Program-made: the position numbers and the translations under genes
Shown: one piece after another, positions 1 to 36,248 of the stretch
How positions within the stretch are numbered: position 1 is the stretch's first letter
Layout of the letters: every line of letters begins with the position of its first letter
Origin: Nitrospiraceae bacterium
GTDB taxonomy: Bacteria > Nitrospirota > Nitrospiria > Nitrospirales > UBA2166
Length of the DNA: 36,248 nucleotides
Reading direction: 5' to 3'
Assembly: GCA_002726235.1 (NCBI GenBank)
Contig: PBSN01000020.1
Coordinates: 1-36,248, forward strand
Notes under the pieces: model-generated
Databases searched by the model: none
Told to the model about the DNA's origin: nothing
The model's input: the letters and a program-made list of their open reading frames with translations, nothing else

Positions 1-139
1 CCCCCCCCCCTCTCTCTCTCTCAGCTCGTGGTCTGCCTGAGGACATAATCCAACATTGATGTTGCCCGTGATGCGAATACGGAATCGCTACTGCGGTTGG
101 CCTTGACACTGGAAATGGGTTTGATATCGTCCAGATGTC
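1..139. other. Window edge, low-complexity start, no gene supported
   Basis: The window opens with ten C residues followed by six TC units (about 1-22), then ordinary sequence up to the priA start. Short open stretches exist here (for example about 48-208 on the plus strand), but no start, ribosome site or recognisable family supports a gene. The low-complexity edge may be where an assembly broke. Confidence 0.5.
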
Positions 140-2395
140 ATGTCCTCACACCCAGCTGCACTGATCTTCATTTCGCACTATCCACAGCGGCTTTTCACCT
201 ATGTCATTCCTAACACGTTGCGACAGAAGATTCGTGCGGGAAATATGGTGAGGGTTTCGTTTGGGTCCAATGTGCACGTTGGGCTAATTGCCGAGATCAT
301 TGAAACGACCGAAACTGCTCATCTCAAGGAAATCGAAGCCATTGTCGACACATCGTTTGCGCTCTCCCCATCGATGTTGTCACTTGCCCGCTGGATGGCA
401 TCATATTACCTCTCTCCTGTGGGAGAATGCCTTCAACTTATGCTCCCACCCATGTTCAGGCATGGAATTAAAGAGCGTTTCATCATCACGCCATTGGGAC
501 GAATGATGGCGGAGGGATCAGGAGCAGGTCGAGTGATTCAACACGCAATTCTCATCAGGCTGCAATCTGCAAAGCACGGGCTCTCAAGTCAGTATCTACG
601 TCAACAACTGGGACGTCGTAGCATTGCCTCAACGCTGAGAACACTGAAGAAAAATGGACACATCGAGAGCTATGTGGACCTGCCTTCTAGGACTCAATAC
701 GCTAAACGTTCTAATGGGTCTCGAATAAAACCCAACCCAGCCTATGCTGTAGATGAGACAAGACACGGCTTGCTACAGGATTCGTCTTTGTCTAGCCCTC
801 TTGCTTCGTCCATTCGGAAAGGCAGGAGCCAAATCTTTATCATGCAGGCGCCTCTGGAATACCGCGTCGGTGCATATTTGAAGGCTATACAGGAAACTAT
901 AACGAAACGGCGGAGCTGTATTGTGATCTTCCCTCACACGAGTCAAGCCCGTGAGTTTTCTAGGGCAGTACGGCCATATCTTGGTGACCATATATCCGAT
1001 TGGTTTGGAACACGGACGCTTTTTAAGAGGACATCAGAGTGGTATCGACTCCAATCCGGTGATGCAGACATCGTGATTGGAACACGGTCGAGTGCGTTAA
1101 ATCCCATGATAAAATTGGGTCTCATTATTGTGGATGAAGAGCATGACTTTCGACACAAATTCAATTATGAACCACGGTTTCATACGCGTGAAATTGCGCT
1201 GGCACGAGCGAGCAGAGAGATGGTCACAGTCATCCTTGGATCATCGCATCCTTCGGTTGAAGCCATTCATCTGACTCAATCAAAAAAGGCCATGTTGTTA
1301 TTCAAACATTCTGCGACAGATCTCGATCGCGTTTCATCTCTCACACCAAACGGGGTAGTCCAGTGCATTGATATGAGAACAGAATCAAGAGCAGGGCGAC
1401 TTTTTTCAGAACCCCTTCTTCACGCCATGCGTGATCGGTTAACGAATCGAAAGCCTGTGATCTTATACCAGCCAAGACGAGGGTTTTCGCGATCTCTCTG
1501 GTGCCGCGACTGTGGAGCAACTATCCGATGCACCAGTTGTAGTGTGGCGCTGACATACTACAAACAAGAACACAAGATCTTGTGTCATATTTGCGGAGAA
1601 TCTCGTGATGTCCCCCACATTTGCTCACGCTGTGCGGGAACTCATCTTCTAGCTATGGGGTTCGGCACTGAAGGTGTGGAAGCAGAGGTTCGAACCCTCT
1701 TTCCTGATGCGCGCATTGTGCGAATGGACAGAGACCTTGTTCGATCAGAGTCTGCAGCGTTATCGTTCATGAAGAGTCTTGATTTTAAAGAACTCGACAT
1801 TCTCATTGGAACGTCAATGCTTCTAGATATCGTGCCGATGCCTAAGGTGTCGTTAGTCGGGGTCATTTCTGCCGACACAATGTTACATATGCCGGACTTC
1901 AGAGCTGCAGAACATGCCTTTCATCAACTTATGGCACTCAAGTCGTTTTTGGCTTGTGGTGAGATGTTGATCCAGGCGTTTCAGCCGGAGCACCCTATGT
2001 TGCAGTCTGTGGCCCGTCAAGATCTCCAGCAATTCTATACGGACGAACTGGCCATGCGGCAGGAACTCTCGTTTCCTCCATTCACAAGGCTCGTTTGTTT
2101 ACGCGTGGCTGGTGATGCTGAAGCTCAGGTCCGCCAGATCTCCGCTCGATGGGCCAATCACCTTCGACAGAGCCATGCAGCAGGAATCCAGGAGGTCTTG
2201 GGTCCTGTCCCTGCCCCCTATTCAAAAATCCGCGGCCGTTATCGAGATCATATTCTGGTCAAGGAGCCTCACTCCGGACTCGCGAGCGAACTAGCTCACG
2301 GTGCGGTGGAAGCATCCCTGAGACACGCTAAAACGTTTTTAGGCACCTCAGGCCTCACATTCGAGGTGGATGTGGATCCGCATACATTTTTATAG
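140..2395 (+). CDS. priA: PriA-like primosomal protein N', helicase motifs degenerate
   Basis: Homologue of the replication-restart protein PriA, which binds stalled forks and recruits the primosome. The 751-residue frame has the usual PriA length and order: N-terminal 3'-DNA-binding domain (about 1-105), winged-helix region (about 130-190), helicase lobe 1 (about 225-390), a zinc-binding insert with all four CxxC pairs (C455/C458, C464/C467, C482/C485, C495/C498), lobe 2 and the C-terminal domain. DEEH (332-335) is kept. Motif I, GxTGSGKT in the family, reads IMQAPLEYRV near 234-243. The motif V region with KGHDF reads GTSMLLDIVPMP near 557-568. The motif VI GRAGR reads LKSFLACG near 600-607. 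The protein is therefore probably fork-binding but not an ATPase. The ATG at 140 is the first start after an in-frame TGA at 122-124, with no clear ribosome site. Mycobacterial PriA is a known family member lacking helicase motifs. Confidence 0.9.
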   Translation: MSSHPAALIFISHYPQRLFTYVIPNTLRQKIRAGNMVRVSFGSNVHVGLIAEIIETTETAHLKEIEAIVDTSFALSPSMLSLARWMASYYLSPVGECLQLMLPPMFRHGIKERFIITPLGRMMAEGSGAGRVIQHAILIRLQSAKHGLSSQYLRQQLGRRSIASTLRTLKKNGHIESYVDLPSRTQYAKRSNGSRIKPNPAYAVDETRHGLLQDSSLSSPLASSIRKGRSQIFIMQAPLEYRVGAYLKAIQETITKRRSCIVIFPHTSQAREFSRAVRPYLGDHISDWFGTRTLFKRTSEWYRLQSGDADIVIGTRSSALNPMIKLGLIIVDEEHDFRHKFNYEPRFHTREIALARASREMVTVILGSSHPSVEAIHLTQSKKAMLLFKHSATDLDRVSSLTPNGVVQCIDMRTESRAGRLFSEPLLHAMRDRLTNRKPVILYQPRRGFSRSLWCRDCGATIRCTSCSVALTYYKQEHKILCHICGESRDVPHICSRCAGTHLLAMGFGTEGVEAEVRTLFPDARIVRMDRDLVRSESAALSFMKSLDFKELDILIGTSMLLDIVPMPKVSLVGVISADTMLHMPDFRAAEHAFHQLMALKSFLACGEMLIQAFQPEHPMLQSVARQDLQQFYTDELAMRQELSFPPFTRLVCLRVAGDAEAQVRQISARWANHLRQSHAAGIQEVLGPVPAPYSKIRGRYRDHILVKEPHSGLASELAHGAVEASLRHAKTFLGTSGLTFEVDVDPHTFL

Positions 2396-2406
2396 GCTTT
2401 CCCATC

Positions 2407-2435
2407 TTGACTTCTTCTGATACGGTGATTATCTC
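2407..2435 (+). promoter_or_regulatory. Candidate sigma70 promoter for groES-groEL
   Basis: TTGACT at 2407-2412, a 17-base spacer, then TATCTC at 2430-2435, about 70 bases before the groES start in the gap after priA. The match is 5/6 and 4/6 to consensus. No CIRCE inverted repeat is visible in the gap, so HrcA control is not supported. Confidence 0.4.
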
Positions 2436-2505
2436 TTCGTTTGGTGGTCAGAGGGCTACCTGAGATGACTCGGAGGAATCAACCCAATCAGCGAGGAGGC
2501 AGCAC

Positions 2506-2793
2506 ATGGCAGTAAAGGAGCAGGTCAAAACTACGTTTAAACCGCTACGGGATCGCATTTTTGTAGAATATCTCGAGGACGATGCGGAAAAATCGGCTGG
2601 AGGTATCTATATTCCTGAGACGGCCAAAGAAAAATCTCAGAAAGGAACCGTGCGGGCTATTGGGCCAGATGTGACGTTGGTAAAGGTCGGCGACAGCGTT
2701 TTGTGCGAGCGGTATGGTGGGAACAAAGTCAAGCTCGATGATGTGGAATATGTCGTCATGAAGGAAGAAGAAGTCCTAGGGCTGTTTGACTAA
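2506..2793 (+). CDS. groES: Co-chaperonin GroES
   Basis: Ten-kilodalton co-chaperonin that caps the GroEL ring during ATP-driven folding in the cytoplasm. The 95 residues match the family length. The N-terminal [11 protein letters not shown] strand, the mobile loop near 25-40 ([16 protein letters not shown]) and the C-terminal [12 protein letters not shown] segment are all present. A strong GAGGAGG ribosome site lies just upstream of the ATG. The gene is 41 bases ahead of groEL, the standard groESL operon arrangement. Confidence 0.97.
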
Positions 2794-2834
2794 GCCCACT
2801 AATAACCTGCAAACAAGGAAGAGAGGAGACAATA

Positions 2835-4481
2835 ATGGCAGCAAAGCAGATGGAATACTCGGGAGATGCCCGGCAACTAATTTTGAAGGGCGTGAGCAAG
2901 CTCTCCAAGGCTGTGAAAGCCACATTGGGTCCAAAAGGGCGGAACGCTATGCTCAGCAAGAAATGGGGTGCTCCCACAATCACCAAAGATGGGGTCACTG
3001 TAGCCAAGGAAATTGAGTTGGAGGATCCCTATGAAAACATGGGGGCTCAGTTGGTCCGCGAAGTCGCAAGCAAAACCAGTGATGTCGCTGGCGACGGCAC
3101 CACCACAGCCACTGTTCTGGCCGAATCCATCTTTCGCGAAGGCGTCAAGAATGTTGCTGCTGGCGCGAATGCTATGGATATCAAGCGTGGCATTGATGCG
3201 GCCGTGGAAGCTGTGGTTGAGCAGTTGCACTCTCAGAGCAAATCCTGCAACGACAAGAAAGAAATCGCCCAGATCGGCATTATTTCGGCTAACAACGACG
3301 TGGCCGTTGGAGATCTGATCGCTGAGGCAATGGAAAAAGTTGGTAAGGATGGCGTGATCACCGTTGAAGAAGCCAAGAGTTTAACTACCACTCTCGATGT
3401 GGTCGAAGGCATGCAGTTTGATCGTGGCTACACTTCACCATATTTCGTCACCAACGCAGAGCGGATGGAGTGTGTCATTGAGGATGCCTATATTTTGATT
3501 CATGAGAAGAAGATTAGTAACATGAAGGATCTCCTCGGACTCCTCGAGCAAGTCGCCAAGATGGGACGGCCGTTGTTGATTATTGCGGAAGAGGTCGAAG
3601 GCGAAGCCCTGGCCACCCTGGTAGTGAATAAACTACGTGGCACCTTGAATATCTGCGCCGTGAAAGCACCTGGCTTTGGAGATCGACGTAAAGCCATGCT
3701 GGAGGATATTGCTACCCTCACCGGAGGACAGATGATCTCTGAGGAACTTGGCATCAAGCTCGAAAGTGTCCAACTGAAAGATCTTGGCAGAGCCAAGCGG
3801 ATCACCGTGGACAAGGACAACACTACGATCGTGGAAGGCGCTGGCGAACAGTCCCTGATTCAAGCACGCGTCAAGCAGATCAAAGCGCAAATCGAAGAGA
3901 CGACCTCGGATTATGATCGCGAGAAACTCCAAGAGAGGTTGGCAAAAATCGTCGGTGGGGTTGCGGTAATTCGCATTGGTGCCGCCACTGAGCCGGAGAT
4001 GAAAGAGCGGAAGGCGCGGGTGGAAGATGCTCTTCATGCTACCAAAGCGGCTGTGGAAGAAGGTATCGTTCCTGGAGGAGGCGTAGCCTTAGTTCGAGCC
4101 ATTTCTGCCATGGATAAATTGAAGCTTTCTGATGATCAGCAGATAGGTGCCTCGATCATCAAGCGAGCACTTGAAGAGCCACTGAGGCAGATTGCGATAA
4201 ACGCTGGACACGAAGGTTCGGTGGTCGTCGCCAAAGTTAAAGAAGAGAAGGGTAACGTTGGATTTGATGCTGCGAAAGAACAATATGTTGACATGATCAA
4301 GTCCGGCATTATTGATCCGACCAAAGTCGTTAGAAGTGCGATTCAAAATGCGGCGAGTGTGGCTGGCCTGATGCTCACTACCGAAGTGTTAGTCACTGAG
4401 GTGCCGGAAAAAGAGAAACCCATGCCGATGCCTCCCGGAGGCGGCGGCGGCGGAATGGGTGGAATGGAAGGGATGTACTAA
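2835..4481 (+). CDS. groEL: Chaperonin GroEL
   Basis: Sixty-kilodalton chaperonin that forms the double-ring folding chamber. The 548-residue length is typical. Landmarks include [13 protein letters not shown] (about 28-40), the ATP-site GDGTTTAT (about 86-93), the PGGG segment near 415 and the glycine/methionine-rich tail ending GGMEGMY. A GGAGAC ribosome site precedes the ATG. It follows groES in the same operon. Nothing is truncated, and one copy is seen in this window. Confidence 0.98.
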
Positions 4482-4533
4482 GTCGCAATTCCCTTGAACT
4501 GTATGTTCTAGGCATGAGGCGGGGGCGTGATGG

Positions 4534-4619
4534 TGGTGCCGAAGGCGGGATTCGAACCCGCACGGGTTTCCCCACACGCCCCTCAAACGTGCGTGTCTAC
4601 CAGGTTCCACCACTTCGGC
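4534..4619 (-). tRNA. tRNA-Leu, anticodon GAG
   Basis: Read on the minus strand, a complete class II tRNA. The acceptor GCCGAAG (4613-4619) pairs with CTTCGGC (4538-4544), followed by discriminator A and an encoded CCA (4534-4536). The anticodon loop TTGAGGG gives GAG, which reads CUC/CUU leucine codons. The long variable arm GGG-GAAA-CCC and the T-arm GCGGG-TTCGAAT-CCCGC are intact. It lies convergent to groEL. Confidence 0.95.
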
Positions 4620-4627
4620 AGGGTTGG

Positions 4628-4657
4628 AGTATAGTTATGGCTCTGATGGGGTGTCAA
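4628..4657 (-). promoter_or_regulatory. Strong sigma70 promoter for tRNA-Leu
   Basis: On the minus strand TTGACA (4652-4657), an 18-base spacer, then TATACT (4628-4633). The -10 box ends 8 bases before the mature tRNA 5' end, so transcription would begin almost at the mature end and the 5' leader would be very short. Confidence 0.75.
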
Positions 4658-4780
4658 CTTCACTGTGACGTGCTCTATCCTCAAGTTTGACAGGTCAACC
4701 TAGCCCTTACGATAATTAGTGTTGTCAAAGCGTAGGATCACAGTTGCATCAATGCATTCTAGTACGCGAAGGACGTTGGC

Positions 4781-5701
4781 ATGGTCGCGACCAAAGACCT
4801 GAAATCAATTCTTTCGAAGCTGAAGTATGCGGACGATGCGAAAGTTTCCAAGCAAATCGGTGAACAAATCCAGCAACTCCAATTGCGAATGGCGGGCATT
4901 CGCAGAAAAGTGGCTATTCTTAGTGGAAAGGGCGGAGTGGGAAAAAGTATGACCACGGTCAACCTTTCGCTTGCCCTTGCGCGGCAGGATCAGCAGGTTG
5001 CTGTGCTTGATGTCGATCTTAACGGTCCGTGTGTCCCTCATATGCTTGGAATACGAGGTCAACAATTGACGATGACGCCGGAAGGGGCCATTCCTCCCAT
5101 TGGCCCGTTGGGTATCAAGGTAGGCTCGATGGATTTTTTTCTTGGCGATTTATCTCCTGTCCGTTGGAAACGGCCAATGGACCTCAGTCCAGTATGGCTG
5201 GGCACCTTGGAGATGACAGTCATTCGAGAATTTCTGGCTGATATTGTGTGGGGTGAGGCCGACTATCTGCTGATTGATCTCCCTCCAGGCGCGGCTGCGG
5301 ATAAGCCTCCGGCCATTGCGGGTTTTATTCCTGATCTTGACGGCGCTGTGGTCGTCACCACGCCATCTGAAATGGCCATGGACGTTGTCCGTAAATCGGT
5401 TATCTACGCACGAAGTCTCAACATTAAGATTATTGGGCTGATTGAAAATATGAGTGAGTTTCGATGCCCTGAATGTGGGACTGAAAGCGAATTATTCGAA
5501 AGTCAGGCCGATGCGATGTGTGACGCATTAGATATCCCACTCCTTGGCCGGATTCCGTTTGATCGAGACTTGGTGCGCTCTTTTGATAAGGGACAACCTC
5601 TGCTTGATCCCACACATCCTACCATCGCCAGCTATTCAGAAATTTCTAGACGTATTCGGGATATTCTTGATTTCAAAAAAACCCTCGCAGAAAAGCTGTA
5701 A
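4781..5701 (+). CDS. Mrp/NBP35-family iron-sulfur carrier ATPase (ApbC-like)
   Basis: P-loop ATPase of the MinD/Mrp class. Family members carry and deliver Fe-S clusters in the cytoplasm. The deviant Walker A GKGGVGKS sits at 49-56, the switch DVDLNGP at 78-83 and the LIDLPPG motif at 164-170. The CPEC pair (C229, C232) near the C-terminus is the cluster-bridging motif of true Mrp proteins. The 306-residue length suits a protein without the N-terminal DUF59 domain. An AAGGA element precedes the ATG. The next gene (PCP-domain protein) starts 27 bases downstream in the same direction, so the two are probably co-transcribed. Whether it serves general Fe-S assembly or the neighbouring protein cannot be told from sequence. 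Confidence 0.88.
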   Translation: MVATKDLKSILSKLKYADDAKVSKQIGEQIQQLQLRMAGIRRKVAILSGKGGVGKSMTTVNLSLALARQDQQVAVLDVDLNGPCVPHMLGIRGQQLTMTPEGAIPPIGPLGIKVGSMDFFLGDLSPVRWKRPMDLSPVWLGTLEMTVIREFLADIVWGEADYLLIDLPPGAAADKPPAIAGFIPDLDGAVVVTTPSEMAMDVVRKSVIYARSLNIKIIGLIENMSEFRCPECGTESELFESQADAMCDALDIPLLGRIPFDRDLVRSFDKGQPLLDPTHPTIASYSEISRRIRDILDFKKTLAEKL

Positions 5702-5728
5702 CGGCGATATAACTATGGAGGGGACACG

Positions 5729-6391
5729 ATGAAATTTGTCTGTTTGACATGTGAAGGATATATGAACTTTGAAAATGTTGATGCTGTGACTGACAATTCG
5801 TTGGGTATCACGTTCGGATGCCCAACTTGCGAGACTAGGTTTTCCATGGTGACCAATGCTGGTGAAACCTCTCTCATCAGTTCGCTTGGGGTCAAACTTG
5901 GTGGACGAACCGCACCTGCCGCGCCTTTCGAGACGACCAGGGAGACTCTCCAAGGTCATGATGAAAAGACGGTAACTGATGATGACTCTGTCTCAGGCGG
6001 GGCATGTCCATTTTCGGACATGCTTGCGGCATCCGGCATAACTACAGGTTCTTCCGCATCGGCTTCATCACTTCCATGGAGTGCAGAGGCCACTGAACGG
6101 ATCGAACGCATTCCGTCGATGATTCGTCCAATGGTCAAACGCGACATTGAAGAGTATGCAATGAAAAATGGGTTTTCTTCCGTCACGATCCAAGTGATGG
6201 ACGATGCCAAAACCAATGAAGCAGGCATTACGTGGTCCGCTGAAGCGGAAAAACGACTCAGTCGTCTTCCAGAGTTTGTTCGCCCTATGGCAAAACGTGA
6301 AATCGAGCGCATGGCGAAAGACAAAGGGGCACTGGAGGTGACCGTCACCATCATGGATGAAGCCAAGACTAAGTTCATGAGCTTCATGTAG
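5729..6391 (+). CDS. Zinc-ribbon protein with tandem PCP_red domains
   Basis: The 220-residue protein has three parts. First comes a zinc-ribbon-like N-terminus with CxxC pairs C5/C8 and C31/C34. A low-complexity linker (about 60-115) holds the segment ACPFSDML. Two successive copies of the PCP_red domain follow, about 117-160 and 169-212, each starting WSAEA and containing a (I/V)RPM(V/A)KR(D/E)IE core. PCP_red is the small domain at the C-terminus of BchB, the dark-operative protochlorophyllide reductase subunit. No BchB, BchN or BchL is in this window, so a chlorophyll role is not implied. A GGAGGGG ribosome site fixes the ATG. It follows the Mrp ATPase by 27 bases, which suggests a redox or metallocluster role (inference). 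Confidence 0.82.
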   Translation: MKFVCLTCEGYMNFENVDAVTDNSLGITFGCPTCETRFSMVTNAGETSLISSLGVKLGGRTAPAAPFETTRETLQGHDEKTVTDDDSVSGGACPFSDMLAASGITTGSSASASSLPWSAEATERIERIPSMIRPMVKRDIEEYAMKNGFSSVTIQVMDDAKTNEAGITWSAEAEKRLSRLPEFVRPMAKREIERMAKDKGALEVTVTIMDEAKTKFMSFM

Positions 6392-6394
6392 CGG

Positions 6395-6510
6395 ATTATT
6401 CAAAAAGCCCCCTGCTGGCCTTCTTTCCTGTTGGCGTGTACGCATATTTCGTGTACGCTCAACCCGGTAGCGATCCTGTAACCTTGACTGACGGTATTTT
6501 TGAACAGTCC
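6395..6510. repeat. Intergenic repeat element, copy 1 (TTCAAAAA...TTTTTGAA)
   Basis: About 115 bases bounded by ATTCAAAAAG (about 6398-6407) and GTATTTTTGAACAG (about 6494-6507). The right third (CGATCCTGTAACCTTGACTG onward) aligns with copy 2 at about 6873-6916. An internal direct repeat GTGTACGC occurs twice, split by ATATTTC. It sits between the PCP-domain gene and the small cytochrome gene. It resembles a dispersed REP/BOX-type element, but family membership is unchecked. Confidence 0.5.
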
Positions 6511-6544
6511 ATGAAATACTGTACCCAAAGCATGGTGGAGTTTT

Positions 6545-6790
6545 ATGGCATTGAAGGTTAGGAGGGTCGATCTTCTGTTTGTGCTTGGCATGGGCGCGGT
6601 TGTGGTAGGAATCGCGTTACTTCCCAGTCCCATTGATAGCAATCCGATGATTCCTGCCAACAACACTCATCAATCCGTGAAAAATGAGAAGGAGTGTCTC
6701 CTATGCCACTCGTCAGAGGGCATATACCCGCTTCCGGATCGTCATCTCACCAAGCGACAAGATTGTTTCAACTGTCATGGGAAGCAATAA
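6545..6790 (+). CDS. Small membrane-anchored diheme c-type cytochrome
   Basis: The 81-residue protein has one N-terminal hydrophobic segment (about 8-26) acting as signal anchor. It then has two CxxCH haem c motifs, CLLCH (about 54-58) and CFNCH (about 74-78), ending three residues later. The haem domain should face the periplasm and shuttle electrons. The partner is unknown because no oxidase or reductase subunit adjoins. A GGTGGAG ribosome site precedes the ATG. It is much smaller than typical multihaem cytochromes and could be a single-module NrfH/c7-like remnant, but both haem motifs and the leader are complete. It is flanked on both sides by copies of one intergenic repeat. Confidence 0.75.
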   Translation: MALKVRRVDLLFVLGMGAVVVGIALLPSPIDSNPMIPANNTHQSVKNEKECLLCHSSEGIYPLPDRHLTKRQDCFNCHGKQ

Positions 6791-6793
6791 TGT

Positions 6794-6916
6794 GGGTGTT
6801 GAAAAAGTCCGCTAGCGACGTTTTTCTGGACTATCGTTTCGCTCGCATGTTCCGTGGGCGCTCTGCGTGTCAACGATCCCTGCAATCTTGCTGGACAGCG
6901 TTTTTGAACTAGCCCT
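6794..6916. repeat. Intergenic repeat element, copy 2
   Basis: About 120 bases bounded by GTTGAAAAAGTCC (6798-6810) and GCGTTTTTGAACTAGCCC (about 6898-6915). The right part, from CGATCCCTGCAATCTTGCTG, aligns with copy 1 from CGATCCTGTAACCTTGACTG, and the terminal GTTTTTGAAC is shared. It lies between the convergent cytochrome and hydrolase genes, so it may also act in transcription termination. Confidence 0.5.
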
Positions 6917-6938
6917 ATTACTTTCCTAAAGCCAGAGG

Positions 6939-7880
6939 TCAGCGGGTAGCTGAGAGAAGAAATTCGAGAATAGCCGAATTGGTTGCTTCGGGTTTCTCCC
7001 ACATTGTAAGGTGGCCAGCATTCTCGATGGCTAGGAACATGGAATGGGGGATCTGCTGATGCAGTTCTTCTCCGACCGGAAGCGGAAATAGTGGGTCGCG
7101 GGTTCCCCACATGATCAGCGTAGGCGTCGTAATTTCGGAGATGCGAGGAGCGTAATGATTCTCCCACCGCTGGATGTTATTGCGAGTTGAGAACAGTACG
7201 TGCGCAGACCCGGCAAATGTTCGAAATCTGTACGCTCGGTCGGTGACATCATCTGTAATGAGGCTCTTGTCGACGACCAAATTCTTGAGAGTTGAACGTA
7301 AGAAGCTTTTGCCAGAAAGGGAAAACCCGATGCGAAGGAGAAATGAGGGCTTAAAGCGGAGGAAGATGCGATAGGCCATGAGTGCGGCCTTTTCACTTGC
7401 TCCCTGTGGAAACCCTCCGATCAGAATGATCTTGTCAGTCAGATGTGGATATTTTAGTGTCATACCCATCGCAACTCCTGCCCCTAAGGAATTGCCGATC
7501 AACGTTGCCTGTGCAATATCAAGCTCCGACATGAACCCTTTCACCGAATCGATAAACAGATCTGGTGTGTATGCGATATCCGGCCGATCAGAGTAGCCGT
7601 AACCAAGAAGATCAAGCGTGTACACAGAAAAATGCTGAGCGAGAGCCTCTTGTTGATATTCCCACATCCATCCTTGCGCACCGAATCCGTGCAACAGAAT
7701 AATGGGTGGCCCTTCACCGATCACGGTGTATATCAATTGGTGGCCGTCAACTATGACCGCCTTGGGCTGAACTCGGTTGTAGGTGTGCGTAAGGTTAGGT
7801 TTGAATGGCTTTGGGGCACATCCCATCATCGCCACCACGAGCACTACAGCTGCGCTCATCCTTATTGCAAGCGTGTTCAT
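6939..7880 (-). CDS. Alpha/beta hydrolase, predicted lipoprotein
   Basis: The 313-residue alpha/beta hydrolase-fold protein carries a lipoprotein signal: a hydrophobic segment (about 8-18) and lipobox AMMGC with C21 as lipidation site. Oxyanion motif HGFG (64-67), nucleophile elbow GNSLG with S131, acid D262 in GTRD and H290 in NAGH form a full catalytic triad. The family includes esterases, lipases and C-C hydrolases, and the substrate cannot be assigned. The product is probably attached to the envelope facing the periplasm. It is downstream of the PGPGW membrane protein by 29 bases and likely shares its transcript. No strong ribosome site is visible at the ATG. Confidence 0.87.
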   Translation of the reverse strand: MNTLAIRMSAAVVLVVAMMGCAPKPFKPNLTHTYNRVQPKAVIVDGHQLIYTVIGEGPPIILLHGFGAQGWMWEYQQEALAQHFSVYTLDLLGYGYSDRPDIAYTPDLFIDSVKGFMSELDIAQATLIGNSLGAGVAMGMTLKYPHLTDKIILIGGFPQGASEKAALMAYRIFLRFKPSFLLRIGFSLSGKSFLRSTLKNLVVDKSLITDDVTDRAYRFRTFAGSAHVLFSTRNNIQRWENHYAPRISEITTPTLIMWGTRDPLFPLPVGEELHQQIPHSMFLAIENAGHLTMWEKPEATNSAILEFLLSATR

Positions 7881-7909
7881 TCATCACCAACCGTGCATGG
7901 TAGTGCATG

Positions 7910-8230
7910 CTAGTCAGATCGGTGCACAAGTCGTGGTTCAGAGGATTGATCATGAGGCCTAGAGTTGTTCTCCTCTTTGGCCTCACCCCAATGAAATCGT
8001 TGCCTGAGGCGCACACGAAACTTATGTGCGAGATCGAAGACAGCAGGATATCGATGGTGGACATTATTCAACCATCTCTGTGCAAACGCATAGTGCTTGG
8101 AGAGGATGATCAAACCGACCACAAGAAATAGAATGCCTTGCAAAAACGGAAGGAACAGGCCGATAATTCCAAGGGCGATAAAGCTCCACCCTGAGATCAT
8201 GGAAAGGAGTTTTTTTATTCGATGCTGCAT
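7910..8230 (-). CDS. PGPGW-type small membrane protein
   Basis: The 106-residue protein has two closely spaced hydrophobic segments (about 13-30 and 33-45). A GWSFIALGIIGLFLP stretch is followed by GILFLVVGLIILSKHY and AQRWL. This matches the PGPGW putative transmembrane family (GW...LP...G...LG..iLs..y.WA), although the PGPG tetrapeptide reads LPFLQG here. The C-terminal half is charged and presumably cytoplasmic. Function is unknown in the family. The ATG follows a short AT-rich run with no good ribosome site. It is the first gene of a two-gene unit with the lipoprotein hydrolase. Confidence 0.65.
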   Translation of the reverse strand: MQHRIKKLLSMISGWSFIALGIIGLFLPFLQGILFLVVGLIILSKHYAFAQRWLNNVHHRYPAVFDLAHKFRVRLRQRFHWGEAKEENNSRPHDQSSEPRLVHRSD

Positions 8231-8331
8231 GGTTAACTTTATAGCATGATTGCTTTGTATGCCTCAAACCGTGGGGTTAAGGATGGTTTCGAGGCTGTGT
8301 TTTTTAATAAGTGTGATAACGGGGATGATCA

Positions 8332-9012
8332 ATGAAAGTCGTTTTAGACATTGAAACAATTCCGTGTGATGAAGCGAATCGTTCCTTGCTTCCGAAGGCG
8401 AAGCCGCCACCATCTCTCGTCGCGGAGCGAGAAGGAATGAGTCCTGAGATCTGGCTTGAACAACAGTACCGCATGACCGCGCTCGATGGGACATTCGGAC
8501 GCATCGTGTGCATAGGCATGCTTCGGCTCACCAACGCAAATGAGGCCAAGGATGCTGTGCTGTTATATGGAAACAATGAGGCCGAAATCCTTGCACAGTT
8601 TTGGCACCGCATGCGAACATGGAATTCGCCCTATCTTATTACCCATAACGGCTTATCATTTGACCTCCCGTTCATTTGGAAACGTTCTGTAATTCACCAT
8701 GTTACCCCATCAATGGAATTCCGTTTAGCTCGCTTCCGAACTGATGCGATCTATGACACGATGATGGTATGGGCAAACTGGGATATGCGTAATGCTGTGA
8801 GTCTTGGTGTGCTCTCAAAAATATTGGGGTTTGAGGGAAAATCTGGAAGCGGAAACCAAGTTTTTGACATGTGGAGTGATGGAAAACTGAAAGACATCGC
8901 AGAATACTGCTTCGACGACACTTATCTCACCTACGGGTGTTACTGTCGGATGAAGTTCATTACGCCCGCACCTCCTGATAAGTTTGTGCCGGAATATGTC
9001 CAATTAGCGTAG
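8332..9012 (+). CDS. Predicted DEDDy 3'-5' exonuclease (PolB exo2-like)
   Basis: The 226-residue stand-alone exonuclease domain is related to the proofreading domain of family B polymerases. Exo I is DIE (D6, E8), Exo II lies in HNGLSFDLPF with D111, and Exo III is YCFDD (Y192, D196), giving the DEDDy set for two-metal hydrolysis. The length fits the free-standing family with no polymerase domain. It would act on DNA or RNA 3' ends in the cytoplasm, substrate unknown. It is the only gene in its orientation here, between a leftward pair and a leftward DUF2203 gene. A GGGATG-type ribosome site lies close to the ATG. Confidence 0.83.
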   Translation: MKVVLDIETIPCDEANRSLLPKAKPPPSLVAEREGMSPEIWLEQQYRMTALDGTFGRIVCIGMLRLTNANEAKDAVLLYGNNEAEILAQFWHRMRTWNSPYLITHNGLSFDLPFIWKRSVIHHVTPSMEFRLARFRTDAIYDTMMVWANWDMRNAVSLGVLSKILGFEGKSGSGNQVFDMWSDGKLKDIAEYCFDDTYLTYGCYCRMKFITPAPPDKFVPEYVQLA

Positions 9013-9050
9013 TACCGGGAGCGGTCTGTACCGGATTGGACCAAACTCAC

Positions 9051-9455
9051 TCATCTGTCTTCCCCTTGCTCATTCCTCAGCGGCTGTCGGCCAGCAAATC
9101 CCGCATCTGTTTCGTGCCACCACCTAATGTCCGGCTCGCCGAGTTTCCAGCAAAGGTATACAAGCCGACCATCCATCATATGGGGAAAATCGCATAAGCC
9201 TGTTTCGAGGTCCTTCACCACCACGCCGTCTTCGTGGATTTGGTCGATATGATGACTAATCTGCTCAAGTGCCTGAATATAGCGAGATCCACACGTACTG
9301 CCACCTCCCAAGTCAGCCTTGCTACTCGCTTTTTTTATTTCGTCGCGGTCACTCACGATGACCACTTGTTCCTTCCGAATTTTCTCAAAATGCTCTTCGA
9401 GTACAGGGATGACGCTCGAAGCTTCGGCAATAGTGAAAAATCTTCTCTCCTCCAT
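9051..9455 (-). CDS. DUF2203 family protein
   Basis: A conserved small protein of unknown function. Family hallmarks are the N-terminal FFTIAEASSVIPVLEE segment, a helical centre, then GVVVKDLETGLCDFP (about 79-93) and the C-terminal run DGRLVYLCWKLGEPDI, WWHE and GFAGRQPL. ATG at 9455 is preferred because AAGG lies six bases upstream. The TTG at 9461 would abut that site. This start gives 134 residues. It ends convergently to the exonuclease gene, 38 bases from its stop. Confidence 0.8.
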   Translation of the reverse strand: MEERRFFTIAEASSVIPVLEEHFEKIRKEQVVIVSDRDEIKKASSKADLGGGSTCGSRYIQALEQISHHIDQIHEDGVVVKDLETGLCDFPHMMDGRLVYLCWKLGEPDIRWWHETDAGFAGRQPLRNEQGEDR

Positions 9456-9649
9456 TGGCAACCTTATTAGCGAAAGAAATTATGGTGTACTATGTCCATT
9501 ACCTTCCGCTAAAGATATCTAGAGCATCAGACCATGTCAAACCTGAATAGTTTGCAATTAATGTGAGTGCCAGTTGTTATAGCAACATCAAGAGATCTGT
9601 AGCTTTCATGGTAATGATGTAGGCACTGAAACTGCAGCGACTGAGCACA

Positions 9650-9679
9650 TCGGGGGTTTTGCCCCCCCCCTCCCCCCGA
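9650..9679. repeat. Poly-C/poly-G tract with potential hairpin or G-quadruplex
   Basis: CGGGGG, TTTTG, nine C, T, six C, GA. The left G5 can pair with either C run. On the minus strand the block is six G, one A, nine G, which could form a G-quadruplex and is prone to slippage. It lies about 200 bases upstream of clpB. Confidence 0.6.
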
Positions 9680-9759
9680 ATATCTCATGCCCTTGACACT
9701 GAGAAAATAGGGCTTATTTCATTGGGTAGAGAGGTCGCAATTGGAGGCATCAATCAAAC

Positions 9760-9843
9760 ATTAATATTTATGTGAATGGAAAGGGTCCGTACTCCACGTT
9801 AGAGGTTGCTCATTTGCTTACAGAGTTAAACGCTGACAGTTGA
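9760..9843 (+). pseudogene. Possible ThiS-like gene fragment
   Basis: Twenty-seven in-frame codons read INIYVNGKG, then TLEVAHLLTELN, then a TGA. This resembles the first half of ThiS/MoaD-type sulfur carriers (I.V.VNGK...T...LL..L). The C-terminal half with the essential GG tail is absent. There is no good start, only GGAGG at 9743-9747 ahead of ATT/ATC codons. The stretch is short, so chance resemblance is quite possible. Confidence 0.25.
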
Positions 9844-9875
9844 GCATTTAAGGTTTTTGAGAGGATACCGACATC

Positions 9876-12482
9876 ATGGACATGAATCGCATGACCGTGA
9901 AGCTTCAGGAAGCGTTGCAGTCCGCTTCCGCGCATGCCATCCGACGAAGTCATCAAGGGATTGATGTCGAACATCTTATCATTGCCCTGTTGGAACAACG
10001 GAATAGCCTTGCCGGCTCTTTGCTCGAATACGCTGGCGTTTCACCGTCAGCAGTAGAAAAAATAGCGCAACAGGCGCTCGCTAAGGTTCCACAGGTCCAT
10101 GGTCCCGGTGCCGCTCCAGGACATCTTCATATGACCTCTCGTCTCTCACAAGTCTTGGTGCAGGCTGAAAATGAAATGCAGATGCTCAAGGATGCTTATC
10201 TCAGTGTTGAGCATGTGTTCCTTGCCATGGTCGAGGAAGGTGTCCTGTTCAAGAACTTGGGTGTTACTCGTGCCAAGGTGCTTCCTGCGCTCCAGCAGGT
10301 CAGAGGGAATCAGCGAGTGGATAGCCAAAATCCTGAAGGCAGTTATCAAGCTTTGGAAAAATATGGACGCGATCTCACTCAACTCGCTAGCCAAGGAAAA
10401 CTCGATCCCGTCATTGGTCGTGACGATGAGATTCGACGTGTGATTCAGATTCTTTCGCGGCGAACCAAAAACAACCCTGTTTTGATAGGTGATCCCGGAG
10501 TTGGAAAAACAGCAATTGTCGAAGGACTTGCTCAGCGAATTATAAAAGGAGATGTGCCTGAAGGCCTCAAAAAGAAGCACGTGATCGTGCTCGATATGGG
10601 GGCATTGATCGCCGGCGCAAAATTTCGTGGAGAATTTGAGGAACGTTTCAAGGCTGTTCTCAAGGAGGTTCAATCCTCTGAAGGCAAAACCCTGCTTTTC
10701 ATCGATGAGCTACATACGGTTGTCGGAGCTGGAGCCGCTGAAGGCGCAATGGACGCGGCCAATCTTCTGAAGCCGATGTTAGCGCGTGGGGAATTGCACA
10801 TGATTGGTGCAACAACCATTGATGAATATCGCAAGAATATCGAAAAAGATGCGGCATTGGAGCGAAGGTTCCAGCCTATCATGGTTGATCAGCCTTCGGT
10901 GGAAGATACGATTTCAATCTTGCGTGGCCTAAAGGAACGTTATGAAATCCACCACGGAGTGAGAATAAAGGATGCAGGTTTGATTGCGGCTACACAGCTA
11001 TCCCATCGCTACATTAGCGATCGACAGCTTCCAGACAAGGCCATTGATTTGGTAGATGAGGCCGCCGCATGCTTGCGGACCGCAATAGATAGTATGCCCA
11101 CAGCGCTTGATGATGTTTTACGCAAAGTTATGCAGCTGGAAATTGAACGCGCAGCTCTTCGTAATGAAATAGATGAGGGCAGTCGTGCTCGGCTCAAATC
11201 TCTGGAACAAGAGCTTGAGGGAAAGCGCCAAGAATTCGAAGTGCTGAAAGTGCGCTGGGAAGCTGAAAAAGCGTCAGTAGGGAAACTTCATGCCATACGT
11301 CAAGAGATCGAAGCGGTGAAACAGGACATCGAGCAAGCAGAGCGGGCATATGAACTCAATCGAGTGGCTGAATTGCGATATGGCAAACTCCCGAACCTTG
11401 AAAAAGAACTCGAAGCTGAAGAACAGCATCTGGTCGACAAACGAGGCCCTGAGAGATTACTAAAAGAGGAGGTCGATGAAGAAGACGTTGCGCATGTCGT
11501 CAGCCGATGGACTGGAGTGCCTGTCAGTCGTTTGATTGAAGGTGAAACGGAGAAATTGCTGCGACTTGAAGAACTTCTCCACCAATGCGTTGTTGGGCAA
11601 CATGAAGCGGTAGTCGCAGTCGCGGATGCTGTGTTGCGCGCGAGAGCTGGGGTTAAGGATCCGAACCGGCCTATTGGGTCATTCCTGTTTCTCGGTCCGA
11701 CCGGAGTTGGAAAAACTGAACTCGCACGGGCGGTGGCTTCAACCGTGTTTGATGGCGAAGCGAACTTGATTAGAATTGATATGTCCGAGTATATGGAGCC
11801 ACACACGGTGGCTCGGCTAATCGGTGCGCCACCTGGATACATCGGCTATGACGAAGGGGGGCAACTCACAGAAGCGGTACGGCGACGCCCATTTTCAGTG
11901 ATCTTGTTCGATGAGATCGAAAAGGCACATCGTGATATCTCCAATATTTTGCTCCAAGTTTTCGATGATGGGAGGTTAACTGATTCCCACGGGCATACAG
12001 TCGATTTCAAAAACACTGTGCTCATTATGACCTCCAACGTTGGGAGCCAGGAGATTATAGAATCACAACAGCAAGATCGCCCTTATGAGGCGATGCGAAA
12101 CTTGGTTGTTACACAAGTACAGCAGTATTTCCGGCCGGAATTTTTAAATCGCGTCGATGAAATGGTCGTGTTTCATGCGTTGACTGGAGATCACCTCAAG
12201 AAAATTGTGGATATCCAAGTTGCTAGGCTTTGCCAACGACTGCAAGAACGCCGAATTGCGTTGACACTCACTCCAGACGCACTCAGTATGCTGGCTGAGC
12301 GTGGCTATGACCACGTTTACGGCGCACGCTTTCTCAAACGTCTGATTCAACAAGAGATTGAAACCCCGATTGCGCGCCTACTCGTCAAAGGCGAACTTCG
12401 TGATGATGGTACTGCCATCGTTGATGTGAAAGACGGTCAGGGCATCGTCATTTCAGAAATAAGGGGTTGCGTATCCTGTTAG
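9876..12482 (+). CDS. clpB: ATP-dependent disaggregase ClpB
   Basis: Hexameric AAA+ chaperone that extracts polypeptides from aggregates with DnaK/DnaJ. The 868-residue length is normal. Domain order: Clp-N (about 1-145), AAA1 with Walker A GDPGVGKT (205-212) and Walker B LLFIDELH (about 273-280), the coiled-coil M domain (about 405-525) that separates ClpB from ClpA/ClpC, AAA2 with GPTGVGKT (607-614), the pore loop GYIGYDEGG (654-662) and [10 protein letters not shown], then the C-terminal D2-small domain. It ends in GCVSC. Upstream is a long non-coding leader; a heat-shock promoter could not be identified. Confidence 0.97.
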
Positions 12483-12488
12483 CCTTGC

Positions 12489-12507
12489 TTGCTTTTGCAA
12501 TTTTTTT
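12489..12507 (+). terminator. Weak intrinsic-terminator-like hairpin after clpB
   Basis: TTGC-TTTT-GCAA (12489-12500) followed directly by seven T residues. The stem is only four base pairs, so termination would be partial at best. The M28 peptidase gene starts 28 bases further on. Confidence 0.3.
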
Positions 12508-12534
12508 CTTGTAAGTCAGGTCGCTGGAATAGCA

Positions 12535-13770
12535 ATGCTGGCTGAGATTGGTAGTGCAAATCATCGGGCCAACACCTCAACCAAACAAAGCATGAATAAA
12601 GAATTGACCTCTCTTGCGGAATTACAGGCTCAAATTGCTATTGATCGCCTACGTCAGCACGTGTATGACCTTGCATCTCCAGAAATGAATGGTCGTGATG
12701 TTGGGTCTAACGAAGGTGAACGCGCCATTGCCTATATCGAAAATGAGTTCAAAACATATGGATTGCAGCCTTGGTTCGTGGAAGATTATCAACAACCCAT
12801 CACCACCGGAGCAGGCGCAAATGTCGCCGCTCTACTCCCAGGATCAGATCCTGCGCGCCGTCATGAGCTTGTGCTTGTGACTGCGCACCATGATCATCTC
12901 GGAATTAGAGAAGGCCTGATATATCCCGGTGCAGACGACAATGCTTCATCGGTAGCTTTGATGCTGGAAGTTGCACGTATTTTCGCGAAGCACCCCCATA
13001 TGACTAAACGTAGCATTCTGTTCATTTCATTTGATGCCGAAGAGAAGCCTGAGGGAGGAACAGACAAGATGGGATCGATGTTTTTTGTCAGTCAGCTGTC
13101 CAAGGTCAAACGCCAGAGGATCGCGCTGATGATTACTATGGACCTCATGGCCGGAGAGGTTGTTCCCGGTCTTCCAGGTGCTCTCTTTATCATGGGCGCA
13201 GAGAAAAGTCTGCACTTATCACGATTGATTCAGAGCAGAATGCCCATCGATGGCTTGCAACCGTTGCCGCTCGGACTCGCGATGATCGAAGTCGTGCCAT
13301 ATTGTCCATGGTGCAAACACGAGGTCAGCGATTATGACTCGTTTCGGCAAGCCAATATTCCCTTTGTCTTTCTGTCAACCGGACGGAGCCAGCACTACCA
13401 CACACCCGCTGATACGCCGTCATCGCTTCATTACGACAAACTTGAACGCAATGCCGCCTATCTGCTCGATCTCACATTGGGTGCAGCGAATGATTTAGAA
13501 TGGATCGGCGATTATGATCATCATGCACGAGATCAGAAAACAGATATTGAGGGTGTGGCTAGCTTATTGGATGCGGTATTGAAACAACCGCCACAAGGTA
13601 TCCGAGGTGATACCTTGAAAAATCTGCACAAGGCTCAAGTCGCTGTGGCCAAATTCAGCAAGAAATCCGATCCGCTCTCATGGTTTGAGTACCGCAGACT
13701 TCAAACCATTTCACTTCGACTGCAATGTTCCGTTGCGAGACCATCCTGGAAAATGTGCAACTGGCTTTGA
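12535..13770 (+). CDS. M28-family zinc aminopeptidase
   Basis: Metallopeptidase of the M28 clan (two zinc ions, usually aminopeptidases). Metal-site motifs are in order: AHHDHL (117-122), PGADDNASS with D134/D135 (131-139), FDAEE (166-170), TMD (201-203) and HYHTPAD near residue 300. A CPWCKHE segment precedes the last motif. No signal peptide is evident from either possible start, so a cytoplasmic or non-classically exported location is implied. The ATG at 12535 gives 411 residues. An internal ATG at 12592 (MNKELTSL) is an alternative, and neither has a strong ribosome site. The gene converges on gltX. Confidence 0.85.
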   Translation: MLAEIGSANHRANTSTKQSMNKELTSLAELQAQIAIDRLRQHVYDLASPEMNGRDVGSNEGERAIAYIENEFKTYGLQPWFVEDYQQPITTGAGANVAALLPGSDPARRHELVLVTAHHDHLGIREGLIYPGADDNASSVALMLEVARIFAKHPHMTKRSILFISFDAEEKPEGGTDKMGSMFFVSQLSKVKRQRIALMITMDLMAGEVVPGLPGALFIMGAEKSLHLSRLIQSRMPIDGLQPLPLGLAMIEVVPYCPWCKHEVSDYDSFRQANIPFVFLSTGRSQHYHTPADTPSSLHYDKLERNAAYLLDLTLGAANDLEWIGDYDHHARDQKTDIEGVASLLDAVLKQPPQGIRGDTLKNLHKAQVAVAKFSKKSDPLSWFEYRRLQTISLRLQCSVARPSWKMCNWL

Positions 13771-13799
13771 GAGATAGTGAAGGGCAGGATCGAGTCGAA

Positions 13800-13827
13800 A
13801 ATACTGTTAGGATGAAATTTCAGTATT
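13800..13827. repeat. Inverted repeat between convergent peptidase and gltX genes
   Basis: AATACTG (13800-13806) and CAGTATT (13821-13827) form a seven-base stem with a 14-base loop overlapping the gltX stop region. There is no T tract, so it is at most a weak bidirectional termination signal. Confidence 0.35.
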
Positions 13828-15234
13828 AGTGATAAAAGCCACAGCCTTGACGAGACGCGTACATGTTTTCTCTTGCCCCAAGAGTTCCATGACGTCGTAA
13901 ATTCCAGGACTTGCCGTTCCTCCAGTAAGTGATACTCGAACAGGTTGTGCGAGTTTCCCAATTTTCATCATGTGTTTCTCAAGCACACGCTGAAACGCTG
14001 ATTCAAGTTCGTCGTGTGTAAATGGTGAAATGGTCTGCAGTGCTACGGCAAGATCTTTCAGTGCGGTTTTGATCGCTGGTTTGAGAAACTTTGCCTTTGC
14101 CTGCTCATCAATTTCTATCTCCGTGCGAATATAGACAGCTGAGGCGTGTGCAATTTCTACAAGTGTTCGCCATCGAGGTTGAAGTGAAACCACCAGTTTT
14201 CGCATCCATTCGTCATCGAGGGAAGCCTCGTCAGCAATAATGTTTTCACGGATGAGCAATGGTCTGAGAAGATTTGCGATCCGGTCAGGGTCAGCCGTTT
14301 GCAGGTGTTGACTATTGACCCATGACAGCTTTTCGGGATCAAACACTGCAGCTGATTTCATGGCGTGATCCAGAGAAAACATCTCGACAAGTTCCTGAAT
14401 CGAAAAAATCTCTTGATCTCCATGTGACCAACCAAGGCGTATCAGGTAATTGATCATCGCTTCTGGTAGATACCCCATATTTTTATACGCGATAATAGAC
14501 GTGGCGCCATGCCGTTTCGAAAGGCGCGATTTGTCCTGGCCAAGAATCATCGGCAGATGTCCGAATTCCGGTAGCGGAAACCCAAGTCCTTCGTAGATGT
14601 GCATCTGGCGAGGTGTATTAGTGAGATGATCATCGCCTCTAAGCACGTGAGTGATACCCAATAAGGCATCGTCAATAACCACCGCAAAATTATAGGTTGG
14701 AAGCCTGTCCTGTCGGATGATGACCAAGTCGTCGAGAATCGCATTATCAAATACCACACGGCCTTTGATAAGATCGTTTACCACCGTCTCACCTTGTGTA
14801 GGCGAATGAAAGCGAATGGCAAAGGGTGTGTCAGTGGGAGGTTTTGTAAGACCTCGACAATGCCCATCGTAAATTGGAGTTTCTTTGTTCGCGATTGCTT
14901 GCTTCCGTCGTTCGTCCAACTCCTCAAGCGTGCAATAGCAACGATAGGCTTTTCCTTCCACAAGAAGCCGGTTAGCATATTCGTTGTAAATGTCTAACCG
15001 TTCGGTTTGCCTATATGTATCTTCATCCGGCGTAATGCCCAACCAAGTCAATCCATTTAGAATGGCTTCGATCGATTCCTGAGTTGAGCGTGACTTGTCG
15101 GTATCTTCGATACGCAGGATAAACGTTCCTCCGAAACGTCGCGCCAGCAGCCAATTGAAAAGAGCCGTACGCACACCTCCGATATGGAGATATCCCGTAG
15201 GGCTAGGTGCAAAACGTAAACGCGGAGCGTTCAT
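13807..15234 (-). CDS. gltX: Glutamyl-tRNA synthetase
   Basis: Class I synthetase that charges tRNA-Glu in the cytoplasm. The 475-residue length is typical. The HIGH-type motif is in APSPTGYLHIGG (9-20) and the KMSKS-type motif is KSRLSKRHG (235-243). Zinc-site cysteines C99, C101 and C126 are kept. The C-terminal anticodon-binding domain follows (about 330-475). The ATG at 15234 lies back-to-back with the metallopeptidase ATG at 15254, so the two promoters must overlap the opposite coding regions. A non-discriminating (Glu/Gln) enzyme is possible but cannot be decided by eye. Confidence 0.96.
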   Translation of the reverse strand: MNAPRLRFAPSPTGYLHIGGVRTALFNWLLARRFGGTFILRIEDTDKSRSTQESIEAILNGLTWLGITPDEDTYRQTERLDIYNEYANRLLVEGKAYRCYCTLEELDERRKQAIANKETPIYDGHCRGLTKPPTDTPFAIRFHSPTQGETVVNDLIKGRVVFDNAILDDLVIIRQDRLPTYNFAVVIDDALLGITHVLRGDDHLTNTPRQMHIYEGLGFPLPEFGHLPMILGQDKSRLSKRHGATSIIAYKNMGYLPEAMINYLIRLGWSHGDQEIFSIQELVEMFSLDHAMKSAAVFDPEKLSWVNSQHLQTADPDRIANLLRPLLIRENIIADEASLDDEWMRKLVVSLQPRWRTLVEIAHASAVYIRTEIEIDEQAKAKFLKPAIKTALKDLAVALQTISPFTHDELESAFQRVLEKHMMKIGKLAQPVRVSLTGGTASPGIYDVMELLGQEKTCTRLVKAVAFITNTEISS

Positions 15235-15253
15235 GCGCGGTACAATATCACAA

Positions 15254-15730
15254 ATGAAGCACTGTAGTTTCGTCTACACCAGAACGATGCAAGGCAAGAA
15301 GACTAGGCGTCTTGAGACAATGCTTCAAGGTGCAATCAGGCATTTCCCGGAACTCCAAGGAGAGAGCATTTCGGTAGGCTATACTAAACGATACGGCGAA
15401 TCTGATATTCGACGCCTTCTTATCCGTCTGAACCCAAGGAGGCTTAGTTACTATGTTATTGGACATGAGCTTACCCATTTGGTGCAAGGCATGAAAGATC
15501 GCTTAGGAGAGAATGCCATCCCAAAGGGTGAAATCGCATGCGATATTTGGACTATCGCGAGGGCAGATGTTTTCTTGGATGAACCCCCAGGTTATCTAGA
15601 TGTGGGGCGCCGTGTTTTGCTGGACTGGAAGGCACATCGGGATCGTGTACGGAATCTGTGTATCGAAGCAATTGAGAGACGGAATGTTCACCGACATTAC
15701 ATTCAATGGCTCACAAGGGAACTTCGCTAA
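15254..15730 (+). CDS. Small HELTH-motif zinc metallopeptidase-like protein
   Basis: The 158-residue protein contains IGHELTHLVQGM (about 74-85), an HExxH zinc-binding and catalytic motif. It is followed about 20 residues later by GEIACDIW with a glutamate that could be the third ligand, as in gluzincin or SprT-like proteins. There is no signal peptide or membrane segment. I do not recognise a named family. The frame stays open upstream to 15095 across gltX, but ATG 15254 avoids that overlap. ATG 15290 is another option, and neither has a clear ribosome site. A 91-base part of this gene around HELTH is duplicated, with stops, at 16383-16473. Confidence 0.65.
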   Translation: MKHCSFVYTRTMQGKKTRRLETMLQGAIRHFPELQGESISVGYTKRYGESDIRRLLIRLNPRRLSYYVIGHELTHLVQGMKDRLGENAIPKGEIACDIWTIARADVFLDEPPGYLDVGRRVLLDWKAHRDRVRNLCIEAIERRNVHRHYIQWLTRELR

Positions 15731-16162
15731 TTTGTTTTGATAACAGGCGCAATTTTTGTAACATGAATTTGCACTACTTGATGTAGTGTAAAGAATGCTT
15801 TGAGGACATCTTGTTGGAGTTTTTACTTTGGGATAATTTGCATGGCTGTGATGTTGTCTTGCCACTTGTATGGCATGGGGTTACACGCTGTGCTGTACAA
15901 ACCCTCATCTTCTGATCGCAGTGGGTTTTAACTGGGCCTGGTTGGTTCAAATAATCTAATTCCAGAACAAGAATATTCTGAACATCACAACGCAATCATG
16001 ACCTAATTGCGTCACTTCATGATGGGGGAATGGGATACAGAAAGACTGCACAATGACTGAATAAAAGAGGAATTAAGACTGCAAGAGGGAACTCTTGGAG
16101 GAACGCAATGCAATTAATTCGGGCAAGAAATTGATCGAACAAGAAGGGCAGAAAAAATTCAA
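15731..16162. other. Intergenic region downstream of the metallopeptidase gene
   Basis: No supported gene. Small inverted repeats include the ten-base palindrome AGAATATTCT (15970-15979) and CGCAAT/ATTGCG (15991-16011). A GGAGG at about 16097-16101 precedes the broken copy described next. Confidence 0.5.
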
Positions 16163-16473
16163 TTTAATGAGGCCCATGTGTTTATCGCCTGCGCGCTACG
16201 AAGAAAACATGCTATCAGAATTGAAAGAAGTGGGGAATTACTTAAGACACCGAATGGAAAAACACTTTGTGGTTTTAACGAAAAATTAATAGAGAGCGTA
16301 ATGTGCGAATTCCAAGGTTATTCCGAAATCAAACTTGATGAGGCAAATTCGATTATCGGGGAACCTTTAGAAAAACTCGGCAACTATGTCATTGGATAAG
16401 AGCTTGCCCATTGAGTTCAAGGCATGAAAGATCGCCTAGGAGAGAATGTCATCTCAAAGGGTGAAATTGCATG
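16163..16473 (+). pseudogene. Broken partial copy of the HELTH metallopeptidase gene
   Basis: Bases 16383-16473 align without gaps to 15450-15540 of the intact gene with 11 mismatches in 91. In the matching frame, TAA (16397-16399) replaces the first histidine codon of HELTH and TGA (16412-16414) replaces the leucine after its last histidine. The frame upstream is open from about 16163 (FNEAHVFIAC...LGNYVIG) but resembles the intact protein only loosely. Downstream similarity stops abruptly. Only the 91-base segment is firmly homologous. Confidence 0.6.
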
Positions 16474-16497
16474 GGAGTTACAAGTTTTCGAGCACCA

Positions 16498-16866
16498 TTA
16501 TTCCTTTGCCTCATTCGGGTATGGTTTCGGAGGCATCAGTAATGGTGGGATGGGTGCCCGCCTTCCACGCGATTTTGGCGTATAGTTCGAGGCGAGATAT
16601 TGAAGGATCCGATCCTCTGTCTTGACATCGAGTTTCTCCATCCCCTGTGTTGCCTGCATCCATCGAATGATATCTGTCCACGTTTTGAGCGTCCCGCGTT
16701 GTGCCGTCACTAGTTTTGCGGAGTGACACTCGGTACAGTTGTCGCGGACCGTTTCCCAATACTCAGCGATAATCAGGCCTGTTTCATTATCCACTTCCGC
16801 GCTATTGGCCAGCCCTGTCAAGATGATCACCGTACAACTCACCATCGTTAAAATGATGCGTTTCAT
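16498..16866 (-). CDS. Periplasmic monoheme cytochrome c, SorB-like
   Basis: The 122-residue protein has a cleavable signal peptide (about 1-23, ending ANSA) and a single haem c motif, CTECH (C44, C47, H48). The mature protein is about 100 residues, as in SorB, the cytochrome subunit of sulfite dehydrogenase. It starts 12 bases after the stop of the sulfite-oxidase-like gene and is presumably its electron acceptor in the periplasm. The proline-rich tail (PIPPLLMPPKPYP) may be the contact surface, which is inference. It could instead be a generic cytochrome c5-like carrier. Confidence 0.8.
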   Translation of the reverse strand: MKRIILTMVSCTVIILTGLANSAEVDNETGLIIAEYWETVRDNCTECHSAKLVTAQRGTLKTWTDIIRWMQATQGMEKLDVKTEDRILQYLASNYTPKSRGRRAPIPPLLMPPKPYPNEAKE

Positions 16867-16878
16867 CTCATGACTCTC

Positions 16879-18201
16879 TTAAATCACTTGAATCGCGATG
16901 CGGTGACAGGCGTTGTTGAGATATCCTTTTGGATTCCAGCCTGGGAGAACCATTGGCTGAGATTGACCGTTGCGGTCGACAGCCTGTGCCCACACTTCAT
17001 AATAACCATCCTGTGGAAATGCCACGGTAGCTTCCCATTTTTGCCAGGCAAGCCGGTTGAGTGGCTGATGCAGTGTTGTCTTCTGCCAGGTTCCCCCAAA
17101 GTCTGTTGATACAAAGACATCCTTTACATCAAGATCTCCAGCCCACGCTTTTCCACGCAATGCCATTGGTCTTGTGTGCGAATGTGTGATTCCTGATTTC
17201 GGAAATGTGATCAGCGATTTTACCGGCATAGACTCAATGATGCACATGTCCTCGCTCGGCACGTTTGTTCCTGGGGCCACCGGCTTGCATGGCGTGCGAT
17301 AAGCATGCCCGGTCATTTTTACCCCATCATGCACCTTATTCCGAATCACGATCTTCTTGAGCCACTTTCCTGATGTCGATGCAGGCCACCCAGAGGTGAT
17401 TACCCTGAGTGGATATCCGTTTAACCATGGAATATCTTTGCCATTCATTGCCCACGCGATCAATGATTCATCCTCTAAGGCTTTCGACATGGGGACACCG
17501 CGTGAAATTGATATCTTACTGGCGATGCCACTTAAATGTGTATCGTCCCCGTAATACCCCGTGTAGATGGCGTCATTTTTGATTCCACACGATTCCAGCA
17601 CATCCCTCAGCCGAACTCCGGTCCATGTCGGACAACCGATTGCTCCGAGGGTCCACTGATTGCCCTTTGCGGGAGGGTTAAATTCACTCCGCCCGTTTCC
17701 GCCACATTCGAGTTGCAAGTGATATGTGTAGTGGTGGAAGCTTTTCTTGAGATCGGCAATAGTGAATATTTTGGGATGCAGGCAAGATTCGCCGGCAATC
17801 TCCAAGGTCCATGTGGCAGAATCGATAGTTTTGCGGTTCGGTGGAATTCCGTTGTTCCGGACAAAGAGGCGGTGTGCTGGTGTGACATCATCATCAAGCA
17901 AGTGTGGAGGTGTCTCTGCATTGATCGGCCTGTCATTCAATACTGTCAATGCCTCCTTTCCTGGAATGATGAACTTCTCATCTGATGCGGCCAGCGCGGC
18001 TGGGATCAGACCGCTAGGCATGTTCTGTACAAATGGGATATGGGCACCGAGTATGGTTGTCATGGCCAGCAATCCGCTACTGCTTAAGAAAGCACGACGC
18101 GTCAGAAGATCAGCATTTCTACCCCACAGGAGCCAATCGGCACGCTCTGGGTCTTCAGCGTAGAGTTCGTGAATGCCTCGCTCTGGTTGTCCTTGATTCA
18201 T
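16879..18201 (-). CDS. Periplasmic sulfite oxidase-type molybdenum enzyme, SorA-like
   Basis: Sulfite oxidase-family enzyme that binds a molybdopterin cofactor and would oxidise sulfite to sulfate. From ATG 18201 (440 residues, fixed by AGGAGG seven bases upstream) it has a Tat leader with TRRAFLSSSG (34-43) before a hydrophobic run. The molybdopterin domain carries the molybdenum-ligand cysteine C166 in LQLECGGNGRSEF, the segment IGCPTWTGVRLRDVL, and HSHTRPMALRGKAW. A C-terminal dimerisation domain follows. An in-frame upstream extension to 18276 lacks a ribosome site. Export should need TatA, one copy of which is at 30171. It pairs with the monoheme cytochrome downstream. A YedY-type reductase is less likely given that partner. 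Confidence 0.87.
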   Translation of the reverse strand: MNQGQPERGIHELYAEDPERADWLLWGRNADLLTRRAFLSSSGLLAMTTILGAHIPFVQNMPSGLIPAALAASDEKFIIPGKEALTVLNDRPINAETPPHLLDDDVTPAHRLFVRNNGIPPNRKTIDSATWTLEIAGESCLHPKIFTIADLKKSFHHYTYHLQLECGGNGRSEFNPPAKGNQWTLGAIGCPTWTGVRLRDVLESCGIKNDAIYTGYYGDDTHLSGIASKISISRGVPMSKALEDESLIAWAMNGKDIPWLNGYPLRVITSGWPASTSGKWLKKIVIRNKVHDGVKMTGHAYRTPCKPVAPGTNVPSEDMCIIESMPVKSLITFPKSGITHSHTRPMALRGKAWAGDLDVKDVFVSTDFGGTWQKTTLHQPLNRLAWQKWEATVAFPQDGYYEVWAQAVDRNGQSQPMVLPGWNPKGYLNNACHRIAIQVI

Positions 18202-18265
18202 GTATTGCCTCCTATCAACGATGACAAGATATAGGCTAGCGTAGGAAGTGAAGCTGATTAATCGT

Positions 18266-18748
18266 TCACATTCCAACCCGTTGTGGAATATGGCGTTTGA
18301 TCTGTCCGATATTCTTCAATCCAAGATTTTGTAGCACGCGAGCAGACGTTTTATTCTTCACAAACGCCTCACTCAGAACCTTGGTTCCCGCCAAGTTTTT
18401 CGCGGTCCTCACAATTACCCATGCCTCCTCCGTGGCGTAGCCATTGTTCCAATATGCGTGAGCAATCTGATGGTTAAGATGGGCCACAGTCTCTTCTTGT
18501 TTGATGTCAACACATCTGATGTAATCACCAGTTGAATTTCACTGAATGGAGAAGATGTCCTCTCCAGGTTTTTGCCGAAGCCGCACCAATTTTTTTGAGG
18601 TTTTCATGGTGCAGGGAGTGGGGAGATGTTTTTTCAGCTGTATCGCTTGTACAGTTTCAGGATCGTTGGCGAGAAGCTTTGCAAATTTTTCTGTGTTTGA
18701 TTGCACGATAGGTTTTAGTTTGCAATTATTCTGTCGCGAGCATTCCAA
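18266..18748 (-). pseudogene. GNAT acetyltransferase interrupted by one stop codon
   Basis: Two pieces lie in one frame, separated only by TGA at 18539-18541. The upstream piece (about 69 residues, 18542-18748) looks like a RimJ/RimL-type N-terminus (KFAKLLANDPETVQ...). The downstream piece reads NSTGDYIRC, then AYWNNGYATEEAW (acetyl-CoA site region) and NKTSARVLQNLGL. Together they give about 160 residues, the normal GNAT length. A single nonsense change or a sequencing error would explain it. Substrate unknown. It sits just upstream of the sulfite oxidase gene. Confidence 0.65.
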
Positions 18749-18785
18749 ACATTCACGAATGTTCTATCACTGCACCGTGGCAACA

Positions 18786-20069
18786 TCAAAAAAACCCCAT
18801 TTTATTTTGCTTTGATTCTACAACTGAAGATAAGTCATGGCTAGGCCATTGGCGTGCTTTTAGAGCACACTGAATCCACGGAAGCAGTGCAAATGCGGGC
18901 AGTGCAATAAAAAACGTTAGCGTGAAATAGGTCGAGTATCCAAGATTCTCTGCGCCCCAACCAGAAAACATTCCGGAGATCGATCGGCTAAACCCGAACA
19001 ACGCACTGAGCAGTGCAAACTGTGTTGCAGCATGTGTTTTGTCGCACAGGCGCATGAGCAATGCCATAAAGGGAGCCGTTCCTAATCCTGCGGTGAGTGA
19101 TTCACTGACTGATGCCATATACATTAACGATATGCTTGCAGGCATGGCCGCGACGCCTGCGTACACCAAATTAGATCCCGCTTGTAGCAACCCGAATACC
19201 CACAAGGCAGTAAAAATCCCCCATCGGCTGGTATAGATGCCTCCAATCATTGCCCCGGCGATGGTGCAGATAACACCAACAGTTCCTGGAACCAAACCAA
19301 TCTGAATTGGTGTAAATTCTTGATCGACCCAGAATGGCTTGACCATTGGTCCCATTGCCATATCCCCTAACTTAAACGCAAGGATAAAAAGCATGACGAA
19401 TACAAAGCCTGGCATGGCAGACAGCTGTCGAAGGGGTGAGACGACGGCGTCTGTGACGGTATGCATTTGTCGTCGTGTGAATTGTGGTATCGGTGCCTTG
19501 GCGCAGATCATTGCATAGACTCCGATCATGAAAGCTGTTCCAAGAAACGCCCAGTTCCACCCGGTCAATCCAGCGATGACGATGAATAATCCACCGGATC
19601 CAATAAGTGCGACGCGATACGCGGCCACGCGTATACCGTTCGCAATTCCGAGTTGTTTTTCGTCGAGAAGCTCAATTGTATAGGCGTCAATTGCGATATC
19701 TTGTGTTGCTGACAGCACCGCGAGTATGACCAACAGAATCCATATTGTTGGCATTGAGGATTCTGGATGAACGGCAATGAATGCTGCGATGCACATCGCC
19801 AGCAAACATTGGCATGAGACAATCCATGATCGACGTTGGCCAAGTGCGTCGACGGCTGGTGCCCAGAATACTTTAAAGGTCCACGCTAAACCTGCTGCAC
19901 TCATCAGGCCTATTTCTTGTAGGCTGACGCCATGAATCCGGAAATACACTGGCATGGCATCGAAGAACAGGCCAAATGGAAACCCTTCTGCAAAGTACAG
20001 AATTCCGACCCAGAGAAATGCGCTTTGCGTGGTGCTGGACGAAAACAGCTTAGGAATGAGCGCTGTCAC
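18786..20069 (-). CDS. AmpG-like muropeptide/MFS permease
   Basis: A 427-residue integral membrane protein with about 12 hydrophobic segments. It carries the AmpG/PAT signature ATQDIAIDAYTIELL (near 121-135) and an N-terminal GFPFGLFFDAMPVYFR segment. AmpG imports anhydro-muropeptides for peptidoglycan recycling across the inner membrane. A GTG start at 20069 overlaps the stop of the J-domain gene (GTGA), indicating translational coupling. A wall-recycling job agrees with mltG three genes upstream. Other members of the family carry acetyl-CoA or other solutes, so substrate is inferred. Confidence 0.82.
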   Translation of the reverse strand: MTALIPKLFSSSTTQSAFLWVGILYFAEGFPFGLFFDAMPVYFRIHGVSLQEIGLMSAAGLAWTFKVFWAPAVDALGQRRSWIVSCQCLLAMCIAAFIAVHPESSMPTIWILLVILAVLSATQDIAIDAYTIELLDEKQLGIANGIRVAAYRVALIGSGGLFIVIAGLTGWNWAFLGTAFMIGVYAMICAKAPIPQFTRRQMHTVTDAVVSPLRQLSAMPGFVFVMLFILAFKLGDMAMGPMVKPFWVDQEFTPIQIGLVPGTVGVICTIAGAMIGGIYTSRWGIFTALWVFGLLQAGSNLVYAGVAAMPASISLMYMASVSESLTAGLGTAPFMALLMRLCDKTHAATQFALLSALFGFSRSISGMFSGWGAENLGYSTYFTLTFFIALPAFALLPWIQCALKARQWPSHDLSSVVESKQNKMGFF

Positions 20070-20674
20070 TTGAATGGCGAAGGGTGAATTTTAAATTCAT
20101 CCTTCAAGTATTGGTATGCCTCAATGAGTTTTCGAAGTAACGGCTCTGCACTTCGGTCGCCGCCACGAGTATCAGGATGAAGGTCCCTGATTTTATTTCT
20201 AAAGGTTGTGGTGATTTCACGTTGACTGGTTCCAGGCACGAGGCCTAGGGTCTCATAAGCCTCGGACAAGGAGTTGATTTCACTGCGCATTTCATCCGAA
20301 TTTCCATCTTTCCCTCCGGTTGTCTTGGTGAAGAAATCGAACAGGGATGGTTTTCGCCTGCGTCTGTGACGATGTCCGCGCATTTCGGAATCCAAGTCGT
20401 CAAACTGCTCTTCGATATAATCCAAACGCCTTTCAAGATGTCTCAATTCTGACAAATTACTCGAGACTTCTAGTTCGTCAACAATTACGCTGACGACACG
20501 CAGGATATCTTCAACTTTTGATTCAATGCGTAGGTACTCATCCACGCGATCATGGAATAGATGCTCAAGTCCATAATTCAGGCTTTGTTCAATATGCCCG
20601 TAGAAGATTTTGGTGCGGCGGTTCAGGCGCTTCTGGATTTCCGAGAGAGGAAGCTGTCCGGCGTATTTTGGCAT
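20066..20674 (-). CDS. Protein with C-terminal J domain
   Basis: The 202-residue protein has a helical, coiled-coil-like N-terminal two thirds (about 1-100), a basic patch HRHRRRRK (101-108), a glycine-containing linker, then a J domain at about 137-195 (EAYETLGL...HPDTRGGD...LIEAYQYL). The HPD motif needed to stimulate DnaK ATPase is at 166-168. No G/F or zinc-finger region is present, so it is a class III J protein probably directing Hsp70 to one client. The N-terminus resembles nothing I recognise. It overlaps the AmpG-like gene by four bases. A weak AGG lies before the ATG. Confidence 0.78.
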   Translation of the reverse strand: MPKYAGQLPLSEIQKRLNRRTKIFYGHIEQSLNYGLEHLFHDRVDEYLRIESKVEDILRVVSVIVDELEVSSNLSELRHLERRLDYIEEQFDDLDSEMRGHRHRRRRKPSLFDFFTKTTGGKDGNSDEMRSEINSLSEAYETLGLVPGTSQREITTTFRNKIRDLHPDTRGGDRSAEPLLRKLIEAYQYLKDEFKIHPSPFK

Positions 20675-20704
20675 TCACCTAATCACTTTGTGAATTGAAG
20701 GTAG

Positions 20705-21103
20705 TTATTTCGCTTGAACAATAAGTTCAAGCTCTATGGGGGAATTTAATGGTAATTCGGCGGCTCCCAAGGCAAGGCGGGCATGACGTCCGATATCTCC
20801 GAATACGTCGACAAGAAAATCAGAGGCACCATTGACAACCTGAGGCTGTTGGGTAAATCCTGGTGCCGAGGCGACATGACCACATACTCTTACGACTCTG
20901 GCGACCTGATTCAAGCTACCCAACTGTTTTTTAATCGAGGCCAGTGCCACAATTGCCGTAAGCTTGGCGGCTTCGTATCCCTCTTCAACTGCAACGTCGG
21001 CTCCAAGCTTGCCTTCATAGGCAAGTTTTCCACCACGAAGTGGAAGGATGCCACTTAGAAACAGGAGGTTCCCGGATAACACGGCTGGGACATAACTCCC
21101 CAA
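20705..21103 (-). CDS. RidA/YjgF-family protein, N-terminus uncertain
   Basis: RidA-family proteins hydrolyse reactive enamine/imine intermediates; some have other roles. The frame shows SGNLLFLSGILP, a central helix with VEEGYEAAKLTAIVALASIK, VVRVCGHVAS and the C-terminal ELPLNSPIELELIVQAK, where the family more often has VARLPxxxxVEIE. The only conventional start is TTG at 21103, giving 132 residues. That start cuts off an obviously homologous leader: the frame continues upstream with VERPDEAIKRL then RIVLPAPPSPLGSYVPAV, which RidA homologues have. No ATG, GTG or TTG occurs between 21103 and the stop at 21212-21214, so a rare start (for example ATC at 21169 or ATT/CTG further up) overlapping mltG is likely. 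Confidence 0.75.
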   Translation of the reverse strand: MGSYVPAVLSGNLLFLSGILPLRGGKLAYEGKLGADVAVEEGYEAAKLTAIVALASIKKQLGSLNQVARVVRVCGHVASAPGFTQQPQVVNGASDFLVDVFGDIGRHARLALGAAELPLNSPIELELIVQAK

Positions 21104-21152
21104 TGGGGAAGGAGGGGCGGGGAGTACGATCCTTAAGCGCTTGATGGCTTCG

Positions 21153-22163
21153 TCAGGACGTTCGACGATTGGGCCTCTTTTGATATTGATACACGGCTCG
21201 TGAATGCTCAGCTAACGTACTTGAGAAATGGTGGGTCCCGTTGTTCTTCGAGACAAAGTAGAGGTATGGTACCGGGGCTGGATGCAGCGCGGCCATAATC
21301 GATGCCCACCCTGGGTTGGCAATAGGGCCTGGCGGGAGTCCGCGGACCCGGTACGTGTTATAGGGAGAATCATATTGCAGGTCTGGCTTCCGAAGGTTTC
21401 CATCAAAGGAGGGCAATGCATAAATCACTGTGGGATCACTCTGTAGGGGCATTCCGCGTTTCAGTCGATTATGAAACACCGCTGAGATTAGTGCCCGCTC
21501 CTCCCCCGCTCCCGTCTCTTTTTCGATGATGGACGCAAGGGTGAGTACCTCCAGCGTACTTAGCCCGCGCTCACGCGCCTGTTGCTGAATTTCGGGTGTG
21601 TATACCTGCTGAAATTGTTCTACCATGACTTGAATGATGTCGCGTGGAGACGTGCCATGGTGAAAGCGATAGGTATCTGGAAAAAGAAAGCCTTCGAGGG
21701 TATCCCCTTCGATACCCAACGTGCGTCTAACCTCGGTATCATGTGCAGTCTGCACAAATCGTGTGGCCGTTGTGATGCCGACCTCTTCGAGGAGATTCCC
21801 AATCTGCTGCATCGAATACCCTTCCGGGATGGTGACCCAGTAGGGAATCGTCTGGCCGGTTGCGAGCACATTGAGAATGGTCGAGGGAGCCATGTGGCTG
21901 TTCAGGTCATATTTTCCTGGATGAATCTGCTCCTCGACTCCCATGAGCTTTCCAAGCGCCACGAAGGCAACATGATGAGGGATTAAGCCCGTCTCCGAGA
22001 TCTGACTCGCAACCTGCCGGAAACTTGCGCCTTTCTCAACCGTGATGGTTGTATGGACAGCATTGCCATTGTTCTCCTGAGCTGGAAGGAACACGATACG
22101 GATGCCATACAACGCAACGGATAAACATACAATCACGATGAGAGAGACGCTCCATCTGCTCAC
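21153..22163 (-). CDS. mltG: Endolytic murein transglycosylase MltG (YceG)
   Basis: Inner-membrane lytic transglycosylase that cuts nascent glycan strands. The 336-residue protein has one N-terminal membrane anchor (about 6-25), a LysM-like region (about 38-100), then the catalytic domain with LEGFLFPDTY (156-165), the catalytic glutamate E214 in SIIEKET and LQSDPTVIYAL (240-250). The active site faces the periplasm. The start ATG overlaps the ruvX stop by four bases (ATGA), the usual ruvX-mltG coupling. Confidence 0.95.
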   Translation of the reverse strand: MSRWSVSLIVIVCLSVALYGIRIVFLPAQENNGNAVHTTITVEKGASFRQVASQISETGLIPHHVAFVALGKLMGVEEQIHPGKYDLNSHMAPSTILNVLATGQTIPYWVTIPEGYSMQQIGNLLEEVGITTATRFVQTAHDTEVRRTLGIEGDTLEGFLFPDTYRFHHGTSPRDIIQVMVEQFQQVYTPEIQQQARERGLSTLEVLTLASIIEKETGAGEERALISAVFHNRLKRGMPLQSDPTVIYALPSFDGNLRKPDLQYDSPYNTYRVRGLPPGPIANPGWASIMAALHPAPVPYLYFVSKNNGTHHFSSTLAEHSRAVYQYQKRPNRRTS

Positions 22164-22600
22164 GTATCCACCTCGTCTCTTTGTGGGGTATCTAGGCTGT
22201 CGAGATAGCTCTGTAGAATAAGTACGGATGCCACCTGATCAATCACTTTCGTACGTTGTGGGCGGCTGCGTGTAGTCTCTTGGAGAATGCGTGTCGCCAT
22301 CACTGTCGTTAAGCGTTCATCCCAGGGAACAATTGTAACATTGAGCTTTGCGCCCAATTCGTCAATGAATTTGATGACCCGCTTTGCAGATGTTCCGAGA
22401 TCCCCATTCATATGCTTTGGGAGTCCAATTGCAATGGTCTCAATGGCGTAAGTATGGACCAAGCCTTTGACATAATCTATATCTTCCGCACGCGAGCGTC
22501 GGTGGTATGTTTCAACGGGGTGAGCCATTAGCCCGAGTTCGTCACTTACGGCCACGCCAATACGTTTCTCACCGTAATCGAGTCCCAACATTCGCTTCAT
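22160..22600 (-). CDS. ruvX: Putative pre-16S rRNA nuclease / RuvX (YqgF)
   Basis: RNase H-fold nuclease of the YqgF family, implicated in 16S rRNA 5' maturation and earlier proposed as a Holliday-junction resolvase. Catalytic-site segments are GLDYGEKRIGVAVSD at the N-terminus, IAIGLPKHMNG in the middle, and DERLTT and DQVASVLILQSYL later. ATG 22600 is preferred over TTG 22606. It lies 12 bases downstream of alaS and overlaps mltG, forming the common alaS-ruvX-mltG order. Confidence 0.93.
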   Translation of the reverse strand: MKRMLGLDYGEKRIGVAVSDELGLMAHPVETYHRRSRAEDIDYVKGLVHTYAIETIAIGLPKHMNGDLGTSAKRVIKFIDELGAKLNVTIVPWDERLTTVMATRILQETTRSRPQRTKVIDQVASVLILQSYLDSLDTPQRDEVDT

Positions 22601-22612
22601 TGCCAAACCGTT

Positions 22613-25282
22613 TTACGTCGTTGGTGCCTTGGGTTCAACAGCCTCTTGGATTATACGATCCAATTCTTCGCCAAGAACCCAGTCAAGCTTATCCGCATTT
22701 TTTCCACCTGCTTGGCCCATTTCCGGCTTTCCCCCACCTCGCCCATCAATAAACGGTGCTAATGCTTTAACTAGCTGTCCTGCATGGAAATTTGGAACAA
22801 GATCTTTCGATACTCGTACGAGGAGTGCAATGTTTTCATCATCGGTCGACGCGAGAGCTATGATTCCAGATTTTATTTGTGCGAGATACGCATCGGAGAG
22901 GGTTCTAAGATCTGCCTGGGTCGCTTTTTCCACCTTCTGAGAACACACCTGAATTGTGTTGATCGTTCGGACTTGTGCTGAATCCGCTTGTATCTTGGTT
23001 GAGGACAGGCGTTGCCGGAGGGTTTCGACAATTTCTTCTTTTTCCTTCACCAACCCCACGATCTTTTTAGCTTTGGAGAGAAGATCTGCAGGTGAGGTTT
23101 TCAGAATAGATGCGAGTTCACGAAGTTCATTACTCCTAGTTTTGGCATAATCGTCAGCCCCCTGTCCAGTGACCGCTTCGAGACGGCGAACTCCAGCGGC
23201 AATGCCTGTTTCATTGATGAGCCTGAAGGCGCCAATGTCTCCAGTACGCTTGCAGTGCGTCCCGCCACACAACTCCTTACTGGCGTCGCCGATTTTCACC
23301 ATTCTGACCTTTTCGCCGTACTTGTCTCCGAAAAAGGCTAAAGCGCCACGAGCAATGGCCTCATCTTTGCTCATTTCTTGAGGCTGAACGGCAATGTTTT
23401 CACGAATCCATTCATTGACCAGATGTTCGGCATCATCGCGTTCGCTTTCCGTCAACGGTGCTATATGGGAGAAATCAAAGCGCAGTCGATCAGGGGCAAC
23501 CAATGAACCAAGCTGTTTCGCATGTGTTCCAAGAATTTCGCGCAATGCGGCATGGAGAAGGTGAGTTGCGGTATGGTTTCGCATCGTATCAAAGCGGGTT
23601 GTGCGATTGACAACTGCTTGAACTGCGTCGTTGACGCGAATTCGACCATGCGTGACGCATCCCTGATGCACGCTCAACGAGGGAATAGGTTGCCAGGTGT
23701 TTGAGACATTCATGGCGCCCCCAGAACAACGAATGACTCCTTGATCGCCAACTTGCCCTCCTCCTTCAGCGTAGAAGGGTGTCTGGTTGAGCAAAACCTC
23801 AACGGAGTCTCCGGTCTCGGCTTCATCGACGAGTTGCCCATCTTTAATCAGAGCCACCAGCGTCTCAGTCGTTTCCAACCGGCTGTGATCGGTAGAGTCC
23901 AGCAGATTTTGGAGTCCTGGAATTTCTCCGACTTCCCTATATACCGCTTTGACCGTTGTTTTTCCAAAGCCTCCAGCTTCTCGTGCGCGTTGTCGTTGCG
24001 TATCGAGATGAGCGTGGAATCCTGCTTTGTCGACGGTCAGGTTATTATCGGTGGCGACATCCGCAATAAGATCGAGGGGAAACCCATAAGTGTCGTAGAG
24101 CTTGAATATCGTCTCGCCGGGAATGACCGTGTCTCCCGTGGATGTGACGGATGTAATGATCTGATCCAAAATCCGTAAGCCTTCGTCGAGCGTAGCAATA
24201 AAACGTTCTTCTTCCACTTTCGTGGTTTTCACAATGACGGTACTGGACGAATGAAGTTCAGGGTATGGCTCACCCATCGATTGAACAACTGTCGGAATGA
24301 TAGCATGGAGAAACGGTTTCTGAATCCCGAGTAGCCTTCCATGCCGCGCGGCACGTCTCAGGATACGACGGAGTACATATCCTCGACCTTCATTGGATGG
24401 TAGAACGCCATCCGTGATGAGAAATGCGATTGCCCTGAGGTGGTCAGCGATGACCTGCATTGATCGGTCGGTCTTGAGATCTTTGCCATAGCTTACAGAT
24501 GCACGTTCTCCGATGGTCATTAGCGTTTCACGAAACACATCGGTTGCGTAGTTATTGTTGGTTCCTTGTAACGCTGCCGCGAGACGCTCTAATCCCATTC
24601 CGGTATCGATGCTGGGCGCTGGAAGAGGGTGAAGCTTTCCGGTTTTATCGCGATCGTATTGCATGAATACTAGGTTCCAGATCTCAAGAAAGCGATCGCA
24701 GGAGCACCCAATCTTACAAGTCGGCTTGCCACAACTCATGGCTGGCCCTTGATCCAAATGGATCTCTGAACAGGGTCCACATGGACCAGTATCGGCCATT
24801 TGCCAGAAATTATCCTTCTCATCTAAGCGAGAGATTCGGGATGAATCGAGGCCAATCTTTTGGTGCCAGATGTTATATGCTTCGTCGTCGTCAAGAAAGA
24901 CCGTTACTAGAAGCTTGTCTTTTGGAAGCCCTACCTGCTTGGTTAAAAATTCCCACCCATACGCAATGGCATCTGACTTAAAATAGTCCCCAAAAGAAAA
25001 GTTCCCAAGCATTTCGAAAAAGGTATGGTGTCGCCCGGTCAATCCTACCTGTTCAAGGTCATTGTGTTTTCCACCCGCACGAATACACCGCTGTGACGAT
25101 ACTGCACGTGAATATCTACGCGTCTCTTCTCCAAGAAACACACTCTTGAATGGCACCATGCCTGCGTTAGTGAATAGTAACGAGGGATCCGCTTGAGGAA
25201 TCAGGGAGGCACTGGGAACGACGGTGTGATTTCGCTCAGAAAAATAACTGAGGAATTGAGCGCGAAGTTCGGTGGAGGTCAT
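22613..25282 (-). CDS. alaS: Alanyl-tRNA synthetase
   Basis: Class II synthetase that charges and edits tRNA-Ala in the cytoplasm. At 889 residues it has normal length. The catalytic core (about 1-450) includes TNAGMVPFK, GRHHTFFEMLGNFSFG and GMGLERL. A cysteine-rich insert (C184-C195) follows GPCSEIH, as in many bacterial enzymes. The editing domain has HTATH (570-574) and CGGTH (672-676), the zinc/editing residues. The C-Ala domain ends with DGRGGGKPEMGQAGG. It is downstream of recA by 117 bases in the same direction. Confidence 0.97.
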   Translation of the reverse strand: MTSTELRAQFLSYFSERNHTVVPSASLIPQADPSLLFTNAGMVPFKSVFLGEETRRYSRAVSSQRCIRAGGKHNDLEQVGLTGRHHTFFEMLGNFSFGDYFKSDAIAYGWEFLTKQVGLPKDKLLVTVFLDDDEAYNIWHQKIGLDSSRISRLDEKDNFWQMADTGPCGPCSEIHLDQGPAMSCGKPTCKIGCSCDRFLEIWNLVFMQYDRDKTGKLHPLPAPSIDTGMGLERLAAALQGTNNNYATDVFRETLMTIGERASVSYGKDLKTDRSMQVIADHLRAIAFLITDGVLPSNEGRGYVLRRILRRAARHGRLLGIQKPFLHAIIPTVVQSMGEPYPELHSSSTVIVKTTKVEEERFIATLDEGLRILDQIITSVTSTGDTVIPGETIFKLYDTYGFPLDLIADVATDNNLTVDKAGFHAHLDTQRQRAREAGGFGKTTVKAVYREVGEIPGLQNLLDSTDHSRLETTETLVALIKDGQLVDEAETGDSVEVLLNQTPFYAEGGGQVGDQGVIRCSGGAMNVSNTWQPIPSLSVHQGCVTHGRIRVNDAVQAVVNRTTRFDTMRNHTATHLLHAALREILGTHAKQLGSLVAPDRLRFDFSHIAPLTESERDDAEHLVNEWIRENIAVQPQEMSKDEAIARGALAFFGDKYGEKVRMVKIGDASKELCGGTHCKRTGDIGAFRLINETGIAAGVRRLEAVTGQGADDYAKTRSNELRELASILKTSPADLLSKAKKIVGLVKEKEEIVETLRQRLSSTKIQADSAQVRTINTIQVCSQKVEKATQADLRTLSDAYLAQIKSGIIALASTDDENIALLVRVSKDLVPNFHAGQLVKALAPFIDGRGGGKPEMGQAGGKNADKLDWVLGEELDRIIQEAVEPKAPTT

Positions 25283-25399
25283 GGGTCAGTTAGCGATGAG
25301 CGGTCAGTTTGTCAAGATACCAGAACGGTCTTCCGGGTTGCATCGAGATGAGTTCATTGGTTTTTGCGGAATGCTCACCGCTAATCACTGATCGCCGTT

Positions 25400-26443
25400 T
25401 TATTCGTTTTGAGCCACAGTTTGGCGGATGCTGTGTTCGATCTCTGTAGCAAAATCAGTGTGGGTTTTGAGGAATGTTCGTGCCGCGTCTCTACCTTGCC
25501 CAATACGTTCATCTTTGTATGAGTACCAGGCCCCACTTCGGGCAACGATTTGTTTTTCAACGCCCAAATCGATCAACTCTCCAGTTTTTGAAATGCCTTG
25601 GTTAAACAAGACATCAAATTCCGCCTGCCTGAACGGAGGCGCAACTTTATTTTTGATGACTTTGACCCGTACGCGGTTGCCTATCACAGTTTGCCCATCT
25701 TTGATCGTTTCTATGCGGCGAATATCCAATCGAACTGAGGCATAGAACTTTAGTGCGTTTCCTCCAGTTGTAGTTTCAGGGCTTCCGAACATCACCCCGA
25801 TTTTCATGCGAATCTGGTTGACGAAGATTACCATGGTGTTTGATTTCGCGATGGCCCCGGTTAGCTTTCGTAGTGCCTGTGACATTAAGCGAGCTTGGAG
25901 ACCCATTTGGGGATCACCCATTTCACCTTCGATCTCTGAGCGTGGCACGAGTGCAGCGACAGAATCAATCACCACAATGTCCACCGCTCCACTTCTAACC
26001 AACATTTCGGCAATATCGAGCGCTTGTTCCCCGGCATCTGGCTGCGAGAGGAGCAGATCATCAGTTTTTACGCCCAAGACTCGCGCATATTTGAGATCCA
26101 AAGCATGCTCTGCATCAATGAATGCGGCGGTTCCTCCAGCGCGTTGGGCTTCAGCGATGGTATGGAGCGTTAACGTCGTTTTTCCAGAGGACTCTGGACC
26201 GAAAATTTCTACTACCCGCCCGCGCGGGAGTCCGCCAATGCCTAGCGCAATATCAAGGCCAAGTGAACCTGTCGAAATGGCTGAAACCGTCGCGAGCTTC
26301 TCTGTGTTGCCTAGCCGCATAATCGATCCTTTTCCATACTGTTTCTCGATTTTGGACATCGCAACAGCCAAAGCCTCCGCTTTCGGAGTTTTTTCAGAAC
26401 CCTGAGTGGATATTGCTTTTCGCTCTTTCACTTTTTCGGCCAC
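25400..26443 (-). CDS. recA: Recombinase RecA
   Basis: Strand-exchange ATPase and SOS co-protease. GTG at 26443 is preferred: GGAG ends six bases before it, whereas the TTG at 26449 abuts that site. This start gives 347 residues. The Walker A GPESSGKT is at 82-89, with [30 protein letters not shown] (loop 1) and [16 protein letters not shown] (loop 2 region) following. The short acidic tail is present. No LexA-type box was recognised upstream and recX is not adjacent. It heads the run recA-alaS-ruvX-mltG. Confidence 0.97.
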
Positions 26444-26449
26444 CGTCAA

Positions 26450-27188
26450 CTCCTTTTTATGTGTTTCGAGTACCCGCTTGGATTACTCCTCTTTTTCCTC
26501 ATGACAGTGTGTTGTGGTGCCAGACTCTTCTCCTATGCCCATATGCGCTTTAGGTTTGTACCCCTTTTAGTCCTGAGCCGGATATTGAGGCAACCTGAGT
26601 CGTTACCATATAGTGAGGTTTTCACAACAGAATATGATGTCGCTTTCAGGGAAGAGTGCCTTTTGCCAAGAAAGAATAGATTATGGCAGAAAAAGAATTG
26701 CAATCCAAGCCGGGGATATAACGATAAATGATGGTTCAAATGGAGGGGGGGCAAAGAGCGAAGCAGGCGCATCCCATAAGCATTTTGGTCATAAGGAGAG
26801 GCCAATCGTATCCCGTGAGTTGCGGCTCCTTGGTCACATCGTCCCACGTTCTTTTGTCGCGCCTTGTTCTAGCTTCACATTGGGGCTTCCAATAGTAATT
26901 GTTGTGTTCGTGATGGGTTCTAGGGAACTCGTTTTATCAGCGGTTGCTTAGCCTGACCTTATGGCCGCTTCGTTCCGACAATGTTTGATGTGCCATGATG
27001 CCAAAATTTACCGGATTATTCAGAAGCTATTGCTAGAGGCCCAGGCGGTTTGAATGCCTCCACGAAGTGCCTAACTAGACCAGTGACTTGCATCTCTTCA
27101 AGTGGACAAGGACAGCAACGTTATGGTAGAAAAACGGATGCTCATCAGGCATCTTACGGAACATCCACAGGCTCGCTGAAGGAGTAGG
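26450..27188. other. Intergenic region between divergent recA and zinc-ribbon genes
   Basis: About 740 bases with no gene I can support. Small open frames exist (such as 26613-26951 plus strand, ending in a hydrophobic GLPIVIVVFVMG stretch), but they lack start context and family resemblance. A run of seven G lies near 26742-26748. The recA and zinc-ribbon promoters must be here, but no convincing box pair was found. Confidence 0.6.
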
Positions 27189-27944
27189 ATGGCCGTAATA
27201 CTGAGTAGCGGCGTAAGCATTAAAGAGCAAATCGCGTTGCTTGTTGAGCTCCAAGAGGTTGACATGGCTATCTCGGGTCTCCATGAACAGAAGACCCACC
27301 TTCCAAAAATTCCTGATTCTATCAGGCAGTTGCTTCAGCAGGCAAAACAAGGAATGATCGAGGCTGCGAATCTTCAGGAGGAGGTTCAGTCATCTTGGAA
27401 GAGCCTTGAAAGCGACCTTGAAGAGCAGGAGAAGAGCATTCAAAAATCTAAGGGCCGACTGAGCGAGTTAAAAACCAACAAGGAATACCAAGCTCATCTC
27501 TTTGAAATAGACTTGGCGGGGAAAAAACGAAGCCAAGTCGAGGAACGACTCCTCCTCATCATGGATCGCGCTGAAGCGGTTGATCAGCAGGTTTTGAAAG
27601 CAAAAGAAGAGATAGGACGGCAGGAGGCCGCACTCGAAGCGTCATTGATCAAGATTGAAGTGGATGAGGCTGACATTGACCGGGATTTAGAAGTGCTTTT
27701 GCACTCGCAGAAACAGCTTATCCCACAATTAGACGAGGCATTGCTCAAGCAATATGAACAGGTGCGCTCGTCACACTCGGGTCGTCCCATGGTTTCCGTT
27801 CACGGGGGTGCCTGCTCAGGCTGTCAACTCCAAGTTCCTCCGCAATTGGTTGCGGAGGTCAGACGCGGGGAGGCATTGCATGTATGTTCTCACTGCCAGC
27901 GGTTCTTGTTTTGGCCGCGAGAGCAAGAGCCTGACGCGAAATAG
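27189..27944 (+). CDS. Coiled-coil protein with C4-type zinc ribbon
   Basis: The 251-residue protein has a long coiled-coil hairpin (about 10-185) and a C-terminal zinc ribbon with CSGC (about 210-213) and CSHC (about 233-236). It belongs to the bacterial C4 zinc-ribbon family (zf-RING_7 type, CT398-like). Function is not settled, and nucleic-acid or protein-scaffold roles have been suggested. GGAG four bases before ATG supports the start. It lies directly upstream of the RNase P RNA gene, an arrangement I recall from other bacteria, possibly implying shared transcription. Confidence 0.82.
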   Translation: MAVILSSGVSIKEQIALLVELQEVDMAISGLHEQKTHLPKIPDSIRQLLQQAKQGMIEAANLQEEVQSSWKSLESDLEEQEKSIQKSKGRLSELKTNKEYQAHLFEIDLAGKKRSQVEERLLLIMDRAEAVDQQVLKAKEEIGRQEAALEASLIKIEVDEADIDRDLEVLLHSQKQLIPQLDEALLKQYEQVRSSHSGRPMVSVHGGACSGCQLQVPPQLVAEVRRGEALHVCSHCQRFLFWPREQEPDAK

Positions 27945-28055
27945 CATGAACATATTAGCCAAGGCAATTGTGGAGTAGGCCTAGGGGAGAAGCGCGCTTG
28001 GACTCGGAGCATGGGACTGACGTCGGCGAAGTCTACAATTGGCCATGCTATTTCG
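27937..28055. repeat. Long-loop inverted repeat at the zinc-ribbon gene end
   Basis: CGAAATAGCATG (27937-27948, including the TAG stop) is exactly complementary to CATGCTATTTCG (28044-28055). A second arm CAATTGT (27965-27971) pairs with ACAATTG (28035-28041). The arms enclose about 63 bases. The structure could be a processing or termination hairpin, or the trace of a small inserted element. It lies about 120 bases before rnpB. Confidence 0.5.
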
Positions 28056-28177
28056 TGACGAGTCCTTGCAGATGTGCTAGATGGAAAGACGGGCATAATC
28101 CAGCAGGGGAGACGTAACCCTGATAGCTGGCAAGTGACAACGCCATGCCAGCGGGATTAGCGGGTATTACGAGATAT

Positions 28178-28574
28178 GGTGAGGAGGCTGGACGGTTGCG
28201 CTTCATGGTTTATCATGGAGGGAGGAAAGTCCGGACTCCACGGGCAGGGGTGCTGGGTAACGCCCAGGCGGAGCGATCCGACACCTGCGCCACAGAGAAC
28301 ATACCGCCGATGGGTGGGAAAAGCATTTCCCATCACAGGTAAGGGTGAAATGGCGAGGTAAGAGCTCACCGCGTTTGTGGTAACACAAACGGCACGGCAA
28401 GCGTCACCCGGAGCAAGACCAAATAGGAGGGAAGCTTGGATAAGAGGCTGGCCCAGCCATTCCCTCGGGTAGGTCGCTAGAGACCCGAAGCAATTCGGGT
28501 TCAAGAGAAATGGCCGTCACTGTCCTGAGGTAGACTCACGACGGAACAGAATCCGGCTTATAGGCCTCCTCACC
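28178..28574 (+). ncRNA. rnpB: RNase P RNA (bacterial type A)
   Basis: Catalytic RNA that removes 5' leaders from pre-tRNA. The ends form helix P1: GGTGAGGAGGC (28178-28188) with GCCTCCTCACC (28564-28574). The conserved 5' block GAGGAAAGTCCGGACTCC begins near 28222. The matching 3' core ACAGAATCCGGCTTAT begins near 28545. The near-400-nucleotide length suits type A. No clear promoter or terminator was found; the zinc-ribbon gene ends about 230 bases upstream. Confidence 0.96.
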
Positions 28575-28685
28575 TAATTCTTTAGTCTCATGCCGGGAAA
28601 TGTTTTACGAAGCCCAGTTTTAATCACAACATTGCGGTGAGGAGGAGGAGCAACGGAAAAGGAACCCGTTGCTGACAATGAGAGA

Positions 28686-29633
28686 ATGACTGCTTTAAAA
28701 CAGATATATCTTGCTGGCCCCCGAGGGTTTTGTGCGGGAGTAGACCGAGCTATCTCGATTGTAGAACGAGCTCTCACTGTGTACGGTGCCCCAGTATACG
28801 TGCGCCACGAAATTGTACACAGCCGGTATGCTGTTGAGTCGCTACGAGCCAAGGGTGCTGTTTTTGTGGAAAACCTCACCGATGTCCCTGATGGAATTCC
28901 TGTGGTGTTTAGTGCACACGGGGTTTCGAAGGCGGTCTGGGAAGAGGCTGGGCAGCGAAATCTCCAAGTCATCGATGCTACCTGTCCACTCGTGATTAAA
29001 GTCCATCGAGAAGTGAATCGGGACTATTGCGAAGGGTATGAACTAATCCTCATTGGACATGCCGGCCATCCTGAGGTGATCGGAACGCTCGGGCAGACTC
29101 CCGACCGATTTCATCTGGTCAGTTCAGTTGAGGATGTCCCCAAACTCGATATTAGTCCTACCGCTAAACTCTCCTATGTTACACAGACCACACTGAGCAT
29201 GGATGAATGCCGTGATATTGTGAGTGCTTTATACGTGCGGTTTCCTACCATCAAGGGTCCACAGCAAGAAGATATCTGTTACGCTACGCAGAACCGCCAG
29301 AATGCGATCAAATACATGGCAGAATTTGTTGAGGTCATTCTCGTTTTGGGATCCCCTAATAGTTCAAACTCTAATCGTCTTCGCGAACTTGGTGAGCGGC
29401 GCGGCATTTCATCGTACCTCATTGACTCTTGGAGTGACATTAATTCAGAATGGCTGGCTGGAGGCGTAGAGACGGTTGGGATTACAGCTGGGGCTTCGGC
29501 GCCAGAGTTCTTGGTTAAGGAAGTTATATCCCATTTACAAACCCTTGGCCCTGCGACCGTAAAAGAGATTAATGTGGTTGAAGAGGATGTGGTGTTCAGC
29601 CTTCCGCCGGAGTTGGTGGCCACCGTTCCGTAA
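28686..29633 (+). CDS. ispH: 4-hydroxy-3-methylbut-2-enyl diphosphate reductase
   Basis: Last enzyme of the MEP isoprenoid pathway, an Fe-S protein reducing HMBPP to IPP and DMAPP. The 315-residue length is normal. Cluster-binding cysteines are C16 (RGFCAG), C100 (DATCP) and C198 (DICYATQ). Histidines in RHEIVHS and SAHGVS line the substrate site, and SSNSNRL and SAPEF bind the diphosphate. A GAGAG element lies just before the ATG. It is a single gene downstream of rnpB. Confidence 0.96.
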
Positions 29634-29687
29634 GACCTTGTCATACCCCTCATTACGCTTTGGCGGGGCTATGTAGCTATCCGTGGG

Positions 29688-29996
29688 TTAGTGGTCGACC
29701 CATGGTTCTTTCTCCGCGAGATACCACTTTCCGCGAAAGTTTAGGCGAGTTCTCATGTTCGCAAACCCAAATTCACGCAATTGATGTACCAAATCCGAAA
29801 TCGCAGCCACGACGGTTGCATGCGGATCACTCTGTACTCTTAGGTCTTCGTATATGGTTGAGGCCACATAGCGTTTGGCGATTCGAGCAATGACGACGGT
29901 TCGATTGAACGACCGTGTACTTGGATCGTTTCCTTCGAGTTGGTGCTTCTCTAGCACGCCGTCTTTTTGGAGATGAAGTAGGCTAGGCATGCTCAT
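29688..29996 (-). CDS. Small hypothetical protein, conserved-looking
   Basis: The 102-residue protein from ATG 29996 is selected because AGAGGAGG sits 11 bases upstream. It shows KDGVLEKHQLEGND, then a central RTVVIARIAKRYVASTIYEDL, a helix DPHATVVAAISDLVHQLREFGF and a basic tail RTRLNFRGKWYLAEKEPW. There is no signal peptide, membrane span or known catalytic motif. The regular alternation and strong ribosome site argue for a real gene. I do not recognise the family. It lies antisense between ispH and tatA. Confidence 0.6.
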   Translation of the reverse strand: MSMPSLLHLQKDGVLEKHQLEGNDPSTRSFNRTVVIARIAKRYVASTIYEDLRVQSDPHATVVAAISDLVHQLREFGFANMRTRLNFRGKWYLAEKEPWVDH

Positions 29997-30109
29997 AGAA
30001 CTATGTTCCTCCTCTACGGGTTGTACTGATAACGGAATAAAAGTGCAACAGGGTTTCAGGCGGAAAACCAAAGACGACGTTGTACAATTGAACCGCCGTT
30101 AAGTCATGA

Positions 30110-30140
30110 TTGTCGCTGTGTTTGAGCAAGCCTGTATAAT
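30110..30140 (+). promoter_or_regulatory. Candidate promoter for tatA
   Basis: A perfect TATAAT (30135-30140) about 30 bases before the tatA ATG, with a weak TTGTCG (30110-30115) 19 bases upstream. Confidence 0.4.
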
Positions 30141-30170
30141 AACAAAGAATAAGGTGGGGGGCTATTGACG

Positions 30171-30479
30171 ATGTTTGGGACGATGGGATTTACAGAACTC
30201 ATCCTGATCCTTGTGGTTGTATTAATCATATTTGGAGCAGGGAAACTTCCACAGTTGGGTGAAGGCGTTGGGCGTGCGCTTAGGGGGTTCAAGAAGGAAG
30301 TCCAGTCGGATAGTCCTCCTCCCACTCCGGTGGCGGGTCATTCGGGAGATACGTCTGGGAGTATGGAAGCTGGCGATACGGACAAAGCTGATGAGGATCC
30401 CGAAGTTATTCGAGCGCGTATAGCCGAACGCCAACGGCGTGTACGCGAGCGTCAAACGGACTCTGGTCGCATGGACTAA
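30171..30479 (+). CDS. tatA: Twin-arginine translocase subunit TatA/TatE
   Basis: Pore-forming subunit of the Tat system that exports folded proteins. From ATG 30171 (102 residues) it has [21 protein letters not shown], the single N-terminal membrane helix, then the [22 protein letters not shown] amphipathic helix with the FGxxKLP-type hinge, and a charged acidic/basic tail. GGTGGGG precedes the ATG; the TTG at 30165 lies between them and is less likely. No tatC or tatB adjoins. The Tat-leader sulfite oxidase in this window is a likely client. Confidence 0.92.
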
Positions 30480-30618
30480 CACAGGGCATGACGAATGCTG
30501 TTGTGGCCAGGCTGTCGAGGGATGATTGTCGTTTAGCCGAATGTTAAAATAGCTCTCCGTTTGGGTGCATCGTGCGTTTTTTAACATCCTGCCCAGACAA
30601 TTCCCGCATAGGAAGCTA

Positions 30619-32127
30619 ATGACCTTACATGAAACAATTCTCAATCTGATTTGTGCTGTGGAGGCCGAATTGTCGCGCCAAGATGCCCCGAATGGCGCTG
30701 GAGAGATTCTCATCACACATCGCCGTCTAGTTGCCTCATCCAACACGATGTGGGTCTATTCCTGCGGTTGGGATCATACAATCCCGATGACCGAGGAGGT
30801 GCCTGTAAAGGTCAGAGTGAAAGGATCTCAGGCGCTAACCGAGGGCCGAGTTGTCGGATTTGATAATTGTACGCTCTGGCTTGGCGTTCGAAAAAACTTG
30901 GGAGCTGTAGTGCGGCCAGCGTATGTTCAGCCAGACGTGAGCAGCATCTTCCAGTCTCTGACCAGACGGCTTCACGACATAGAGCGCAACCTTATGTCAA
31001 TGGTTAAATACCCATTTGGTCAACTGTTTTCCGATGACTTGAGTCTCGTTAACGACGAGACTGATTCGAGTGTGCAGATTATCGATCTGCCACATTCAGA
31101 TGCTCGCCGAGAGCGAGTGACGGAGATTGTATTGGAGGGATTGCGTGAAGGGAAACGGATCCTATTGACATCGGCGCACAATCGTAATCTTGATGAAAAC
31201 CTCATTGCTATCGTTCGCGTAATGAGGATGGAAGGCCTCTCATATTCTACGCTTGTCACTCGTTATCCCGCGCTTGTCCTTGAGGGAAAGGGAACAACTG
31301 ATCTTCGCGAACTCGCCTTTGAACAACAACTTCGAGCTAATGTCGGCAGAGTCCAAGCTGAGCAAAATATCCTTCGATCCGCCTTCCATCGGTATCAGAA
31401 GCTGGCTCCAATCGTAGCGTTAGCGCAAGAGAAAATACGAGATTTGGAAGAAGTTGAGGCGCTCGAAGATCGCTTGTTGCGTGCAATTGATAAGCTTGAA
31501 TGCAAAGATACTGATCTTAGGATTAACGTTGAAACTTATGCCGATACTCCACTGTGGCAACGCCTTTCTATGCAGGTCGGCGGCAAAAACCCGCCCACCA
31601 TGCATAAGATGCGCTCGTGGTGTGCTGAGCAACTTGAAGAGTTACGGCAGGAATTGCTTGCGCTGTATCCACGCCTCTCAAAGGCGCGGCAGGAGGCGTA
31701 CCTCGCTCCCGAAATTTGGGAGGAGTACGAGCGATCCAAGGAGACAGTCGAGGCAAGGGGGGGGATTGAGAACGTTCGTTCTCTTATTGCTGTAGATCAA
31801 GGAGAGTTGGGCCACGTCTTTGAGGGGCGGGGCCTCGTCGCAGCAACGGCAGGGTGCGTCGCGTCTCATGATCTGTTCAATGGCCTGTCATTTGATACCG
31901 TCATTGTTGATGGCATTGATGCTGTTCCGCTACCCCTGCTTATTCCAGCAACTTGTCTAGCTCGGAAGAAAATTGTGTTGGTAGGAGCCCAATCTGACTC
32001 GCAGGTAGCGACAGTGATGGATGGTAGCGCTGAGCGCTTGCGAGTACGCATCGCATGCCTGCGTACTTCCATTCTTGAAACCTGTCGCGCACAGGCCGTA
32101 GCCGCATCACGGGCCTCACATGCCTAA
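30619..32127 (+). CDS. SF1 (Upf1/Dna2-like) helicase-domain stub, motifs degenerate
   Basis: The 502-residue protein, start fixed by AGGAAG before ATG 30619, follows the layout of an SF1B Upf1-like helicase first RecA domain. It has a beta-rich N-terminal domain (about 30-100), the motif I region (about 153-164), motif Ia GKRILLTSAHNRNLDENL (178-195), a long coiled-coil insert (about 230-390), motif II (428-435) and motif III (453-462). Key residues are gone. Where GPPGTGKT is expected it reads DLPHSDAR. The DEAx box reads VIVDGIDA. GDxxQLPP reads GAQSDSQV. The second RecA domain with motifs IV-VI is absent. Thus no ATPase or unwinding is expected. The TAA overlaps the ftsK start by eight bases, which suggests coupled translation. 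Homology is by pattern only. Confidence 0.65.
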   Translation: MTLHETILNLICAVEAELSRQDAPNGAGEILITHRRLVASSNTMWVYSCGWDHTIPMTEEVPVKVRVKGSQALTEGRVVGFDNCTLWLGVRKNLGAVVRPAYVQPDVSSIFQSLTRRLHDIERNLMSMVKYPFGQLFSDDLSLVNDETDSSVQIIDLPHSDARRERVTEIVLEGLREGKRILLTSAHNRNLDENLIAIVRVMRMEGLSYSTLVTRYPALVLEGKGTTDLRELAFEQQLRANVGRVQAEQNILRSAFHRYQKLAPIVALAQEKIRDLEEVEALEDRLLRAIDKLECKDTDLRINVETYADTPLWQRLSMQVGGKNPPTMHKMRSWCAEQLEELRQELLALYPRLSKARQEAYLAPEIWEEYERSKETVEARGGIENVRSLIAVDQGELGHVFEGRGLVAATAGCVASHDLFNGLSFDTVIVDGIDAVPLPLLIPATCLARKKIVLVGAQSDSQVATVMDGSAERLRVRIACLRTSILETCRAQAVAASRASHA

Positions 32128-34345
32128 GGTCTCTCAGCAGCTAGCTTCGGATGCCACTGGGCAATTCCGTGAAATACTAGGCATCGCCCTTGCGACAGTT
32201 TCGCTGTTGCTTCTTTTTGGGCTGCTGTCCTATATGCCGGATGATCCTCATGTCTTTCACCCTAACCCAGAAAAAGAAATACCGGGGAATTGGATTGGGA
32301 CATTCGGAGCATTGCTTTCAGATGGGCTTTTTCGATTATTGGGGACCGCGGCATACATTGTTCCATTCGGTTTAGCGATGTGGGCGTGGCGGTGCTTTGC
32401 TGCACAAGGAACCCGAGTGGCTATATTGGCTGTGGTGGGCTGGATTGGCATGGTGACGTTCGGGGGAACTCTTTTCTCGATTGGGCTTCGCGGGATCCCA
32501 ACCATTCAGGGTGGTGTTATACACATCGTGATGGAGGTAGATGCTGGTGGAATGGTGGGAAACTTCATCGCAGATTTTCTGAACGCCTATTTCGCGTCGT
32601 TTGGCAGATCGATTATCGTTATCTCCGGCCTTCTCCTCTCAGTCCTCGCGGCGCTGCCAATTTCGCTTGGATCAATAAGCCGCAATACTACGGCTGGTTT
32701 GCAATGGATAGCACGCACGCTAACACGCCGAGAGGAGGCCATCATTGCGGATGGCAAACCTGCTACTGGTGCTTTAGAGCCAATGGAGCCCGCTCCTCTT
32801 GCTTCCATGCCAGTGCCTATTCCTTCCCCAGAGCTGTCGATGGGGGCTATGAGCTTGGGTGCACCTCCAGTGTCTGATGAGCGACTGCCTTTCGCTGTTT
32901 ACCAGGGTAACGGAAAAGAATTTTCCCTTCCCGATCCCAACGCACTTCTCACTGTCCCACGGGTGAGGCCTATTCACAACCGAGATGAGCAAAGTGGCGA
33001 GCGATCTCGGCTATTGGTGCAAGCATTCAAAAATTTTGGCGTGGTTGGGACTGTTACCGCAATTCATCCAGGGCCTGTCGTGACAATGTATGAGTTCGAG
33101 CCGGCCCCTGGGATCAAAGTCAGTCGAATTGTGAGTTTATCTAACGATCTCGCACTTGCCATGAAGGCCGAAACCGTTCGTATTGTGGCGCCTATTCCTG
33201 GAAAGGCGGTTGTCGGAATCGAAATTCCGTCTGTCGTTCGAGAAGATGTTCATTTGAAAGACCTCTTGATGTGTGACACCTATCAGAAGGCGTCGTGGAA
33301 ACTCAAGGTCGTCCTTGGAAAGGACATCTTTGGTATGCCAGTGGTTGTTGACCTACAGGCGATGCCTCATTTACTGATGGCTGGAGCCACGGGTGCTGGA
33401 AAGAGCGTTGGACTGAACACCATGATTACTAGCCTGCTTTTTGCGGCCACTCCCTACGAGTTGCAGTTTCTCATGGTGGACCCAAAAATGCTGGAATTGC
33501 AAGGGTATAACGGGATTCCACATCTGCTTAGGCCGGTGATCACCAATGCCAAGGTCGCAGCTAAAGAACTCTTATGGGCCGTACGGGAGATGGAGCGTCG
33601 GTATCAATTGATGGCAGACGCTGGAGCTCGAAACATCAATCATTATAATTACGTGATATCAAATAGCGGAGAAGAGATACCGGAAATTCTCCCGTATATC
33701 GTGATCATTGTTGACGAGCTTGCTGATCTCATGATGGTCTCATCTCGAGAAGTCGAAGAATCTATTACTCGATTGGCCCAGATGGCTCGCGCATCTGGGA
33801 TGCATCTTATTCTTGCCACACAACGTCCATCAGTCGATGTCCTCACCGGCCTTATTAAGGCCAACTTTCCGTCACGCCTTGCATACAAAGTTTCGTCCAA
33901 AACTGATTCCAGAACCATCCTCGACGCTAACGGAGCCGAGATGCTTCTTGGGAGGGGCGATATGTTATTTTTGCCGGCAGGAGGGAGAATGATACGGGTA
34001 CATGGGCCGTATGCCTCAGAAGAAGATCTCCAAAACGTAGTTGATTTTCTCCGAGATCAAGGCCCATCACCCATTGTGCAAACATCCTTCCCAACAGAGA
34101 ACCAGGCGCAGGATGCTGAAAGTGGAAGTGGGGACGAATTGTATGAGAGGGCAAAGTGTCTCGTCATGGAAACCGGACAAGCCTCAGCTTCGCTGATCCA
34201 ACGGCGGTTGCGTGTTGGATATCCTCGGGCTGCTAGACTGGTCGAAATTATGCAGGAGGAAGGCATTGTCAGTCCTCCACTTCGAGATGGTCGTCGGGAG
34301 GTTGTCTTGCGACGGTCGGCTGATTCTGATCTGCAAGTGGGCTAG
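32120..34345 (+). CDS. ftsK: DNA translocase FtsK/SpoIIIE
   Basis: Septum-anchored DNA pump that clears chromosome termini at division. The 741 residues comprise four predicted membrane helices (about 18-38, 62-93, 100-124, 163-185), a proline-rich linker (about 210-280) and the motor with Walker A GATGAGKS (422-429) and Walker B YIVIIVDELADL (526-537). RLAQMARASGMHLILATQRPS marks the beta domain. The gamma winged helix (about 672-730, ASASLIQRRLRVGYPRAARL) would read KOPS-like sites. It overlaps the helicase-like stub by eight bases and is followed three bases later by lolA. Confidence 0.96.
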   Translation: MPKVSQQLASDATGQFREILGIALATVSLLLLFGLLSYMPDDPHVFHPNPEKEIPGNWIGTFGALLSDGLFRLLGTAAYIVPFGLAMWAWRCFAAQGTRVAILAVVGWIGMVTFGGTLFSIGLRGIPTIQGGVIHIVMEVDAGGMVGNFIADFLNAYFASFGRSIIVISGLLLSVLAALPISLGSISRNTTAGLQWIARTLTRREEAIIADGKPATGALEPMEPAPLASMPVPIPSPELSMGAMSLGAPPVSDERLPFAVYQGNGKEFSLPDPNALLTVPRVRPIHNRDEQSGERSRLLVQAFKNFGVVGTVTAIHPGPVVTMYEFEPAPGIKVSRIVSLSNDLALAMKAETVRIVAPIPGKAVVGIEIPSVVREDVHLKDLLMCDTYQKASWKLKVVLGKDIFGMPVVVDLQAMPHLLMAGATGAGKSVGLNTMITSLLFAATPYELQFLMVDPKMLELQGYNGIPHLLRPVITNAKVAAKELLWAVREMERRYQLMADAGARNINHYNYVISNSGEEIPEILPYIVIIVDELADLMMVSSREVEESITRLAQMARASGMHLILATQRPSVDVLTGLIKANFPSRLAYKVSSKTDSRTILDANGAEMLLGRGDMLFLPAGGRMIRVHGPYASEEDLQNVVDFLRDQGPSPIVQTSFPTENQAQDAESGSGDELYERAKCLVMETGQASASLIQRRLRVGYPRAARLVEIMQEEGIVSPPLRDGRREVVLRRSADSDLQVG

Positions 34346-34348
34346 TTA

Positions 34349-35056
34349 ATGCTGGTAGCCGCAACACTCCATGGCATCCGCATCTTGTGTTTCACCATTT
34401 TCGTTGCTTTGATGGCGGGGTTCGGGCTACACCTTTCTTTTGCAGCAGAATCCCCCAGTACCGCTGAAGATCTCGCAGACAAAATTCAATCACGATATGA
34501 ACAAACTTCAGATTTCAGCGCAGACTTTGCCCAAACCTTACTGATTGAAGGTTTTCAGACCCCCATGCAGTCATCTGGACGAGTATTGATAAAAAAACCA
34601 GGCCGTTTGTACTGGGAGTACGGCGATCCCCAGGAAGAACACATCTATGTTGATGGGGAACGAGTCGCGTTCTATGTTCCGGCGCATAATCAAGTGATCC
34701 AGTCCACCATTTCGCAACTTGCAGAATCGCGCGCGCCACTTCATCTTCTGCAGGGGGAGATGAGGCTTCGGGAACATTTTGAGCTTGAGTTGGCCCATCG
34801 GGATGCATCCAGCAATGATGGGTTACATCTGCTAGGTCTTCGACCAAAGAAAGGTGGAAGAGTAGAGTCACGGCGGAGTATCGTGATTGGGGTTGATCCT
34901 CAGAACTACTATATTCGAACGTTGGTTATGTATGAGCCAAATGGTAACGTGACTACCATTCATTTCTCAAACGTTATAGCAAATTCAAATCTCCAAGATT
35001 CGCTTTTTCAATGTAAAATGCCAGCGGACGTGGAGATCATTCAAGATCTGCCTTGA
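34349..35056 (+). CDS. lolA: LolA-like outer-membrane lipoprotein carrier
   Basis: Periplasmic chaperone ferrying lipoproteins from LolCDE to the outer membrane. The 235 residues have a signal peptide (about 1-32, ending LSFAA). Mature LolA features follow: ADKIQSRYEQTSDFSADFAQTL, a GRVLIKKPGRLYWEY strand pair, and IRTLVMYEPNGNVTTIHFSNV near the end. Length suits LolA. It starts three bases after ftsK, an order common in bacteria. A lipoprotein gene follows 11 bases downstream. Confidence 0.9.
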   Translation: MLVAATLHGIRILCFTIFVALMAGFGLHLSFAAESPSTAEDLADKIQSRYEQTSDFSADFAQTLLIEGFQTPMQSSGRVLIKKPGRLYWEYGDPQEEHIYVDGERVAFYVPAHNQVIQSTISQLAESRAPLHLLQGEMRLREHFELELAHRDASSNDGLHLLGLRPKKGGRVESRRSIVIGVDPQNYYIRTLVMYEPNGNVTTIHFSNVIANSNLQDSLFQCKMPADVEIIQDLP

Positions 35057-35067
35057 CGGAGAAAATC

Positions 35068-36075
35068 ATGATCAGACCCATTGTGTGCATCGCTGGAATT
35101 TTAGCAATGCTTATGGTGACCGTGGGATGTTCAACTCTTCCGATCACACTTGGTGTAACAACTGTAGGGGACGCTTTTGGCTCACTAACGAGAAGTCATG
35201 CCGATGATACGTTTCTGATCGAAAAAGCCGTGGTCTTTGAGGGCATTCTATACGCCTTGGATGTGATGGCGCTTCAAGTCGAAGAAACGATCGAAAAGGA
35301 CGACACGACAATTATCACCGGTGCATCTCGATCATCCAAGGCTCCGGTAAAGTTTTCCGCGAACATTCGTGAGATCTCCTCAACAGTGACCAACGTCTCG
35401 ATTAGAGCGGGACGGAGTATCTTGAAACCGGATCATAGTACGGCGGAAGAAATCATGAATCAGCTGTTCCTTCGGCTCGAGAAAAGCGTGTCTTCAGAAC
35501 GCTCACCGGAGCGAGTGATCTCTGTTGCCACTTCTGAACCCGTAATGTTGCCGGTATCGAAGATACTGAAATCGGAACATGCCAAGGTTGCATACCAAGC
35601 GGCACGACCATCTCCCTACGTCGTCCAAGTTGGAGCCTATCGAACCAAGGCCAATGCCGATTGGCATATGGAAGAGTTGCGGGATAATAAGAGGCAAGCA
35701 TATGTCGTTCCGTTCAACCTGCCTGGACGCGGGAGGTGGTACCGAGTACTAATTCAGCGTTTTGCAACCACGGACGAGGCCAGACGCTTTGCGGAAAAGA
35801 TCATGGCTGATGGACTCGTCGACTTGGCGTTTCCAATACTTCTTCCCTTTGCTGTAGAAGTCGGCACGAAAAAACATATGCACGATGCCTCCCCCGTGGA
35901 AGTTCGCCTGAGAAGTGAGGGATTTTCTCCATATGTGCTTAAAATTCCGAATGCAGGTTTGGATGATCAGGAATACCTAATCTTAGTCGGAGCCTACAAA
36001 ACTTCAAATGCCGCAGCGATGCTTTCGGAAACGCTGTTGTCTGCTCGAATTCCCAACCAAATTGTTGTGCCCTAG
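35068..36075 (+). CDS. Lipoprotein with two SPOR-like repeats
   Basis: The 335-residue protein begins at ATG 35068, fixed by GGAG seven bases upstream; the TTG at 35053 is unlikely. It has a lipoprotein signal with lipobox MVTVGC, an N-terminal domain (about 40-140) resembling DUF3568-type lipoproteins, and a SPOR domain (about 180-250, SPYVVQVGAYRTKANAD...GRWYRVLIQRFATTDEARRFAEKI). A second, more degenerate SPOR-like repeat follows at about 285-335 (FSPYVLKIP...YLILVGAYKTSNAA). SPOR domains bind denuded septal peptidoglycan. The position after ftsK and lolA fits a division-site role, which is inference. Confidence 0.75.
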   Translation: MIRPIVCIAGILAMLMVTVGCSTLPITLGVTTVGDAFGSLTRSHADDTFLIEKAVVFEGILYALDVMALQVEETIEKDDTTIITGASRSSKAPVKFSANIREISSTVTNVSIRAGRSILKPDHSTAEEIMNQLFLRLEKSVSSERSPERVISVATSEPVMLPVSKILKSEHAKVAYQAARPSPYVVQVGAYRTKANADWHMEELRDNKRQAYVVPFNLPGRGRWYRVLIQRFATTDEARRFAEKIMADGLVDLAFPILLPFAVEVGTKKHMHDASPVEVRLRSEGFSPYVLKIPNAGLDDQEYLILVGAYKTSNAAAMLSETLLSARIPNQIVVP

Positions 36076-36130
36076 AAGGACGCCGAAAGGGTCCGCAACA
36101 GCACTATTTTCCGCATAAAGCCGCTATTGA

Positions 36131-36179
36131 CTTCTTAGCGAGAAGCTGAGAGCATAGTAGGTGTTCAGCGATTGAACAC
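36131..36179. promoter_or_regulatory. Two adjacent inverted repeats upstream of the edge regulator
   Basis: CTTCT-TAGCG-AGAAG (36131-36145) and GTGTTCA-GCGAT-TGAACAC (36161-36179), both with five-base loops. The second is a perfect seven-base dyad 17 bases before the putative regulator ATG and could be its operator. No T run follows, so terminator function is unlikely. Confidence 0.4.
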
Positions 36180-36196
36180 CAGTGAATGACATCCCA

Positions 36197-36248
36197 ATGC
36201 TGACCGATGAATTGCGCTATAAGATCATTCGACACCTAGAGGCTGACC
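36197..36248 (+). CDS. Start of winged-helix (MarR-type) regulator, cut by window end
   Basis: Seventeen codons are visible: MLTDELRYKIIRHLEAD, then the window ends. This matches the opening helix of MarR-like winged-helix proteins, notably the EPS-associated regulator type that begins LTDExRYxxLxxLExxP. A GTG at 36182 in the same frame is an alternative start. Identity rests on a short stretch. Confidence 0.45.
   Translation, partial: MLTDELRYKIIRHLEAD

Follow-up and report, generated by a model that had tools for sequence, protein, structure and literature searches.

A putative PriA pseudohelicase in a Nitrospirales genome, and the loss of the SSB tip in the same order

The window studied here is the whole of a 36,248-nucleotide stretch of contig PBSN01000020.1 from a Nitrospiraceae bacterium, and the first gene that concerns us in it encodes a homologue of PriA (Table 1). 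The frame is open over its full length, as a sequence-only reading of this DNA had stated, and its assignment to PriA is borne out by three kinds of match. The family model TIGR00595 scores 402 bits over the whole protein, with a curated cut-off of 230, the Pfam domains PriA_3primeBD, Zn_ribbon_PriA and PriA_C all exceed their cut-offs, and PriA chains of the PDB match with E=8e-83. The features that define the family, namely the 3' binding domain, the eight-cysteine zinc region and the PriA C-terminal domain, are thus present. The Pfam DEAD model reaches only 21.8 bits, which is below its cut-off. Among the subfamily models, all of which score below their own cut-offs on this protein, PRK05580.1-3 comes first with 482 bits, and the PRK14873 models give at most 189 bits. 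Membership in the actinobacterial (PRK14873) subfamily was rejected on this ground, and the subfamily scores give no support to a transfer of the gene from actinobacteria. Downstream lie two genes that we take to be groES and groEL; this stretch aligns also in two close relatives of the window genome, UBA2166 (L037, Nitrospirales by lineage) and UWMA-0026 (L038). Just upstream of priA, positions 1-22 at the contig end consist of poly-C followed by a TC repeat, which resembles an assembly edge.

Table 1. Features of the priA locus in the window, with coordinates in the window and residues of the predicted protein
Feature	Position	Strand	Remarks
priA, putative PriA pseudohelicase	140..2395	+	intact frame, 751 aa
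W85 and Y89 (Klebsiella W82, Y86), SSB-tail pocket positions	392..406	+	kept in genus
Degenerate motif I (Walker A), QAPLEYRV	845..868	+	residues 236-243; shorter than the canonical loop by one residue
Motif II, DEEH, kept	1133..1144	+	residues 332-335
Motif III, altered, GSSHP (canonical GSATP)	1238..1252	+	
K383 (Klebsiella K370), SSB-tail pocket position	1286..1288	+	kept in genus; 0/32 in f2-f4
Cysteine-rich zinc region, with its full set of eight Cys	1502..1633	+	residues 455-498
Degenerate motif V, GTSMLLDIVPMP; canonical GTQMIAKGHDFP	1808..1843	+	
Motif VI (GRAGR), lost	1934..1960	+	short deletion
groES and groEL (presumed names)	2506..4481	+	downstream of priA

The sequence-only reading had proposed that helicase motifs I, V and VI are lost and that DEEH and the eight zinc cysteines are kept, and our alignment with the Klebsiella and E. 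coli proteins agrees. Where active PriA has GVTGSGKT in motif I, the window protein has the loop given in Table 1; in motif V, KGHHF is replaced by DIVPM (LLDIVPMP in place of IAKGHDFP), and in motif VI, SGRAGRA by MALKSFLACG. None of the three signatures of an active helicase (GxTGSGKT in motif I, KGHDF in motif V and GRxGR in motif VI) is found. Two further changes add to the earlier list, PEIxLT to PHTSQA in motif Ia and SATP to SSHP in motif III. The zinc cysteines stand at residues 455, 458, 464, 467, 482, 485, 495 and 498. The P-loop is replaced in three other members of the genus as well, so that neither chance nor sequencing error accounts for its absence.

We read the motifs in 164 loci and tallied 120 rows, 113 from the phylum of the window and 7 outgroups; the remainder are duplicate contigs (L037, L038 and L166), further outgroup and active rows, one dead row (L169) and L070. 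Motifs I and VI are both missing in 80 of the 120 rows, which belong to 18 families and are called dead here: 37 rows of Nitrospirales (families f1-f4, f1 being the genus of the window, with one row, L020, partly masked), two of f9 in the same class, and 41 of 13 other families. The 32 phylum rows that have both motifs come from 20 families, and all seven outgroups have both as well. The one row left (L159, family f38) keeps motif I with a degraded motif VI and is a possible intermediate of the loss. Wherever a family is represented by two or more rows, their motif state is uniform. A separate reading of eight single-contig Nitrospirales genomes gave one PriA match at E<=1e-30 in each, and all eight are dead, with a long frame and 8/8 cysteines. 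Outside the phylum, L070 (Bacteroidales RGIG1112, match 6001-7278) also has a frame resembling PriA in which the P-loop is broken and motifs V and VI have degraded.

On a tree of 81 rows, from which the trait columns had been removed, the dead rows fall into two starred clades, A with f9 and Nitrospirales (19 rows, 96) and B with the 13 families (28 rows, 100), and at least two changes are forced. The replaced loops differ too, being mostly one residue shorter in Nitrospirales and mostly of full length and HAPSxxYE-like in clade B. That a single loss joins both clades, by descent or by gene transfer, is an unlikely alternative. It would fit the start of the P-loop, which has become xAP in many rows of both, and the tree backbone, whose support is weak in places; it is opposed by the two starred clades and the changes they force, by the unlike loop lengths, by an AU test against a single dead clade (p=0.031; 43 rows, simple model), and by the active PriA retained in the class-mates f5-f8, f10 and f11. 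There is thus moderate evidence that the ATPase motifs were lost at least twice within the phylum. The earlier reading expected an independent loss in a Nitrospirota-like genome; the phylum is indeed Nitrospirota, but the loss is, as judged from the sequences, ancestral to Nitrospirales and their sister family f9, with a separate, parallel loss in the second clade.

Among 90 columns that are invariant in at least 90% of the 39 active rows (L020 was left out because of its masked stretch), both dead clades retain all eight zinc cysteines and all six C-terminal domain columns, and the P-loop residues G241 and K242 stand at 0% and 2%. The zinc cysteines occur in 100% of rows in each group (39 active, 38 of clade A and 41 of clade B). 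The retention of DEEH, which the earlier reading had stressed, holds for all four members of the window's genus but is no general hallmark, as no other row among the 38 of clade A has the full motif. Outside f1, D332 and E333 are mostly lost. E334 is nonetheless present in 100% of rows of both dead clades, which suggests a structural role for it. The full DEEH of the genus could also be a remnant of nucleotide or metal binding, and this counts against the explanation that we prefer. A remodelled site, made of the QAP or HAP loop and DEEH and still binding or hydrolysing nucleotide, appears to us quite improbable. The motif in all four genus members, the A-P that recurs in the replaced loop of both dead clades and the invariance of E334 would suit it. 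Nearly all dead rows, however, lack the arginine fingers and the P-loop Gly, Lys and Thr; D332 and E333 are lost in most other members; and the single change K230R abolishes the ATPase of E. coli PriA, according to PMC4504706.

The window genome is 1.87 Mb in size and 90.65% complete. At this completeness it contains no second PriA above cut-off, the other matches being at E=1.9e-12 or worse and in other frames, and a search with an order-specific profile revealed no further copy either. For priA, dN/dS could be used in three of six genus pairs (0.165, 0.149 and 0.123); the remaining three, all of which include L012, are saturated. The zinc region has the lowest values (0.071-0.078) in two of the three usable pairs, the third giving no estimate. 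Because dN/dS is 0.12-0.17 and the single copy is intact, it is well supported that priA is retained under purifying selection and is not a decaying gene. The sequence-only reading had held the protein to be catalytically dead yet retained, and had named a second, motif-complete PriA and a dN/dS near 1 as findings that would speak against this. Neither was seen, and the protein, predicted to be dead from its motifs, has kept a PriA fold in its model.

We consider it extremely unlikely that PriA is leaving a streamlined lineage and that its motifs were lost by relaxed constraint. This view could appeal to the small genome, to the drift of pocket and motif residues in f2-f4, and to the few order members without PriA. 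PriA above cut-off was absent from 5 of 57 relatives, two of which show fragments at contig ends and three nothing. Two profiles revealed no PriA in the Nitrospirales genomes G007, G022 and G045, the last of which is 99% complete; PriA may be dispensable in these three, or merely absent from the assemblies, and this also counts against the explanation that we prefer. The selection figures largely refute decay. The intact frames in the genus, the zinc cysteines and C-terminal columns retained across clade A, and the long frames with 8/8 cysteines in all eight single-contig genomes speak against it too. G045, at 2.0 Mb, is smaller than most siblings of its genus.

The single-stranded DNA-binding protein SSB was also compared. 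The window genome has one SSB, which ends in VVELSGEES, without the acidic -PF tip. This tip is reported to be highly conserved, and E. coli dies when the last Phe is deleted, as described in PMC10164576. An SSB match was obtained in 113 of 117 Nitrospirales genomes, and in none of the 113 does the main SSB end in PF (two end in F); neither do any of 13 readable secondary copies, two weak secondary matches being unreadable. Outside the order, PF closes the main SSB of every genome with a match in two sets from the phylum, 16/16 in the first and 29/29 in the second, or 45/45 in all; the 29 genomes comprise 30/30 loci with PF, and one further genome of the second set lacks a match. Family f9 has a dead PriA yet keeps the SSB tip. 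The Nitrospirales tails are still acidic, and 93 of 113 carry an acidic-Tyr/Phe-acidic motif.

Two other clients of the tip were inspected. RecO was not found in 3/3 genomes searched of the window's genus (G000, G001 and G003) and was found in 27/27 others; its pocket shows order-specific changes at a few columns, to which we attach no meaning. The RecG pocket positions R467, R474 and R614, as given in PMC10164576, are Arg in 0, 1 and 0 of 20 Nitrospirales RecGs and in 4/8, 2/8 and 2/8 reference RecGs from outside Nitrospirales (E. coli excluded). The RecG pocket is uninformative as a sign of SSB-tip loss, since the references outside the order vary at these positions too.

On the PriA side, the SSB tail contacts in the Klebsiella protein are presumably W82, Y86, K370, R697 and Q701, letters that agree with the 4nl4 chain at 5/5 positions. 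The counts use the first three only, as the R697 and Q701 columns are poorly aligned, and L020 was left out of both pocket counts, though in the first of them not from the active group. W85, Y89 and K383 are kept in 15, 22 and 4 of 36 Nitrospirales rows. The corresponding W, Y and K are found in 40, 38 and 39 of 41 rows of the second dead clade, in 2/2 rows each of f9, and in 29, 34 and 28 of the 39 active rows. We also ranked, without regard to the pocket, 62 columns whose conservation spans the active rows, f9 and the second dead clade. By erosion in f2-f4, K383 (0/32), W85 and Y89 are all among the top eight, at ranks 1, 6 and 8.

These counts allow a tentative reading, to which we give a little less than an even chance: Nitrospirales would have dismantled SSB-tail docking, so that restart became both motorless and independent of the SSB tail, and other SSB clients would be recruited by an acidic tail of another kind that contains Tyr, or without SSB. 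The course of events that we infer as the simplest begins with loss of the ATPase in an ancestor shared by Nitrospirales and f9; the PF tip of SSB would have been lost next, in Nitrospirales, and the PriA pocket would then have eroded in f2-f4. Because the tip is lost and the pocket eroded in f2-f4, PriA has probably ceased to be recruited by way of the SSB tail as well. A less probable, though still plausible, account is that the pocket simply drifts as part of a dead helicase, independently of the SSB tip. Nitrospirales PriA is dead in any case, and f1 lacks the tip yet retains W85, Y89 and K383; the second dead clade and f9, however, retain both pocket and tip, and the pocket residues of f2-f4 rank high in erosion. 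Docking on the SSB tail is regarded as essential in bacteria, and an order that lacks the SSB tip would be a test of how far the SSB hub is needed.

Taken with the retained domains, the motif losses make it probable that the window gene encodes a PriA pseudohelicase, which would act as an ATP-independent fork platform for reloading of DnaB by DciA; the activities are proposed from sequence, from the model and by analogy, and this goes also for the part in fork recognition or primosome loading that the sequence-only reading had suggested. The AlphaFold model of the protein has a pLDDT of 84.8, and among PDB entries it comes closest to E. coli PriA bound to a fork (8fak_H; TM 0.74 by query and 0.85 by target). 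AlphaFold models no fork, and the closeness to 8fak may reflect a preference of the method. The protein would bind the fork through its 3'-end pocket, winged helix, HD1 surface (motif Ib, GTRSA), zinc region and C-terminal domain, and would close around the lagging-strand ssDNA as fork-bound E. coli PriA does. The pore and domain contacts of the latter are described in PMC10175261, and the pore in PMC13377028, a further basis for the analogy. Because such a PriA could neither hydrolyse ATP nor unwind the lagging arm, this arm would have to be cleared by another helicase or a nuclease, or be single-stranded already. PriA would then serve as the landing platform where DciA reloads the replicative helicase DnaB. 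DciA was found in 235 of the 245 phylum genomes, including that of the window, and a partnership of DciA and PriA is suggested in PMC9825169. As an explanation of the ATPase loss, DciA was rejected, being equally common beside active and dead PriA. Nor did a DnaC-like loader emerge: PF01695 matches best to a frame of 444 aa, a length that suggests DnaA, and nothing dedicated was found.

Helicase-dead PriA as such is already known, from Deinococcus and actinobacteria. Actinobacterial PriA proteins of the PRK14873 group lack helicase motifs, are helicase-dead and are used with DciA. The window protein is likewise dead by its motifs, and falls outside that subfamily by score. PriA of Deinococcus radiodurans has no ATPase and does not unwind, and it binds DNA and contacts DnaB, according to PMC4504706. 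Like the window protein it has no working Walker A, and the combination that marks a pseudohelicase of this type, loss of Walker A in an intact frame under selection, is found in the window as well. Its motifs are near misses (K to R in GKT), whereas the window PriA, which comes from a different phylum, has a shortened P-loop of other letters and neither motif V nor motif VI, with loss of the SSB tip in addition. The E. coli and Klebsiella proteins (8fak, 4nl4 and 4nl8) share domain order, zinc cysteines and overall fold with the window PriA, which differs from them in lacking motifs I, V and VI and in having an SSB tail without PF in its own genome. In the open-licence literature we found no paper that combines PriA or SSB with Nitrospira, a result that does not establish novelty. 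With two separate losses, and active relatives within the class, the phylum offers a natural experiment on the purpose of the PriA motor.

Elsewhere in the window, a 220-aa protein (5729-6391) with two PCP_red (proto-chlorophyllide reductase 57 kD) domains adjoins a gene for an Mrp/NUBPL-type ATPase, and a 520-aa frame without a Pfam match at E<=1e-5 lies upstream of ftsK (30565-32127).

Follow-up and report, generated by a model that had tools for sequence, protein, structure and literature searches.

A stretch of 36,248 nucleotides, the forward strand of contig PBSN01000020.1 of a Nitrospiraceae bacterium (assembly GCA_002726235.1, positions 1 to 36,248) and further called the window, carries at positions 30619–32127 (+) an open reading frame for a protein of 502 amino acids. 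According to structural modelling this protein corresponds to the leading half of an SF1B helicase of the Upf1/Dna2 type, comprising a barrel on a stalk, RecA domain 1 and a long arm. We regard it as an ancient, lineage-wide pseudo-helicase without ATP function, which most likely acts as a docking scaffold with the arm tip as the candidate contact site for a partner, and on balance we find this interpretation the more probable one. Genome comparisons indicate that the gene is a single-copy core gene of the order Nitrospirales, to which the main nitrite-oxidising and comammox bacteria belong. This near-universal gene has so far been visible only through weak Pfam helicase-domain matches, and it offers a natural case of a motor protein that was repurposed, with the ATP motifs and the second motor domain gone and the fold and arm kept.

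The frame is open from the ATG at 30619 to the TAA ending at 32127. A GTG at 30565 provides an alternative, longer start, and the ATG was taken as the start because the orthologue start agrees with it. A scan for sigma-70 promoters over positions 30400–32400 gave no site, a result that carries little weight here.

Fold and domain architecture

In an AlphaFold2 model based on 51 aligned family members (mean pLDDT 87, pTM 0.74), a helix at the N-terminus leads into a beta barrel, after which come a stalk helix and the first RecA domain; a long helical hairpin is also present. On the forward strand of the window, the N-terminal stalk helix (aa 3–21) is encoded by positions 30625–30681, the 1B-like barrel (aa 27–106) by 30697–30936 and the second stalk region (aa 107–138) by 30937–31032. 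The hairpin, formed by residues 234–306 and 325–379, is placed between motifs Ia and II, so that a long antiparallel coiled-coil arm (aa 234–379, positions 31318–31755) would occupy the slot of the 1C insertion; its tip (aa 307–326, positions 31537–31596) contains the invariant residues R315, Q319, G322 and N324.

The original prediction recognised the outline of an Upf1/Dna2-like first RecA domain in this protein, and the comparison of the model with known structures agrees with it. Alignment with VIA-align gave Z-scores of 21.9 for Ighmbp2 (300 residues, rmsd 5.2), about 18 for Upf1 and 17 for Dna2, and Foldseek again returned the Ighmbp2/Upf1/Dna2 group, with E-values of 1e-7 to 4e-12. Within SF1B, the Upf1-like branch is set apart by its barrel plus stalk (PMC4716839), and the protein indeed has a RecA-like domain 1A with a barrel on a stalk, the barrel being missing in one family, f2. 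The barrel on its stalk and the coiled-coil arm are features that the first reading had missed. The sequence signal is weaker: Dna2 was the best match in a PDB search with the family profile (E 3e-5), and phmmer with the single sequence found nothing meaningful in the PDB. The Pfam AAA_11 match of the window protein has an E-value of 2.7e-5 and stays under the cut-off of that family, and 47 of the 51 family members match AAA_11. An NCBIfam match to RssC was disregarded (19 bits vs a cut-off of 250).

The second RecA domain (Pfam AAA_12) is missing from the protein, as had been claimed, and a search of the whole genome of the window organism yielded neither an AAA_12 domain nor another convincing AAA_11 protein.

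Orthologues of the NS-4-type family f2 begin past the barrel, and in a model of this family the two stalk helices are joined directly. Even without the barrel, this model matches Ighmbp2 and Upf1 with Z-scores of 18–19. A clean loss of the barrel was seen at the f2 loci L005, L006, L010, L011, L014 and L019.

Loss of the ATP-site motifs

In the window protein, DLPHSDARR stands in place of GPPGTGKT (motif I), DGID in place of DEA (motif II) and GAQSD in place of GDxxQ (motif III), in agreement with the earlier statement that the catalytic positions of all three motifs are changed. The former motif I, or Walker A (aa 155–166, positions 31081–31116, +), has kept its loop length and lost its glycines, with an invariant arginine, R163, at the position of the lysine. 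The segment IWGPPGSGKTTTL of active relatives from the same order (L154, L155) aligns without gaps to VWxDDxxxRRxKL of the family, which places GPPGSGKT against xDDxxxRR without an indel; the arginine at the lysine position is found in 55 of 55 aligned orthologues. In all of these 55, Walker A (GxxxxGK[ST]), the catalytic glutamine of the former motif III (aa 448–462, positions 31960–32004, +) and the second RecA domain are missing. The former motif II (aa 424–436, positions 31888–31926, +) has fared differently, as the DE pair is still present in 23 of the 55 and has become DG in the window. Both motifs II and III are decayed further in the genus of the window (DGID, GAQ), whereas elsewhere many orthologues keep DE and most keep GD, and the complete loss of these two motifs is peculiar to this genus.

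The prediction of a pseudo-helicase can be upheld against an unrelated fold as well as against intact, two-domain orthologues, since the fold is a RecA fold of Upf1 type and all 55 orthologues are degenerate and consist of one domain. Motif loss is lineage-wide and combined with purifying selection, the loss of ATPase activity being judged from sequence. Since Walker A is absent and the arginine is invariant family-wide, the loss of the ATP motifs is most likely older than the split of the four Nitrospirales families.

Distribution in the Nitrospirales

A single orthologue was found in 55 of 57 relatives searched. Across a wider set, 96 of 98 Nitrospirales genomes and 0 of 197 genomes elsewhere in the phylum had the gene, and a profile search drew the same border. 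A survey of the order detected it in 176 of 196 genomes; for those of good quality the count is 143 of 150. It occurs in 33 of 35 genera, nearly always in one copy, and is kept in genomes of only 1.7–2.0 Mb. A scan of GTDB genomes left 80 loci, nearly all labelled Nitrospirales, Nitrospira or Nitrospirota and including Nitrospira moscoviensis and N. defluvii; two loci named Nitrospinota and one named Nitrosospira were taken for submitter labels. As to the absences, genome G001 lacks ftsK as well, and the absence from G036 probably reflects an assembly gap, as a contig ends 543 bases from the start of rplI, which adjoins the gene in relatives. Literature searches turned up no earlier description of an Upf1-like protein from Nitrospira.

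Possible role

Conservation has shifted away from motif I and towards the coiled-coil arm, including its tip. Positions conserved at a level of at least 95% make up 19 of 73 in the first helix region of the arm (arm 1), 8 of 24 in the linker and 2 of 9 in the former P-loop, and conservation peaks in the linker (residues 380–403), arm 1 and the tip. Motif I shows the sharpest contrast, because motif II positions stay fairly conserved (mean top-residue frequency 0.76), as a fold element. The dN/dS ratios of close orthologue pairs are 0.07–0.26.

According to sequence comparison, the gene stems from an Upf1-like (SF1B) helicase of bacteria and represents its N-terminal half; the ATP-site motifs and the second RecA domain were most likely gone before the Nitrospirales families split, and the gene has since been kept in single copy as a core gene. 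The following scheme would account for these observations. The dead RecA domain would form a rigid base that bears the long coiled-coil arm, and the conserved arm tip may dock onto a partner protein or particle without ATP. The N-terminal barrel would be an accessory part, because family f2 has lost it. With neither an ATP site nor a second motor domain, translocation would be ruled out. The invariant residues of the coiled coil could, instead, be structural.

A proposed parallel for docking through such an arm is given by the CnuH helicases of CoCoNuT systems, bacterial Upf1-like proteins that likewise have a coiled-coil helical insertion past Walker A, proposed to dock partners or effectors from the same slot (PMC11090510). 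CnuH differs in having both RecA domains with their motifs and McrBC-type neighbours, none of which was seen here. More speculatively, the protein might be an order-specific core adaptor, derived from half of an Upf1-like helicase, which works via its arm in a central process such as those of the ribosome, transcription or the envelope. As far as we could find, a helicase-derived scaffold of this kind is undescribed in bacteria. The family-wide alignment points to residues that are worth testing, and orthologues exist in cultured Nitrospira.

A less probable, though serious, alternative is that the protein is an ATP-independent nucleic-acid clamp or RNA chaperone, which would use the barrel, domain 1A and the arm to hold single strands of RNA or DNA in the Upf1 groove, without translocation. 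In Upf1-like helicases, residues of motifs Ia and Ic line the nucleic-acid path. Several of these are kept, namely K179, R180 and L182 of motif Ia (aa 179–193, positions 31153–31197, +), invariant in 55 of 55, and T410 (55 of 55) in the motif Ic region (aa 404–420, positions 31828–31878, +), where F420 is likewise invariant. Their retention would also fit nucleic-acid binding, as would that of an Upf1-type fold with barrel and stalk. UPF1 needs its 1C insertion to bind nucleic acid (PMC6138625), and DNA-binding pseudohelicases exist. An example is PriA of Deinococcus radiodurans, a helicase without motifs that is kept in its lineage in the same way; it differs in that it belongs to another helicase family, is full length, and binds DNA without ATPase activity with DnaB as known partner (PMC4504706). 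Against a clamp, the protein is acidic to neutral (pI 5.9 in the window, family median 6.3), the median net charge of the barrel is −8, and domain 2, to which half of the strand is bound in the case of Dna2 (PMC4716839), is missing. The acidic barrel, the neutral pI and the loss of the barrel from a whole family make a protein-docking scaffold likelier than a nucleic-acid clamp.

Gene neighbourhood

The original prediction had the protein serving FtsK, made in step with it and acting as a clamp, targeting factor or regulator, which we now consider very improbable. It rested on the overlap of the stop codon (32125–32127) with the first nine bases of ftsK, the ATG of which is at 32120. This 8-bp overlap (32120–32127, +) is real, and occurs also in genome G003; in G002, the third genome of the genus in which the pair is found, a gap of 16 nucleotides takes its place. 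Moreover, ftsK (32120–34345, +) encodes the sole FtsK/SpoIIIE of the genome. The proposed check of conservation across the lineage, however, located the pair in this one genus only. In none of the remaining families are the two genes linked; where they share a contig, ftsK lies at distances of 38 kb (G026), 67 kb (G009), 541 kb (G024), 1.28 Mb (G049) and 2.9 Mb (G052). In the window, the gene lies downstream of ispH (lytB) and tatA and is followed by ftsK, lolA and a gene for a SPOR-domain protein. Among Nitrospirales loci where ftsK is unlinked to the pseudo-helicase gene, lolA follows ftsK in 26 of 27, while other genes precede it; as read by eye, rsmA occupies in several of these loci the place just upstream of ftsK that the pseudo-helicase gene has in the window.

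Families f2 and f4 couple the gene to another neighbour, as it follows a gene whose product is a small, cysteine-conserving secreted protein in 29 of 57 genomes (8/8 in f2 and 21/23 in f4), with an overlap of 4 bp in several of them; in one genome the genes are non-adjacent, on different contigs. At these loci the pseudo-helicase gene is divergent from rplI, glyA and nrdR, and in family f3 its location varies. Coupling thus recurs, yet with different neighbours that belong to different compartments, and is weak evidence of partnership. Synteny led us to reject an FtsK partnership as a conserved feature. The proximity in the genus of the window would result from a rearrangement and reflect no conserved functional link, and it may give co-expression there.

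The secreted protein (L041:9842-10348 and 28 other f2/f4 genomes) is absent from f1 and f3. It has some 140–200 amino acids, conserved LNxR, EDD and GGLGCxAxC motifs with three invariant cysteines, and no Pfam match. At the f2 locus L036, the start codon of the pseudo-helicase gene overlaps the secreted-protein gene just upstream. In three genomes (L040, L047, L049) a gene for a tyrosine-recombinase-like integrase lies directly 3' of the pseudo-helicase gene, which suggests an integration site nearby.

Accelerated evolution in the genus of the window

The pseudo-helicase evolves much faster in the genus of the window than elsewhere, whereas FtsK evolves there at a normal rate, which further argues against a role as FtsK accessory. 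Its identity to other families is 28–32% in this genus vs 45–54% among the other families (core only compared), and 39 of 78 positions conserved elsewhere have been lost on the branch; for FtsK the corresponding identities are 46–50% and 49–55% (whole length compared). The window protein is thus the most atypical member of the family, and its function may have shifted.

This divergence might be taken as a sign that the gene is decaying and being lost, at least in this genus. Such decay is even harder to believe than service to FtsK, since frames of 496–502 amino acids are intact in two of the genus members and the 3' part is intact in the third, the three are 58–78% identical, and pN is 0.28 vs a pS of 0.73. 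Local decay was also rejected in view of the presence of the gene throughout the order and the low dN/dS ratios given above.

Relation to active helicases and defence systems

A split helicase, with the second RecA domain encoded elsewhere, would explain why the protein holds domain 1 only, and is largely refuted and hardly credible, as AAA_12 is missing from 10 of 11 gene-carrying genomes, the window's own included, and domain 1 itself is without motifs I, II and III.

The differences from Upf1-like SF1B helicases (Ighmbp2, Upf1, Dna2, Sen1) are considerable. These share the barrel on a helical stalk, RecA domain 1 and an insertion between motifs Ia and II, whereas the pseudo-helicase has no Walker A, motif III glutamine or second RecA domain, a decayed motif II, and an insertion in the form of a long coiled-coil arm. 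Helicases of the COG1112 type from the same order show weak but significant homology to it in two stretches, over the barrel, the motif I region and motifs II–III. Those with a PLD domain (Mokosh-like MkoA/MkoC) measure 800–1200 amino acids and have helicase motifs and AAA_12, which the pseudo-helicase lacks. Their distribution is patchy and defence-like, in contrast to that of a core gene.

The core distribution makes a defence role doubtful, and Mokosh- or CoCoNuT-type systems have an intact two-domain helicase where this protein has a single dead domain. PADLOC gave no helicase match for the window protein, just a weak match to ZorC (E 8e-4) on the coiled coil, which was judged to be a composition match, and the candidate of a defence gene was rejected. 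The two-domain COG1112-type helicases are scattered in the Nitrospirales (L154:2251-5841, L159:3132-6206, L158, L155); the best PADLOC matches at these loci are MkoA/MkoC of Mokosh, and a PLD domain was found in both loci that were scanned for it (L154, L159).
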